From NCBI GenBank assembly GCA_903848955.1, contig CAINHS010000003.1, positions 1 through 64,000 on the forward strand: 64,000 nt of DNA, written 5' to 3'. This document shows positions 1 to 64,000 of this stretch, one piece after another. Origin of the DNA: an uncultured beta proteobacterium (GTDB lineage Bacteria; Pseudomonadota; Gammaproteobacteria; Burkholderiales; Rhodocyclaceae). Below the pieces are notes generated by a model that was given only the letters and a program-made list of their open reading frames with translations, was not told where the DNA came from and searched no databases. Made by a program: the position numbers and the translations under genes. Position 1 is the stretch's first letter. Every line of letters begins with the position of its first letter.

Positions 1-111
1 GCCGATTTCGCTGATTGCCTGATCGGTGCCAAAAACCGACGGCTTGGATGTCGAGCGACGGCAACCTTTGATTTGAAGGCTTCCAAGTTGCCGGGGTTTA
101 TCGCTGCCTGA
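1..111 (+). CDS. 3' fragment of a PIN-domain (VapC-type) toxin, truncated by window edge
   Basis: Frame 1 reads ADFADCLIGAKNRRLGCRATATFDLKASKLPGFIAA*, matching the PIN-domain C-terminal pattern (DFADxLI..N...GC..T.TFD..A..LPGF). Confidence 0.7.
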   Translation, partial: ADFADCLIGAKNRRLGCRATATFDLKASKLPGFIAA

Positions 112-504
112 CGATAATTGACGAAGCGTGGTCACATCGCGTTTGTTGGAGGCGTTCCTGGCCTGCCCCGTCAAGTGCCATCTGCTTGCCGAGGGGGAAC
201 TTCCTGGGGGTACCCGCAACAGCGATTGCCCGTCTATAGGCAGCACTTGATGCTGGCGAGGTCGGAAGAAGAACGGCCTACCTCGGCGAAAAACCGCGAG
301 TCGGCCGGACGAGTTGAGCCGGAAATTTCTGATGATCCAAAGCCGACATTCAAAAACGTCGCGACCGGCCACTAGCTGTCATCCAGACTATTCTTGCGAG
401 ATGGAAGCCACACTCAGGTCTGCGCGCCGCTCAAGACCATTTGCATATTGATCACAACTTCCGGATAACCCCAATACATAGGCCGGCCGCAGAGAAGGAA
501 CGCA

Positions 505-1710
505 TCATTTCCTGATCGGTACCGACAGGCGCTGCGCCAGTTGTTCGGCGCGCTGTGCGGCGCTCAGTTGCCGCGTCTCCGCAGGCAGACGGCCAGGCAA
601 TTCAGCCAGCGTCACGAGTTCGACGGTCGGTGCTTCTTCAGCGACCAGGGGGCGAGACAGTCCCTGCCAGCGCATGAACAGGTAGCCTTCGCCGAAGCCG
701 GCGGGATCGAGCCAGTTGGCCACACCGGGATCGCTCAGGCTGATGACATAACGGATGCGGCCATCGGCGTCGACTGCAGCCTGGCTGCGGTTCAGGCTGA
801 CCTGGTGGTCGATGTAGTTGGGCGCGACGAACCAGGGGTTGCCGAGCTGAATTCCCTGGTAGATGGCATTGCTCCTGCCGACCGTGATGATCAGCGCCTG
901 CCCGGCAGTCAGGCGGTAGCGCGCAGCAACCGACTGCTGGCCGCCCAGTCCGCCTGCATCCGTATCGCTGGCTCGCGGCGGAGGAATGCGATTGACCGGA
1001 AGTTGCCGTATCCGGGGCAGATAGCCGGCGTTCCAGGTCCGGTCGGCGGCAAGCAGGTAATCGGCCGCAGTTCGTGCAGCTTCGTCCGGCGCCACCTTGC
1101 CTGCGCCGCGATCCAGGCGATCTATGCGCAGGCTCGAGGGCGTCTCGGCGCTCCAGTCTTCAAACGTCTGCCTCGCCAGTACCGCCTTCGTCCCGGCCGG
1201 CAAGGCAAACCAGTGCCTGCCGTGCGACGGCCCGCCGAGGAAGATCTCGAAATCGTCGCCCGCCCTGATGCCCAGCGTTTCGAGATTGATCGCCGCCAGG
1301 TTGCGTCCCAGACCGACGATCGGATAGGCATCCAGCAACTGCAGGCTAAGCATCACATGCGAACCCCGACGGCCATGGATGCGATAGATGCCCTTGTCCG
1401 AGACCAGTGTCGAGCTGTAGAGGTTGTCGGGATTGTAGAGCCCTGCCCGTCCGTCGATACCGTCATTGCGGGCGAAATGCGGCTTGTCGAGATGGCGCGA
1501 CTGTTCGAATACGGCCAGGGCCGCGGAAACCAATGCGGCGGCGTAGCGGGCAGTCTCCAGGGGGCCCGCGCCGGCGGCCGCCGGGTCGCCGGCAAGACGC
1601 GACTCAAGGCCGCCGACTGCAGCTGCGAGGGGCGCATCTGCCGCAGCCGCAGCAGGGATCAGCAGTGCGATCGCGGCCAGGATCAGGCCACAGCATGAGA
1701 CATGCCTCAT
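505..1710 (-). CDS. DUF1214-type protein with N-terminal signal-like segment
   Basis: Start set at MRHVSCCGLILAAIALLIPAAAAA (ORF extends to 1908 but overlaps the upstream gene). Resembles the second DUF1214-type protein at 51074..52177. Confidence 0.6.
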   Translation of the reverse strand: MRHVSCCGLILAAIALLIPAAAAADAPLAAAVGGLESRLAGDPAAAGAGPLETARYAAALVSAALAVFEQSRHLDKPHFARNDGIDGRAGLYNPDNLYSSTLVSDKGIYRIHGRRGSHVMLSLQLLDAYPIVGLGRNLAAINLETLGIRAGDDFEIFLGGPSHGRHWFALPAGTKAVLARQTFEDWSAETPSSLRIDRLDRGAGKVAPDEAARTAADYLLAADRTWNAGYLPRIRQLPVNRIPPPRASDTDAGGLGGQQSVAARYRLTAGQALIITVGRSNAIYQGIQLGNPWFVAPNYIDHQVSLNRSQAAVDADGRIRYVISLSDPGVANWLDPAGFGEGYLFMRWQGLSRPLVAEEAPTVELVTLAELPGRLPAETRQLSAAQRAEQLAQRLSVPIRK

Positions 1711-1721
1711 GGACGCAAGCC

Positions 1722-2180
1722 CTATTCCTGCAGCGGTTGCTGGCCGGCGCTGAGCCGCGCCAGATTCTGCATCATCTTTTCGAATTGCCAGTAGGCCTTC
1801 AGAGAGACGATGCGCCCGGCAGCATCGACCCGATACACGACGACGAAGTTGATGTCGAACTTGTTGCCGTCGGGAAGGGTCTGCGTCACGGTCAGGACGT
1901 TGGCGCATTCGTCGGCGCAGGGATGGGATTCGCGGATCGCGTAGAGGCCGTGCTGCCTGGCAATCACCTTGTCCCAGAAGCGCCCTATGGCCTCCTTGCC
2001 GCGATGACCGAGCCCGGCAGGATCAAGCGGCGAGACACCGACCGGATCCTGCACCAGCGCATCGTCGGCGAAGAGTTCGAGCCAGGCGGCGCGGTTTCCG
2101 GCGGAGACATTGCGCATGGACAGGAAACTGGCCTGCTGTGCCGGAAAGTTCGAGTCTTTGCTGTAATCGACGCCGCTCAT
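1722..2180 (-). CDS. NTF2-like / SnoaL-like (ketosteroid-isomerase-fold) protein
   Basis: About 150 aa, RNVSAGNRAAWLELFADDALVQDPVG... typical of the NTF2-like fold. Confidence 0.65.
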   Translation of the reverse strand: MSGVDYSKDSNFPAQQASFLSMRNVSAGNRAAWLELFADDALVQDPVGVSPLDPAGLGHRGKEAIGRFWDKVIARQHGLYAIRESHPCADECANVLTVTQTLPDGNKFDINFVVVYRVDAAGRIVSLKAYWQFEKMMQNLARLSAGQQPLQE

Positions 2181-2201
2181 GAGCTCACTCTCCGCTCTTT
2201 G

Positions 2202-3782
2202 CTAGCCCTGCGCCTCGGCCACGCCGGTGGCCCAGCGGTAGTTGGCCTTTCCCGCGGGGGAGCGCTGCATCTCGTCGACGAAGACCACGTTCTTCGGCAC
2301 CTTGTAGCCGGCGATATGCTGGCGGCAAAACTCGCGCAGCGCCTCGGGGTCGGCCTTGTGTCCGGGACGCAGGACAACCACCGCGATCACCTTCTTGCCG
2401 AAGCGCGGATCGCTGGCACCGACCACCAGCGCATCGGCGACGGCGGGATGGCGATGCAGCACTTCCTCGACTTCCTCCGGGAATATTTTTTCGCCACCGC
2501 TGTTGATGCACTGCGAGCCGCGGCCGAGCACGACGATGTTGCCGTCGGCGTCGCGCTTCGCCGTGTCGCCGGTGGCGGCGTAGCGCAGGCCGTCGAGGCT
2601 GAAAAAGGTCGTGGCCGATTTCGCCGGGTCGCCCCAGTAGCCGACCGCGACGTTGCCGCTGCGCGCCAGCACGCCCTCCTCGTCCGGTTCCGCGATGCGG
2701 TCGAGGGTATGCGCCAGAATGACCAGATCGGGTCGCGCCGCGATCTTGATGAAGCCCTCGCCGCTGGCGGGCTTGCCACCGGCGCCGAGCGTGCCGCTCT
2801 CGGAGCTGCCCATGCTGTCGGAGACATTGGCCCGCGGCAACAGAGCCCGCAATTCCTGCTGCACGTGGCCGGAGAACAGACCGCCGCCGGAACCGAGGTG
2901 CACAATGCGCGACAGGTCCCAACGTGTCGGGTTGGCCTTCAGTGCATCGAGCAGCGGAACGGCCATGGCGTCGCCGACCACGGCAACGATGTTGACGCCC
3001 TCTTGCGCGGCGAGGTCCCAGATCTTCTCGGCGTTGAACTCGACTTCTTCGCGCATGACCACCGTCTGCCCCGCCATGAGTGCCACCAGCGAGGCCCACA
3101 TGGAGGCGCCGTGCATCATCGGCGCGATGGCCATGTAGCGCAGCGGATGGCCGGCCTTGGCCACCGGGCCGATCTCCTCGGGCGAGGTGATCGGTCCTTC
3201 CTTGCGGTAGAAACCGCCGCCGCCCAGGGCACTGAAGAACAGCGACTTGTGCGGCCACATCACGCCCTTGGGCATGCCGGTGGTGCCGCCGGTGTAGAGC
3301 AGGGAAAGATCATCGTCGCTGCGCTGGGGGACGTCGTAGCTGACGGAGGCCGCGGCCAGCGCCGCCTCATAGGCCGGTCCGGCCGCCAGCGCCTCCTTGA
3401 TGCCGGGAAACTCCGGCAACAGCGGCTGCACGGTGGCAGCCAGTGCCGGCGAGTAGAGCAGGACACTGAGACCGGCGTTGTCGTAGATGTAGCGCAGTTC
3501 GTCGGCGACGTAGCGGTAGTTGATGTTTATCGGCACGGCGCGCAGCTTGCACGCGGCGAAGAATCCTTCCAGATACTCGCTGCCGTTGAACAACTGCAGT
3601 CCGACGCGATCGCCGGGACGGATGCCCTTGGCCTGCAGGTGGCTGGCGAGGCGGTCGGCGCGCTCATTGAGCTGCCGGTAAGTCAGGCGGTGCGCACCGC
3701 ACACCGCGGCTTCGCGCTCGGGCACGGCAGCCGCAACCAGTTCGAGCAAATCGGCAAAGCTGTAGGTGCGTACCGGCGCCAT
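2202..3782 (-). CDS. AMP-forming acyl-CoA synthetase (FadD family)
   Basis: LLYTGGTTGMPKGVMW AMP-binding motif; C-terminal PAGKANYRW region. Confidence 0.9.
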   Translation of the reverse strand: MAPVRTYSFADLLELVAAAVPEREAAVCGAHRLTYRQLNERADRLASHLQAKGIRPGDRVGLQLFNGSEYLEGFFAACKLRAVPININYRYVADELRYIYDNAGLSVLLYSPALAATVQPLLPEFPGIKEALAAGPAYEAALAAASVSYDVPQRSDDDLSLLYTGGTTGMPKGVMWPHKSLFFSALGGGGFYRKEGPITSPEEIGPVAKAGHPLRYMAIAPMMHGASMWASLVALMAGQTVVMREEVEFNAEKIWDLAAQEGVNIVAVVGDAMAVPLLDALKANPTRWDLSRIVHLGSGGGLFSGHVQQELRALLPRANVSDSMGSSESGTLGAGGKPASGEGFIKIAARPDLVILAHTLDRIAEPDEEGVLARSGNVAVGYWGDPAKSATTFFSLDGLRYAATGDTAKRDADGNIVVLGRGSQCINSGGEKIFPEEVEEVLHRHPAVADALVVGASDPRFGKKVIAVVVLRPGHKADPEALREFCRQHIAGYKVPKNVVFVDEMQRSPAGKANYRWATGVAEAQG

Positions 3783-3783
3783 C

Positions 3784-4473
3784 CTAGATACCTCTCAATG
3801 TGGCGAACTCCTGCAGCGGAGCCCGCTCGGTGCGTACCCGGCTGACCGGGTGTTGATGGTCGGCATAGCCCAGGGCCAGGCCGCAGAAGAGCATCATGTT
3901 GTCCGGCAGCGTCAGGAATTCGCCGACGGTCTTGTGCCACAGCGTCCACGCCTCCTGCGGACAGCTGTGCAGGCCGGCCTCGCGTGCCAGCAGCATCAGG
4001 GTCTGGATGTACATGCCCAGGTCCGACCACTGTGGCGGTCCCATCTGCTTGTCGAGGCAGAAGAACATGCCGACCGGCGCGTTCCAGAACTGGAAGTTGC
4101 CGGCGATGAAGCCGAGCCGCGCCGCCTTGTCCTCGCGCGCGATGCCCATCGGTGCGTACATGTCCTCACCGCACTTGGCACGGCGGGCGCGGTAGGGCTC
4201 GCCCAGTTCGGGCGGATAGATGTCGTAGCCGGTACCGTCGCCGCGCGGATTGGCGCGCATGCGTTCGCGCATCAGCGTCTTGAAGCGGGCCAGTTCCTCG
4301 CCGCCGAGGACATGGACATGCCAGGGCTGCAGATTGCCGCCCGACGGACTGCGCGCCGCCGCCGTCAGCAGCTGACGCAGCAGTTCGCCCGGCACCGGCG
4401 TGTCTTTGAAGGCACGCATCGAGATGCGGCTGCTCACCGCCTCGCTTACCGTCAGTGCTTTGTCGTCGCTCAT
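3784..4473 (-). CDS. nitroreductase family FMN protein
   Basis: SRISMRAFKDTPVPGELLRQLLTAAARSPSGGNLQPWHVHVL; start MSDDKALTV at 4473. Confidence 0.85.
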   Translation of the reverse strand: MSDDKALTVSEAVSSRISMRAFKDTPVPGELLRQLLTAAARSPSGGNLQPWHVHVLGGEELARFKTLMRERMRANPRGDGTGYDIYPPELGEPYRARRAKCGEDMYAPMGIAREDKAARLGFIAGNFQFWNAPVGMFFCLDKQMGPPQWSDLGMYIQTLMLLAREAGLHSCPQEAWTLWHKTVGEFLTLPDNMMLFCGLALGYADHQHPVSRVRTERAPLQEFATLRGI

Positions 4474-4477
4474 TGCG

Positions 4478-5413
4478 TCAACCCAGAGCGGCGACGAGTT
4501 CCGGCACGGCGGTGAACAAGTCGCCGACCAGGCCGTAGTCGGCAACCTGGAAGATCGGTGCATCTTCGTCCTTGTTGATGGCGACGATCACCTTGCTGTC
4601 CTTCATTCCCGCCAGATGCTGGATCGCGCCGGAAATGCCGATGGCGAAGTACAGCTGCGGCGCGACGATCTTGCCGGTCTGTCCGACCTGGTAGTCGTTG
4701 GGCACGAAGCCCGCATCCACCGCCGCCCGCGATGCGCCCAGCGCCGCGCCCAGCTTGTCGGCGAGGGGCTCCAGCAGCTTGTGGTAGTTCTCGCCGCTGG
4801 CCAGGCCGCGTCCGCCGGAGACGATCACCTTCGCCGCCGAGAGTTCCGGCCGTTCCGATTTCGAGATCTCGCGGCTGATGAATTTTGCGATGCCCAGATC
4901 CGCCGCCGCTGCCACGTTCTCCGTCGCCGCCGTGCCGCCTTCCGCCGCTACCGCGTCGAAACCGGTGGTGCGCACGCTGATGACCTTGATCGCATCGGCG
5001 CTCTTCACCGTCGCCAGAGCATTGCCGGCGTAGATGGGGCGCACGAAGGTGTCCGCCGCCTCGACCGCGATGATCTCCGAGATCTGCGCCACGTCGAGCA
5101 GCGCCGCCACCCGCGGCAGGATGTTCTTGCCGTTGGAGGTCGCCGCAGCGAGGATGTGGCTGTAGCTCTTGCCCAGGCCGACGACCAGCGCCGCAACATT
5201 CTCCGCCGTCTGGTCGGCATAGGGCGCTGCGTCCGCTACCAGCACTTTCGCTACGCCTGCGACCTTGGCCGCCGCCGCCGCGACCGCGCCGCAGCCTTGT
5301 CCGGCCACCAGGATGTGGATGTCGCCGCCTATCTTCACCGCCGCCGCGACGGTGTTGAGCGTCGCCGGCTTGAGCGACGCGTTGTCATGTTCAGCCAGTA
5401 CCAGGATAGCCAT
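4478..5413 (-). CDS. etfA: electron transfer flavoprotein alpha subunit
   Basis: [15 protein letters not shown]..., [43 protein letters not shown] signature. Confidence 0.95.
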
Positions 5414-6162
5414 CAGATCACCTTCGCTTCGTTTTTGAGTTTCGCCACAAGTTCGGCGACGTCGGCGACTTTGACGCCGGCGCTGCGCTTGGGCGGTTCC
5501 GCCATCTTCAGGGTCGTCAGCCGCGGCGTCACATCGACGCCGAGGTCTGCCGGCTTGACCACTTCGAGCGGCTTCTTCTTCGCCTTCATGATGTTCGGCA
5601 GGGTCGCATACCGGGGTTCATTCAGCCGCAGGTCCGTCGTCACCACCGCCGGCAGCTTGAGTTCCAGCGTTTCGCAGCCGCCGTCCACTTCCCGCGTCAC
5701 AGTCAGCTTGTCGCCGTCGCGCACCACTTTCGAGGCGAACGTGCCCTGCGCCCAGCCCGCCAGCGCGGCGAACATCTGCCCGGTCTGGTTGGCGTCGTCG
5801 TCGATGGCCTGCTTGCCGAAGATCACCAGTTGCGGGCCTTCCTTGTCGGCCACCGCCTTGATCAGCTTGGCTACCGCCAGCGGCTGCAGTTCGACGTCGC
5901 TCTCCACCAGCACCGCACGATCCGCGCCCAGCGCCAGCGCCGTGCGCAGCGTCTCCTGGCAGGCCGTGACGCCGCACGAGATGGCGATCACTTCACTCGC
6001 GACGCCGGCCTCCTTCAGCCGCACCGCTTCTTCCACCGCGATCTCGTCGAAGGGATTCATCGACATTTTGACGTTGGCCAGATCGACGCCCGTGCCGTCA
6101 GCCTTGACGCGCACCTTGACGTTGTAGTCGACCACTCGTTTTACGGGTACCAGCACTTTCAC
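5413..6162 (-). CDS. etfB: electron transfer flavoprotein beta subunit
   Basis: [28 protein letters not shown]...[16 protein letters not shown]; adjacent to etfA. Confidence 0.95.
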
Positions 6163-6174
6163 TTAGTTTCTCCT

Positions 6175-7233
6175 TTAAACATCACCGACGTTGCCCGGCC
6201 CCAGCGGGGCATCCTTGCTCAACACGAAATCCGCGACGCGGGCCTTGTGAAAACCGCGATCGCCCCAGGAGGCGTCGAGGGCCCATGCACGCTTCATGAA
6301 CATCTGCAAATCCGTTTCCCAGGCGTAGCCCATGGCGCCATGCACCTGCAGGCCGTTCCGCGCCGCCAGCCCGGCGGCATCGCCACAGGCCAGTTTGGCG
6401 TGCGCGACGCGCAGCGACCGGTCGCTGCGTTGCGTAGCCAGGGCATGCGCCGCCGCATACAACACCGGCAGGGCAAACTCGATCCTGATAACGACGTCGG
6501 CGAGGTGGTGCTTGATCGCCTGGAAGGCGCCTATGGGGCGGCCGAACTGCTTGCGCTGCGCGGCATAGTCCACCGACAGGTCGAGCATGCGCTGCGCCAG
6601 GCCCAGCAATTGTCCGGCGACGCAGAGCGCGCCGCGATCCAGAGCTTCGGCCCAGACCTTGCCTCCAAGTTCGGCATCGGCAACCCGCGTCCGCGCACCC
6701 GGCGTCCAGCTGACCCGGCACAGGCGCCGTGACTGGTCGATGCTGGGATTGAGTTCGACCTCGACCTCGCCACGCGTCAACGCATGGACTTCGCCCTGGT
6801 GGTGCAGCAGCAGCAGATCCGCCATGTGCGCATCGGCCACCAGGCTGTTGACCGGATGGCCGACGGCGATGCGCGCCGCGCCGCCGACGATGCCCGGCAG
6901 CCACTCCGCAGCCAGCGCCGAGTTCTCGCCGAGTCCGCGCAGCAGCCCTGCGGCAACGCAGGCGGTATCGGCGAGCGAGTCGGGAATGCAGTAATAACCC
7001 AGTTCCTGAGTGATCAGGGACCAATCGACGTCATCGCAACCGAGACCGCCGAATTTCACCGGCACCGACAGGCCGGTGATACCCTGCGCCGCGATCTTGG
7101 CCCGCAGTTGCGGCGAACGGCCGGCATCGGTCTCCCAGATCTCGCGCAGCATTTCCGGTGCCGCCTCGGTCATCAGGAAACGGCTCACGGCGTCGCGGAA
7201 GCTGGTCTGCTGCTCGCTGAAGGTGAAGTCCAT
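6175..7233 (-). CDS. acyl-CoA dehydrogenase (short partner of tandem pair 1)
   Basis: MDFTFSEQQTSFRDAVSRFL...; YAAQRKQFGRPIGAFQAIKHHLAD; VHGAMGYAWETDLQ. Confidence 0.88.
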   Translation of the reverse strand: MDFTFSEQQTSFRDAVSRFLMTEAAPEMLREIWETDAGRSPQLRAKIAAQGITGLSVPVKFGGLGCDDVDWSLITQELGYYCIPDSLADTACVAAGLLRGLGENSALAAEWLPGIVGGAARIAVGHPVNSLVADAHMADLLLLHHQGEVHALTRGEVEVELNPSIDQSRRLCRVSWTPGARTRVADAELGGKVWAEALDRGALCVAGQLLGLAQRMLDLSVDYAAQRKQFGRPIGAFQAIKHHLADVVIRIEFALPVLYAAAHALATQRSDRSLRVAHAKLACGDAAGLAARNGLQVHGAMGYAWETDLQMFMKRAWALDASWGDRGFHKARVADFVLSKDAPLGPGNVGDV

Positions 7234-7234
7234 G

Positions 7235-8401
7235 TCAGGCCTTGGGCAAGCCGAGCATGCGCTCGGCGATGATGTTGCGCTGGATCTCGTTGGTGCCGGC
7301 GTAGATGGTGCCGGCCTGGGCGAAGAGGTAGCCCTCCAGCCAGGTGTCGACGTCGCCGGCGGCAGGCGCTTCGGGCAGCAGTTCGCCGCGTTCGCCGAGG
7401 ATGCGCAGCGCCGTCTCGTGTATGCGCAGGTCCAGTTCCGACCAGAAGATCTTGTTGGCGCTGGCCTCGACGCCCGGCTGCTCGCCGAGCAAGGCCTTGC
7501 CCACCGTGTGGTAGGCGGCCAGGTTGTAGGCCTCGGCATCCATCCACGCCTGCAGCACCGCCTCGCGCAGCAGGGGATCGCGATCGGCCCCGGCGCGGTG
7601 GCGCTGATACAGTTGCACCAGTTTCTGCGCGGTGCGCTGATAGCGCCCGGGCGAACGCAGCAGCAGACTGCGCTCGAAGCCGGCCGTGGCCATGGCCACC
7701 TGCCAGCCCTGGCCTTCGACACCGATCAGGTTGTCGGCCGACACCCTGACTTCGTCGAAGAAGATTTCGGCAAAGCTGTCGAGACCGTTGAGACCCTTGA
7801 TCGGCCGCACCGAGACGCCGCGCGCCGACAGCGGCACCAGCACGTAGGACAGGCCATGGTGGCGGTCCGAGAGCGGATCGCTGCGGAAGATGCCGAAGAT
7901 CCAGTCGGCGAAGAGCGCGCGCGACGCCCAGATCTTCTGTCCGTTGATGACGAAGTGATCGCCGTCGCGCACAGCCTTGGCGCGTATCGCGGCGAGGTCG
8001 GAGCCGGCGCCGTTCTCCGACCAGGCCTGGGCCCAGACATCCTGGCTGGAGGCGATGCGCGGCAGGAAGCGCTGCTTCTGCGCCTCCGTGCCGAACTGCA
8101 TCAGGGTCGGGCCGAGCAGGAACTGGCCGTTCTGGTTGACGCGCAGCGGCGCATCGGCGCGCCAGTATTCCTCTTCGAAGATCAGCCACTCGACCAGGTC
8201 GCAACCGCGCCCGCCCAGTGCCTCCGGCCACGTCACCATGGACAGGCGCGCCTCGAAAAGCTGGTGCTCCCAGGCGCGGTGCTGTTCGAAACCCTCGCGC
8301 GTGTCGAAGCTCGCGAGGCGCTGGCGCGGCACATGCGCGGCGAGCCAGTCGCGCACTTCGGCGCGGAAGGCCTGCTGCCCGGCGGTATAGGAAAAGTCCA
8401 A
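7235..8401 (-). CDS. acyl-CoA dehydrogenase (long partner of tandem pair 1)
   Basis: WSENGAGSDLAAIRAKAVRDGDHFVINGQKIW; C-terminal IYAGTNEIQRNIIAERMLGLP. Confidence 0.9.
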   Translation of the reverse strand: MDFSYTAGQQAFRAEVRDWLAAHVPRQRLASFDTREGFEQHRAWEHQLFEARLSMVTWPEALGGRGCDLVEWLIFEEEYWRADAPLRVNQNGQFLLGPTLMQFGTEAQKQRFLPRIASSQDVWAQAWSENGAGSDLAAIRAKAVRDGDHFVINGQKIWASRALFADWIFGIFRSDPLSDRHHGLSYVLVPLSARGVSVRPIKGLNGLDSFAEIFFDEVRVSADNLIGVEGQGWQVAMATAGFERSLLLRSPGRYQRTAQKLVQLYQRHRAGADRDPLLREAVLQAWMDAEAYNLAAYHTVGKALLGEQPGVEASANKIFWSELDLRIHETALRILGERGELLPEAPAAGDVDTWLEGYLFAQAGTIYAGTNEIQRNIIAERMLGLPKA

Positions 8402-8427
8402 AATGCGGCCTCGGCGTGAGCTGTTAT

Positions 8428-9486
8428 CTAAGCAACGGGATAATCTGTGTAACCTTGCGCACCCGGCGTGTACAAGGTCTTGTCGTTGAATCCGGCGAGC
8501 GGCAGCTGTTCGCGCAGGCGCCGCACCAGATCCGGATTGCCGATGAAGTGGCGGCCGAAGGAAACGGCCTCGCCGCGCGCCTCGCCGAGGGCCTTGGCGG
8601 CACGCGCCGCATCGAAGCCGTCGTTGAGGATGAGCCCGCCCTTGAAGTGACTGCGCGCCATGGCGAAGGCATCGAAGCTCCGCAGCGGCGAACGCATCAC
8701 GTGCAGGTAGGCCAACTGCAGGGGAGCGGCCCCCGCCAGCAGCGCGGCATAGGTTGCCGCCGGATCGGAATCGACGACGTCGTTGAAGGGATTGCCCGGG
8801 CAGATGCGCATGCCGACGCGGCCGCCGCCGGCCACGGCACTGATCGCCTGCAGCACTTCGATGACGAAACGGGCGCGCTTGTCGACGCTGCCGCCGTAGG
8901 CATCGCTGCGCTGATTGCTGTTCTCAGCAAGGAACTGCATCGGCAGATAACCGCTGGTGCAGTGCAGTTCGACGGCGTCGAAGCCGGCATCCAGAGCGTA
9001 TTGCGTCGCCCGGGCGTATTCGGCGACGACGCCGGCAATCTCCTCGAGCGAGAGCGCCTGCGGCAGGTCCTGCTCCTGCATGCCGGCGGCATCGGTGTAG
9101 ATCTGGCCGGCGGCACGCAGCGCCGAGGGCGCCACGGTGCGGGCGCCGGCGGGCTTGTTGAGCTGGGAGCCGACGCGGCCGCAGTGCATCAGTTGCAGGG
9201 CGATGAGCCCGCCTTCGCCGCGTACGGCGGCGGTGACCTCACGCCAGGCGGCGACCTGCGCCTCGTTGTAAATGCCCGGCGTGCGGCTGTAGCCGAGGCC
9301 GTGCGGCGAGGGCGCGGTGCCTTCGGCGACGATCAGCCCGGCGCCGGCGCGCTGCCGGTAATACTCGACCATCAGCGCCGTCGGCATGGCCGCGGCATCG
9401 GCGCGGCTGCGCGTCATCGGCGCCATGACGACGCGGTTGGCGAGTTTCAGTTCGCCCAACTGGAGGGGATCAAAAAGTGTGGTCAT
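8428..9486 (-). CDS. Old Yellow Enzyme family NADH:flavin oxidoreductase / alkene reductase
   Basis: MTTLFDPLQLGELKLANRVVMAPMTRSRAD; HCTSGYLPMQFLAENSNQRSDAYGGS. Confidence 0.92.
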   Translation of the reverse strand: MTTLFDPLQLGELKLANRVVMAPMTRSRADAAAMPTALMVEYYRQRAGAGLIVAEGTAPSPHGLGYSRTPGIYNEAQVAAWREVTAAVRGEGGLIALQLMHCGRVGSQLNKPAGARTVAPSALRAAGQIYTDAAGMQEQDLPQALSLEEIAGVVAEYARATQYALDAGFDAVELHCTSGYLPMQFLAENSNQRSDAYGGSVDKRARFVIEVLQAISAVAGGGRVGMRICPGNPFNDVVDSDPAATYAALLAGAAPLQLAYLHVMRSPLRSFDAFAMARSHFKGGLILNDGFDAARAAKALGEARGEAVSFGRHFIGNPDLVRRLREQLPLAGFNDKTLYTPGAQGYTDYPVA

Positions 9487-9489
9487 GGT

Positions 9490-10119
9490 TCAGCGCACCC
9501 TTATTTTCGGCGCAGGCGCGCCGCGCCGCATGGTTTCGAGGAACTTCTGCAGCGGCGCCGGCGGCGCTACCTCGGGCAGCTTGTCCTTGCCGGGACGCGC
9601 CGCCCAGAACTCCGGCCAGGACGGGAACAACTCGTGGAAGGCGCCGTCGTAGGGCTCACGGCCGGGCCAGCGCATCTTCATGTCGCCGACCGGCGGCTTG
9701 TTGAGATCGGTGGCGTACCAGTAGCAGGGCAGGCGGCGGCGGAACAGCCAGCGGCCATCGACACGCTGGTAATCGTCCCAGTAGATCATCTGCATGATCA
9801 CCCACTCGCCGCCGCACTCGTGCTCGTTCTTCGAGTAAAGCACGCCGACGGCGTTGTCGGCATCGGTGAACTCGACGATGTGCTGGCCCAGGTGATGCGA
9901 GGTTCCGGTGAATTGGTTGCGCAGGGTGTCATCCAGCCAGGCCTTGAGGTGAGCGCGACCGCTCTTGTCCTTGCTGACGCGGATGTCCGGTGCGAACAGA
10001 TTGACGTGCGCATCGAGGTCGCGCATATCCAGCGACAGCGAGTATTTGCCGACCAGCTGGTGAATTTCCTCGGTCGATTCGAGGCGGTCGATGCGGGCCG
10101 CCAGTTGATTGATGTCCAT
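9490..10119 (-). CDS. NTF2-like / SnoaL-like protein
   Basis: RIDRLESTEEIHQLVGKYSLSLDMRDLDAHVNLFAPDIRV pattern. Confidence 0.7.
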   Translation of the reverse strand: MDINQLAARIDRLESTEEIHQLVGKYSLSLDMRDLDAHVNLFAPDIRVSKDKSGRAHLKAWLDDTLRNQFTGTSHHLGQHIVEFTDADNAVGVLYSKNEHECGGEWVIMQMIYWDDYQRVDGRWLFRRRLPCYWYATDLNKPPVGDMKMRWPGREPYDGAFHELFPSWPEFWAARPGKDKLPEVAPPAPLQKFLETMRRGAPAPKIRVR

Positions 10120-10131
10120 GAGACGGTTTCC

Positions 10132-11835
10132 TTAGGAGAGGTTCCTGGCTACGTTTTCGCGCAGCGTACGCTTGAGCAGTTTGCCGGACGGGTTGCGTGG
10201 CAGATCCTCGGCGCTGATGATGATATGCGCCGGCACCTTGTAGCCCGCCAGTCGCTGCGCCACGTGCGCCACCAGTTCGGCCTCGCTCGCCGCCGCGCCC
10301 GGACGCAGACGCACCACCGCCGCCAGGACTTCGCCCAGGGTCTCGTCGGGCAGGCCGAAGGCAGCGACCTCGGCCACCGCGGCATGGCTGATCAGGCAGG
10401 CCTCGACCTCGTTGGTGGAAATCTTCTCGCCGGCGCGATTGACGATGTCCTTGATGCGATCGACGATGAAGATGAAACCTTCGGCATCGACGTAGCCGAT
10501 GTCGCCGCTGGCAAACCAGCCGTCATGCAGCACCGCCGCCGTGCCTTCGGCATCGCGCCAGTAGCCCGACATCACGGTCGGTCCGCGCAGCCAGATTTCA
10601 CCGCTTTGCCCGCGCGGCAGGAACTTGCCCGCCGCATCCACGGTGATCACATCGATGATCGGCGACAACTGCCCCGAACTGCCCGGCTTGTAGAAATAGC
10701 CCGCCCCGGACGCCGACGCGCCGAGACCGTTGGTTTCGGTCAGGCCGTAGCCGGTGCCCGAAAGCGACTTGGGCTTGCTGCTGCGGATGAGTTCGATCAC
10801 GCGCGGCGCCACGGCCGAACCGCCGAGGCCGAAGGCACTCAGGCTGCCGGTATCGGTGGTGGCGAAAGACGGCGACGACAGCAGCTGCAGTATCATCGCC
10901 GGCGAACCGTTGAAGGAGGTGCAGCGCTCCGCGGCAATCAGGCGCAGCGCTTCTTCGGGATCCCACTTCCAGGTCATCACCAGGCGGCGCCCGGTGCGCA
11001 GTGCGGCCAGGAACTGGAACTGCAAACCGCTGACGTGGAACAGCGGCACCGCCATCAAGGTCGTCGGCGCATATCCCGAGGCCATCATGGCCTGGATGAC
11101 ATCCGGCGAGGTCATCCCCGCCAGAGCCCCCTGGAAATCGAAATTGGCGAGCGCCTGGCAGACGGCGCGCTGGCTCGACAAGGCGCCCTTGGCCCGGCTG
11201 GTGGTGCCCGAGGTGTACAGGATCAGCGCCGGGTCATCCGGCGCCAGATGCACCGCCGGCACTTCCTGCCCCGCACCCGCTGCAACCAGTTCCTCGTAGG
11301 AAGCGGCGCCCGATTCTCCGGCCCCGGTATCGGTCACCACGGCACTGATGCCGAGCGCGGCGAGTTCCCCGGCTACCGGCTCGAAGCGCTGCGGGTCGCA
11401 GACATAGACCTTGGGTGCGCTGTTGTTCAGGCCGTGCAGCAGTTCCTCGCGCCGGCCCCAGCTGTTGAGCGGCGCGACGATGGCACCGAGCGAGCTTGCA
11501 GCGAGGAAGGCCGCCATCCACTCCGGACGGTTGCGCATGGCGATGGCGACGCGGTCGCCCTTGACCACGCCGAAGCGCCCCGCCAGCTGAGACGCAAGCG
11601 CATCGGCCTCGGCGAACAGGCGGGCGAAACTCCAGCGTTGCTGTTGCAGGACGACAAACTCGCGCTCGCCGAATTTTCGTGCCGGCGCCAGCAGCTCGAT
11701 GAGGTTTTTCGCCGCGTTCTTGAAGACGCGCAGGCGGCGCCCGTCGATAAGCTGCTCTTCCAGTTCGAAGGGGGCGCCGCTTGCCGTCAGCTGCCGCCAT
11801 GCCGTGTCGATCTGCGCCAGCAATTCAGCGCTCAT
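10132..11835 (-). CDS. AMP-forming acyl-CoA ligase
   Basis: ILYTSGTTSRAKGAL; GYGLTETNG; IKDIVNRAGEKISTNEVEA; PRNPSGKLLKRTLRE. Confidence 0.92.
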   Translation of the reverse strand: MSAELLAQIDTAWRQLTASGAPFELEEQLIDGRRLRVFKNAAKNLIELLAPARKFGEREFVVLQQQRWSFARLFAEADALASQLAGRFGVVKGDRVAIAMRNRPEWMAAFLAASSLGAIVAPLNSWGRREELLHGLNNSAPKVYVCDPQRFEPVAGELAALGISAVVTDTGAGESGAASYEELVAAGAGQEVPAVHLAPDDPALILYTSGTTSRAKGALSSQRAVCQALANFDFQGALAGMTSPDVIQAMMASGYAPTTLMAVPLFHVSGLQFQFLAALRTGRRLVMTWKWDPEEALRLIAAERCTSFNGSPAMILQLLSSPSFATTDTGSLSAFGLGGSAVAPRVIELIRSSKPKSLSGTGYGLTETNGLGASASGAGYFYKPGSSGQLSPIIDVITVDAAGKFLPRGQSGEIWLRGPTVMSGYWRDAEGTAAVLHDGWFASGDIGYVDAEGFIFIVDRIKDIVNRAGEKISTNEVEACLISHAAVAEVAAFGLPDETLGEVLAAVVRLRPGAAASEAELVAHVAQRLAGYKVPAHIIISAEDLPRNPSGKLLKRTLRENVARNLS

Positions 11836-11890
11836 TGGTATTCCCCTTCGTCTGCTCTGTTAGCGTTCAAGTCGTCTCCCGCTTCCCGGC

Positions 11891-12685
11891 TCAAGTACGC
11901 GCCTTCATCATGCGCCTGACCACATCCTGGAATACCGGCGGCTCGCCGCCGCCATGGACATACAGATTGCTGCCGGTGGCATAGGCCAGTTCGGGGGCGG
12001 CCAGCATCAGGCAAGCGTTGCCGACGTCCTGCGGGGTCGCCATGCGCTGCATCGGGATGGTGGCGGCAACTGCCGCGGCAATTTCCTTGCTGCCGTAATG
12101 CACTTCCACCTGCTCGGTTTCGACCAGGCCGGGGCTCACCGTCGTGACCCGCACCTTGGGCGCCCACTCCTGCGCCAGGCCCCAGGCCAGCATGGCGATG
12201 CCGGCCTTGGCCGCCGAGTAGGCGGCCGTGCCGGCAGCCGGACGCAGGGCGCCGATGCTGCCGACAAAGATGATGGCGCCGCCTTCGGCCTGCTGCTGCA
12301 TGATGGCGTTGGCCGCCTGCGAAAAATTGAGCGGGGCGATCAGATTGAAGCGGATGATGCCTTCATGGAAGCGCGGCGAGACCGTTGCCGCATTGGCCGG
12401 CGGGCTGCCGCCGGCGTTGTTGACCAGCACATCGAGGCGACCGTGGCGGGCAATGACCTCGGCCAGGAAGGCGTTGGTCGCCTCCATGTCGCGCACGTCG
12501 CAGACAATGAATTCGGCCGTATTGCCCTTGGCGCTGAGCGGTTCCTGCGGCGGGTTGCGGCCGCAGACCACGACCCTGGCGCCGGCGCCGAGGAAACTCA
12601 GGGCGATGCCGCGGCCGATGCCCTTGGTGCCGCCGGTGACCACGACGACCTGCCGGGAATAATCGAAACTCATGACGGGCTTCAT
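11891..12685 (-). CDS. short-chain dehydrogenase/reductase (tandem paralog A)
   Basis: VVVVTGGTKGIGRGIA; NNAGGSPP; YSAAKAGIAML; highly similar to the neighbouring SDR. Confidence 0.92.
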   Translation of the reverse strand: MKPVMSFDYSRQVVVVTGGTKGIGRGIALSFLGAGARVVVCGRNPPQEPLSAKGNTAEFIVCDVRDMEATNAFLAEVIARHGRLDVLVNNAGGSPPANAATVSPRFHEGIIRFNLIAPLNFSQAANAIMQQQAEGGAIIFVGSIGALRPAAGTAAYSAAKAGIAMLAWGLAQEWAPKVRVTTVSPGLVETEQVEVHYGSKEIAAAVAATIPMQRMATPQDVGNACLMLAAPELAYATGSNLYVHGGGEPPVFQDVVRRMMKART

Positions 12686-12706
12686 CGGCGTCTCTGCTCC
12701 CGCAGC

Positions 12707-13498
12707 CTATTTCTGAGCCGGGCGCGTCATCCGCGCCACCACGCTCTGGAATACCGGCGGCTCGCCACCGCCATGCAGATAGATGTTGCTGCCCGTGGCA
12801 TACGCCATCTCCGGCGCGGCGACCATCAGACAGGCCATGCTGATGTCCTCCACGGTGCCCATGCGCTTCATCGGGATGGTCTCGGCAATCGCCGCCGTGA
12901 CTTCCTTGCCGCCGTAATGCGAGTCGGACTGGGGGGTATGAATCAATCCCGGGCTCACCGTCATGACCCGCACCTTGGGCGCCCACTCCTGCGCCAGACC
13001 CCAGGCCAGCATGGCGATGCCCGCCTTGGACGCGGAATAGGCCGCCGTCCCCGGCGCCGGGCGCAGCACGCAGATGCTGCCGATAAAAATGATCATGCCG
13101 CCCTGCTCCTGCTTTTGCATGATGGCGTTGGCGGCCTGGGCAAAGTTCAGCGGGGCGATCAGGTTGAGGCGGATGATGGTTTCATGCAGACCGGGAGAGG
13201 CCTTGGCTGCCTTCACCGGCGGGCCGCCACCGGCGTTGTTGACCAGCACATCGAGGCGCCCGTGGCGTTGCATGACTTCCGCCATGAGCGCATTGATGGC
13301 GTCAAGCTCGCATACGTCGCAGACAATGAATTCAGCCGTGTTGCCACCGGCACTGATCGGTTCCAACGGCGGATTGCGGTCGCAGACGATTACCTTGGCG
13401 CCCGCACCGAGGAAACCCAAGGCGATGCCCCGGCCAATGCCGCTGCTACCGCCGGTCACCACCACGACCTGGCCGGCGTAATCGAATCGTACAGACAT
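12707..13498 (-). CDS. short-chain dehydrogenase/reductase (tandem paralog B)
   Basis: VVVVTGGSSGIGRGIA; NNAGGGPP; YSASKAGIAML. Confidence 0.92.
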   Translation of the reverse strand: MSVRFDYAGQVVVVTGGSSGIGRGIALGFLGAGAKVIVCDRNPPLEPISAGGNTAEFIVCDVCELDAINALMAEVMQRHGRLDVLVNNAGGGPPVKAAKASPGLHETIIRLNLIAPLNFAQAANAIMQKQEQGGMIIFIGSICVLRPAPGTAAYSASKAGIAMLAWGLAQEWAPKVRVMTVSPGLIHTPQSDSHYGGKEVTAAIAETIPMKRMGTVEDISMACLMVAAPEMAYATGSNIYLHGGGEPPVFQSVVARMTRPAQK

Positions 13499-13554
13499 GG
13501 CACCACCTCTTGTAAAAGCTGCAGTCCAGTTTAGGCAGTCAGGCTGATGCCCTC

Positions 13555-13572
13555 GTCGTCTAAATGGACGAT
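13555..13572 (+). promoter_or_regulatory. palindromic operator-like element, site F
   Basis: gtcgtctaaatggacgat, 56 nt upstream of the SDR start at 13498 heading the 13-gene minus operon. Confidence 0.6.
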
Positions 13573-13708
13573 AGCCATGGAATCCCGCAGGTGCCGCGCC
13601 CGGCTGGACTCGCCAACGGTCACAGGCGCGCTGGCCATGCCTCTCTCCAGGCCCTCTTACGCTTGCCGGCCGGCTGTCAAGACACGCCGCCGGCCGCGAG
13701 GCAAACAG

Positions 13709-14188
13709 TCACTTGCGGTGTCCCGGACCCTTGCCGATCGGTTTTGAGGTGAACCATATCTTCTCGGGCATGGGCCTTACCACTTCCAGCAGCCTCTCGT
13801 AATAACTTGAGCGGATGCGCCATACACCGTCCTGGCGCACATACTCGTCCTCGTAGAGCGCCGTGCCTTCACAGATCTTCTGCACTTCCAGATTGTAGAA
13901 AATGTCCTGCAGGTACCACAGGCCGGTCGCGGTATCGCCATTGACCGTGATCTCGGGCAGGTGGCCGTGATGCATGCCGAACTTGGTTTCGGTAAAGCCG
14001 AGGCGGAAGAATTCCTCGAGTTCCGCCTGCCAGCCTTCATGACGGATGTCGTAGGTCGGGCTGCGGTAATGTATCCAGGCATCCGGCGTGAAGACCTGCT
14101 CCAGGGTCTTCAGATCGCAGGTGTCGATGGAGCGGAAGTAGCGCGCTTTGAGTTGCTTGATCAGTTCTATGGATTCGAGGTCGATCAC
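13709..14188 (-). CDS. NTF2-like / SnoaL-like protein (GTG start proposed)
   Basis: VIDLESIELIKQLKARYFRSIDTCDLKTLEQVFTPDAWIHY; GTG at 14186-14188. Confidence 0.65.
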   Translation of the reverse strand: MIDLESIELIKQLKARYFRSIDTCDLKTLEQVFTPDAWIHYRSPTYDIRHEGWQAELEEFFRLGFTETKFGMHHGHLPEITVNGDTATGLWYLQDIFYNLEVQKICEGTALYEDEYVRQDGVWRIRSSYYERLLEVVRPMPEKIWFTSKPIGKGPGHRK

Positions 14189-14300
14189 TTCAGATTCTCC
14201 GGTGGATACATGGCAGCGACAGCGAAACGTTGGCAAAGGCCTGCCGGCGCGGATCAACGGCCGACAAGGGCGCATTGTTGCAGGTGCGGGCGAGGCAAGG

Positions 14301-14318
14301 ATAGTCCAATCGGATGAT
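14301..14318 (+). promoter_or_regulatory. palindromic operator-like element, site G
   Basis: atagtccaatcggatgat (one core mismatch) in the divergent gap between the NTF2-like gene and the SDR. Confidence 0.55.
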
Positions 14319-14420
14319 GAAACCGGCCGCCAGCTTCTCTAAGGTCCTCCTTTGACCATAGCAGTGGTCCGGGCATACCGGAACACCGATACCGCAATCC
14401 GTTCATAAGGGAGGCACAGC

Positions 14421-15245
14421 ATGAGATTCGCAAACAAGGTGGCCGTAGTCACCGGCGCCGGACAAGGCATGGGGCGCGCCATCGCACAGCGCCTGGCGCG
14501 CGAAGGCGCCAGGATCGTTGCCGTCGACGTCAAGGAAGCCGGCGTGCGCGAGACCGTGGACCAGATCGGCCCGGACGCCGGCATCGCCCGCGTCTGCAAC
14601 ATCGCCGACAGCGCCGCGGTGCAGGCGCTGTTCGCCGAAGTCGATGAAAAGTACGGTCGGCTCGACGTCCTGGTCAACAATGCCGGCATCGGCAGCGCGA
14701 GGAAGGACGGCTATGACAAGCAGTTCGCGCGCATTGCCGAGCGCAACGCTCAGATCGCGCGCGGCGAGACGCCGACGGTGTTCCCCGACATCACCATCGA
14801 CATGCAGGATGAGGGCTGGCACGGCGTCCTCAATGTCAATCTGCACGGCAGCTTCTACTGCATACGCGAGGCACTGCGCGTGATGACCAAGCATTCGATC
14901 AAGGGTTCGATCGTGAATATTTCGAGCACCTCGGCGCTGTCGGGCGAAGGCGCACCGCACTATGCCGCGTCCAAGGCCGCCTTGATCGGACTGGTACGCA
15001 GCCTGGCGCGCGAACTGGGTCCGCGCGGCATCCGCGTCAACAACGTCATGCCGGGGCCGGTCAACACGCCGATCATGGGCAACGTGCCGCAAAGCTGGAA
15101 GGACTCGATGGTCGCGGCGATTCCGCTGGGGCGGATTGCCGAACCGGATGACATCGCCAACGTCGTCGCTTTCGTCGCCTCGGACGAAGCGGCCATGATC
15201 ACCGGCGCCGACATCATCGCCAACGGCGGTTCTTACTTCAAATAG
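14421..15245 (+). CDS. short-chain dehydrogenase/reductase
   Basis: VAVVTGAGQGMGRAIAQRLAREGARI; NNAGIG; YAASKAALIGLV. Confidence 0.92.
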   Translation: MRFANKVAVVTGAGQGMGRAIAQRLAREGARIVAVDVKEAGVRETVDQIGPDAGIARVCNIADSAAVQALFAEVDEKYGRLDVLVNNAGIGSARKDGYDKQFARIAERNAQIARGETPTVFPDITIDMQDEGWHGVLNVNLHGSFYCIREALRVMTKHSIKGSIVNISSTSALSGEGAPHYAASKAALIGLVRSLARELGPRGIRVNNVMPGPVNTPIMGNVPQSWKDSMVAAIPLGRIAEPDDIANVVAFVASDEAAMITGADIIANGGSYFK

Positions 15246-15253
15246 GCCAAAAC

Positions 15254-15781
15254 ATGAACGATGCTGTGCAAGGCCATGAGGCGCCCGCCGCCGCCGCGGC
15301 ACCACTGTCGCCGGGCGTCGGCCTGCTGGTACTGCTGGGGCTGATCGTGGTGATCGGCGCATTTCTGTGGATCACCCACCTGATGAGCATCACCGAGGTC
15401 TGGGTGGCCTTCCTGTTCCTGCTGTATTGGGCCGGCATCAACCACTCCAGCATGGCCATGCTGCCATCCACCATCTGCGGCGCGGTCTGCGGCCTGCTGT
15501 TGGCCTATGCCCTGCAGCAGTTGCCGCTGCTGATGGGCAATGCCGGCCTGGGGGTGTTTCTCGGCCTGATCCTGGCGGCCGTCTTCTGCCAGATCGTCGG
15601 CTGGCTGCCGCTGCTGATCAACATGTCGTGCATGCTGTTCCTGACCGTCGGCACCATTCCGCTGATCCAGGCCGGTTTCAAGTTGCCGGGGCTACTGATG
15701 GCACTGGCCGCCGGCATCGTCTATTTCGGCGGCATCATCTGGCTCGGCACAGCGTGGCAGGCCAGACGCGCCAAGCCATAA
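15254..15781 (+). CDS. integral membrane protein of unknown function (possibly DUF1097-like)
   Basis: Several hydrophobic helices (GLLVLLGLIVVIGAFLWI, VWVAFLFLLYWAGI, LGVFLGLILAAVFC). Confidence 0.6.
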   Translation: MNDAVQGHEAPAAAAAPLSPGVGLLVLLGLIVVIGAFLWITHLMSITEVWVAFLFLLYWAGINHSSMAMLPSTICGAVCGLLLAYALQQLPLLMGNAGLGVFLGLILAAVFCQIVGWLPLLINMSCMLFLTVGTIPLIQAGFKLPGLLMALAAGIVYFGGIIWLGTAWQARRAKP

Positions 15782-15798
15782 CCCAAGGAGCGAAACAC

Positions 15799-16272
15799 GT
15801 GGCAACCCCGATTCATTACAAAGACGCAGAAGGCTTGCAGACCCTGGTCGCCGGGGATTTCGGCGCGTGGAGCGAAAGCGTCACGGTGACCCAGGAAATG
15901 ATCAACCAGTTCGCCGACCTGAGCGGCGATCACATGTGGCTGCACGTCGATGTCGAGCGCTGCAAGAAGGAAAGCCCGTTCCGCAGCACCATCGCCCATG
16001 GCTTCCTGCTGCTGTCGATGCTGTCGCGCTTCAAGTCGCTGCCCGACGTGTCGACCATCGTCTGCGGCTACAGCCACATGATGAACTACGGCTCCGACAA
16101 GCTGCGCTTTCTCGGCGCAGTGCCGGTGAATAGCGAAATACACGTCCGCTGCCGCATCAAGGAAGTCAGCGTCGAAGCAAAGAAAACCAAGGTCGTCGCC
16201 GAGACCCAACTCAGCATTGTCGGCAAGGACTCGCCGTCGCTGCTTTACGAACTGATGTTTGTGTATCTGTAG
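15799..16272 (+). CDS. MaoC-family (R)-specific enoyl-CoA hydratase
   Basis: GTG start; QEMINQFADLSGDHMWLHVDVERCKKESPFRSTIAHGFLLLS hydratase motif. Confidence 0.88.
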   Translation: MATPIHYKDAEGLQTLVAGDFGAWSESVTVTQEMINQFADLSGDHMWLHVDVERCKKESPFRSTIAHGFLLLSMLSRFKSLPDVSTIVCGYSHMMNYGSDKLRFLGAVPVNSEIHVRCRIKEVSVEAKKTKVVAETQLSIVGKDSPSLLYELMFVYL

Positions 16273-16275
16273 CCG

Positions 16276-16315
16276 CCTGAGCGGCGGCGACCGGCACGGC
16301 TCGCCGCCGCTCAGG
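16276..16315. terminator. 15-bp perfect stem hairpin between convergent genes (putative bidirectional terminator)
   Basis: cctgagcggcggcga-ccggcacggc-tcgccgccgctcagg inverted repeat between a + gene ending 16272 and a - gene ending 16341. Confidence 0.65.
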
Positions 16316-16340
16316 TGCGCCGCCCGGCAATTGCCGCGCC

Positions 16341-17768
16341 TCAGGGCTTGAGCATCTTGCGCAGCGTCTTGTCCAACTTGTCCGAGTAGGGCGGCAACAG
16401 ACCGAAGGCCTGGCGCGGATCCCACCAGCCGCTGCGATAGATGGTGCGGGCGTGGCTGAATTCCTGGAAGCCTTCGCGACCGTGGTATTGCCCCATGCCC
16501 GAGGCGCCGACCCCGCCGAACGGCGCATCGTGCGCCGCCACATGAATCACCACATCATTGACGGTAACCCCGCCCGACTGGGTATGGTCGAGGATGCGCC
16601 GCTCCTCGGCCCGGTCCTTGCCGAAATAGTAGAGCGCCAGCGGCTTGCCGCCGCGATTGATGCCGTCGATGACCGTGCCCAGATCCTGGTAGGGCTCGAC
16701 CTGCAGCACCGGGCCGAATATCTCTTCGCTGCGGATGCCGGCATTGGCGGGAGGGGCAATCGCCAGCCGCAACGGCCGGTAGCGGCCCGTCGTCGTCGCT
16801 TCGTCGGCACACGCCTCGATCCTGCCGCCGGCCGCCGCGACCTCCTTGAGGTAGCCTTCGACGCGCGCCATATGCGTGTCGTTGACCACGGCAGTGACAT
16901 CGCGGTTGCCGGCGGTCTGCGGGTAGAGCGCGAGATAATGCGCTCGCACCGCGCTGACGAAAGCCTCGACCAGTTCGACGGGAACATGGACGGTGTCCGG
17001 CGCCACGCAGATCTGCCCGGCATTCATGGTCTTGCCCATGACGATGCGCAGTGCCGCCAGGTCCAGATCGGCACTGCGGCCGATGATCACCGGCGACTTG
17101 CCGCCCAGTTCCAGCGTGACCGGCACCAGGTGCTCGGCCGCCGCGCGCATCACGGCGCGCCCGGTGGCGCAACTGCCGGTCAGCACCATGTGATCGAAAG
17201 GCAGGCTGCTGAAGGCACGCGAAATTTCGGCCGCACCATTGACGACGCAGATCTCGTCGGCGGCGAAGTGGTCGGCGATGGCACGCGCCATCAGTTCGGC
17301 CGTGCGCGGCACGAATTCGGAAGGCTTGAGCATGGCCCGGTTGCCGCCGGCAAGGGCGAAGGCAAGCGGCACGAAGGTGGTGAACAGCGGCACGTTCCAG
17401 GTGCCGAGGATTCCCACCACGCCCTTGGGCTGGTGTTCGACGTCGACACGGGCACCGAAGAGATTGAAAGGAAACACGCCGGCACGCCGGTCCGGCTTCA
17501 TCCAGCGGCGGATATTGCCGCGCGCATACTTGACCGAACTCAGGGTGCTGAGGACGTCGTTCATCAGGGAAAAAGTCGGATGGCGCCCGCCGAAGTCCGC
17601 ATCCAGAGTGCCGCAGAAGTCATCGGCATGCTTCACCAGCAGGTTGGCCAGGCGTTGCAGCCGGTCGATGCGGGTGTCGGCACTGACCGCGCCGGCCTGC
17701 TGATGCGCGGCGCGCATGGCCTGCAGGGTGGGCAACAGGGAAGTGAGTTGTGCTTGGTTCGTATCCAT
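16341..17768 (-). CDS. aldehyde dehydrogenase (coniferyl-aldehyde-dehydrogenase-like)
   Basis: VGILGTWNVPLFTTFVPLAFALAGGNRAMLKPSEF; LELGGKSPVII; NAGQICVAPD; start MDTNQAQL at 17768. Confidence 0.9.
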   Translation of the reverse strand: MDTNQAQLTSLLPTLQAMRAAHQQAGAVSADTRIDRLQRLANLLVKHADDFCGTLDADFGGRHPTFSLMNDVLSTLSSVKYARGNIRRWMKPDRRAGVFPFNLFGARVDVEHQPKGVVGILGTWNVPLFTTFVPLAFALAGGNRAMLKPSEFVPRTAELMARAIADHFAADEICVVNGAAEISRAFSSLPFDHMVLTGSCATGRAVMRAAAEHLVPVTLELGGKSPVIIGRSADLDLAALRIVMGKTMNAGQICVAPDTVHVPVELVEAFVSAVRAHYLALYPQTAGNRDVTAVVNDTHMARVEGYLKEVAAAGGRIEACADEATTTGRYRPLRLAIAPPANAGIRSEEIFGPVLQVEPYQDLGTVIDGINRGGKPLALYYFGKDRAEERRILDHTQSGGVTVNDVVIHVAAHDAPFGGVGASGMGQYHGREGFQEFSHARTIYRSGWWDPRQAFGLLPPYSDKLDKTLRKMLKP

Positions 17769-17800
17769 CCGCTTGCTCCTCGATGTGTTGTCGGTAACGC

Positions 17801-17828
17801 TTGCGGCGCAGCCATGGCCGCGCCGCAA
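17801..17828 (-). terminator. putative terminator/hairpin
   Basis: ttgcggcgc-agccatggcc-gcgccgcaa perfect 9-bp arms in the gap between two - strand genes. Confidence 0.35.
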
Positions 17829-17844
17829 AGACATCCGCCAAGCC

Positions 17845-18750
17845 TTACTGGGGCGGCAGGGCGTAGCCGTCCACCGCGGTGCGATGCTCCGGCGTGAAGT
17901 ACTTGGCCAGGGTGGTGTGCAGATCATTGATCGCCCACTTGCCGCCCTTGGGGTTGTCGTAAAACACGTCCAGGCGCGGGCGCTGCACGATGTTGACACG
18001 CCCGCCCCAGACCACGAACACCTCACCCGAGATGTGCGCGGCTTCGGGCGAGACCAGATAGCCGACCAGCGGCGTCACATTGGCCGGGTTGAAGACGTCG
18101 AAGCCTTCCTTGGGTGCGTCAAACATCGCAGCGTGCGGCATGTTCTCCGTCATCGCGGTGCGTCCGCGCGGCAGGATCACGTTGCAGGTGACGCCGAGCT
18201 TGAGCATCAATGCGGCAACACCGATGCTCAGGGCGGCGATGCCGGCCTTGGCCGGCGCGTAGTTGGGCTGGCCGGGCGATGCATACAGCATGGCTTCGGA
18301 AGAGGTGCTGATCAGGCGGCCGTAGACCGGGCCGGATTTCGCTTTCTCGCGCCAGTACTGGGCGGCATTGCGCATATTGACGAAGTGTCCGCGCAGATGC
18401 ACGCGCACCACCGAATCGAACTCGTCGTCGGTCATGCCGTAGATGGTCTTGTCGCGCGTGAAACCTGCGTTGTTGATCATGATATTCACGTCGCCGAAGG
18501 TGTCCAGCGCGGTCTTGAATACCCGGCCGGCATCCGCCGTATCGGCGCAGTCGCCGAGTGCGACGATGGCCTCGCCACCCAGGGCCTTGATGTCGGCAAC
18601 GGTCTGCTGCGCCGCTTCTGCGGCCTTGGGCAAATCGATGTCATTGATCACCACGCGTGCGCCCTGGCGGGCCAGTTGCAGCGCTTCCTCGCGGCCGAGT
18701 CCGGCTCCTGCGCCGGTAATGATGGCTACCTTGCCGGTCAAATCACCCAT
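17845..18750 (-). CDS. short-chain dehydrogenase (MFE-2/17beta-HSD4-like acyl-CoA SDR)
   Basis: VAIITGAGAGLGREEALQLARQGARVVINDID; NNAGFTRDKTIYGMTDDEFD. Confidence 0.88.
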   Translation of the reverse strand: MGDLTGKVAIITGAGAGLGREEALQLARQGARVVINDIDLPKAAEAAQQTVADIKALGGEAIVALGDCADTADAGRVFKTALDTFGDVNIMINNAGFTRDKTIYGMTDDEFDSVVRVHLRGHFVNMRNAAQYWREKAKSGPVYGRLISTSSEAMLYASPGQPNYAPAKAGIAALSIGVAALMLKLGVTCNVILPRGRTAMTENMPHAAMFDAPKEGFDVFNPANVTPLVGYLVSPEAAHISGEVFVVWGGRVNIVQRPRLDVFYDNPKGGKWAINDLHTTLAKYFTPEHRTAVDGYALPPQ

Positions 18751-18774
18751 GTTGTTTCTCCTGTTGTCAATTGA

Positions 18775-21122
<2,348 letters not shown>

Positions 21123-21139
21123 TGCCACGTTGGTCTTCC

Positions 21140-22342
21140 TTATTCCGGCAGGCCGAGCACACGCTTGGCGATGATGTTGAGTTGTATCTCGGAACTGCCG
21201 CCGGCGATCGACAGCGACTTGGCATTCAGCCATTGCCGGGTGACCTCAAGCTCCTCCGGGCTGAAGCCCTCGCTTTCCCATCCCAGGCCCTGCAGACCCA
21301 GCGCCGCCACCATGGTCTCGGCGCTGCGTTTCTCGGTCTCCGCCATCTGGTATTTCATGGTGGCCGCCGCCCGGAACACGTCCTGACGCGCTTTCGCCAT
21401 CTCGACGATGCGCTGCTGGGTAAGGCGCTGCACGTGAGCTTCCATTTCCAGGCCGGCCACCTTGTCGCGCAGGACGGCATTGGCAATGCGGCCCTCAGAA
21501 CCGGCACAGGCCCGCCGCACCACGCCGACGAGGTCGGGACCGGGCATGTTGAGCTCGGCAAACTTGGACATGGCCGTGCGCTCATGCTGCAGCAGGCGCT
21601 TGGCCACGCCCCAGCCGCCGTGCAGGGCACCGACCAGGTTTTTCGCCGGCACCCTGACATTGTCGAAAAACACCTGGCAGAAATGCGACTTGCCGCTGAT
21701 CAGGTCGATCGGCCTGACTTCGATGCCGGGCGACTTCATGTCGATCAGCAGCATGCTGATGCCCTGCTGCTTGGCTGCCTGGTTGTCGCTGCGCACCAAC
21801 GCATACATGTAGTCGGCATGGTTGGCGTGGGAGGTCCAGATCTTCGAGCCGTTCACGACGAATCCGGCCTCGTCCTGCACCGCGCTCATCTTCAGCGAAG
21901 CCAGATCGGAACCGGCGTTGGGCTCGCTGAAGCCCTGGCACCAGCCGATCTTGCCGCGCGCGGTGGGCGGCAGGAAGGTCTGCTTCTGCTCGTCCGTGCC
22001 GAACTCGAGCAGCACCGGTCCGATCATCCAGATACCGAGGTTGATCTGCGGCGGCCGGCAGTGCAGCCGCGTCATTTCGGTCTCGAGCACGCGCACATGC
22101 GCCGCATCGAGGCCGCCGCCACCCAAGTCCAGCGGCCAGCCCGGCGCAAACCAGCCCTTGTCGCGCATGCGCTCGTACCACAGGCGCTGGTCCTCGCTCT
22201 GAAACTCGACCTGGCTGCCCGACATCACAAGTTCGCCATCGCCCGGCGGCGTGCGCATCGAGGGCGGGCAGTTGGCTTCAAGCCAGGCAGTCACCCCGGT
22301 GCGGAAAATTTGCAATTCGTCCAAGCTCTGCTCCTTGTTCAA
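21140..22342 (-). CDS. acyl-CoA dehydrogenase (long partner of tandem pair 2)
   Basis: WCQGFSEPNAGSDLASLKMSA; FVVNGSKIWTSHA; C-terminal IAGGSSEIQLNIIAKRVLGLPE. Confidence 0.9.
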   Translation of the reverse strand: MNKEQSLDELQIFRTGVTAWLEANCPPSMRTPPGDGELVMSGSQVEFQSEDQRLWYERMRDKGWFAPGWPLDLGGGGLDAAHVRVLETEMTRLHCRPPQINLGIWMIGPVLLEFGTDEQKQTFLPPTARGKIGWCQGFSEPNAGSDLASLKMSAVQDEAGFVVNGSKIWTSHANHADYMYALVRSDNQAAKQQGISMLLIDMKSPGIEVRPIDLISGKSHFCQVFFDNVRVPAKNLVGALHGGWGVAKRLLQHERTAMSKFAELNMPGPDLVGVVRRACAGSEGRIANAVLRDKVAGLEMEAHVQRLTQQRIVEMAKARQDVFRAAATMKYQMAETEKRSAETMVAALGLQGLGWESEGFSPEELEVTRQWLNAKSLSIAGGSSEIQLNIIAKRVLGLPE

Positions 22343-22366
22343 TGCGGATCGCTGCCCGCCGATGCC

Positions 22367-23443
22367 TCAGGCGGCAACCCGGTATTCATAGCTGCCCGCG
22401 GCCGTCAAACTGCGCCCGATGCGTCCCTGCTCGAGCAGGAAGGCCAGATGCGCCAGGGTCTCGCTGATCGCCAGGACGTTGTCGAGTTCGCTGCGACGGT
22501 CCGGAAACAAGCGCTGTGCCAGACCGAAAATGCTGTCGGGCAAGTCCGCGCACAAACCCAGCACGCGATCCAGCACGCCGAGATGATGCTGCCTCAATTC
22601 CAGCGCTCTGCGGCCGAGGCCGTAGAACGGCAGTTCGTGCGCCGGAAGTACCAGGGTGTCATCCGGCAACTTGCCGATGCGTTCCAGGGAGATGAACCAG
22701 TCCTTGAGCGGATTGGCTTCCGGCTCGAAGGGCAGTACGCCGACGTTGGGACTGATGCGCGCCAGCAATTGATCGCCGCTGAGCAAAACACCCAGTCCGG
22801 GGCAGTGCAGCGCGCAGTGCTCGGGCGAATGGCCTTCGCCGCCGCGCACCTGCCATTCCCGCCCGCCGATGACCAGGCTGTCGCCGTCGCGCAGACGCTG
22901 GTAGGCGCGCGCCAGAGGCGAGTCCACATGGAATTGTTTCAAGGCCTCGGCCATCTGCGTCAGCTGCTCCGCACTCAGGCCGGCGCGGCGGAAGTATTCC
23001 TTGTACTCCCAGGAGTCGAGTGACGCCTTTTCGCCGAACAGGCGCATGGCGAAGTATTCGGCGCGGCTCATGTACAGCGGCACGCGCAGCTTTTCCGTCA
23101 GCCAGCCGGCCAGACCGCAATGATCGCCGTGATGATGGGTGCTGATGATGCCGGTGACCGGTCCGTCGAGGCCCGGCAATATCTTTTCCCAGAGCGCGCG
23201 CGTCTGCCGGGTGTCGAAACCGGTGTCGATCATGCGCCAGCCGGCACCGTCGCGCACCAGATAAAGATTGATGTGATCAAGCGCCATCGGCAGCGGCATG
23301 CGCAGCCACTTGATGCTGCCCGGCACCACATCCACCAGGCTGCCGTCACAGGCGGGCGCCTGAAAAGGGAAGGCAAGCGGCTGCAGGCCGACTGCCTCGG
23401 GACTCGCCGCCATCCTCGCCTCCAGTTCCAGTCGCGCGGTCAT
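22367..23443 (-). CDS. MBL-fold metallo-hydrolase
   Basis: ISTHHHGDHCGLAGWL zinc-binding HxHxDH-type motif; HSPEHCALHCPGLGVLLSGDQLL. Confidence 0.88.
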   Translation of the reverse strand: MTARLELEARMAASPEAVGLQPLAFPFQAPACDGSLVDVVPGSIKWLRMPLPMALDHINLYLVRDGAGWRMIDTGFDTRQTRALWEKILPGLDGPVTGIISTHHHGDHCGLAGWLTEKLRVPLYMSRAEYFAMRLFGEKASLDSWEYKEYFRRAGLSAEQLTQMAEALKQFHVDSPLARAYQRLRDGDSLVIGGREWQVRGGEGHSPEHCALHCPGLGVLLSGDQLLARISPNVGVLPFEPEANPLKDWFISLERIGKLPDDTLVLPAHELPFYGLGRRALELRQHHLGVLDRVLGLCADLPDSIFGLAQRLFPDRRSELDNVLAISETLAHLAFLLEQGRIGRSLTAAGSYEYRVAA

Positions 23444-23449
23444 GTCCGT

Positions 23450-24628
23450 CTAGCGCCCGGCGCGGGGCATGCCCAGCCCGAATTGCGCGGCAATGTCGCG
23501 CAGCAGTTCATTCACGCCGCCGCCGAAGGTATTGATCAACGCCGAGCGGTACTCTTCCTCCAGCTTGCCGGCGAGCACGGCGGCGGCGCTGCCGTGACGG
23601 TAAAGCCCGCCGACGCCGGCCACTTCCATCAGTTTGCGGAGCACGGCGATCGGCGTCTCGGTGCCGAAAACCTTGGCTGCCGAAGCCAGGCCGACATCCA
23701 TCTTGCCCAGCGTCAGGTCGGCCGCCATGCGGTAGTTGAGCAGGCGCATGGCCTCGAGCTGGCGGTAGCAGTCGGCCAGCGCGCTGGCCACCCAGGGCTT
23801 GTCGATCGGCCGTGCGCCCGACTCGTCGGCACCGCGCGCCCAGGTCAGGGTTTCCATGAAGCAGCCGCGCGCCAGCACGCCGATGGCACCGAGACCGATG
23901 CGCTCGTGGTTAAGTTGCGAGGTGATCAGCTTCCAGCCGGCGTTCAGTTCGCCCACCAGCATGTCGGCGGGGACACGCACATTGTCGTAGTAGGAGGCGA
24001 AGGTCTGATGGCCGACGGTATAGATGGGCGTCCAGGAGACACCCGCAGACTTGGTATCGACGATGAGAATGGACACGCCCTTGTGCCGCGCCAGCTTGGG
24101 GTCGGTACGGCAGGCCAGCCAGACGTAGTCGGCAGCATCGATGTCGGAGGTGAAAATCTTCTGGCCGGTCACCTGGAAACCCCCAGCATCCGGAATCGCC
24201 GCTGTCTTCAGGGTAGCCAGATCGGTCCCGGCCGAGGGCTCGGTGTAGCCGATGGCGAAATGGATTTCGCCGGCGGCCATGCCCGGCAGGAATTTCTTCT
24301 TGTGCGCTTCCGAGCCATGCGCCATCAGCGCCGGCCCCACGGTATTGACGGTGACGAAAGGCAGTATGGCACCGGCGAGAAAGGCTTCCTCGAAGAATAT
24401 CAGCTGCTCCAGCGGCGTGTAGCCCTTGCCGCCGTACTCCTTCGGCCAGCCCACGGTCAGCCAGCCGTCCCGGCCCATGCGACGGATCAGCCCCTTGTAG
24501 GCGGCCAGCCTGTCCTTGTTGCCGAAATCATGTCGCAGCGCGAGGTATTCCGGCGTGACGATGCTGGCGAAATAGGCTCTGATCTCCTGCTTCAGCGCCA
24601 GTTGTTCGGGTGTCATATTGACGTGCAT
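23450..24628 (-). CDS. acyl-CoA dehydrogenase (long partner of tandem pair 3; ChsE-like candidate)
   Basis: IGYTEPSAGTDLATLKTAAI; FQVTGQKIFTSDIDAADYVWLACRTD. Confidence 0.9.
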   Translation of the reverse strand: MHVNMTPEQLALKQEIRAYFASIVTPEYLALRHDFGNKDRLAAYKGLIRRMGRDGWLTVGWPKEYGGKGYTPLEQLIFFEEAFLAGAILPFVTVNTVGPALMAHGSEAHKKKFLPGMAAGEIHFAIGYTEPSAGTDLATLKTAAIPDAGGFQVTGQKIFTSDIDAADYVWLACRTDPKLARHKGVSILIVDTKSAGVSWTPIYTVGHQTFASYYDNVRVPADMLVGELNAGWKLITSQLNHERIGLGAIGVLARGCFMETLTWARGADESGARPIDKPWVASALADCYRQLEAMRLLNYRMAADLTLGKMDVGLASAAKVFGTETPIAVLRKLMEVAGVGGLYRHGSAAAVLAGKLEEEYRSALINTFGGGVNELLRDIAAQFGLGMPRAGR

Positions 24629-24629
24629 G

Positions 24630-25733
24630 TCAGAGCTCCACTTCCGCAGCGGTTAACCAAAGACCCAGCGCGTCCAGATTGGCGGAGACGCCGCCGCAGG
24701 AAACCTCTATCGCCCTGCTCCAATAGGTGTAGCGATGGATGGGATAGCTGGTGTCGGCACCCATGCCGCCGTGCATGTGCTGCACCGCGTGCGTGACCCG
24801 ATGGCCGGTGTCGCAGGCCCATGCCTTGACCACGCCGGCGGCACCCTCCGCCTCGATGCCGGCATCAAGACGCCAGGTCAGTTGCCAGAGCGAGGAACGC
24901 AAGGCCTCGACGTCGATCAGGCAGTCGGCCGCCTTCTGCGAAATGGCCTGGAAGGTGGCAATCGGGTGGTCGAACTGGATGCGTTCGCTGGTATAGGCCA
25001 CGCCCCGTTTCAAGGCTTCACCGGCAACGCCGAGCTGCAGCGCACCGAGGCAGGCGGCGGCGCGCGGCGCCAGCCACCGCATGGCTTCGACTGCGAGTGC
25101 CGCAGCGCCAGGCAAGGACACGCCATTGAACTCCAGATCCGCCGCCGGTTCATGGTGGGTCATCATGCCGCCGGTCTTTTCAATGCCCGGCACTGCCAGG
25201 TCAATGACGAAGAGGCGGATGCCATCGGATGTCTTTGCCGGCAACAGCGCGAGAGCTGATTCCTGCGCCAGGGGCACGGCCGCAGCGCGACCACGCAGCG
25301 ACCAGCCGCCGCCGCTCTGCTCGGCCCGCAGGGCAAGACCGCTGCCGGAGAGAATTCCTGCCAGGCTCAGGGTGGCCAGTTTGCCACCCGAAACCAGTTC
25401 GGCCAGCCAATGCTGCTTGTCCTCAGCGCCGCCGAAAGCGGCCAGCGTCGCCGCCACCAGTTGACTGGTCCAAAGCGGCACGGGCGCCAGATGGCGGCCC
25501 TGGCACTCGAGCACCGCGGCCAGTTCGATCATGCCCAGGCCGCTGCCACCGTGCTCCTCTGGCAGCACCAGAGCCAGCAATCCGGTCTCTGCCAGGCTGC
25601 GCCACAGGGTCCGGTCGTAGGGTGCGCTTGCCGACCAGAAGCGCTGAATCTGTTCGTCGGCGCAATGATCGGCGAATACGCTCGACGCCAGATCGACGAT
25701 CGCGCGCTGGTCCTCGTTCATCAGAAAATTCAT
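24630..25733 (-). CDS. acyl-CoA dehydrogenase (short partner of tandem pair 3; ChsE-like candidate)
   Basis: IQFDHPIATFQAISQKAADCLIDVEA; HMHGGMGADTSYPIHRYTYWSRAIE. Confidence 0.9.
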   Translation of the reverse strand: MNFLMNEDQRAIVDLASSVFADHCADEQIQRFWSASAPYDRTLWRSLAETGLLALVLPEEHGGSGLGMIELAAVLECQGRHLAPVPLWTSQLVAATLAAFGGAEDKQHWLAELVSGGKLATLSLAGILSGSGLALRAEQSGGGWSLRGRAAAVPLAQESALALLPAKTSDGIRLFVIDLAVPGIEKTGGMMTHHEPAADLEFNGVSLPGAAALAVEAMRWLAPRAAACLGALQLGVAGEALKRGVAYTSERIQFDHPIATFQAISQKAADCLIDVEALRSSLWQLTWRLDAGIEAEGAAGVVKAWACDTGHRVTHAVQHMHGGMGADTSYPIHRYTYWSRAIEVSCGGVSANLDALGLWLTAAEVEL

Positions 25734-25838
25734 CGTCTTGTCATTTCAGTGGAGTGATTCGATAGGCACGCGGCCGCAATCAGGCGCGGAGTCATCATAG
25801 TTGCTGGCAACCGGGGCTTCCGGCAAAAAAAGCTCATA

Positions 25839-26426
25839 ATGGGTAAATCGCATTCTGCCGGATCTGCCATGCGCCCCAAGCCTGCGTCTGCCCCGGTCAC
25901 TTCGACCAGCATCAGCGACTTCATCACTGCCACCACCGACAAGCGCCTGCTGCTCGGCACCCTGATCAATCGTTTCACCACCGGCTATTTGCGCCGCGCC
26001 TATCAGGTATTTGAAGGTGATCTGGTGATGGCTCTGGTATTCGGGGAAATCGCCCAGTACAACATCTCGCGCGCCCTGCGCACGCTGATGGCCGAAAGCG
26101 AAAAGAAACCTCAGAACTGGAGGCAACTGGTCAAGGCCTTCGAACTGGAGAAGGTCGCACCGTGCAACGCACTGTCGATCAGCGAAGCCACCGGCATCCC
26201 GCGCGAAACCGTGAGGCGCAAGGTGAGGGAACTGGAGGCGCGCAAATGGCTGGTGCGGGAGGGAACCAACCGGCTCAGCGTGTCGCCCGACGTCTCCGCC
26301 CAACTGGAATCCTTCTCCCTGGAAATCCTGCAGGAATTCATTGCCACGATGCACCTGGTCAGCGATCTGCCGGAACCGGTGGCACGGCAACTGATCTCGA
26401 GCAAAACGATCCGCAGCCGTGCCTAG
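25839..26426 (+). CDS. winged-helix-type transcriptional regulator (start 25839 or 25869)
   Basis: NALSISEATGIPRETVRRKVRELEARKWLVREGTNRLSVS helix-turn-helix/wing; divergent from the ACAD operon. Confidence 0.7.
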   Translation: MGKSHSAGSAMRPKPASAPVTSTSISDFITATTDKRLLLGTLINRFTTGYLRRAYQVFEGDLVMALVFGEIAQYNISRALRTLMAESEKKPQNWRQLVKAFELEKVAPCNALSISEATGIPRETVRRKVRELEARKWLVREGTNRLSVSPDVSAQLESFSLEILQEFIATMHLVSDLPEPVARQLISSKTIRSRA

Positions 26427-26435
26427 CAGTTCCGT

Positions 26436-27611
26436 CTAAGCCATCCGGCCGAGGATGGCTCCGCCCGTCGGCACGCCGACGCCTGAAGTCACCAGGGCAT
26501 GGTTGACGGTCTTCTTCGGCTGGTTGACCGAGGTGCCGCGCACCAGGCGCACCGCCTCCATGATGCCGTTGACGCCATGGATGTAGGCTTCCGACAGCTG
26601 GCCGCCGTGGGTATTGGTGGGCAGGCGTCCGCCGGGACGCAGGTTGCCGGCCTTGACGAAGGCCTCGGCTTCGCCATAGTTGCAGAAACCCCAGGATTCC
26701 AGCTGCCACAGCACGATGGGGGAGAAGGCGTCGTAGATTACCGCCGCATCGATGTCGTCGGGCCGCAGACCGCACTGCGCGTAGGCCTCCTTGGCGGCGA
26801 TGTCCATCTCGGGAATGCGGGCGATCTCCGGCCGGTAGAACGAAGTCATCTCCTCCTGATCCTTGGCCAGACAATTTGCCACGCCGTTGATGAGGACCCC
26901 CGGCTGCCTGAGGTCCTTCGCCCGCTGCGGCGTGGTGACCACCACGGCACAGCCGCCGTCGCTCTCCTGGCAGCAGTCGAACAGCTTCAAGGGAGCGCAA
27001 ATCTTCTTTGCCGTATCGTATTCGGCACGGTCGAAGGGGCGCTGATAGAAGAAGGCCGCGGGATTGTTCAAGGCGTACTGGCGCGTTGAATGCGCGACCT
27101 CGAACAGTGCGTCCTGGGTGCAGCCGGTCTGATGCATGTAACGCTGGGTGAACATGGCCACCCAGGATGCCGGCGTCAGCAGGCCGAAGGGCATGTACCA
27201 GCCGTAGTGGATGGCGCTGCCGGTGATCAGGTTGCCCGACACGCCGTCGGAGTAACGCTGGCCGGAACGCCCGTTGAGGGCGCGGTAGCACACCACCACC
27301 TCGGCGACGCCGGTGGCCACCGCCATCGCCGCCTGCAGCAGCGTGCCGGTGGCCGCCCCGCCGCCGTAGGGAATGCGTGAATAGAACTTGAGATCCTCGC
27401 AACCGATGGCGCGGGCGACATCGACTTCCTCGTTCTGGTCAATCGTGAACGTCACCATGCCATCGACATCGGACGGCTTGAGACCGCAGTCGTCGAGGGC
27501 CTTCTTCACCGCCTCGGCGGCCAGCGACAGTTCCGAGCGCCCGGAGTCCTTGGAGAACTCGGTGGCGCCTATGCCGACGATCGCGGCCTTGTCTGCAATT
27601 TTCGCAACCAT
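26436..27611 (-). CDS. ltp2: thiolase-fold lipid-transfer protein, Ltp2-like steroid side-chain aldolase subunit
   Basis: KAAIVGIGATEFSKDSGRSELSLAAEAVKKALDDCGLKPSDVDGMVTFT...; NTHGGQLSEAYIHG; followed by ChsH1/ChsH2-like genes. Confidence 0.85.
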   Translation of the reverse strand: MVAKIADKAAIVGIGATEFSKDSGRSELSLAAEAVKKALDDCGLKPSDVDGMVTFTIDQNEEVDVARAIGCEDLKFYSRIPYGGGAATGTLLQAAMAVATGVAEVVVCYRALNGRSGQRYSDGVSGNLITGSAIHYGWYMPFGLLTPASWVAMFTQRYMHQTGCTQDALFEVAHSTRQYALNNPAAFFYQRPFDRAEYDTAKKICAPLKLFDCCQESDGGCAVVVTTPQRAKDLRQPGVLINGVANCLAKDQEEMTSFYRPEIARIPEMDIAAKEAYAQCGLRPDDIDAAVIYDAFSPIVLWQLESWGFCNYGEAEAFVKAGNLRPGGRLPTNTHGGQLSEAYIHGVNGIMEAVRLVRGTSVNQPKKTVNHALVTSGVGVPTGGAILGRMA

Positions 27612-27614
27612 CGT

Positions 27615-28043
27615 TCAAGCCTCCTTGGGCAGGGCTACGCGCACACTGCCGGACATGTGCGTACCCCAGACATTGTTGTCGCCGCTGACGGCGATATCCA
27701 CCGTGCCGGCAGCCTCATCCCTGGACTTCACTTCACCGCTGATGGTCATGATGAAGCCGGGCAGGTTGGGTGCGCCGAGCTTGACGTCGATGGCCTTCAG
27801 CGTGCACTCGGGGCCGGCCCAGTCGGTGACGTAGCGTCCCATCAGGCCGTTGCTGGTCAGGATGTTCATGAAGACGTCGGGCAAACCGACCGCCTGCGCC
27901 GCCTTCTTGTCGTGATGCACCGGCGTGAAATCGCGCGACACAATGGCGCCGCCGATGATCAGGCCGGCGGTAAGGGGGATGGTCAGCGGCGGCAGTTTCT
28001 CGCCGACGGCGACGCTGGCGAAGCGCCGTGTGGTTTTGTTCAT
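27615..28043 (-). CDS. chsH1: MaoC-like hydratase subunit (ChsH1-like)
   Basis: RDFTPVHHDKKAAQAVGLPDVFMNILTSNGLMGRYVTDWAG; gene order with ltp2 and chsH2. Confidence 0.75.
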   Translation of the reverse strand: MNKTTRRFASVAVGEKLPPLTIPLTAGLIIGGAIVSRDFTPVHHDKKAAQAVGLPDVFMNILTSNGLMGRYVTDWAGPECTLKAIDVKLGAPNLPGFIMTISGEVKSRDEAAGTVDIAVSGDNNVWGTHMSGSVRVALPKEA

Positions 28044-28072
28044 GGTCTCATCTCGCTATGCTGTTGTTGGGC

Positions 28073-29053
28073 TCAGGCGGGGTAGAAGTTGGGCAGCACG
28101 GTCTTGTCGTCGACGCGCTCCACCTTGCCCTTCACCTTCATGCCGATATACACCTTGTCGGCTTCGCAGCCGACGATGTTGGCCACCAGCCGCGTGCCTT
28201 CGCTCAGCTGGATCAGTCCGCATACCAGGGGATAGGGATAACCGGGGAATTTCGGATAACTGAGTTCCGTGAAACTGAACACTTCCCCTTCCAGGCTGGA
28301 CTCGATGGAGTCCCACTCCGTGGAATTGCAGACGCCGCACATCGGACGCGGCGGATGGCGCAGCGTGCCGCATTGCTTGCAGCGCTGGATCAGCAGTTTG
28401 CCCGCATCGATGGCTTCCCACCACCAGGCGTTGTCATGTCCGCGTGGTGCCTGGATGCGCGCCGGTGCGGCGGGCATGGCGTCGTCGGAGGTAGCGGCCT
28501 TGGCTTCGGCCGTCGCGACGTTGGGCTGGAACTTCAGCACGCGGAACACCTGCCGGCCGACTTTGGCGCCGGTCTGATCGGTAAATGTGTTGACCGTCTC
28601 GACGAAGTAGCCGACACCGCGCGCCGTGTTCTTGCGCTCGGAGATGCTGTCTATGGTCTGGTGCGAGGTGATCTGGTCGCCGGGGCGCAGATCGCGATAG
28701 AACTCGGTCCGGGTATTGGTGCCGAGTACGCCGGTGAAGCCATGCGCGTCGAAGATCGCATGCAGTTCGCGCTGCACATCCAGCTTGGCATCCGGCGCCG
28801 GTGTCTGGGCCATCGAATAGCCTTCCATGGCCCAGGTCAGCAACATGGTCGGCGGCGCGATGATGCCGTGCTTGGCCGATGTCGCGGCGAAAGCCTCGTC
28901 GGTATATACGGGGTTCTCGTCGCCCATCACTTCGGCCCAGTGCCGGATCATGGCCTTGTTGACGTCGTCCTTGCCCGTTCGTGGCGCGCTGACTTCGCCG
29001 CCGACGTAGGCTTGAACCTTGGCTTCGAAGGCTGTTATCTCTTCAGGAGTCAT
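28073..29053 (-). CDS. chsH2: MaoC-like N-terminal domain fused to DUF35/OB-fold zinc ribbon (ChsH2-like)
   Basis: N-terminal hotdog (MIRHWAEVMGDENPVYTDEAFA) plus C-terminal CKQCGTLRHPPRPMCGVC zinc ribbon and OB fold. Confidence 0.85.
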   Translation of the reverse strand: MTPEEITAFEAKVQAYVGGEVSAPRTGKDDVNKAMIRHWAEVMGDENPVYTDEAFAATSAKHGIIAPPTMLLTWAMEGYSMAQTPAPDAKLDVQRELHAIFDAHGFTGVLGTNTRTEFYRDLRPGDQITSHQTIDSISERKNTARGVGYFVETVNTFTDQTGAKVGRQVFRVLKFQPNVATAEAKAATSDDAMPAAPARIQAPRGHDNAWWWEAIDAGKLLIQRCKQCGTLRHPPRPMCGVCNSTEWDSIESSLEGEVFSFTELSYPKFPGYPYPLVCGLIQLSEGTRLVANIVGCEADKVYIGMKVKGKVERVDDKTVLPNFYPA

Positions 29054-29083
29054 GTTTGCTTTCCACCTTGGTCTGATTGATAG

Positions 29084-30556
29084 TTACGCGCCACCTGCGG
29101 CATGACGCCCGGCCTCGCGGCCAAAGAAACTCGAGTCGCCCAGCGACATGCCGGACGAATAGCCTTCGCCCCAGCGCGGCAGACCGCAGGCCGTGCGTCC
29201 TGCGGCATAGAGGCCGCCGATCACCTGGCCGCCGGCATCCAGCACCTGACCCGTGGTCAGCGTGGACAGGCCGCCCAGGGTAAAAAACGAGGCCGGGTAG
29301 TCTCGCTCGGAATAACTCATGGCGGCAAAGGGCGCCTCGACCAGGGGCTTGAGATAGGCCGCATCCTTGTGCCAGAGCGGATCGAGTCCCTGCCCGGCGT
29401 TGCGGTTGTAGCACTCGACCGTATGCGTCAGCTCACCCTGCGGCAGTCCCAGTTCGCTCTCGACTTCCTCCCAGGTCTCGCCGACTGCGGCGATGTCGAT
29501 ATCGGGCCTGGTCATCGGCCGCTTGAAAATGCTGTTGTCAACCAGCAGCCAGACGCGGCCGTTGGGCTGACGCAGCATGTAGTGCGTGACGCGGCCGTGG
29601 TAGGCGTCCTCGTTGATGAAGCGCTGGCCGTTCTCGTTGATGAAAATGCCCTTGACCAGCGATCCCGGCGGGAAGAAGGGGCGCGTGGCAAAGAACTGGT
29701 CCATGTGGATGGCCGCGGCGCCGACCGAGATGCCCATGCGTATGCCGGAGCCGTCGTCATTGCCCCCCGTGGTCGGAACCGGGCAGCCCAGCGCCTGCGG
29801 CGTGTAGCGGCGCAGCATTTCATCATTGCAGATGTAGCCGCCGGCACAGAGGATGACGCCCTTGTGCGCCCGCAGCATGCGCGGCTGGCCATCGATGCGG
29901 ACGACGAGGCCATGTACCTTGTTGTCTTCGTCGGCGATCAGGGCCAGCACACGGCTGCTGAAATGCGCCTCGACGCCGAGTTGCATGACCCTGGCCGTAA
30001 GCTTCTCCATGATCAGCTTGCCGGCACCCCAGCCTTCCATCTGCGCCGCATGGCCGCGCGGCGCAGGTTTGGCCTGTTGCGCGAAGGGCCAGGCCGCCTC
30101 GCTGCCGGACCAGATCAGGGTGTCGTCGGTGGTGGGTTCCAGCCACTTGCCCGGCAGGTAGGTGCCCTTGAAGGGAATGCCCTGCTCGTTGAGCCAGTGA
30201 TAATGGGCCAGCGCACTGTCGGCATAGAGGCGCACGCGCGCTTCATCGGCGCCCGGCCCGCCGGCCATCATCAGGTAGTTGAAGAAGTCTTCGGTGGCAT
30301 CCTCGAATCCGGCGGCCTTTTGCACCGGCGTGCCGCCGCCGCCGCCCAGATAGAATTCGCCGCCGGAAAGCGCTGCACTGCCCCCCGCGGCCGCCGCGAC
30401 TTCCAGAATGCATACTCTGGCACCGGCCTGATGGGCTTCGATCGCGGCGCAGGCGCCGGCGATGCCGAAGCCGGCAATGGCCACATCCGTTTCCATGTCC
30501 CAGTGCGCAACATCCTTCAGGCGCAGCGGATGGGACGGGGAATAGTTATTCGACAA
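29084..30556 (-). CDS. FAD-dependent dehydrogenase, KstD / fumarate-reductase flavoprotein family
   Basis: DVAIAGFGIAGACAAIEAHQAGARVCILE; GLYAAGRTACGLPRWGEGYSSGMSLGDSSFFGREAG. Confidence 0.85.
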   Translation of the reverse strand: MSNNYSPSHPLRLKDVAHWDMETDVAIAGFGIAGACAAIEAHQAGARVCILEVAAAAGGSAALSGGEFYLGGGGGTPVQKAAGFEDATEDFFNYLMMAGGPGADEARVRLYADSALAHYHWLNEQGIPFKGTYLPGKWLEPTTDDTLIWSGSEAAWPFAQQAKPAPRGHAAQMEGWGAGKLIMEKLTARVMQLGVEAHFSSRVLALIADEDNKVHGLVVRIDGQPRMLRAHKGVILCAGGYICNDEMLRRYTPQALGCPVPTTGGNDDGSGIRMGISVGAAAIHMDQFFATRPFFPPGSLVKGIFINENGQRFINEDAYHGRVTHYMLRQPNGRVWLLVDNSIFKRPMTRPDIDIAAVGETWEEVESELGLPQGELTHTVECYNRNAGQGLDPLWHKDAAYLKPLVEAPFAAMSYSERDYPASFFTLGGLSTLTTGQVLDAGGQVIGGLYAAGRTACGLPRWGEGYSSGMSLGDSSFFGREAGRHAAGGA

Positions 30557-30845
30557 AACGGTCTCCTCGGCTGTTGTCCGTCACCCTAAGCTTCGCTCGG
30601 TCAGGACGGGATGTCATACCTCATTTAGAGGAGGACGCCCGAATACGTGGCCGGCAATCTCTCCTTGGGCCAGGTTCGCCGGGATACACCATATGTCCGG
30701 AACCTCCGCGCCGGCGCCAAATACGCCCAATTTGGGTATCTTCTGCCGGCCCGGCGCCTTGGTCCGCATTATCGTTAACGCACTTGCATGGCGAAGACCT
30801 GGTCTTGGCCATCGCCGTCGCCAACGCTGATCAAGGGGAGAACAC

Positions 30846-32054
30846 ATGACTGAGGTTTTCATTTACGACCACGTGCGCACGCCGCGCGGCCGCGGCAAGG
30901 CCGACGGCGGCCTGCACGAAATCACGCCGATTCAACTGGCGGCACAAATGCTGGAGGCACTGCGCGACCGCAGCCAACTCGACACCCGCCTGGTGGAGGA
31001 CGTGATCCTCGGCTGCGTGGTGCCGGTCGGCGAACAGGGCGGCAACGTCGGGCGCATCGCCGCGCTGGTGGCCGATTACGCCAACAGCGTGCCGGGCATC
31101 CAGATCAATCGCTACTGCGGCTCCGGCCTCGAGGCGGTCAATTTCGCCGCAGCCAAGGTGGGTTCCGGCCAGGTCGATCTGGCCATCGGCGGCGGTGTCG
31201 AGAGCATGTCGCGGGTGCCCATGGGCAGCGACGGCGGCGCCATGGCCCTCGATCCCCAGGTCGCTTTCAAGATGTACTTCACCATGCAGGGCGTCAGCGC
31301 CGACCTCCTGTCCACGCTGTGCGGCTTCAGCCGCGAGCAGTGCGACGCCTTTGCCGTCGAGAGCCAGAAGCGGGCTGCCGCCGCCTGGGCCAAAGGCTAT
31401 TTCAGCAAATCCGTGGTGCCGGTCAGGGACATCCTCGGACTGCCGGTTCTGGAGCGGGACGAAACCATCCGCCCGGAGGTCACCCTCGAATCGCTGGCCG
31501 CCATGAAGCCTTCCTTCCTGGACATGGGCATCCAGTACGGTTTTGACGGCGTGGCCCTGCAAAAATACCCCGAGGTGGAAGCCATCCAGCACATGCACCA
31601 TGCCGGCAACAGTTCCGGCATCGTCGATGGCGCCTCCGCCGTGCTGATCGGCAACAAGGAAATCGGCGCCAGGCTGGGCCTGAAGCCACGGGCACGGATC
31701 CGCTCCACCGTCACCGTCGGTTCCGAACCCACCCTGATGCTCGACGCCCCCAGCATCGCTTCGCTGAAGGCCCTGAAGAAGGCCGGCATGAGCGTCGCCG
31801 ACATCGGCCTGTGGGAACTCAACGAAGCCTTCTCCTCGGTGGTGTTGTGCCTGATGCAGCGCCTGGACGTGCCCCACGACAGGATCAACGTCAATGGCGG
31901 CGCCATCGCCATGGGCCATCCGCTGGGAGCCACCGGCGGCATGCTCATCGGCACTCTGCTGGACGAAATGGAACGGCGAAACGTCGGCACCGGCCTGGTG
32001 AGTCTGTGCGAAGCCGCCGGCATGGGCACCTCCACCATCATCGAACTCGTTTGA
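30846..32054 (+). CDS. acetyl-CoA acetyltransferase (thiolase)
   Basis: [53 protein letters not shown]. Confidence 0.95.
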   Translation: MTEVFIYDHVRTPRGRGKADGGLHEITPIQLAAQMLEALRDRSQLDTRLVEDVILGCVVPVGEQGGNVGRIAALVADYANSVPGIQINRYCGSGLEAVNFAAAKVGSGQVDLAIGGGVESMSRVPMGSDGGAMALDPQVAFKMYFTMQGVSADLLSTLCGFSREQCDAFAVESQKRAAAAWAKGYFSKSVVPVRDILGLPVLERDETIRPEVTLESLAAMKPSFLDMGIQYGFDGVALQKYPEVEAIQHMHHAGNSSGIVDGASAVLIGNKEIGARLGLKPRARIRSTVTVGSEPTLMLDAPSIASLKALKKAGMSVADIGLWELNEAFSSVVLCLMQRLDVPHDRINVNGGAIAMGHPLGATGGMLIGTLLDEMERRNVGTGLVSLCEAAGMGTSTIIELV

Positions 32055-32082
32055 ATCGCCACGGACTAATCAAGGAAAAGCC

Positions 32083-34269
32083 ATGAGTGAAGTCATCCAC
32101 GTTTCGGTCGACGCCGACGGCATAGCAACGCTGCTGTTCGACCGCAAAGACAATGTCATGAATGTGATGGACATGAAGTTCATGACCGAGCTGGAAACCG
32201 CCGTGAAACAGGTGGCCGGCGACGACGCCATCAAGGGCGCCATCATCACCTCGGGCAAGCCGGTGTTTGCCGCCGGCGCCGACCTGAAGGACATGGAAGC
32301 CGCCCAGGAACGCAATCAGAACCTGCCCCTGGCCGAGCGCCTGAAGCAGAACGCCTCGCTCTCGATGCTGTTGCGTCGCATGGAGACCTGCGGCAAACCG
32401 GTCGTCTGCGCCGTCAACGGCATAGCCATGGGCGGCGGCACCGAGATCGCACTGGCCTGCCACTATCGCGTCGTTGCCGACAACAAGAGCATCAAGCTCG
32501 GCCTGCCTGAAGTCCAGGTCGGCCTGCTGCCCGGCGCCGGCGGCACGCAGCGGGTGGTCCGCCTGGTAGGCGTCCAGGCCTCTGCGCCGGTGCTGCTGGA
32601 AGGCGCGGCCCTGAGCCCGGAGAAGGCTCTGAAGATGGGCTTGATCCACAAGGTGGTGCCCCAGGAACAACTGATGGCCGAAGCCAGGCGCTGGATTCTG
32701 GAAGAAGGCGACCCGGTGCAACCCTGGGACAAGAAGGGATTCAAGGTGCCCGGCGGCGCCGGCGCCATGGCCCCCGCCGTGGGGCAGATGATGGTGGTCA
32801 GCAATGCCATGATCCAGGCCAAGACCTTCCACAACATGCCGGCACCGAAGGCCATCCTCTCCTGCCTCTACGAGGGCGCCTTCCTGCCCATGGACAAGGC
32901 CTTGCAGGTGGAAGCCAAGTACTTCACCCTGCTCAACATGGATCCGGTGTCACGCAACATGATCCGCACCCTGTTCATCAACAAGGGCAATGCCGACAAA
33001 CTGATGCACCGGCCAGAGGGCGTGGCCAAGACTGTTTACCAGAAGATCGGCGTGGTCGGCGCCGGCCTGATGGGCGCCGGTGTCGCCTACAGTTGCGCCA
33101 AGCTCGGCATCGACGTGGTGCTGATCGACCGCGATCAGGCCGCCGCCGAAAAGGGCAAGGCCTACAGCAGCAAGCGCCTGGAGAAGGATATCGCCAAGGG
33201 ACGCATGACCCGGGACAAGGCCGACGTCATCCTGGCGCGCATCCATCCGACCATCGACTACGCCGCCCTGGCGGATGTCGAGATCGTGGTCGAAGCCGTA
33301 TTCGAGGACCGGGGCCTGAAGGCCGACATCACCAGGAAGCTGGAAGCCGTGCTGCCCAGGCAGGCGGTGATAGCTTCCAACACCTCGGCGCTGCCGATTA
33401 CCGAACTGGCCGAGGCCGGCCAGCGCCCCGAGAATGTCATCGGCCTGCACTTCTTCTCGCCGGTCGAGCGCATGCCGCTGGTGGAAGTCATCTGCGGCAA
33501 AAAGACATCGGCCGAGACCCTGGCCCGCGCCCTGGATCTGGTCGGACAGATGAAGAAGACGCCGATCGTGGTCAACGACGGTCCGGGCTTCTTCACCAGC
33601 CGCTTCATCGGCGCCTACGTCAATGAAAGCCTGAGCATGGTGACCGAAGGGGTGAAACCCGCGCTGATCGAGAATGCCGCCAGGATGGCCGGCATCCCGG
33701 TGGGGCCGCTCACCGTGTCGGACGAAATCGGCCTCGACGTCGCCTACCACGGCGGCATGCAGCGGAAGAAGGATGCCGGCGCCGGCTTCAAGGCCACGCC
33801 GACCTTCCTCCTGGTGGAAAAGCTGGTCGGAGAACTGGGTCGCCATGGCCGCAAGAACGGCAAGGGCTTCTTCGAGTATGCCGCCGACGGCAGCAAGAAA
33901 CTGTGGGCCGGTCTGGCCGAGTCATACCCCCTGCTGCCGACGCAACCGACGGTGGATGAAGTGAAGGCGCGGATGCTCTACTCCCAGCTGGTCGACGCCG
34001 CCAAGGCGATGGCCGAAGGCGTGCTGCTGGACCCTGCCGACGGCGACGTCGGTTCCATTCTGGGCGTCGGCTTCCCGGCCTACCTGGGCGGCCCCTTCTC
34101 GATGATGGATACCATCGGCATTGACAAGGTGGTGGCCGAGTGCGACCGGCTGGCGGCAGCCTACGGCGAACAGTTTGCGCCGCCGCAGTTGCTGCGTGAC
34201 ATGGCCGGCAAGGGCCAGACCTTCTACGGCGCCACGCGCATCACGCCGCCTGCGCTAAGCAAGGCCTGA
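32083..34269 (+). CDS. enoyl-CoA hydratase / 3-hydroxyacyl-CoA dehydrogenase fusion (FadB/FadJ type)
   Basis: N-terminal crotonase (GAIITSGKPVFAAGADLKDME) plus GVVGAGLMGAGVAY-type NAD-binding and IGLHFFSPVERMPLVEVI. Confidence 0.95.
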   Translation: MSEVIHVSVDADGIATLLFDRKDNVMNVMDMKFMTELETAVKQVAGDDAIKGAIITSGKPVFAAGADLKDMEAAQERNQNLPLAERLKQNASLSMLLRRMETCGKPVVCAVNGIAMGGGTEIALACHYRVVADNKSIKLGLPEVQVGLLPGAGGTQRVVRLVGVQASAPVLLEGAALSPEKALKMGLIHKVVPQEQLMAEARRWILEEGDPVQPWDKKGFKVPGGAGAMAPAVGQMMVVSNAMIQAKTFHNMPAPKAILSCLYEGAFLPMDKALQVEAKYFTLLNMDPVSRNMIRTLFINKGNADKLMHRPEGVAKTVYQKIGVVGAGLMGAGVAYSCAKLGIDVVLIDRDQAAAEKGKAYSSKRLEKDIAKGRMTRDKADVILARIHPTIDYAALADVEIVVEAVFEDRGLKADITRKLEAVLPRQAVIASNTSALPITELAEAGQRPENVIGLHFFSPVERMPLVEVICGKKTSAETLARALDLVGQMKKTPIVVNDGPGFFTSRFIGAYVNESLSMVTEGVKPALIENAARMAGIPVGPLTVSDEIGLDVAYHGGMQRKKDAGAGFKATPTFLLVEKLVGELGRHGRKNGKGFFEYAADGSKKLWAGLAESYPLLPTQPTVDEVKARMLYSQLVDAAKAMAEGVLLDPADGDVGSILGVGFPAYLGGPFSMMDTIGIDKVVAECDRLAAAYGEQFAPPQLLRDMAGKGQTFYGATRITPPALSKA

Positions 34270-34295
34270 TGTAAGTCACCGGGACGACGCCGACA

Positions 34296-35927
34296 ATGCA
34301 ACAACATAGCTTCGACTACATCATCGTCGGCGGCGGCACGGCCGGCTGCGTGCTGGCCAACCGGCTGAGCGAGGACGCTGCGGTGAACGTTCTGCTGCTC
34401 GAAGCCGGCGGCAAGGACAACGCCCCTCTGATCAGGATTCCCGCCGGCTGGACCCAGGCCATGCTCGATCCGAAACTGGCCTGGGTGCATCAGACTGCAC
34501 CTGCGCCTGCCCTGCACGATCGCACGATGGTCATGCCGCGCGGCAAGGTGATGGGCGGCTCGTCATCGATCAACGGCCTGGTCTATGTGCGCGGCCAGCC
34601 CGAGGACTTCGACGGCTGGGCGGCAGCCGGTGCCCGCGGCTGGAGCTGGAAGGAAGTCCTGCCCTACTTCATCCGCGGCGAGGACTGGTCGGGCGCGCCC
34701 GGCGCCGGACGCGGCAAGGGCGGCCCGCTGCTGGTCTCGCCGGGCTTCGAACCGACGCGCTTCGGCGAAGTCCTGATGGAGGGCGCACGCCAGTTCGGCT
34801 GGCGGGTCGACCACGACTACAACGGCCCCAGCCAGGAAGGCATGGGCTGGGTGCAACTGACCGGCCGCGACCACCGCCGCTGCTCGGCCGCCGACGCCTA
34901 CCTGAAACCGGCGATGAAGCGCCCCAATCTGCGCGTCGAACTGAATGCCCTGGCAACGCGGGTGCTGTTCGAAGGCAAGCGCGCCACAGGCGTCGAATAC
35001 CTGCAGGACGGCCGGCGTGTCCAGGTCAAGGCCGGGCGCGAGGTGCTGCTGGCGGCGGGAGCCGTCCGCTCGCCGCAACTGCTGATGCTCTCCGGCATCG
35101 GCCCCGGGGCACAGCTGCAAAGCTTCGGCATCCCGGTGCTGGCCGACCGCGCCGGTGTCGGCAGCAACCTGCAGGATCACCTGGTGCTGGTCATGGGCTG
35201 GCGCCTCAAGCCGGGCGGGCCCAGCCACAACCCCAACCTGAACGGCTGGCGGCTGGTGCGCGAAGTGCTGCGTTTCCTGCTCTTCAAGAAGGGCGCCATG
35301 AACATGTCGGTCGGCGACGTCATGCTGTTCTTCAAGAGCCGGCCGGATCTGTCGCGACCCGATGTCCAGGTGCACTGCCTGCCGGTGACCGGCGACGTGG
35401 AAAGAAAACATGCGACCGGCGAGAACAAGCCGCACAAGGAGCCCGGCATCACCCTGGCGCCCTGCGACATGCGTCCGCGTTCGCGCGGCAGCGTCAGCCT
35501 GGTCTCAGCCGATCCCGTGGCGCTGGCCAAGGTCGATCCGCGCTACCTGAGCGACGAGGATGACTGGAAAACGGTGCTCGCCGCCGTGGATATCCTGCGC
35601 CGGCTGGCCGGGACACCGGCGCTGGCGGCCCTGATCGAGTGCGAACTGTACCCCGGCGCACAGCATCTCAGCGAAGCGCAATTGCGCGAGGCGCTGATCC
35701 ACATTTCGACCACCGGCCACCATCCGGTCGGCACCTGCCGCATGGGTTCCGACGCCGATGCGGTGCTCGACCCGGAGTTGCGCGTCCGCGGCATCGAGGG
35801 CCTGCGCGTGGTCGACGCCTCGGTAATGCCCTGCCTGCCCTCGGGCAACACCAACGCGCCGACCTTCATGATCGCCGAACGCGCATCAGACCTGATCCGC
35901 GGCCGCAGGCCGCTGGTCGCCGATTGA
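34296..35927 (+). CDS. GMC-family FAD oxidoreductase
   Basis: DYIIVGGGTAGCVLANRLSEDAAVNVLLLEAG; GSSSINGLVYVRGQPEDFDGW; TTGHHPVGTCRMG. Confidence 0.93.
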   Translation: MQQHSFDYIIVGGGTAGCVLANRLSEDAAVNVLLLEAGGKDNAPLIRIPAGWTQAMLDPKLAWVHQTAPAPALHDRTMVMPRGKVMGGSSSINGLVYVRGQPEDFDGWAAAGARGWSWKEVLPYFIRGEDWSGAPGAGRGKGGPLLVSPGFEPTRFGEVLMEGARQFGWRVDHDYNGPSQEGMGWVQLTGRDHRRCSAADAYLKPAMKRPNLRVELNALATRVLFEGKRATGVEYLQDGRRVQVKAGREVLLAAGAVRSPQLLMLSGIGPGAQLQSFGIPVLADRAGVGSNLQDHLVLVMGWRLKPGGPSHNPNLNGWRLVREVLRFLLFKKGAMNMSVGDVMLFFKSRPDLSRPDVQVHCLPVTGDVERKHATGENKPHKEPGITLAPCDMRPRSRGSVSLVSADPVALAKVDPRYLSDEDDWKTVLAAVDILRRLAGTPALAALIECELYPGAQHLSEAQLREALIHISTTGHHPVGTCRMGSDADAVLDPELRVRGIEGLRVVDASVMPCLPSGNTNAPTFMIAERASDLIRGRRPLVAD

Positions 35928-35954
35928 CCCTGTCATAGCGATGAGGATACATCC

Positions 35955-37043
35955 GTGAATTTCGATTTCTCCGACGACCAGCGCCTGCTGCAGGAGGAGG
36001 TGCGCAAAATGCTCGCGGCCACCAGCACCTCCGCCGAAGTGCGCAAGACGCTCGCGGGCGAAGCGCCCTACTCCGCCGCGGTCTGGCGCCAACTGCTGGA
36101 CATGGGCGCCGCCGCCGCCGCCATCCCCGAGGCCTACGGCGGTGCCGGCCTCGGCTACCTGGAACTGTGCCTGGTGGCCGAGGAAGCCGGCCGCCACCTG
36201 GCGCCCGTGCCGCTGGCCTCGAGCATCTACCTTGCGGCCGAAGCGCTGTTGCAGGGCGGCAGCGAAGCGCAGAAACAGCATTGGCTGCCGCGCATCGCCA
36301 AGGGCGAGATCATCGCCACGGCCGCGCTGGGCAGCGCCGAAACCTACCTGACGCCGGCGCCGCTGAGCTTCGACGGACGCACGCTGAACGGCAGCGTCAG
36401 CGCCCTGCCCGACGGCAGCGTGGCCGGACTGGCGATACTGCGCCACGACGACGAACTGCTGCTGGTCGACCTGGCGGCAGCGGGCGTCAGCCGACGCGCA
36501 TTGCCAAGCCTGGACCCGACGCGGCCTTACGCTGAAATTTCCTTCGCCGCCACTCCGGCGCAACGCCTGGGCGCCGGCAACTGTGCGGCACTGGCGCAGC
36601 GCGTGCTCGACGCCGCCGCCGTGCTGCTGGCCTTCGAGCAGGTCGGCGGCGCCGCACGCACGCTGGACATGAGCCGCGACTATGCGCTTGAGCGCAAGGC
36701 GTTCGGCCGCCAGATCGGCGGCTTCCAGGCGCTCAAACACAAGATGGCCGACATCTACACGCGCAACGAAATGGCCCGGGTGCATGCCTATTACGGCGCC
36801 TGGGCGCTGTCGTCGCAGGCGCCGGAGTTGCCCGTTGCCGCCGCCGCCGCCCGCGTCGCGGCGACCACGGCCTACAACTACGCCGCCGAGGAAGCCATCG
36901 AGATCCACGGCGGCATCGGCTACACTTGGGAGATGGATTGCCATCTGCATCTGCGCCGCGCCCGCTACCTGGGGCAGTTGATAGGCAGCGTGCACGCCTG
37001 GCGTGCGCGCCTGGGAGATGAACTGGTCAAGGGAGCCGCATGA
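35955..37043 (+). CDS. acyl-CoA dehydrogenase (short partner of tandem pair 4)
   Basis: MNFDFSDDQRLLQEEVRKML; AFGRQIGGFQALKHKMADIY; IHGGIGYTWEMDCHLHLRRA. Confidence 0.9.
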   Translation: MNFDFSDDQRLLQEEVRKMLAATSTSAEVRKTLAGEAPYSAAVWRQLLDMGAAAAAIPEAYGGAGLGYLELCLVAEEAGRHLAPVPLASSIYLAAEALLQGGSEAQKQHWLPRIAKGEIIATAALGSAETYLTPAPLSFDGRTLNGSVSALPDGSVAGLAILRHDDELLLVDLAAAGVSRRALPSLDPTRPYAEISFAATPAQRLGAGNCAALAQRVLDAAAVLLAFEQVGGAARTLDMSRDYALERKAFGRQIGGFQALKHKMADIYTRNEMARVHAYYGAWALSSQAPELPVAAAAARVAATTAYNYAAEEAIEIHGGIGYTWEMDCHLHLRRARYLGQLIGSVHAWRARLGDELVKGAA

Positions 37044-38269
37044 TGGATTTCAGAGACACGCCCGAAGAAGCTGCATTCCGCACCCGGGTGCGCACCTGGC
37101 TGGAAGCCAACGCCCAGCCGCGCCACAACGACGACGAGCGCTTCGACGAAGGCATGAACGAGGAGCAGCGTCTCGCTGCCGCCAAGGAATGGCAGGGGCG
37201 CAAGGCCGGGGCCGGCTACGCCGCCATCACCTGGCCGAAGGAGGCGGGCGGCCTCGGCGGCACGCCGATGCAGCAGGTGATCTACAACCAGGAGGAAGGC
37301 AAGTTTCTGGTGCCGCGCATGGTCTTCGAAGTCAGCATGGGCATGTGTTTGCCGACCGTGGCGATGTGGGCCGCACCCGAGTTGAAGGCGCGCTACCTGC
37401 CACCGGGACTCGCCGGCAAGGAGATCTGGTGCCAGCTCTTCTCCGAGCCGTCGGCCGGCTCGGATACCGGCGGCATACGCATGCGCGCCGAAAAGCAGGG
37501 CGAGGAATGGGTCATCAACGGCCAGAAGGTGTGGACCTCCTCGGCGCAGTTCTGCGACTACGGCATCCTGCTGACGCGCAGCGACTGGGACAAGCCGAAG
37601 CAGGAGGGCCTCACCATGTTCATCGTGGACATGAAGGCCCCCGGCGTCGAAGTCAGGCCGATCCATCAGATGTCCGGCGACTCGGAATTCAACGAAGTCT
37701 TCTTCACCGACGTGCGCATCGCCGACAGCCATCGCCTCGGCCCCGAATGCGGCGGCTGGAAAGTGATGCTGTCCACCCTCATGACCGAGCGCCTCTCGGT
37801 CGGCGGCAACCTGCCGACCAACCTGCACGAGGGCCTCATCACCCTGGCGCGCAAGGCGCGCTGGAACGGCCGTCCGGCGATCGAGGATGCCCGCGTCAAG
37901 GCCGGCATCGCCGACGCCTACCTGGCCATGCACGGCCTGGAGCTGTTGCTGGCACGCGGCATCACTGCCGTTTCGCAGGGCAAGACGCCGGGCCCGGAAA
38001 TGTCCATCACCAAGCTGGTCGGCGCCAAGGGCATGCAGGACATTGCCGGCTTCGCCATGGAACTCGCCGGTGCCGAGGGCCTGCTGACGCACGACACGCT
38101 GGGACAGGAATGGCGCTTCATGCAGCGCCTGTGGCTGTCGGCACCGGGCGCACGCCTCGCCGGCGGCACCGACGAAGTCCTCAAGAACGTGATCGCCGAA
38201 CGCGTGCTGGGCCTGCCCGGCGAAGTCCGCAGCGACCGCAAGATTCCCTTCCGCGAACTGGAGCGTTGA
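37040..38269 (+). CDS. acyl-CoA dehydrogenase (long partner of tandem pair 4)
   Basis: LFSEPSAGSDTGGIRMRAE; WVINGQKVWTSSAQ; start overlaps the previous stop by 4 nt. Confidence 0.9.
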   Translation: MMDFRDTPEEAAFRTRVRTWLEANAQPRHNDDERFDEGMNEEQRLAAAKEWQGRKAGAGYAAITWPKEAGGLGGTPMQQVIYNQEEGKFLVPRMVFEVSMGMCLPTVAMWAAPELKARYLPPGLAGKEIWCQLFSEPSAGSDTGGIRMRAEKQGEEWVINGQKVWTSSAQFCDYGILLTRSDWDKPKQEGLTMFIVDMKAPGVEVRPIHQMSGDSEFNEVFFTDVRIADSHRLGPECGGWKVMLSTLMTERLSVGGNLPTNLHEGLITLARKARWNGRPAIEDARVKAGIADAYLAMHGLELLLARGITAVSQGKTPGPEMSITKLVGAKGMQDIAGFAMELAGAEGLLTHDTLGQEWRFMQRLWLSAPGARLAGGTDEVLKNVIAERVLGLPGEVRSDRKIPFRELER

Positions 38270-38271
38270 GC

Positions 38272-39423
38272 ATGTCGGCAAAACCGTTGCAGGGCGTCAG
38301 GGTCCTCGATTTCACCCAGTTGCTGCCGGGGCCGATGTGTACCCAGCATCTGGCCGACATGGGTGCAGATGTGCTGAAGCTGGAACCGCCGGGCAGCGGC
38401 GATGCCGGGCGGGGCCCGGCGGGAACGGAAATTTCGCACTTCTTTCAGGTGGTCAACCGCAACAAGCGCTCGCTCGCCATCAACCTGCGCGCACCGCAAT
38501 CGCGTGACGTCGTCATGAAGCTGATCGAGCGCAGCGATGTCCTGGTCGAAGGCTTCCGGCCCGGCGTCATGGCGCGCCTCGGACTCGGCTACGACGAGGT
38601 GCGTGCGGCCAACCCGAAGATCGTCTACTGCGCCATTACCGGCTACGGCCAGGACGGTCCCTTCGTCGAACTGGGTGGCCATGACATCAATTACCAGTCC
38701 TATGCCGGCATCCTCGAACAGAGCGCGGCACCCGGCGGCAAGCCGCATCCGGGCAACTTCCCGATTGCGGACCTGGCCGGCGGCGCGCTATCGGCGGCCA
38801 TGACCATCCTCGCCGCTCTGTTCGATGCCCAGCGCAACGGCCGCGGACGCTTCCTCGATGTCTCCATGACCGATTGCGCACTGGCGCTCAATTCCGGTCC
38901 GCTGGCGGCGCTGAACACCTACGGCCAAAGCATTCCTCCGGGCAGCGACGTGCTCACCGGCGGCCTGCCCTGTTATGGCACCTACGAAACGGCCGACGGC
39001 CGCCATCTCGCCGTCGGCGCCCTGGAACCGAAGTTCTGGCAGGCCTTCTGCAACGCCATCGGGCAACCCGATCTGCTTGCCAAGGGCTGGGCCAGGGGCA
39101 AGGAGGGTGCCGCAGTGCGCGAACAGATCGCCGCCCTGCTCAAGAGCAAGACCCTGGCGCAGTGGACCGGGCTCTTTGCCGGCGTCGACGCCTGCGTCAG
39201 CCCCGTGCTGCGTATCGATGAAATCCTGCAGCACCCTTTGCCGCGCGCGCGCGGCATGATCGTGGATACCCCGGCACCCGACGGCAAGCACTATCCCTGC
39301 TTTGCCTTTCCGGTAAAAATGAGCAACTACCAGTTCAGCGTCGACCGGCAGCCGCCGACCCTCGGGCAGCACAATGCGGAAGTGCTGGCCGAACTCGGCT
39401 GCGCGGACGCTGCAATCGGCTGA
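38272..39423 (+). CDS. CaiB/BaiF CoA-transferase, alpha-methylacyl-CoA racemase-like
   Basis: LQGVRVLDFTQLLPGPMCTQHLADMGADVLKLEPP; VVNRNKRSLAINLRAP; GGHDINYQSYAG. Confidence 0.9.
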   Translation: MSAKPLQGVRVLDFTQLLPGPMCTQHLADMGADVLKLEPPGSGDAGRGPAGTEISHFFQVVNRNKRSLAINLRAPQSRDVVMKLIERSDVLVEGFRPGVMARLGLGYDEVRAANPKIVYCAITGYGQDGPFVELGGHDINYQSYAGILEQSAAPGGKPHPGNFPIADLAGGALSAAMTILAALFDAQRNGRGRFLDVSMTDCALALNSGPLAALNTYGQSIPPGSDVLTGGLPCYGTYETADGRHLAVGALEPKFWQAFCNAIGQPDLLAKGWARGKEGAAVREQIAALLKSKTLAQWTGLFAGVDACVSPVLRIDEILQHPLPRARGMIVDTPAPDGKHYPCFAFPVKMSNYQFSVDRQPPTLGQHNAEVLAELGCADAAIG

Positions 39424-39523
39424 CTGATCGCCGGCACAAGGCAAGAGCCGGGATCATCGCGGACCACTCCGCAGTAGCACCCGATAAATTCACGACAGCA
39501 TCAACTCGAAGGAGGAAACAGAA

Positions 39524-40270
39524 ATGCCAGGTCCGTTGCTAACAGGAAAAGTCGCCATGGTCACAGGAGCTGCCGGCGGTATCGGCCGCGCCGCCGCCAT
39601 CATTTACGCTCAGGAAGGCGCCAGAGTCATGGTGGCCGATGTCAATGTCGCCGCGGGCGAGGAAACCGTGGCGCTGATCCGTGGTGCCGGAGGCGAGGCG
39701 CAGTTCATGGCCTGCAATGTCGCCCAGGAAGAAGAAGTGGCGGCACTGGTGGCGAAGACCGTCGAAGTTTTCGGCAGCCTCGACTGCGCCTTCAATAACG
39801 CCGGCATTACCCATTCATCGCCGAAGATGGACATGGATGTCTTCCGCCGCATCATCGACATCAACCTGATGGGCGTCGCCTACGGCATGAAGTACGAGAT
39901 TGAACAGATGCTGAAGCAGGGCGGCGGCGTGATCGTGAACACGGCATCTATCGCCGGCATCAGCGGCAAGGGCACCCTGGATTACTGCGCCAGCAAACAC
40001 GCCGTGGTCGGTATGACCCGCTCGGCAGCCCTGCGCTACGCGGCGCTCGGCATCCGCGTCAACGCCGTCTGCCCGGGCGTGATCGAGACGCCGATGACAG
40101 CGCCCCTGATCAGCGATCCGAGAATGAAGGCACACCTGGACGGAATGTGCCCGATCGGACGCATGGGCAAGGCCGAGGAAGTGGCCGATGCCGTGATCTG
40201 GCTGAGTTCATCCAAATCGAGTTTCGTCACCGGCCAGTCCCTCGCCGTGGATGGCGGTTTCATGGCTTGA
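39524..40270 (+). CDS. short-chain dehydrogenase/reductase
   Basis: VAMVTGAAGGIGRAAA; NNAGITHS; YCASKHAVVGMTRSAA. Confidence 0.93.
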   Translation: MPGPLLTGKVAMVTGAAGGIGRAAAIIYAQEGARVMVADVNVAAGEETVALIRGAGGEAQFMACNVAQEEEVAALVAKTVEVFGSLDCAFNNAGITHSSPKMDMDVFRRIIDINLMGVAYGMKYEIEQMLKQGGGVIVNTASIAGISGKGTLDYCASKHAVVGMTRSAALRYAALGIRVNAVCPGVIETPMTAPLISDPRMKAHLDGMCPIGRMGKAEEVADAVIWLSSSKSSFVTGQSLAVDGGFMA

Positions 40271-40287
40271 GGCTTGCATCGGCGACT

Positions 40288-40302
40288 CGGGGCCGGGCCC
40301 CG
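40288..40302. terminator. GC-rich inverted repeat in convergent intergenic gap
   Basis: cggggcc-g-ggccccg between a + gene ending 40270 and a - gene ending 40408; no clear U-tract. Confidence 0.3.
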
Positions 40303-40407
40303 GGTACGCTGATGTCGCCCGATTGGGCGCGATTGAGCCTGGTGCGGTGGGCAAGGCGCCGGCGCCCGGCGAGTTTTTGCCGGTTGCGAGGTTCCTGACC
40401 GCTGCGT

Positions 40408-42549
40408 TCAGGCGTTCAGCGCCGCCACCGCATCGGCGGCACCGCGCATCGCGCCCTCGATGTAGCCGACACCGGTGCAATCGCCGAAGGCATGCACCTT
40501 GAACCCGGCCTGGCGCAACTGATCGGCAACCACGGGGTTGGCGCTGACGCCCTTGGCAACGACGACGTGGTCTGCAGCAATCACCTGGGCCGCGCCGGTC
40601 TTGTCGACAAAGCGCACCGCATCGGCGCCGATGCTGATCTCCGCGGCGCCCGGGAACATGACGACGCCATGCTCCTTCAATTCTTCCAGCACGCGCATGC
40701 GGCGCACCAGCGTCAGCCCTGCGCCGAAGCGGGGAACCTCGTCCACCACGGTCACGGCACGGCCCCGCTCCCTGAGGAATTCGGCCAGTTCGAGGCCGAC
40801 CAGCGAACCGCCGACGATGACCATGCGCTTGCCCAGCGGCATCCACCAGTGGCTCGTGGTGCGCAGCATGTCCAGATTGGAGGTCAGGCCGGTGGCCGCC
40901 GCCAACCGGGTGAGCAGGCGTACCGGCGCGCTGACCTTGCGCGCCAGTTCCGGCGAGGACTGTCCCTGCACCAGGCGCCGCAGGTCGTCACCGCTGAAGA
41001 CGTGGGGCAGTTCGCCGCCGGGAATCGGCGGCATGGTGCGCAAGGGGCCCGTTGCCACCAGCACCGCATCCGGCTTCAAACCGGCCATCAGTTCCGGGGT
41101 GGCGGCGGTGTTGAGGCGCACATCCACGCCTGACTGCCCGATTTCGCGGCGCAGCCACTTGAGCAGGCGCTGGTTGGGCTCGTAGGCCAGGGCAGCGAAT
41201 TGCAGGGTACCGCCGAGGAGCCCGGTTCTTTCCAGCAGGGTCACCTTGTGCCCCTGCTCGTCCAGCCGGCGCGCGGCTTCCATGCCGCCGGGACCGCCGC
41301 CGACCACCACATAGCGCTTGGCTGCAGGCCTGGCGGTGCTGCACAGGTATTCAAGGGCGTTTTCGGAATTGACCGCGCAGCGCACCGGCTCGCGGAAGTA
41401 GATGGCGCTGACGCAGGTGTAGCAGTAGATGCAGGGACGGATGGTCTCCGGCTTGCCCTCGGCCAGCTTGCGCGGCAGGTACGGGTCGGCCAGCAGCTTG
41501 CGGCCCATGGCGAGGAAATCGAAACCTCCGGCGGCGATCCTGGCTTCGCCGACCTCGGGTTCGACGCGGCCCGAGGCGATCACCGGAATCGACACGGCAG
41601 CCTTGATGCGTTCGGCGGCCGGCAGGTTCCATCCGGGAATGTGCGGAATGTTGGATTCCGAGTGCAGCTTCAACTTGCCCGTGTCATGGTAGGAGGTCAC
41701 CGTGATGGCATCGGCCCCGGCAGCCTCGACCATCTTCGCCACCAGCACCGCGTCCTCCAGCTTGATGCCCTTGGCGACGCCGTATTCCTGAGCGTCGATC
41801 TTGACCCATACCGCGAAATCGGGGCCGACCGCCGCCCGCACCGCGCGCAGGATTTCCAGCATGAAGCGGGCGCGGTTCTCCAACGAACCCCCGTATTCGT
41901 CGGTGCGATGGTTCGACTTGGGCGACATGAAGCCGGAAATCAGATAACCATGGCCGCCATGGATTTCGACACCGTCGGCACCCGCTTGTTTGGCGCGCTC
42001 GGCGCCGGCCGCAAACTGCGCCACGACGGTGCGGATGTCGTCCCCGGTCATCACCTTGAACTGCACCTTGGGCATGGGTTTGCCGGTGGCCGCAGCGTGC
42101 TCGAGTTCCTCCTTGGTCCAGACGTCGGTGACCTGCTGGGTTCCGGCGCCTTCGACCCGCGCCGGCAGCGAGGGCACCCACACCGGACGGCCCGCCGCCA
42201 TGTCTTCCACGCTGACCATGCCGCCGTGGTGGATCTGGATCGAGAACTTGGCACCGTGGGCATGCACCGCGTCAGCCACCGCCTTCAGGCCCGGAATGAA
42301 GCGGTCGTCTGAAATCGCAACCTGGCCGGGCTGGTTGCCGCCTGACGGCCAGGCCACGCCGGACACGCCCATGTTCACCAGGGCGACACCACCCTTGGCC
42401 TGTTCCTCATGAAAAGCGCGAATCCGTTCGTCGCAGATGCCGTCCTTGGCCAGGTTGACTCCCATGGCGGTGACGATCATGCGGTTGCGAAGTTCCATCT
42501 TGCCGATGCGTCCCGGCGCCAGCAGGTGGGTATAGGCGGCATTGCTCAT
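40408..42549 (-). CDS. OYE / 2,4-dienoyl-CoA reductase-like flavin, FeS and FAD oxidoreductase
   Basis: N-terminal TIM barrel (HGGHGYLISGFMSPKSNHRTDEYGGS), FeS motif RPCIYCYTCVSAIYFREPVRC, C-terminal VVGGGPGGMEAARRL FAD domain; start MSNAAYTHLLAP. Confidence 0.9.
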   Translation of the reverse strand: MSNAAYTHLLAPGRIGKMELRNRMIVTAMGVNLAKDGICDERIRAFHEEQAKGGVALVNMGVSGVAWPSGGNQPGQVAISDDRFIPGLKAVADAVHAHGAKFSIQIHHGGMVSVEDMAAGRPVWVPSLPARVEGAGTQQVTDVWTKEELEHAAATGKPMPKVQFKVMTGDDIRTVVAQFAAGAERAKQAGADGVEIHGGHGYLISGFMSPKSNHRTDEYGGSLENRARFMLEILRAVRAAVGPDFAVWVKIDAQEYGVAKGIKLEDAVLVAKMVEAAGADAITVTSYHDTGKLKLHSESNIPHIPGWNLPAAERIKAAVSIPVIASGRVEPEVGEARIAAGGFDFLAMGRKLLADPYLPRKLAEGKPETIRPCIYCYTCVSAIYFREPVRCAVNSENALEYLCSTARPAAKRYVVVGGGPGGMEAARRLDEQGHKVTLLERTGLLGGTLQFAALAYEPNQRLLKWLRREIGQSGVDVRLNTAATPELMAGLKPDAVLVATGPLRTMPPIPGGELPHVFSGDDLRRLVQGQSSPELARKVSAPVRLLTRLAAATGLTSNLDMLRTTSHWWMPLGKRMVIVGGSLVGLELAEFLRERGRAVTVVDEVPRFGAGLTLVRRMRVLEELKEHGVVMFPGAAEISIGADAVRFVDKTGAAQVIAADHVVVAKGVSANPVVADQLRQAGFKVHAFGDCTGVGYIEGAMRGAADAVAALNA

Positions 42550-42853
42550 AATTTTTTCTCCAATGTCATTATCATTAGCGGCAATGCCCTCGGGCACGTG
42601 TCTGCTGGCGTCTGATTGATGAAGAGCGACGGCCCTATGGTCGCAGCCCCGTTCGATGCCGACCAGACCCATCCGGACTATATCGAGCGCAATCTTCCGG
42701 AACCGGCCGGTGGCAAGCAGCCAGGGCCACCGCCGGCTGATCTGGTATAAACGCTATAGTGCGGGAATCATCCGGGAAATGCGGCTGTGCCGCTTCACTG
42801 CCCGCCGAGGGGGTCACGGTCGCGCACCGGGCGGCCCTGCCGGAAACCTTCTG

Positions 42854-44515
42854 ATGGCACACATATCCGACATGATCAGCGACCACATCGAGGCCTACCT
42901 CAAGTCCCACGAAGGCAAGGGACTCGCGCGCTTCATCACCTGCGGCAGTGCGGACGACGGCAACAGCACCATGATCACCGGCGCCGCCACCGCCGATGTC
43001 GCCGTGGTCATGGTCGATGCGCGCAAGGGCGTGCTGGTGCAGACCCGCCGCCACAGCTACCTGGCCTCCCTGACCGGCATCCGCCACGTCGTCGTCGTCA
43101 TCAGCGAGATGGACCTGGTCGACTGGTCGGAGCAGACCTTCCGCGCCATCGCCGGGGAATACGCCGCTTTCACCCAAACGCTCGGCTTCACCGACATCAC
43201 CTGCATCCCGATGTCGGCGCTCAAGGGCGACAATGTCATCGCCCGCAGCGAGCACATGGACTGGTACCGCGGCACCACCCTGAGGGGCTACCTGGAAGCC
43301 GTGCCGGTCGATGAGAACCGGCTGCAGAACAGTCCCTTCCGCCTGCCGGTGCAGCGGGTCACCCCGGACTGCCGCGGCATCACCGGTACCATCGCCTCCG
43401 GCATCGTCAGCACCGGCGACCGCGTGCGCATCCAGCCCGCCGGGCGGGAGACGCGGGTGGCACGCATCGTCAGCGCCGACGGCGACCTGGAACAGGCCGT
43501 GGCCGGGCAGTCGATCACGCTGACGCTCGCCGACGAGGTGGACATCTCGCCTGGCGACATCATTTCCACCATCGACGCCCCGGCCAGCGTCGCCGACCAG
43601 TTCGAGGCGACCCTGCTGTGGATGGCCGGGGACCCCATGCTGCCCGGCCGCCGCTACCTGCTGAAGATCGGCGGCCAGACGGTGAATGCCGGAATCGGCC
43701 ACCTCAAGTACAAGCTCAACGTCAATACGCTGGAGCACACGGCGGCGACCAAGCTGGAATTGAACGAGATCGGCGTGCTGAACCTGTCCCTCGACCGCCA
43801 GATCGCCTTCGATCCCTACAAGGAGAACCGCGCGACCGGCGGCTTCATCCTCATCGACCGGATCAGCAACACCACCATCGCCGCCGGCATGATCGACTTT
43901 GCCCTGCGCCGCGCCAGCAACATCCACCTGCAGGCGCTGGACATCGACAAGGCGGCGCGCGCCAGGCTGAAGGGGCAGCAGGGCTGCGTGGTCTGGCTCA
44001 CCGGCCTGTCGGGCTCGGGCAAATCCGCCATCGCCAATCAGGTCGAAAAGAAGCTCTACGCCGCCGGCCGCCATACCTACATCCTCGACGGCGACAACGT
44101 GCGTCACGGCCTCAACAAGGACCTCGGTTTCACCGCCGCCGACCGCGTCGAGAACATCCGGCGCATTGCCGAGGTGGCGAAGCTGATGGTCGATTCCGGC
44201 CTGATCGTGATCACCGCCTTCATCTCGCCCTTCCGCGCCGAGCGGCAGATGGCGCGCGACCTGCTGAAGCAGGGCGAGTTCTACGAGGTATTCGTGGACA
44301 CACCGCTGGCGCTGGCCGAGGAGCGCGATCCCAAGGGCCTGTACAAGAAGGCGCGGCGCGGCGAACTGAAGAACTTCACCGGCATCGACTCGCCCTACGA
44401 GGCGCCGGAGAGCCCGGAGATGGTCATCGATACCACCGCGCTTTCCGCCGAGGAGGCCGCCGATGTGATCATCGGCAGGCTGTCCGAAGCCGGCATGACG
44501 GGCGCCGCGGCGTAG
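42854..44515 (+). CDS. CysN-CysC (NodQ-like) sulfate-activation fusion with internally deleted GTPase domain and intact APS-kinase domain
   Basis: [33 protein letters not shown]: segment between the P-loop and the TGA.TAD motif absent; CysC domain [50 protein letters not shown] intact. Confidence 0.9.
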
Positions 44516-44534
44516 CGCCCCGCTGCCGGTCCGC

Positions 44535-45323
44535 TCAAGGCAGGAAATCGCCGCCGTTGGCGTCAAGCGTCGCCCCGCTCACCGCGCTGGCGTAATCGGA
44601 GATCAGCATCATCGCCGCCCTGGCGACTTCGTCGTCACTGACGATGCGGCGCAGGGCGAAGTTTGCGGCAATGCCGGCGGCGATCTTTTCCTCGCTGACG
44701 CCCTTTTGTTCTGCCGCCTGGCGCACATAGCCCTGCACCGGTTCGCCCCACATCCAGCCCGGCAGCAGCGTATTGACGCGTATGCCATGCGGCCCCACTT
44801 CGCCGGCCAGATAGGCGGCGAGCACCTTGAGCGCTCCCTTCGACGCAGCGTAGGCGCCCTCCCCGGCGAAGGGACGGCGGATCGCCTGGGTATTGATGAA
44901 GAGGATGGATCCGCTGCCCTGCAGCTTCATCTGCGGGATGACCTCCTGGGTCAGGGTCATGCTGCCGAAGATGTTGGTCTCGAAAACCTCCCGCCAGTTT
45001 TCCAGATCGCAGGTCGACACCGGTTCGAACGGGCCGTGGCAGAAGGCGCTGTTGATCAGCGCGTCGATGCGTCCGAAGCGCGCCAGTGCTGCGCTGACCA
45101 GTTGCCGGCATTGCCCGCGATCGACGATGTCGGTCGGGATTTTCAGAACCTCGCAGTCGGATCGAAGGGCGCGGATGCGGCTCTCGGCATCATCGAGCTT
45201 GGCCGCCGTGCGCGCGGCAACCACCACCGCCCGGGCCCCGGTTCGCGCCGCCTCGACAGCCAGCTTTACGCCCAGTCCCGGTCCTATGCCGGAAACGACC
45301 ACTACCTTGTCTGCCAACAGCAT
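44535..45323 (-). CDS. short-chain dehydrogenase/reductase
   Basis: MLLADKVVVVSGIGPGLGVKLAVEAARTGARAVVVAART; YAASKGALKVL. Confidence 0.9.
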   Translation of the reverse strand: MLLADKVVVVSGIGPGLGVKLAVEAARTGARAVVVAARTAAKLDDAESRIRALRSDCEVLKIPTDIVDRGQCRQLVSAALARFGRIDALINSAFCHGPFEPVSTCDLENWREVFETNIFGSMTLTQEVIPQMKLQGSGSILFINTQAIRRPFAGEGAYAASKGALKVLAAYLAGEVGPHGIRVNTLLPGWMWGEPVQGYVRQAAEQKGVSEEKIAAGIAANFALRRIVSDDEVARAAMMLISDYASAVSGATLDANGGDFLP

Positions 45324-45357
45324 GACTATCTCCTCGTTGATGGTGTTCGACCTGCGC

Positions 45358-46374
45358 TCAAGCCGCCGCCTTGAGCGCCCGCACGACGTCGGCCCAGTGA
45401 CCCGGGTCCGGACAGCGGTTATGGGTGATGCTGACGCTGTCGGCGATGCCCTCCAGGCGGGCGCGCAGCTTGCCGGGAATCTCGTGGCGCTCGCCCACCA
45501 CGGCAACCTCATTCAGAATCTCGTCGCCGATCAGGCCGGTCATTTCGTCCCAGCGCCCTTCCTTCGACAGTCGATTCAGTTCCAGATGGAGATCGCCCCA
45601 GCCATGGCAGGCCAGCGTCGGCAGATAGGCCGGGGTGGATCCGTAGAAGGCCAGTTGCTTGCGGGCGGCAAGCTTCGATGCCGCCAGCGCCTCTTCGCTG
45701 TCCGCGGTGACCACCAGCGTCGCACACATCACCTCGATGTCGCTGCGCCGGCGACCCGCCCTGGCGAGCCCCTTGTGCAAGGCGGGCAGCGTGTTCTCGA
45801 GCAGGGCACGGCGCGTCGTAAACGGGTGGGCGATGAAGCCGTCGGCGACCTCGCCGACCGCGGCCGTCATCAGCGGACCGAAGCCGCCGCAGAAGACCGG
45901 CGGCGGGCCATAGGGATTGGGCCCCGGGTTGAAAGTCGGGATCATCAGGGTGTGGCGGTAGAAGCGGCCTTCAAATTTGAGAGCGGCCTTGCCCTCCCAG
46001 CAGTTCCAGATGGCCTTGATGGCCAGCACGATCTCGCGCATCCGTTCGGCGGGGTGCGACCAGGTGGAACTGAAGCGCTTTTCGATGTGCGGCCTGACTT
46101 GCGAGCCCAGCCCCAGCACGAAGCGGCCGCCGCTGATGGACTGCATGTCGTAGCCCAGGTTGGCCAGATTCATGGGATTGCGGGCGAAGGCGATGGCAAT
46201 GCCGGTCCCCAGACGCAGCGTCGTGGTGTGTTCGGCCGCCACGGCCAGGGTAAGAAAGGGATCGTGCTTGGCTTCGAAGGAAAAACCGCCGTCATAGCCG
46301 ATGTCCTCCAGCTCCTTGTACAGCGTGCGCGCCTGGCGCGGGTCTTCGAGCGGGGCGGTGGTGTAGATCTTCAT
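45358..46374 (-). CDS. LLM-class (luciferase-like, F420-type) oxidoreductase
   Basis: MKIYTTAPLEDPRQARTLYKELEDIGYDGGFSFEAKHDPFLTLAVAAEHTTTLRLGTGIAIAFARNPMNLA. Confidence 0.85.
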   Translation of the reverse strand: MKIYTTAPLEDPRQARTLYKELEDIGYDGGFSFEAKHDPFLTLAVAAEHTTTLRLGTGIAIAFARNPMNLANLGYDMQSISGGRFVLGLGSQVRPHIEKRFSSTWSHPAERMREIVLAIKAIWNCWEGKAALKFEGRFYRHTLMIPTFNPGPNPYGPPPVFCGGFGPLMTAAVGEVADGFIAHPFTTRRALLENTLPALHKGLARAGRRRSDIEVMCATLVVTADSEEALAASKLAARKQLAFYGSTPAYLPTLACHGWGDLHLELNRLSKEGRWDEMTGLIGDEILNEVAVVGERHEIPGKLRARLEGIADSVSITHNRCPDPGHWADVVRALKAAA

Positions 46375-46430
46375 GCTGACGTTTTCATGCACGGCTCGCC
46401 GCGCCTGTACATCTGCACCGGGCCGACGCC

Positions 46431-47210
46431 TCAGGCATCCGGTGTCCCCGGCAGGCCCTGGTAATACACGCCGGCAACCGCTCCGCCATCGACGGCGAGT
46501 TCCGCACCGCACATGAAGGAAGCATCGTCGCCGGCGAGAAACAGGCTGACGCGGGCAACATCCTCCGGCAGGCCTACGCGCTGCAGCGGGATGTTGAGAA
46601 AACGCAGGTTCATTTCTTCCACCGATTGCGCCGCCGTGTTGATCATCGGCGTATTGATTCCGCCCGGATGCACGGAGTTGACGCGCACTCCCTGGTGCCC
46701 GAGTTCCAGCGCCGCCACCTTGGTCAGGCCGCGGATGCCCCACTTGCTGGCGCAATAGGCGCTCAGGCTGTTGGCGCCGCGCAGGCCGTCACTGGAAGAA
46801 ATGTTGATGATGGAGCCCGTGCCGCGGGCAATCATCGCCGGCGCCACCGTCTTGATGCCGAGGAAGGTTCCCGTCAGGTTGATGCTCAGGACCTTCTCGA
46901 ACGCCGCCTTGTCGGTGTTCACCAGTGCCTCGTACATGAGGATGCCGGCATTGTTCACCAGCACGTCGATGCGGCCGTGGCAGCGCAGGGTATCGGCAAC
47001 CAGTTGGCGCCAGCTGTCCTCGTCGGCGACGTCGTGATGGCGATAGCTGGCTGCGGCGCCGATCTCGCCGGCCAGGGCCTCGCCCTCGGCATCGAGCACG
47101 TCGGCAAGCACGACTTTGGCCCCGGCCGCGGCGAAGCAGCGGGCGGTCGCCGCGCCCATGCCGCGCGCGGCGCCGGTAATGATCGCCACTCTGTCCTGAA
47201 GTTGTGTCAT
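46431..47210 (-). CDS. short-chain dehydrogenase/reductase
   Basis: VAIITGAARGMGAATARCFAAAGAKVVLADV; NNAGILMYEAL; YCASKWGIRGLTK. Confidence 0.93.
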   Translation of the reverse strand: MTQLQDRVAIITGAARGMGAATARCFAAAGAKVVLADVLDAEGEALAGEIGAAASYRHHDVADEDSWRQLVADTLRCHGRIDVLVNNAGILMYEALVNTDKAAFEKVLSINLTGTFLGIKTVAPAMIARGTGSIINISSSDGLRGANSLSAYCASKWGIRGLTKVAALELGHQGVRVNSVHPGGINTPMINTAAQSVEEMNLRFLNIPLQRVGLPEDVARVSLFLAGDDASFMCGAELAVDGGAVAGVYYQGLPGTPDA

Positions 47211-47289
47211 GCCTGCTCCCCCGCTGTCAGCCCGGCCGAGCTGACGCCGGCCTGATTTTCCAGACTAGCACCCGCCTCCGGAGCTTGTC

Positions 47290-47307
47290 CTAGTCTGATC
47301 AGACGAA
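47290..47307 (+). promoter_or_regulatory. palindromic operator-like element, site C
   Basis: ctagtctgatcagacgaa, 79 nt upstream of the SDR start at 47210. Confidence 0.65.
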
Positions 47308-47353
47308 CCGGCCGCTGCGGCTGCTGCCGCGTCGTGACGCGGGGATCGCGAGG

Positions 47354-48070
47354 CTATCCGCCGAGGCCCCTGATCAGGTACTGGCTGGTCGGCAGGACAT
47401 CTATCCGGTCCCTGTCGATGAAGCGCTGGCAACTGTCCATCATGGCCTTGTAGTTGCGCTGATATTTCGCCTCGTCGCCGACGGCATCGAAAAAGCTGTA
47501 GCTGTCGGCCATCGCCGTAACGGGAAAGCCTTCCTCGACGATGGCGTCATACACCGGCGCGCCATAGCTGAGTACCCGGATCACCAGATTCTGCACGTAG
47601 AGGAAGGTGCTTTGCGTGTCGATGGCGACCTGCGTATGGCTGTTCTGCCAGATGTCGCGCCAGGCTTCCGGCGTCAGGCGCGCCGGCCGCGCCAGCAGGG
47701 CGACCTGGGCCCATCCCTCGGTGCGCTCGCCGGACCGGGGCGGGTGGCGGATGTTGCGTATCGGCACCGACTCGCTCACCAGATACGCGGCCATGCCCGG
47801 CACGGCGGCCGTCACGGCCTTGTCGAAGGGAGCGCGCAAGGCATCGACGGCACTGTCGACCCAGACCGAAAGCATGGCCTCCGGCTGCGGCCGGGTATTG
47901 ATCAGGCGCAGACCCGAGGCGGCAGCCACCGCGTCATCCCGCACATTGACCTGCAGTGCGCAAGCGCCGAGCGCCAGCAGGCGCTGGGCCAGCACCGTGC
48001 GCAAATGGGCACTGAATTGCTCGGCTGTCATGGCCGGCTCGCGCCAGACCAGGTAGATCACTTTTTCCAC
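47354..48070 (-). CDS. EthD-type dimeric alpha/beta-barrel protein (tandem half repeats)
   Basis: MEKVIYLVWREPAMTAEQFSAHLRTVLAQR and a second RPARLTPEAWRDIWQNSHTQVA half. Confidence 0.6.
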   Translation of the reverse strand: MEKVIYLVWREPAMTAEQFSAHLRTVLAQRLLALGACALQVNVRDDAVAAASGLRLINTRPQPEAMLSVWVDSAVDALRAPFDKAVTAAVPGMAAYLVSESVPIRNIRHPPRSGERTEGWAQVALLARPARLTPEAWRDIWQNSHTQVAIDTQSTFLYVQNLVIRVLSYGAPVYDAIVEEGFPVTAMADSYSFFDAVGDEAKYQRNYKAMMDSCQRFIDRDRIDVLPTSQYLIRGLGG

Positions 48071-48107
48071 AACGTATCCTTTTCAATTCCGCAACGGCAC
48101 AACGCCC

Positions 48108-49322
48108 TTACCTGATGGCGGCGACGCTGCTCAGCATGAGGCTCACCAGCGTCGTCTGGCGCTTCACGCCCGTCTTGGAAAAAATCGAGCGCAAGTGCGC
48201 GCGTATGGTGTTCTTGCGAATTTCCAGCGCCTCCGCGGCCTCGTCCAGTGTCATGCCGTCGGCAAGCAGCAAGGCCAGCCGGGCTTCCGCCGGAGTCAGG
48301 TCGAACAGTTGCCTGACCAGTTCAAAGGAAGGCTGAGACTTTCGCTCGGGATCGCGGATGAACACCACAACGGCAGGACGATGCGGCCCCTCGGACCACT
48401 CGCCGACGGGGATGGGGCGGATCAGCAGGCCAAGTTTCGTCCGCCCCGAGGGCCGGGTCAGCGAGGTTGCTTCGGCAATCGCCGGCTTGCCGGCCGGCAT
48501 CTCAAGCACCAGCCTGATCAGGCGCTGCAACTCGCGGTCCTCGCCGCGATATTCGGCAGTCAGCTGGCCGCGGTTGATGTTGATGCCGTCCTTGTCGTCG
48601 AGGATCTTCTCGGCGATGCTGTTGACGCGCATGACAACGCCTTTTTCATCGAGCACCACGGCACCGACCAGCATGCTGTCCATCGCCGTGGCATACAGCT
48701 TCATTTCGACTTCCATCAGCCCCATGCGTGAATGCAGATTCACGGCGCGCTTGAAATGCGCTATCAGCACCTGGCAAAACGCCTTGTCGGCAGCGGAGAA
48801 ATCCGCTGCCGCGGGTGCCCGTGTGGCACGCAGGCGGAACTCCGTGCCGCCCTCGGCAGTGATATCGGCACCGAGGATGTAGCGGATCTGGTTCGGCTCG
48901 AGGTACTGCTTGAAGAATTCCCCGCTGAGCCAGCGCTTGGCCTCGATCATCTCGTCGATGGTTACCGGCTTGTCGCGCGGCAGGCCGACAAACGGATCCA
49001 GGGAGAATACCGAAAACTGCTTGTACGACGAATCGTAGAGTTCCGCGCCGTTGCCGCCGTCACGGATCACAAGAGCGGCCAGGTTGGCCGCTGCAGGGCG
49101 CAGGATCATGGTGATCCAGTTGGACTTGAGATGGGTTCGCAGGCGCGTCAGGGCGCTGCCCCAGGGAATGGCCTCCATGGGCCCCTGGTAGATCAAGCCC
49201 AGCAGTTCGCTGAATTGCTCAAGCGTGATCTGCATATCCGCCAACAGACGCGCCAGTCCGTCGTTCCCGAACGGGTCGTCGCGCCCGGCCTTGCCAGGCT
49301 TGACGATATCAATAGCAACCAT
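48108..49322 (-). CDS. LuxR-type transcriptional regulator with PAS-like sensor region (TeiR-like)
   Basis: C-terminal LTPAEARLALLLADGMTLDEAAEALEIRKNTIRAHLRSIFSKTGVKRQTTLVSLM HTH; ORF could begin at 49346. Confidence 0.85.
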   Translation of the reverse strand: MVAIDIVKPGKAGRDDPFGNDGLARLLADMQITLEQFSELLGLIYQGPMEAIPWGSALTRLRTHLKSNWITMILRPAAANLAALVIRDGGNGAELYDSSYKQFSVFSLDPFVGLPRDKPVTIDEMIEAKRWLSGEFFKQYLEPNQIRYILGADITAEGGTEFRLRATRAPAAADFSAADKAFCQVLIAHFKRAVNLHSRMGLMEVEMKLYATAMDSMLVGAVVLDEKGVVMRVNSIAEKILDDKDGININRGQLTAEYRGEDRELQRLIRLVLEMPAGKPAIAEATSLTRPSGRTKLGLLIRPIPVGEWSEGPHRPAVVVFIRDPERKSQPSFELVRQLFDLTPAEARLALLLADGMTLDEAAEALEIRKNTIRAHLRSIFSKTGVKRQTTLVSLMLSSVAAIR

Positions 49323-49555
49323 GGCGCCTCCCCCTCTCTGGAACAAAAATCAAGGCGCGCCCGGCATGTTGTGCTTTCTGCCCGCCTCTTGCCCAAGAGC
49401 GGAAGGGTAAGCAAGAACGCTGACGAAGGCAAGCCCGAGTATTGAAGGCGCATGCGGCATGGCGGCTTGCCGTGACCCGGCGCGTTAGCGGCTTCGACTA
49501 TACTCGCGCGTTTTTCGGAAGCCGCAGCGCCGACACGGGCGCAGGCGAAGACACT

Positions 49556-50965
49556 ATGTCGCCTCCAGCCATCAGCGACAGCGGAAAACCGTCCGCCGGC
49601 AGCGACAGCGTACGCCGTTGGCTGGCGATGGGCGTCGTTGCCCTCGGCACCATCGCCGCGATTCTGTCCAGCACCAGCCTCAACGTCGCGGCGCCGGCCC
49701 TGATGTTGCGCTTCGGCCTCGGCCAGGACAGGATCCAACTGGTCGTCACGGTCTTCATGCTGGCCAATACCATCGCCATGCTGCCCTCGCCCTGGCTGAT
49801 CGAACGCTTCGGCCTGCGCCGCTGTTTTGTCGCCGCCCTGCTGATGCTGGCGGCGGGCAGCACGCTCGGCGCCCTGAGTCCGAATTTCCTCTTCCTGTTG
49901 TGCATGCGCGTGCTCCAGGGGGCCGCCGCCGGCATGCTGATGCCGATGGGAGCCATCATCGTCATGCAGTGGTTCCCCTTCGAGCAGCAGGGCCGCGCCT
50001 CGGGTCTGCTCGGCTTCGGCGTCATCCTTGCGCCGGCAGTGGCACCCGGGATCGGCGGCCTGCTCATCGATCACTACGGTTGGGAATCGGTGTTCCTGAT
50101 GTCCCTGCCATTCTGTGCGCTGGCCTGGCCGGGCGCCATGCGCTATCTGCCGGGCGCTGCCGCCGGCACGCACGCACGCTTCGACTGGCGCGGAACCGGG
50201 GCGCTGGTGCTGATGACCGTCGCCCTGCTGGCCTGCGCCAGCAGCATCAATGCCAGTCCCGGCGCCCTGTGGTGGGCCGGTGGCTACGCACTGCTGGCCT
50301 TCTTCAGCCTCCGGGGCTTCCTGCGCCATGCGCGCCGCCAGGCCCATGCCATCATTTCCGTGGCGGTGTTCGCCCAGCGCCGGGTGATCCTGGGCATGTT
50401 CGTCTCCTTTGCCTATGGCTTCGGCATCTACGGCTCAAGCTACCTGATCCCGGTCTTCCTGCAAACGATCATGGGCCTTTCGGCGACCCAGTCCGGCGGC
50501 ATCCTGGTGCCGGGCGGGATCGTGCTCGCCGCCATCATGCCGCTGGCCGGCTGGCTCGCCGACTACAGCCAGCCGCGCCTGCTCACGGCCGCCGGCCTGC
50601 TGCTGTTCGCCCTGTCCTACGGCGGCATCTGGTTCTATTCTCCCGACATATCCTATACGGCCATGATGATGCTGACCATACTCGGGCGCATCGGCGTCGG
50701 GCTGCTGATCGCTTCGCTGAACCAGGCCGCGCTGCGCCGCCTGCACGGCAAACTGCTGGGCCAGTCGGCAATGCTCATCAGCTACCTGCGCATGCTCGGC
50801 GGCTTTCTCGGCGTGGCATTGCTCGCCGTCCTGGTCGAGTGGCGCACCGCCGCGCTGGGGGGCGGCAGCGCCGCCGGCGCCGAGGCCTTCAACGAGGCCT
50901 TCCTGGCTTCGACCGTGCTGCTTCTGCTGGCGATGGTCGCGGCCTGGCACATGAAGGAGGATTAG
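49556..50965 (+). CDS. MFS transporter (DHA2/EmrB-like)
   Basis: STSLNVAAPALMLRFGLGQDRIQLVVTVFMLANTIAMLPSPWLIERFGLRR; many TM helices; start MSPPAISD. Confidence 0.9.
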   Translation: MSPPAISDSGKPSAGSDSVRRWLAMGVVALGTIAAILSSTSLNVAAPALMLRFGLGQDRIQLVVTVFMLANTIAMLPSPWLIERFGLRRCFVAALLMLAAGSTLGALSPNFLFLLCMRVLQGAAAGMLMPMGAIIVMQWFPFEQQGRASGLLGFGVILAPAVAPGIGGLLIDHYGWESVFLMSLPFCALAWPGAMRYLPGAAAGTHARFDWRGTGALVLMTVALLACASSINASPGALWWAGGYALLAFFSLRGFLRHARRQAHAIISVAVFAQRRVILGMFVSFAYGFGIYGSSYLIPVFLQTIMGLSATQSGGILVPGGIVLAAIMPLAGWLADYSQPRLLTAAGLLLFALSYGGIWFYSPDISYTAMMMLTILGRIGVGLLIASLNQAALRRLHGKLLGQSAMLISYLRMLGGFLGVALLAVLVEWRTAALGGGSAAGAEAFNEAFLASTVLLLLAMVAAWHMKED

Positions 50966-50985
50966 AGCCTGTTTCAGTAGGGCTC

Positions 50986-51003
50986 TTAGTCCCATCGGAC
51001 GAT
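50986..51003 (+). promoter_or_regulatory. palindromic operator-like element, site B
   Basis: ttagtcccatcggacgat, 70 nt upstream of the DUF1214 gene start at 51074. Confidence 0.65.
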
Positions 51004-51073
51004 GGCAAGCTGCAGCCGGGAAGCGAATCTGGCCCACCGTGACACCTTAGCCACACCGGCGAGAGAGGCAAAG

Positions 51074-52177
51074 ATGGCGACGCAAAGCGAACAGCAGATC
51101 CTCGACGGACAGACCTGGGAACAGTTCTGCGATGCGCTCAAGCATGCCGGGCAGCAAGTGCTCCGTGCCGAAGCACCGGCCGACGCCTTCACTCGCGCCG
51201 AGGGCTACCGCTACCTGAGCCGCCTGCTGCGCGTTGCTCTGGAAATGCACGTCGAGTTCGCCGACCCGGACTTTCCCGGCTTCATCATCCCCTCGCACGA
51301 GACGGTCAAGATCGGCGCCGACAATCCGGACAACCTCTACCTCTCGGCGCGCATCGACGGCAAAAACGAGTATCGGGTCAGCGGCACGCGCGGCAGCGTG
51401 GCCGCGCTCAACTTCGCAACAAAAAGCGGCGGCTACGCCAACAAGGACGGACGCATGGACGGCACCGGCTTCATCGACGCCCACGCCATGCAGTTCGCCG
51501 CCGACGGCAGCTTCGAGCTGGTCCTCAGCCAGCAGAGGCAACCCGGCAATTGGCTGCCGATGCAAGCCGACAGCAACCAGTTGCTGGTACGCCAGACCTT
51601 TCTCGACCGCCGACTGGAGAAGCCGGCGCAGATCCGCATCGAGCGCATCGGTGCCGCTGCGCAGCCGGCGCCGCTCGATCCGGCACACTTGCAGGAGCAA
51701 CTGCAGCGCGCCGCCGGCTTCGTCGACAACACGGCGCGCATCTTCGCCGACTGGGCGCAGGGCTACCGGGCGCAACCCAACCGCCTGCCGCCTGCCGACC
51801 AGGCCGTCTGCCAGGCCGCCGGCGGCGATCCGAACATTTTCTACTACCACGGCTACTGGCAACTCGAAGACGACCAGGCCCTGATCATCGACATCGCGCG
51901 CATTCCCGGTTGCGACTTCTGGAACCTGCAGATCAACAATTACTGGATGGAGTCGCTCGACTACCGCTACCACCGCATACACGTCAATAAGCATTCCGCA
52001 ACGGTGAATGCCGACGGCAGTGTCCGCATCGTGCTCGCCCGCAGTGATCCGGGTGTGCCCAACTGGCTGGAAACCGCCGGCCACCGCCTCGGCACCATGT
52101 GCATGCGCTGGATAGGCGCGTCCGAGAAGGTGCACCCGACCACGCGCGTAGTAAAGCTGGCCGATTTGCAGCAATGA
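51074..52177 (+). CDS. DUF1214-type protein
   Basis: NPDNLYLSARIDGKNEYRVSGTRGSVAALNF; DDQALIIDIARIPGCDFWNLQINNYWMESLDYR; resembles 505..1710. Confidence 0.75.
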   Translation: MATQSEQQILDGQTWEQFCDALKHAGQQVLRAEAPADAFTRAEGYRYLSRLLRVALEMHVEFADPDFPGFIIPSHETVKIGADNPDNLYLSARIDGKNEYRVSGTRGSVAALNFATKSGGYANKDGRMDGTGFIDAHAMQFAADGSFELVLSQQRQPGNWLPMQADSNQLLVRQTFLDRRLEKPAQIRIERIGAAAQPAPLDPAHLQEQLQRAAGFVDNTARIFADWAQGYRAQPNRLPPADQAVCQAAGGDPNIFYYHGYWQLEDDQALIIDIARIPGCDFWNLQINNYWMESLDYRYHRIHVNKHSATVNADGSVRIVLARSDPGVPNWLETAGHRLGTMCMRWIGASEKVHPTTRVVKLADLQQ

Positions 52178-52188
52178 CAGGAGGATGC

Positions 52189-53355
52189 ATGGCTTTCGAC
52201 ATCAATACCCTGCTCGCCGAGGCGAGCCGACGCAGCGGCGGCCTTGAGGATTTCGGCGACGAGGCATTCCGCCCCGGCCTTGCCGCCCTGATCGAATCCC
52301 TGAACGGCGAAGCCGGGCTGTCGGACCTGGGCCGGCAACTCCTCGGCGAGCGCATCATCGAACTGCTGAAGAACAGGCTGGTGCTGGAAGACTGGTGCCG
52401 GCGCCGGCCCGAGATACTCGCCGAACCGGTCGACGACCCCATTGTCATCGTCGGCCTGCCACGCACCGGCACCACGCTGCTGCAGCGCATCCTCAGCTGC
52501 GACCCACGTCTCTATCCGATGCGCTGGTGGGAGGCGCGCTTTCCGACACCGGTGCCCGATGCGCCGGCCGCCGGTCCCGATCCGCGCATCGCCGCAGCCA
52601 AAGCCGAGGTCAAGGCCATGCTCGAGGCCAATCCGGCGCTGCTCGCCATCCATCCCTTCGACGCCGAGGCCGCGGATGAGGAGGGCATACTCATGGAGCA
52701 TTCCTTCATGAGCTTCTTCGATGCCTACGCCGACATCCCCGGCTACACGCGCTGGATGTGGCAACACGACCAGACGCCGGCCTACATCCATCTGAAGCGC
52801 ATGCTGAAGTTCATCCAGTGGCAGAAGAAGCAGCGCGGCGAAGTCGCCACGCGCTGGGTGCTGAAAACGCCGCACCACCTGCGCCAGATCGACGTGCTGT
52901 TCGCTGTCTTCCCCGGCGCGCAGGTGATCCAGACCCATCGCGATCCGCTCGAGACCATTCCCTCGATAGGCAGTTTCATCCACAACCTGTGGGCGATATA
53001 TGGCCGGGCCGCCGACCCGGTGCGCGCCGGGCGGCAATGGTCGGACATCTGGAGCCGCGGCATCGCCGCCACCATGGCCTGCCGCGGGCAGACGGCGCCG
53101 GACCGCTTCCTCGACGTCTGGTTCGCCGATACCCTGAGCCGGCCGCTGGAGGTGGTGCGCAGCATCTACGACTTCGTCGGCCTCGGCTTCCCCGCGGGCA
53201 TACAGGAAAGGATGCAGGACTACCTCGAGCACAACGCGCGCGAGAAGCGCCCGCTGCACAGCTACAGCCTGGAACACTACGGCCTGTCGGAGGAAAAACT
53301 CAAGGCCGACTTTGCCGCCTACCGCGCGCGCTACATCCTGCCGCGCCAGCCCTGA
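52189..53355 (+). CDS. PAPS-type sulfotransferase family protein
   Basis: 5' phosphosulfate-binding loop IVIVGLPRTGTTLLQRILSCDP; FPGAQVIQTHRDPLETIPS. Confidence 0.88.
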   Translation: MAFDINTLLAEASRRSGGLEDFGDEAFRPGLAALIESLNGEAGLSDLGRQLLGERIIELLKNRLVLEDWCRRRPEILAEPVDDPIVIVGLPRTGTTLLQRILSCDPRLYPMRWWEARFPTPVPDAPAAGPDPRIAAAKAEVKAMLEANPALLAIHPFDAEAADEEGILMEHSFMSFFDAYADIPGYTRWMWQHDQTPAYIHLKRMLKFIQWQKKQRGEVATRWVLKTPHHLRQIDVLFAVFPGAQVIQTHRDPLETIPSIGSFIHNLWAIYGRAADPVRAGRQWSDIWSRGIAATMACRGQTAPDRFLDVWFADTLSRPLEVVRSIYDFVGLGFPAGIQERMQDYLEHNAREKRPLHSYSLEHYGLSEEKLKADFAAYRARYILPRQP

Positions 53356-53368
53356 TCAGTCCGGGGTG

Positions 53369-53386
53369 ATAGTCTCTACGGACGAT
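53369..53386 (+). promoter_or_regulatory. palindromic operator-like element, site D
   Basis: atagtctctacggacgat, 95 nt upstream of the coxG-like start at 53482. Confidence 0.65.
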
Positions 53387-53481
53387 GCCTGCTCCCGGCG
53401 CCGGTGCAAAGATGAGTGCAGGCCGGCAGCAGACGCCGGCACGTCCCCGGGCTCGATTGAAATTACCAAGTACGGCAAACC

Positions 53482-54108
53482 ATGTCCATAGATATCAAGG
53501 AGACCTTCAAGGTCGCGGCACCCATCGACAAAGTCTGGGAATTTTTTCTTTCCCCGGACAACGTCGTCGCCTGCATGCCGGGTGCATCCCTGACGGAAAT
53601 CGTCGATGCCCGGCGCTTCATCGGCGCGGTGAAGATCAAGATCGGCGCGGTCAGCGCCCAGTACCAGGGCACGATCACCTACCAGGCGCTGGACAAGGAC
53701 ACCTACACCATGCAGATGCTGGCCGAGGGCAGCGAACGTGGCGGCGGCACCGTCAGCGGCACCATCGCCACGCAACTGGTTGCGCTGCCTGACGGCAGCG
53801 GCACCGAGGTTCGCGTCAACTCCAGCGTCGACCTTACCGGCCGCATCGTGCAGGTCGGCCGCGGCATGATCGAAGGCGTCTCGGCACAGATCATCAAGAA
53901 GTACGTCACCAACCTCCGGGCGCGGCTCGAAGTGCCCGCCGGGCAGGCGCCGGAGTCCGCCGCCGCGACCGCAGACGGGGTTGCGCCGGCTCCTGCCGCA
54001 GCCCCGGTGCTGCCGCCCAAGGAAGACTCAATCAACATCGTCGCCGTGGTTTTCACGGTGTTCTGGAACGGCCTGCGGAATTTCTTCAGGCGCCTGTTCG
54101 GCGGCTGA
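53482..54108 (+). CDS. CoxG-like SRPBCC-fold protein with C-terminal hydrophobic tail
   Basis: IKETFKVAAPIDKVWEFFLSPDNVVACMPGASLTEIVD; located before Mo-hydroxylase subunits. Confidence 0.9.
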   Translation: MSIDIKETFKVAAPIDKVWEFFLSPDNVVACMPGASLTEIVDARRFIGAVKIKIGAVSAQYQGTITYQALDKDTYTMQMLAEGSERGGGTVSGTIATQLVALPDGSGTEVRVNSSVDLTGRIVQVGRGMIEGVSAQIIKKYVTNLRARLEVPAGQAPESAAATADGVAPAPAAAPVLPPKEDSINIVAVVFTVFWNGLRNFFRRLFGG

Positions 54109-54121
54109 ACTGCGACGGGCG

Positions 54122-54139
54122 TTAGTCCGTTTGGACGTT
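54122..54139 (+). promoter_or_regulatory. palindromic operator-like element, site A
   Basis: ttagtccgtttggacgtt, 92 nt upstream of the FAD-subunit start at 54232. Confidence 0.65.
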
Positions 54140-54231
54140 GATCGGGTGGCGAGCCCGATGTGAAATCGCAGTTAGAATTCAGGGCGAATTCTGCCCATCT
54201 CCTTTTGACGCTGACCGACAGTGAATTCACC

Positions 54232-55107
54232 ATGAAGCCGGCACCCTTTGACTACCTCACCCCGCAAACGCTAGGCGAGGCCGTGGCACTGCTCGAGCGC
54301 TTCGACAACGAAGGCGAGGACGCCAAGATCATCGCCGGCGGCCAGAGCCTGATGCCGATGCTGGCCATGCGCATTGCCCGGCCGAAGGTGCTGATCGACC
54401 TGCGCCGCATCGCCGGCCTCGACTACATCCGCGAAGAAGCAGGCGTCATAGCCATCGGCGCCATGGCCAGCAAACGCAGCGCCGAGGAGTCGGACCTGAT
54501 CCGCAACAGCCAGCCGCTGTTTCATGCCGCCACCAGCCTGGTCGGCCATCGCCAGATCCGCAACCGCGGCTCTGTCGGCGGTTCCTTCGCCCATTCCGAT
54601 CCGGCCTCCGAATACCCGGCCGTGGCCCTGGTGCTGGACATGCAGATGAAAGCCGTCGGACCCGGCGGCGAGCGACTGATCCCGGCCGACGAGTTCTTCG
54701 TCACCTACATGACCACCAGCCTGGAAGCCAGCGAAATCCTCACCGAGGTGCGCATGCCGGTGCTGCCGGCGGGAACCGGCTGGGCGATTCAGGAATTCGC
54801 GCGGCGCAACGGCGATCTGGCGCTGGCCGGCGTCGCCCTCAGCCTGCGTATCGAAGGCGGCGTCTGCCGCCAGGTGCGCATGGCGGCTTTCGGCGTCAAC
54901 CCCACTGCCGTGCGCTTGCCTGCCGGCGAAGCCGCCCTCGAGGGCCAGGCGCCTGACGCCGCGGCCTTTGCCCGCGCCGCAGCGGCGGCAGCCGCAGCGC
55001 TGGAAGAACCCATGTCCTGCATCCATGCCCCGGGCGAGTACCGCCGCCATCTGGTGAAAACACTGGCCGAGCGCTGTCTCGTCGAAGCCGCGGGCCGCGC
55101 CCGTTAG
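54232..55107 (+). CDS. xanthine-oxidase-family hydroxylase, FAD subunit (CoxM-like)
   Basis: IIAGGQSLMPMLAMRIARPKVLIDLRRIAGL; IRNRGSVGGSFAHSDPASEYPAV. Confidence 0.93.
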   Translation: MKPAPFDYLTPQTLGEAVALLERFDNEGEDAKIIAGGQSLMPMLAMRIARPKVLIDLRRIAGLDYIREEAGVIAIGAMASKRSAEESDLIRNSQPLFHAATSLVGHRQIRNRGSVGGSFAHSDPASEYPAVALVLDMQMKAVGPGGERLIPADEFFVTYMTTSLEASEILTEVRMPVLPAGTGWAIQEFARRNGDLALAGVALSLRIEGGVCRQVRMAAFGVNPTAVRLPAGEAALEGQAPDAAAFARAAAAAAAALEEPMSCIHAPGEYRRHLVKTLAERCLVEAAGRAR

Positions 55108-55117
55108 GAAATTGAGC

Positions 55118-55606
55118 ATGACGACCAAGCAACGCATCAACCTCCACGTTAACGGCAAGGCCTATGAGCGCGACGTCGAGCCGCGCCTGACCCTGGCCGA
55201 TTTTCTGCGCCACGAACTGCACCTCGGCGGCACCCATGTCGGCTGCGAACACGGCATTTGCGGCGTCTGCACGGTATTGATCGACGGCCGCTCGGCACGC
55301 TCCTGCCTGACCCTGGCAGTACAAGTCGACGGCGCCCAGGTGACGACGGTGGAAGGCTTGCGCAATCGCCAGACCGGTCAGCTGCATCCGATCCAGCAGG
55401 CCTTCGTAGACGCCCACGGGCTGCAATGCGGCTTCTGCACGCCGGGCTTCCTGATGACCACGCTGGAACTGCTCGGCGAGAATCCGGATCCCTCGACAGA
55501 GGAGATCAAGGAAGCCCTGGGCGGCAACCTCTGCCGCTGCACCGGCTACGAGAGCATCCTCGCCTCGGTGCGCCTGGCAGCCGAGCGCATGCGCGCCGGC
55601 GGCTGA
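55118..55606 (+). CDS. xanthine-oxidase-family hydroxylase, 2x[2Fe-2S] subunit (CoxS-like)
   Basis: GCEHGICGVCTVLIDG; CGFCTPGFLM; GNLCRCTGY. Confidence 0.95.
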   Translation: MTTKQRINLHVNGKAYERDVEPRLTLADFLRHELHLGGTHVGCEHGICGVCTVLIDGRSARSCLTLAVQVDGAQVTTVEGLRNRQTGQLHPIQQAFVDAHGLQCGFCTPGFLMTTLELLGENPDPSTEEIKEALGGNLCRCTGYESILASVRLAAERMRAGG

Positions 55607-55622
55607 TCAACAAGGGCATATC

Positions 55623-58031
55623 ATGGCTATCGAGATTCCCAAGCTACCGGAACACATGCACAGCGGCGCCACCCGCTTCATCGGCAGGGACGTCAAGCGC
55701 GTCGAGGATCCGGCCCTGGTGTCGGGTACGGTGGAGTTCATCGACAACCTGGACATCCCGGGCATGCTGCATTGTGCGATCCTGCGCAGCCCGCATCCGC
55801 ACGCCCGCGTGCTCAAGGTCGATACCAGTGCAGCGGAAGCGCTTGAAGGCGTGGCCGCAGTGCTCACCGGCGAGGACGCCAGGCGCTGGAGCAATCCCGC
55901 CTACACCGCGCCCGAGGGCTGGGGCGCCTACTGCGTGGCCGTCGACAAGGTGCGCTTCGTCGGCGAACCGGTAGCGGCGGTGGCGGCGGAAAACCGCTAT
56001 ATCGCCGAAGACGCACTCGAACTGATCCGCGTCGAATACGAACTGCTGCCGCCGCTGGCGACCCCGCAAGCGGCCATGGCGCCGGGCGCGCCCGTACTTT
56101 TCGAAGCACACGACAGCAACGTGGTGCAAAGCCGCGTCTACAACTGGGGCGAAGTGGATCGCCTCTTCGCCGAGGCCGACCATGTGGTCAGCAACAGCTT
56201 CCGCTGGAACCGGGTCGGTGCCAATCCGACCGAGACTTTCGGCTGCATCTGCCAGTGGGACCTCGCCGAAAACAGCCTGACGGTCCACGGCGCCTACCAG
56301 ACGCCGCGCTTCTGGGTGGCCGCCCGCGCCATGGCGCTCAATCTGCCCAGCAACAAGGTGCGCATCGTCAGCCATCCCATGGGCGGCTCCTTCGGCGGCA
56401 AGGGCGGCCCGCGCGGCACCGACATCTCGGCCCTGCTCTCGCGCAAGAGCGAAGGCCGGCCGGTGAAGTACATCGAAGACCGCATGGAATACCTGATCGC
56501 CGGCTTCAGCCAGTCCTGGGACCGTCACTACGAGGCCTCCCTGGCGGTGAAAGCCGACGGCACCGTGACCGGCTTCAAGGTCAGGCTCATCGATGATCAG
56601 GGCGCCGGCACCGAGGGCTGGGGCACCATATCGGTAGCCAAGCCGCTGGCGGCCTTCACCGGTCCCTACCGCATCGAAGCGGCGCGCTATGACACCGTTC
56701 TGGTCGCCACCAACCGCGCGCCGAGCGGCGCTTACCGCGGCTACGGTCCACCACCGCATTTCCTCGTGCTCGAGTCGCTGATGGACATGACGGCGCGCAA
56801 GCTGGCGATCGACCCCGCCGAGTTGCGGCGGCGCAACTACCTGCGCCCCGAGCAGTTCCCCTACACGACGCCCGCCGGCAACGAATACGACAGCGGCAAC
56901 TATGAAGCGGTGCTCGACAAGCTGCTGGCCATGGCCGACTACCGCGGTCTGCGCGAGGAGCAAAGCCGCGCCCGCGCCGCAGGCCGCCTGATCGGCATCG
57001 GCGTCGCCAGCACGGTCGAGCCGGGCGTGTTTGACTGGAACGCCTACGCCACCGTCGGCGTACCGGGGATAGGCGTGCCCGAGGGCGTCAAGCTGGCCTT
57101 CGATGTCTTCGGCAATCTCACCGTCGTGGTCGGCTTCACCCTGCAGGGCCAGGGCCAATACACCGTCGCCGCCCAGATCGCCGCCGACTACTGGGGCATG
57201 GACTTCAATGCCGTGAAGGTGACGACGGCGGCGACCGATGTGACCCCGCCGCACTTCGGCCCGGGCGGCAGCCGTCTCGGCGTAGCCATTGCCGGCGCCG
57301 TGCTCGGCGCCAGCCAGAAACTCGAAGACTTGTTCTGCTGCGTCGTCGCCCATGTCATGCAGACCCAACCCGACCAGGTCGAATTGATGGACGGCCGGCT
57401 GCGCCTGAAACAGAATCCGGCGGTAGGCATGAGCGTCGCCGAGGTCGCCGGCCTGATGCTGTCGCGTGCCGACCTGCTGCCGCCGGGCGTCGAACCCTGC
57501 CCCGAGGCCACTTATGTGTGGACCGCACCGAATCGCACCATGCCCGACGAGGAAGGCCGCTGCCGTTCCTACCTGACGGCGGCCAACGCCACGCACCTGG
57601 TGATGCTGGAGATCGACCGCGAAACCGGGCGCACCGACATCCTCAAGTACTTCATCGTCGACGACTGCGGCACCCGCCTCAATCCGGGCAACCTGGAAGG
57701 CCAGTTGCAAGGCGCCCTGGCCCAGGGCGTGGGCGCAGCCCTGTATGAAGAATACGTCTACAGCGATGACGCGCAACCGCTGGTCACGACGTACGTCGAC
57801 TACCTGATTCCGACGATCCACGAGATCCCCATGGCGAAGAAGGATTTCGTCGTCACGCCCTCGCCCTTCACGCCGTTGGGCGCCAAGGGCTGCGGCGAAG
57901 GAGCGATGCACACCACGCCGGCGGTGATCCACTGCGCGGTCAACGATGCCCTCGCACCCCTCGGGCTGGAGATTCGCGAGACGCCGGCTTCACCGCGGCG
58001 CCTGTGGCAATTGCTGCACCAGGCAAAATAG
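55623..58031 (+). CDS. xanthine-oxidase-family hydroxylase, molybdopterin large subunit
   Basis: GGSFGGKGG; SGAYRGYGPPPHF; LGAKGCGEGAMHTTPAVIHCAVNDAL with the active-site Glu motif. Confidence 0.93.
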   Translation: MAIEIPKLPEHMHSGATRFIGRDVKRVEDPALVSGTVEFIDNLDIPGMLHCAILRSPHPHARVLKVDTSAAEALEGVAAVLTGEDARRWSNPAYTAPEGWGAYCVAVDKVRFVGEPVAAVAAENRYIAEDALELIRVEYELLPPLATPQAAMAPGAPVLFEAHDSNVVQSRVYNWGEVDRLFAEADHVVSNSFRWNRVGANPTETFGCICQWDLAENSLTVHGAYQTPRFWVAARAMALNLPSNKVRIVSHPMGGSFGGKGGPRGTDISALLSRKSEGRPVKYIEDRMEYLIAGFSQSWDRHYEASLAVKADGTVTGFKVRLIDDQGAGTEGWGTISVAKPLAAFTGPYRIEAARYDTVLVATNRAPSGAYRGYGPPPHFLVLESLMDMTARKLAIDPAELRRRNYLRPEQFPYTTPAGNEYDSGNYEAVLDKLLAMADYRGLREEQSRARAAGRLIGIGVASTVEPGVFDWNAYATVGVPGIGVPEGVKLAFDVFGNLTVVVGFTLQGQGQYTVAAQIAADYWGMDFNAVKVTTAATDVTPPHFGPGGSRLGVAIAGAVLGASQKLEDLFCCVVAHVMQTQPDQVELMDGRLRLKQNPAVGMSVAEVAGLMLSRADLLPPGVEPCPEATYVWTAPNRTMPDEEGRCRSYLTAANATHLVMLEIDRETGRTDILKYFIVDDCGTRLNPGNLEGQLQGALAQGVGAALYEEYVYSDDAQPLVTTYVDYLIPTIHEIPMAKKDFVVTPSPFTPLGAKGCGEGAMHTTPAVIHCAVNDALAPLGLEIRETPASPRRLWQLLHQAK

Positions 58032-59098
58032 TGCTGCGCCTGGAAACGGGCCTGCTCGCCCCGGAAGGCGGGCAATACGCCGGGCAGGGCCAGCCGCGCC
58101 TGGAACTGGCGACCTTTGCCAGGAATGCCGCCGAACTGGAAGCGCTCGGCTTCGACAACCTGGGCATGCCCGAGGCCGGCCACGATCCCTTCCTGCCGCT
58201 GGCGATTGCAGCCGAACACACGCAGCGCGTGCAACTGGCCACCAACGTCGCCATCGCCTTTCCGCGCAGCCCGATGGTTACGGCACAGGCCGCGTGGGAC
58301 CTGCAGGGCCTTTCGCGCGGCCGCTTCAGCCTGGGACTCGGCACGCAGGTCAAGGGGCACAACGAACGCCGCTACGGCACGGCCTGGCCGAGCGCGCCGG
58401 GGCCGCGCATGCGCGACTATTTCCTCTGCCTGAAAGCCATCTTCGCCAGCTTCCAGAACCCTGCCGAGCCGACCTATTTCGAGGGCGAGCACTACCGCTT
58501 CACGCTGCTGCCGCCCTTCTTCAATCCGGGCCCGATCGAGTGGCCGCAGGTGCCGTTGTACACCGCAGCCGTCAATCCCTACATGGCCAGGCTGGCCGGG
58601 GAACTCTGCGACGGTCTGCGCCTGCACCCGGTCGCCACCTTCCGCTACACGCGCGAAGTGCTAATGCCGGCCATCGCCGAAGGCGCTGCCAGAGCCGGAC
58701 GCGACTTGTCGGCCTTCGACCTGATCGGCGAGCCTTTCACCGCCCTCGGACGCACTGAGGCGGACGTAGCCGTGGCCCGCGAAGAGGTGCGCAAGCAGAT
58801 CGCCTTCTACGCCTCGACCCGCTCCTACCACCCGGTCCTCGCCCATCACGGCTGGGAAGACATCGGCATGCAGCTGCACAGGCATTCCGTCGCCGGCGAG
58901 TGGGAGAAGATGCCGGCGCTGATCACCGACGCCATGCTCGATGAATGGGTGCTGTGCGGCACCTACGACCAGCTGGGCGAGATCATCAAGCGCAGGGCGG
59001 GCGGACTTTACCGCAGCATCGTCCTGCTGTTTCCTGCCGACGTACGCAAAGATGCCGGCCTGATGCGCGAGATCGTCAATCGCGTGCATGCCGTTTGA
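58031..59098 (+). CDS. LLM-class (luciferase-like, F420-type) oxidoreductase
   Basis: GTG start overlapping the previous stop by 1 nt; LEALGFDNLGMPEAGHDPFLPLAIAAEHTQRVQLATNVAIAFPRSPM; similar to 45358..46374. Confidence 0.85.
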   Translation: MLRLETGLLAPEGGQYAGQGQPRLELATFARNAAELEALGFDNLGMPEAGHDPFLPLAIAAEHTQRVQLATNVAIAFPRSPMVTAQAAWDLQGLSRGRFSLGLGTQVKGHNERRYGTAWPSAPGPRMRDYFLCLKAIFASFQNPAEPTYFEGEHYRFTLLPPFFNPGPIEWPQVPLYTAAVNPYMARLAGELCDGLRLHPVATFRYTREVLMPAIAEGAARAGRDLSAFDLIGEPFTALGRTEADVAVAREEVRKQIAFYASTRSYHPVLAHHGWEDIGMQLHRHSVAGEWEKMPALITDAMLDEWVLCGTYDQLGEIIKRRAGGLYRSIVLLFPADVRKDAGLMREIVNRVHAV

Positions 59099-59118
59099 GC
59101 CATGAACTGGAGCAATCC

Positions 59119-60375
59119 GTGAGCGAACCAAGCAATCCACACGCCGCAGGCCCCCTCGCCGGTCTGCGCGTACTCGACCTGTCCACCATGCTGGCCGGCC
59201 CTTACGGCGCCACCCTGATGGGCGACCTGGGCGCCGACGTGATCAAGATCGAGTCCCACTATGGCGACGAGAGCCGCCATCTGGGGCCGTTGCGCGGCGA
59301 CCAGCGCGGTCCCTATCTCAGCCTCAACCGCAGCAAGCGCGACCTGGTGCTGGACCTGCAGCAGCCTGATGCGCAGGAAATATTTGCGCGCATCGCCGCG
59401 ACCGCCGACGTCCTCGTAACCAATGTGCGCGAACCGGCGCTCACCAGGCTCGGCATCAACTACGAGCAGGTCAAGGCCCACAAGCCCGACATCATCTGGA
59501 TCCGCGTCACCGGCTTCGGTCCCGATGGCCCCTACGCCGGTCGTCCCTGCATCGACTTCCTCGCCCAGGGCTACACCGGCGTCCTGACGCTCAACGGCGA
59601 TCCCGCCGGCCCCGCCGTGCGCACCGGCTTTCCGGCGGTTGACGTGATGACCTCGCTGCTGGTGTCCAACGCCGCCCTCGCCGCCCTGCGCGTGCGCGAC
59701 AAGACCGGCGCCGGCCAGCGCATCGAGGTCTCGCTGCTCGATGCGACCATGCACGCCCAGGCCAGTTCCATCGGCACCTACCTCGCCACCGGCGACAAGC
59801 CGGTGCGTACCGGCAACCGCAGCCTCTACTTCGCGCCCTCCGGCGTGTACCCGACGCGCGACGGCAGGCAGGTGGTGATCACCACCCCCGGCGAGAAGTT
59901 CTTCCCCCACATCTGCCGCGCCCTCGGCACCGACTGGGACACCGACGAGCGCTTCCACGACATCGCCGCGCGACTGAAGAATCAGGACGAACTGGATCGC
60001 GTCATGGCCGAGCGCACCTGCCAGTTCGACCGCGAGGAACTGGTCGAGCGCCTGATCGCCGCCGACGTGCTGACGGCACCGATCAACGAGGTCGAAGACG
60101 TGGTCAAGGACCCGCAGATCCTGCACAACAAGATGCTGGTGCCGGTGCAGCATCCGGAGCTGGGCGAGTTCACCGTTACCGGCGTCCCGATCCGCTTTTA
60201 CGGCACGCCGGCCAGCGTCAAGAAGCATCCGCCGATGCTCGGCGAACACACCCGGGAAATCCTCGCGGAAGTGGGCTACGCAGAAGCCGACATCGAGGCC
60301 ATGATGGCCAAGGGCCTGGTCGCCGACCGTGCCGAAATGCTGCGACTGAAAGCCGCGCGGCGGGCAAAAAAATAG
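59119..60375 (+). CDS. CaiB/BaiF CoA-transferase
   Basis: LAGLRVLDLSTMLAGPYGATLMGDLGADVIKIES; LNRSKRDLVLDLQQP; FGPDGPYAGRPCIDFLAQGYTG; GTG start. Confidence 0.92.
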   Translation: MSEPSNPHAAGPLAGLRVLDLSTMLAGPYGATLMGDLGADVIKIESHYGDESRHLGPLRGDQRGPYLSLNRSKRDLVLDLQQPDAQEIFARIAATADVLVTNVREPALTRLGINYEQVKAHKPDIIWIRVTGFGPDGPYAGRPCIDFLAQGYTGVLTLNGDPAGPAVRTGFPAVDVMTSLLVSNAALAALRVRDKTGAGQRIEVSLLDATMHAQASSIGTYLATGDKPVRTGNRSLYFAPSGVYPTRDGRQVVITTPGEKFFPHICRALGTDWDTDERFHDIAARLKNQDELDRVMAERTCQFDREELVERLIAADVLTAPINEVEDVVKDPQILHNKMLVPVQHPELGEFTVTGVPIRFYGTPASVKKHPPMLGEHTREILAEVGYAEADIEAMMAKGLVADRAEMLRLKAARRAKK

Positions 60376-60393
60376 CGGGCGCAGGGCGCCCGC
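60375..60393. terminator. 8-bp stem hairpin between convergent genes
   Basis: gcgggcgc-agg-gcgcccgc immediately after the stop of the + gene, facing a - gene ending 60416. Confidence 0.5.
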
Positions 60394-60415
60394 CATTTCC
60401 TGCAGCCGACCGGCT

Positions 60416-62092
60416 TCAGGATTTCGCCAGGTGATTGGCGGCGCGGAAACCGAACACCAGTCCGGGGCCGATGGTTGAGCCGGCACCGGCATAGGAACGT
60501 CCCAGGGCGGCGGCGGAATTGTTGCCGATGCAGTACAGGCCGGGAATCGTTTCACCCGCCTCATTCACCACCTGTGCATTCTCGGTGATTACCGGACCGC
60601 CCTTGGTGCCGGTATCGCTGGGCCACAGCTTGATAGCGTAGTAAGGCCCTTTGCCGATCGCCACCAGACAGGGATTGGGCTTGACCGCCTTGTTCGCCCA
60701 GTAGCGATCATGCACCGTGTCACCGCGGGCGAAATCCGGATCGACGCCGGTCTTGGCGTACTCGTTGTTCTTTTTCACCGACTCGGCGAGACCCGCCGCG
60801 TCCACGCCGATCTGGCGCGCAAGACCTTCCAGGGTATCGTCCTTGAAGACGAAATCGCCCCACCACTCCTTTGGGATCTTGGCATCGGGCATGATCACGC
60901 CCGGCAGGATGGTGCCGTGCGGGCAATCCTTGCGGAAGGTGGCATCGAATACCGTGAAGGCCGGAATGCCGCCGCCGTTCCTGACGTGGTCTTCATACAT
61001 GGCGAGCTGGAAGCGGTCGTAGGAGAGGGCCTCGTTGAGAAAGCGCTTGCCCTGCTTGTTCACGACGATGAAGCCGCCCAGTCCCCGTTCCGAAAATACC
61101 GGCTGCTGTCCCTGCGGCGACGCGGGCGAAGGCACCGAAGGCACGCCCCAGGTCTGATTCATGTTGCCGAGCTTGGCGCCGATGGCCTGCGCCGCCCGGA
61201 TGGTGTCGCCGGTGTTGTTCAACCTGGGGGTCGATGACCATTCCTGGCGACTCGGCTGCGGCAGGTACTGGTCGCGCATTTCCTGGTTGCGCTCGAAACC
61301 GCCGGCCGCAAGGATCACGCCGCGCCTGGCGCGCAAGGTGACCGGCTTGCCGTCGCGGCGGGCGACGACGCCCTGGACCCGGCCGTTCTCATGCACCAGG
61401 GATTCCAGCGGACAGTTCAACCAGAGGGGGATATTGCGCTCCAGCATCGTGAAGCGCAGCGAACCGATCAGGGAATTGCCCAGGCACAGGCGGCGGTCGC
61501 GCTTGGTCTTGAAGCGCCAGGGCAGATCGAGGTAGTAGCGGGCAAAAGTGCGGATCGTGACCCACAGCCAGCCCGGCCCCTTGGTGGCCATGGTGTTGGC
61601 TTCGACGACACTCATGTTGATGCCCATCAGTTGCGTGCCCGGATGGGTCTCGCGCAGCTTGAACAATTCGTCGCCGAGCCGCGCGCCGTCGAAGGGCACC
61701 GGCTGCATGCTGCGGCCGCCGGGCTTGGCGCCGGGCATCTCCTGATAGTAGTCCGGGTATTCGGCGCAGACCTCGTAGCGCAGCGCGGTCTTCTCGTTGA
61801 CGTAGCGGACCATCTCCGGTCCGGACTCGAGATAGGCGCGCACCTTGGCATCGCTGCTGGTATCGCCCACGGCCGCCGTCAGGTAGGCGTAGGCGCTGTC
61901 GTAGTCATCCGGCATCTGGCCGTTCAAGGGAATCCACAGCACGCCGCCCGAGGTGGCGGTGGTACCGCCGTACTGGTCGCTCTTCTCGATGACCAGCACC
62001 GAAAGGCCGAGATCGGCCGCGCGCACCGCGGACAGCAGCGCCCCGCCGCCCGAACCGACGACGATCACATCGAATTCCTGCTGATTAGTCAT
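60416..62092 (-). CDS. 3-ketosteroid Delta1-dehydrogenase-like FAD protein (KstD family)
   Basis: FDVIVVGSGGGALLSAVRAADLGLSVLVIEKSDQYGGTTATSGGVLWIPLN; C-terminal GRSYAGAGSTIGPGLVFGFRAANHLA. Confidence 0.85.
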   Translation of the reverse strand: MTNQQEFDVIVVGSGGGALLSAVRAADLGLSVLVIEKSDQYGGTTATSGGVLWIPLNGQMPDDYDSAYAYLTAAVGDTSSDAKVRAYLESGPEMVRYVNEKTALRYEVCAEYPDYYQEMPGAKPGGRSMQPVPFDGARLGDELFKLRETHPGTQLMGINMSVVEANTMATKGPGWLWVTIRTFARYYLDLPWRFKTKRDRRLCLGNSLIGSLRFTMLERNIPLWLNCPLESLVHENGRVQGVVARRDGKPVTLRARRGVILAAGGFERNQEMRDQYLPQPSRQEWSSTPRLNNTGDTIRAAQAIGAKLGNMNQTWGVPSVPSPASPQGQQPVFSERGLGGFIVVNKQGKRFLNEALSYDRFQLAMYEDHVRNGGGIPAFTVFDATFRKDCPHGTILPGVIMPDAKIPKEWWGDFVFKDDTLEGLARQIGVDAAGLAESVKKNNEYAKTGVDPDFARGDTVHDRYWANKAVKPNPCLVAIGKGPYYAIKLWPSDTGTKGGPVITENAQVVNEAGETIPGLYCIGNNSAAALGRSYAGAGSTIGPGLVFGFRAANHLAKS

Positions 62093-62244
62093 GACCGGCT
62101 TCCTTCCACGATTGGCAAATTGCTTGACGACAGGAACGCTGGCGGGCTTGCCGAAGGTTTGCAGCAAGGCTTTGCACGACAGGCAAGGCGGGCGTCACGG
62201 TGAGGATTTATCCGGAGCATTGTATTGGGACGCAGTGTGATGAA

Positions 62245-62262
62245 ATCGTCTGATCGGACTAA
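62245..62262 (-). promoter_or_regulatory. palindromic operator-like element, site E
   Basis: + strand atcgtctgatcggactaa (reverse complement ttagtccgatcagacgat) between divergent KstD-like and CaiB-like genes. Confidence 0.65.
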
Positions 62263-62310
62263 CACGGACCAACACTTGATATTGCCCGGCGATTTCTCTA
62301 CTGTGCAGCG

Positions 62311-63717
62311 GTGATCCCCGACTGCGACGCGCGCCCACTGCTGCCCGACACTCCCTGCCGCCTGGAGGGAACCGGTGCCGCCAGCGACTATGCCCATGTA
62401 CTGCTATCGACCCTGGGGGCAAGCGTGGTGCGCGGCACCGCTGCCGCCGATGAGCATCCGGCACTGGCCTGGGCACGCTGCGGGCTGATGGCCCTGACGG
62501 GAAGCGCAGCGGGGGAGGCGCGGATGTGTCCGGCGCCGCTGGCCTCATGTGCCGACGGCGTCATCAAGGCCATCGCAGCAATCGCCGCAGCCGGCAGCTT
62601 GCACCTGCCGCCATCCGGTGCGGCGCTGCTGGGCGAGCGCGCCGCCATCGCCGGGCTGCGACGCCAGGGGGCGAGTTCGCCGGGAGGCAGTTGCCGGCTG
62701 CTGCCCGCCAGAGACGGCTGCCTGGCCCTGAACCTGGCCCGCAGCGCCGACTGGGCGCTGCTTCCGGCCTGGCTGGAAAGCGATGTGGCCGCCACCTGGG
62801 ACGCCGTCGCCGCGGCAGTCGCCGGGCGCACGACGGCAGCGCTGCTGCAACGCGGACGCCTGATGGGGCTGGCGCTGGCCGTTGCCGGCCAGCCCGGCGC
62901 GCAGGCGCCGGCCTGGCTCGAGGTCGAGCACTTCAGCGCCAACGACCTGCGGCACGTCGCGGCAGCACCACTGGTCATCGATCTCTCGTCGCTGTGGGCC
63001 GGCCCGCTTTGCTCGCATCTGCTGCAGGCGCTCGGCGCGAGAGTGGTCAAGGTCGAAAGCCTGCAGCGCCCCGACGGCGCACGGCAGGGCCCGCCAGCCT
63101 TCAACGATCTGCTCAACGCCGGCAAGCAGAGCCTGGCGCTCGACTTCGCTTGCGCTACCGACAGGGCCAGGCTGCGCCAGCTTCTGCTGCGCGCCGACAT
63201 CGTCATCGAAGGCTCCCGCCCGCGCGCCTTGCGGCAACTCGGCATCTGCGCCGAAGAACTGCTGGCGATGCGACCGGGCCTGACCTGGGTCAGCATCAGC
63301 GGCTACGGACGCGATGAACCCGAGGCCAACTGGGCGGCCTACGGCGACGACGCCGGAGTTGCCGCCGGGCTCTCCGGCCTGCTCCTGGAACTCACGGGAG
63401 AAGCCCTGATCTGCGGCGACGCGATCGCCGACCCGCTCACCGGCATGCACGCGGCGCTGGCCGCCTGGGCCAGCCATCGTGGCGGCGGCGGCAACTTGCT
63501 CAGCCTCAACCTGCGCGACGTCGTGGCGCACTGCGTCGCCTGTTCCCTGCCCGCAGCGGCGGCGGAGCGGCGCGCGCGCTGGCTGTCATGGAGCGCTCTG
63601 GCACAGCAGGCCGGCCTCGCCGAGACCCTGCCGCAGGCACGCCCGGCGGCGGGCGCGGCAAGGGCGCTGGGGGCCGACACGGCGTCAATCCTTGCCGGAC
63701 TGGGTATCCCATGCTGA
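62311..63717 (+). CDS. atypical CaiB/BaiF CoA-transferase with N-terminal extra half (permuted/duplicated architecture)
   Basis: Canonical N-terminal motif (PLVIDLSSLWAGPLCSHLLQALGARVVKVES) occurs only mid-protein, after a divergent N-terminal half. Confidence 0.75.
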   Translation: MIPDCDARPLLPDTPCRLEGTGAASDYAHVLLSTLGASVVRGTAAADEHPALAWARCGLMALTGSAAGEARMCPAPLASCADGVIKAIAAIAAAGSLHLPPSGAALLGERAAIAGLRRQGASSPGGSCRLLPARDGCLALNLARSADWALLPAWLESDVAATWDAVAAAVAGRTTAALLQRGRLMGLALAVAGQPGAQAPAWLEVEHFSANDLRHVAAAPLVIDLSSLWAGPLCSHLLQALGARVVKVESLQRPDGARQGPPAFNDLLNAGKQSLALDFACATDRARLRQLLLRADIVIEGSRPRALRQLGICAEELLAMRPGLTWVSISGYGRDEPEANWAAYGDDAGVAAGLSGLLLELTGEALICGDAIADPLTGMHAALAAWASHRGGGGNLLSLNLRDVVAHCVACSLPAAAAERRARWLSWSALAQQAGLAETLPQARPAAGAARALGADTASILAGLGIPC

Positions 63718-64000
63718 TCCGTAACGCCGAAGTCGATTCCGGCACGACCACCGACCTGCGCCTCACCGATGCCATCGTGACCGGCATCGGTCCGCAACTC
63801 GAGGCACTGGCCGGCGAGGAAGTGCTGGAGGCTGATGGCGGCTTGCTGCTGCCCGGGCTGCAGGATCACCACCTGCATCTGCTGGCCTTGGCCGGCGCGC
63901 TCGATTCGGCGGCCTGCGGCCCGCCGCAGGTGAGAACCGCCGAAGAACTGGCGCAAAGCCTGCTTCAGCACGCCGCTGCCAATGCCGGCGACAGCGAGGG
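63711..64000 (+). CDS. amidohydrolase-family protein, N-terminal part (truncated by window edge)
   Basis: MLIRNAEVDSGTTTDLRLTDAIVTGIG...GGLLLPGLQDHHLHLLALAGALDSAACGPP; start overlaps the upstream stop. Confidence 0.75.
   Translation, partial: MLIRNAEVDSGTTTDLRLTDAIVTGIGPQLEALAGEEVLEADGGLLLPGLQDHHLHLLALAGALDSAACGPPQVRTAEELAQSLLQHAAANAGDSE

Follow-up and report, generated by a model that had tools for sequence, protein, structure and literature searches.

What does a CysN-CysC enzyme do once its GTPase part is broken and no CysD is encoded beside it? Enzymes of this type consist of two parts that normally carry out two steps toward activated sulfate, with CysD as the partner in the first step. 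The question is raised by a gene in a stretch of 64,000 nucleotides (here called the window) at the start of contig CAINHS010000003.1 from an uncultured beta proteobacterium of the Rhodocyclaceae (assembly GCA_903848955.1).

Lesions and constraint in the fusion protein

The open reading frame (Table 1) starts with the usual NodQ/CysNC N-terminus and runs through a complete APS kinase to its stop at 44515, and both frame and motifs read as the initial annotation had described them. The product matches the NCBIfam model of bifunctional CysN/CysC (NF004035) with 775.6 bits against a cut-off of 715, the best stretch beginning at residue 40, which corresponds to profile position 121, and Pfam recognizes only the second half of GTP_EFTU, followed by GTP_EFTU_D2, the eEF1A C-terminal domain, and APS_kinase. 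That the protein shares its ancestry with CysNC fusions is indicated by 79% identity to the closest relative, a full-length protein of Sterolibacterium sp. STA_77 (L036; sequence identical to G208), and by a position nested among CysNC proteins in the tree. PADLOC gave no match.

Table 1. Positions in the window of the cysNC gene, its lesions and domains, and a nearby sulfotransferase gene
Feature	Position	Strand	Remark
CysN-CysC (NodQ-type) fusion, G domain excised, predicted GTPase-dead	42854..44515	+	553 aa
P-loop remnant GSADDGNST (canonical GSVDDGKST; Lys to Asn)	42944..42970	+	AlphaFold2 pLDDT <50 for residues 32-44
Deletion junction ACC/ATGATC	42968..42976	+	81 codons (Switch I/G2, DTPGH/G3) absent in frame
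Degenerate G4 ISEMD (canonical INKMD)	43100..43114	+	sequence comparison
Barrel 2 loop, three codons missing, conserved NRPxxDFRG lost	43349..43387	+	alignment
Barrel 3 (eEF1A-C-like), conserved	43589..43903	+	0/15 conserved sites changed
APS kinase (CysC) domain	43916..44512	+	0/58 conserved sites changed
Kinase P-loop GLSGSGKS	44003-44026	+	within APS kinase domain
Further 10-residue kinase motif	44087-44116	+	within APS kinase domain
Sulfotransferase (PF13469, E=9e-40), possible PAPS consumer	52099..53355	+	coding start probably near 52189

The CysN half carries several lesions: (i) GSADDGNST, in which Lys37 of the P-loop (GxxxxGK[ST] in CysN/NodQ GTPases) is replaced by Asn, joins MITGAATAD directly, with ISEMDLVD further on; (ii) exactly 81 codons (243 bp, in frame) are absent between P-loop Thr39 and Met40 in comparison with the closest full-length relative, and with them the Switch I Thr and DxPGH (G2 and G3), in agreement with the approximately 80 residues first estimated; (iii) N84-K85 of NKMD are replaced by S-E, leaving SEMD in place of the NKxD of G4; and (iv) three codons have gone in frame from the otherwise highly conserved VNRPNLDFRG loop of barrel 2, so that the initial statement that both CysN beta-barrels are kept is true of the reading frame but does not apply to the conserved motif of barrel 2. 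The STA_77 gene has GCACCATGGTC at the left breakpoint and GCAACATGGTG at the right one; slippage between these short direct repeats would yield the in-frame junction seen and is probably the mechanism.

The STA_77 protein is damaged as well, since its G domain reads GSAGDGKST (G1 altered) and DTPGREQ (the His of the catalytic position replaced by Arg). In the tree, it and the window protein are sisters (100/98); L071, the sister to both, is intact. The STA_77 contig carries a redundant set of enzymes for sulfate activation in a single run (L036:2181-7917): cysD, a stand-alone cysC, sat, a TauE-type permease gene, and cysNC in its partly degraded state. The search of related genomes that the initial annotation proposed gave a twofold answer: the identical deletion was found neither in 31 genomes of the genus, 399 of the family, and 33 genome-contig loci nor among the plasmid matches listed, so that a single assembly is the basis for it in this species, and yet the same class of damage recurs elsewhere.

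Changes at conserved sites are confined to one side of the protein, affecting 10 of 56 sites in the remaining G domain and barrel 2 versus none of 73 in barrel 3 and the kinase (P = 0.00014), and the APS kinase retains each of its 58 strongly conserved positions. The kinase scores 266 to 269 bits against TIGR00455 (cut-off, 138.7), has its P-loop, DGDN, and FISP motifs, and is predicted to phosphorylate APS to PAPS at the expense of ATP. Estimated by NG86 on short segments, and for the kinase mainly against one close relative (STA_77), dN/dS was 0.12 in barrel 3, 0.21 in the kinase, 0.28 in both G remnants, and 0.43 in barrel 2. Constraint on the CysN half is visibly relaxed.

Whether the core of the G domain still folds, as had been asked at the outset, can be answered in part from an AlphaFold2 run on 31 sequences. 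For the window protein (mean pLDDT, 78.9), pLDDT is approximately 80 to 96 over the greater part of what is left of the G domain's second half, and confidence is also good for both barrels and for the kinase over most of its length; values below 50 are found at the junction and in the P-loop remnant, and the relative placement of the domains is uncertain (pTM, 0.54). The nearest solved structure is CysN of 1zun (TM score of 0.49 on the query). In the model, a partial fold thus survives, and the nucleotide site does not.

Sulfate activation in the host genome

The host genome (3.62 Mb in 151 contigs, 99.97% complete) contains no APS kinase that we could find other than the window CysNC. Its single CysD is encoded on another contig, C144, next to its own intact cysN (GSVDDGKST, DAPGHEQ, NKMDLVD), which bears out the initial remark that no cysD adjoins the window gene and supplies the intact pair whose presence elsewhere in the genome was to be checked. 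CysH, in the same run on C144, has the CC...CxxC cysteines of APS reductases and scores above the APS_reductase cut-off and below that of the PAPS-reductase equivalog TIGR02057, while the broader model PRK02090 names it phosphoadenylyl-sulfate reductase. Sat is encoded together with aprB and aprA on contig C42. With CysDN on C144 and Sat on C42, APS would be available from two sources, and since CysH is of the APS type, PAPS is probably needed only for sulfotransfer and not for cysteine. On C42 (L103:613-4424), sat-aprB-aprA is followed by quinone/heterodisulfide-reductase-like genes, and the gene content suggests a dissimilatory sulfur metabolism in the host organism.

A possible consumer of PAPS lies in the window itself. 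The sulfotransferase that the initial annotation had suggested as the enzyme served by the kinase is indeed a member of its family (Table 1), but it is located approximately 8 kb from cysNC, with genes on the opposite strand between them, so that its link to the kinase is suggested by its presence and not by operon structure. Inspection by eye showed a CoxG/CoxM/CoxS/CoxL-like molybdenum hydroxylase set after the sulfotransferase gene (53482-58031) and, in the remaining window, many genes for SDRs, acyl-CoA dehydrogenases, and thiolases, as in a lipid or steroid-like catabolic region.

Recurrence of the damage and absence of CysD

CysNC loci were gathered from the genus, family, order, and class of the organism and from a genome-contig collection; 145 distinct proteins were aligned, and their state was scored residue by residue at nine G-domain and eight kinase positions, with the variants AITID and SITID counted as intact. 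The G domain was intact in 130 proteins, 129 of them with CysD in the neighborhood and one at a locus truncated by the end of its contig. In the other 15, the G domain is broken and the kinase kept, a number to be read in light of the preference given to low-identity loci in sampling, which enriches broken G domains but not CysD absence. These are the window protein, the STA_77 protein, those of G036, G050, G051, G138, G430, G486, G527, G633, G643, G679, G700, and G778, and a contig-edge fragment from G021, which is weak evidence, as its N-terminus is simply missing at the contig edge. One broken protein (L111) differs at a single kinase position that is also variable in many intact proteins.

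The state of the G domain is tied to the presence of CysD. No cysD was found nearby at 12 of 14 assessable loci with a broken G domain versus none of 129 with an intact one (Fisher's exact test, P = 1e-15, uncorrected for kinship). The two exceptions are STA_77, in which cysD is set apart from cysNC by cysC, sat, and a permease gene, and G036, in which CysD is itself degraded (33 to 39% identity, with SGGKDS reading SAGKES). In G036 (L095:4245-7534), this CysD, with a long N-terminal extension, directly precedes the degraded-G CysNC, and the two seem to have decayed together. In a tree built from barrel 3 and the kinase (104 rows), the broken state requires nine changes, eight of them forced by well-supported branches, and the G domain goes along with CysD in each of the seven phylogenetically independent pairs whose members differ in CysD (P = 0.016). 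The window protein, with broken G motifs, intact kinase motifs, and no cysD nearby, belongs to a class whose damage is seen in eight other lineages, including the single-contig assemblies G051 and G138; the lesions vary by lineage, from excisions of different extent to substitutions only. What the initial annotation had expected to be a one-off is thus a recurrent pattern tied to the loss of CysD.

Two further candidates were rejected. An adjoining cysQ is no hallmark of the dead form, as it is equally common beside intact cysNC (38 of 113 loci) and thus marks PAPS metabolism rather than decay. An apparent CysD-CysN-CysC triple fusion, seen as two long open frames, was discarded because CysD is read in a different frame and the early start is not genuine.

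One family (f15; G050, G643, G700, and G778) consists of proteins of 518 to 536 aa that have lost the G3 region and most of barrel 2, with a conserved kinase. Between species, dN/dS was 0.06 to 0.13 in the kinase and approximately 0.5 in the initial portion of the remaining G domain, showing that a fusion can keep a shortened G domain through several species and genera while selection continues to act on its kinase. The gene always adjoins an asparagine-synthase-like gene (L105-L107 and L097), in a conserved neighborhood that also includes a response regulator and long membrane proteins, VanZ-like or other.

Another ATP sulfurylase was present in each of 15 genomes examined, among them STA_77 and G672 (in which the f15-type gene is found as a fragment only), with CysD in ten and Sat in eleven. 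Five of them (G050, G643, G672, G700, and G633) lack CysD genome-wide, and the CysN half there cannot act in CysDN. In several genomes (e.g., G138, G430, and G633), no APS kinase other than the dead-G CysNC exceeds the cut-off. Several of the genes adjoin cysQ and sit among polysaccharide genes, and in G430 the gene shares its strand with tauE, cysQ, and an adjoining TPR-sulfotransferase gene. Mirror cases also occur, since L094, L116, L117, L118, and L150 combine intact CysD and CysN with changes at 21 to 32 conserved kinase sites; either half of the CysNC fusion can decay.

Interpretation and comparison with known systems

These observations are best explained if the 553-aa protein is, as we think likely, a PAPS-making APS kinase with the relic of a CysN GTPase still attached, a prediction that agrees with the initial suggestion of a protein that is now just a PAPS-making kinase and is supported by the dead GTPase motifs, the conserved kinase, and the lack of a cysD partner. 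The ancestor would have been an ordinary CysN-CysC subunit working with CysD. With CysD no longer encoded alongside, and APS supplied by intact CysDN and Sat, selection on GTP binding would have lapsed; point lesions would have accumulated, and an 81-codon slice of the G domain would have been lost in frame, probably between short direct repeats, while selection on the C-terminal kinase and adjoining barrel 3 went on. The present protein would bind ATP and APS and make PAPS for sulfotransferases, without GTPase or CysD-activating activity. The CysN half is not required for this in principle, given that the isolated CysC domain of Mycobacterium tuberculosis CysNC is an active dimeric APS kinase (PMC4373884).

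Three alternatives to a kinase on a relic were weighed: (i) the CysN half may have been repurposed as a pseudo-GTPase that, without GTP turnover, tethers the kinase to Sat or CysDN or controls it. We regard this as unlikely, even though every dead-G case keeps the frame when an internal start or a stop would release the kinase, none has lost barrel 3, most of the second G-domain half and the barrels are well predicted, and dN/dS in the f15 remnant is nearer 0.5 than 1, because a folding constraint on an N-terminal fusion accounts for dN/dS below 1, many conserved CysN sites are lost (10 of 56 here), the lesions differ between lineages, f15 has also lost most of barrel 2, and five genomes with a CysNC of this class have no CysD to dock. 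The broader version, in which the CysN half has been selected repeatedly for placing or regulating the APS kinase (by channeling APS from Sat or CysDN to PAPS synthesis, for instance), is similarly doubtful; if true, it would make the CysD-less CysNC a distinct class of PAPS synthase; (ii) the whole gene, kinase included, may be a pseudogene on its way out, in keeping with the loss of motifs from several domains and the lack of an adjoining operon partner, but this is very improbable for an open frame free of stops that encodes the sole APS kinase of the genome, with low dN/dS in kinase and barrel 3 and a counterpart, f15, conserved across species; (iii) an artefact of assembly or sequencing that hides an intact G domain is the least credible, as already argued initially, for although the genome is a draft and the deletion is seen in this assembly only, independent in-frame lesions lie off the junction and in the CysN half only, no kinase site has changed, the sister gene is already damaged in G1 and G3, and other lineages, single-contig assemblies included, show the same class of damage.

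If the protein is a kinase on a GTPase relic, the name of its NCBI family model (bifunctional sulfate adenylyltransferase subunit 1/APS kinase) predicts a GTP-driven APS synthesis that should be impossible, and a simple rule would follow: where cysNC has no adjoining cysD, a dead GTPase and a working kinase are to be expected. The pattern points to genomes whose PAPS probably goes into sulfation rather than cysteine. Some nine independent decays of one half also amount to a natural experiment on why the halves of a fusion enzyme stay together, to which the mirror cases add decay of the kinase half beside intact CysDN. In the open-access literature searched, we found no report of a GTPase-dead, kinase-live CysNC tied to CysD loss and nothing on point for a pseudo-GTPase CysN or a CysD-less CysNC, and the recurrent form is apparently undescribed there.

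The window protein shares with NodQ/CysNC (NF004035, PRK05506; partner NodP/CysD) the fusion order of G domain, barrel 2, barrel 3, and kinase, and with intact members the same N-terminus and approximately 65 to 71% identity; it differs in the absence of G2, G3, a working G1 and G4, and a CysD partner, so that only the kinase step can remain. Like stand-alone CysC (TIGR00455), it has a kinase above the cut-off, all catalytic motifs, and the same predicted reaction, but a CysN relic of 350 residues forms its N-terminus, and the tree places it inside the fusion family. The M. tuberculosis kinase domain (PDB 4bzp, 4bzq, and 4rfv) was shown to be active and dimeric without the GTPase half; that fragment is artificial, whereas the natural protein works in a CysD-CysN complex with GTPase activity. 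Fungal ATP sulfurylase, which carries a regulatory, noncatalytic APS-kinase-like domain (PMC2275785), also represents a sulfate-activation fusion in which one half lost catalysis and the other kept it; there the dead half is kinase-like and regulatory, whereas here it is the GTPase of the sulfurylase side.
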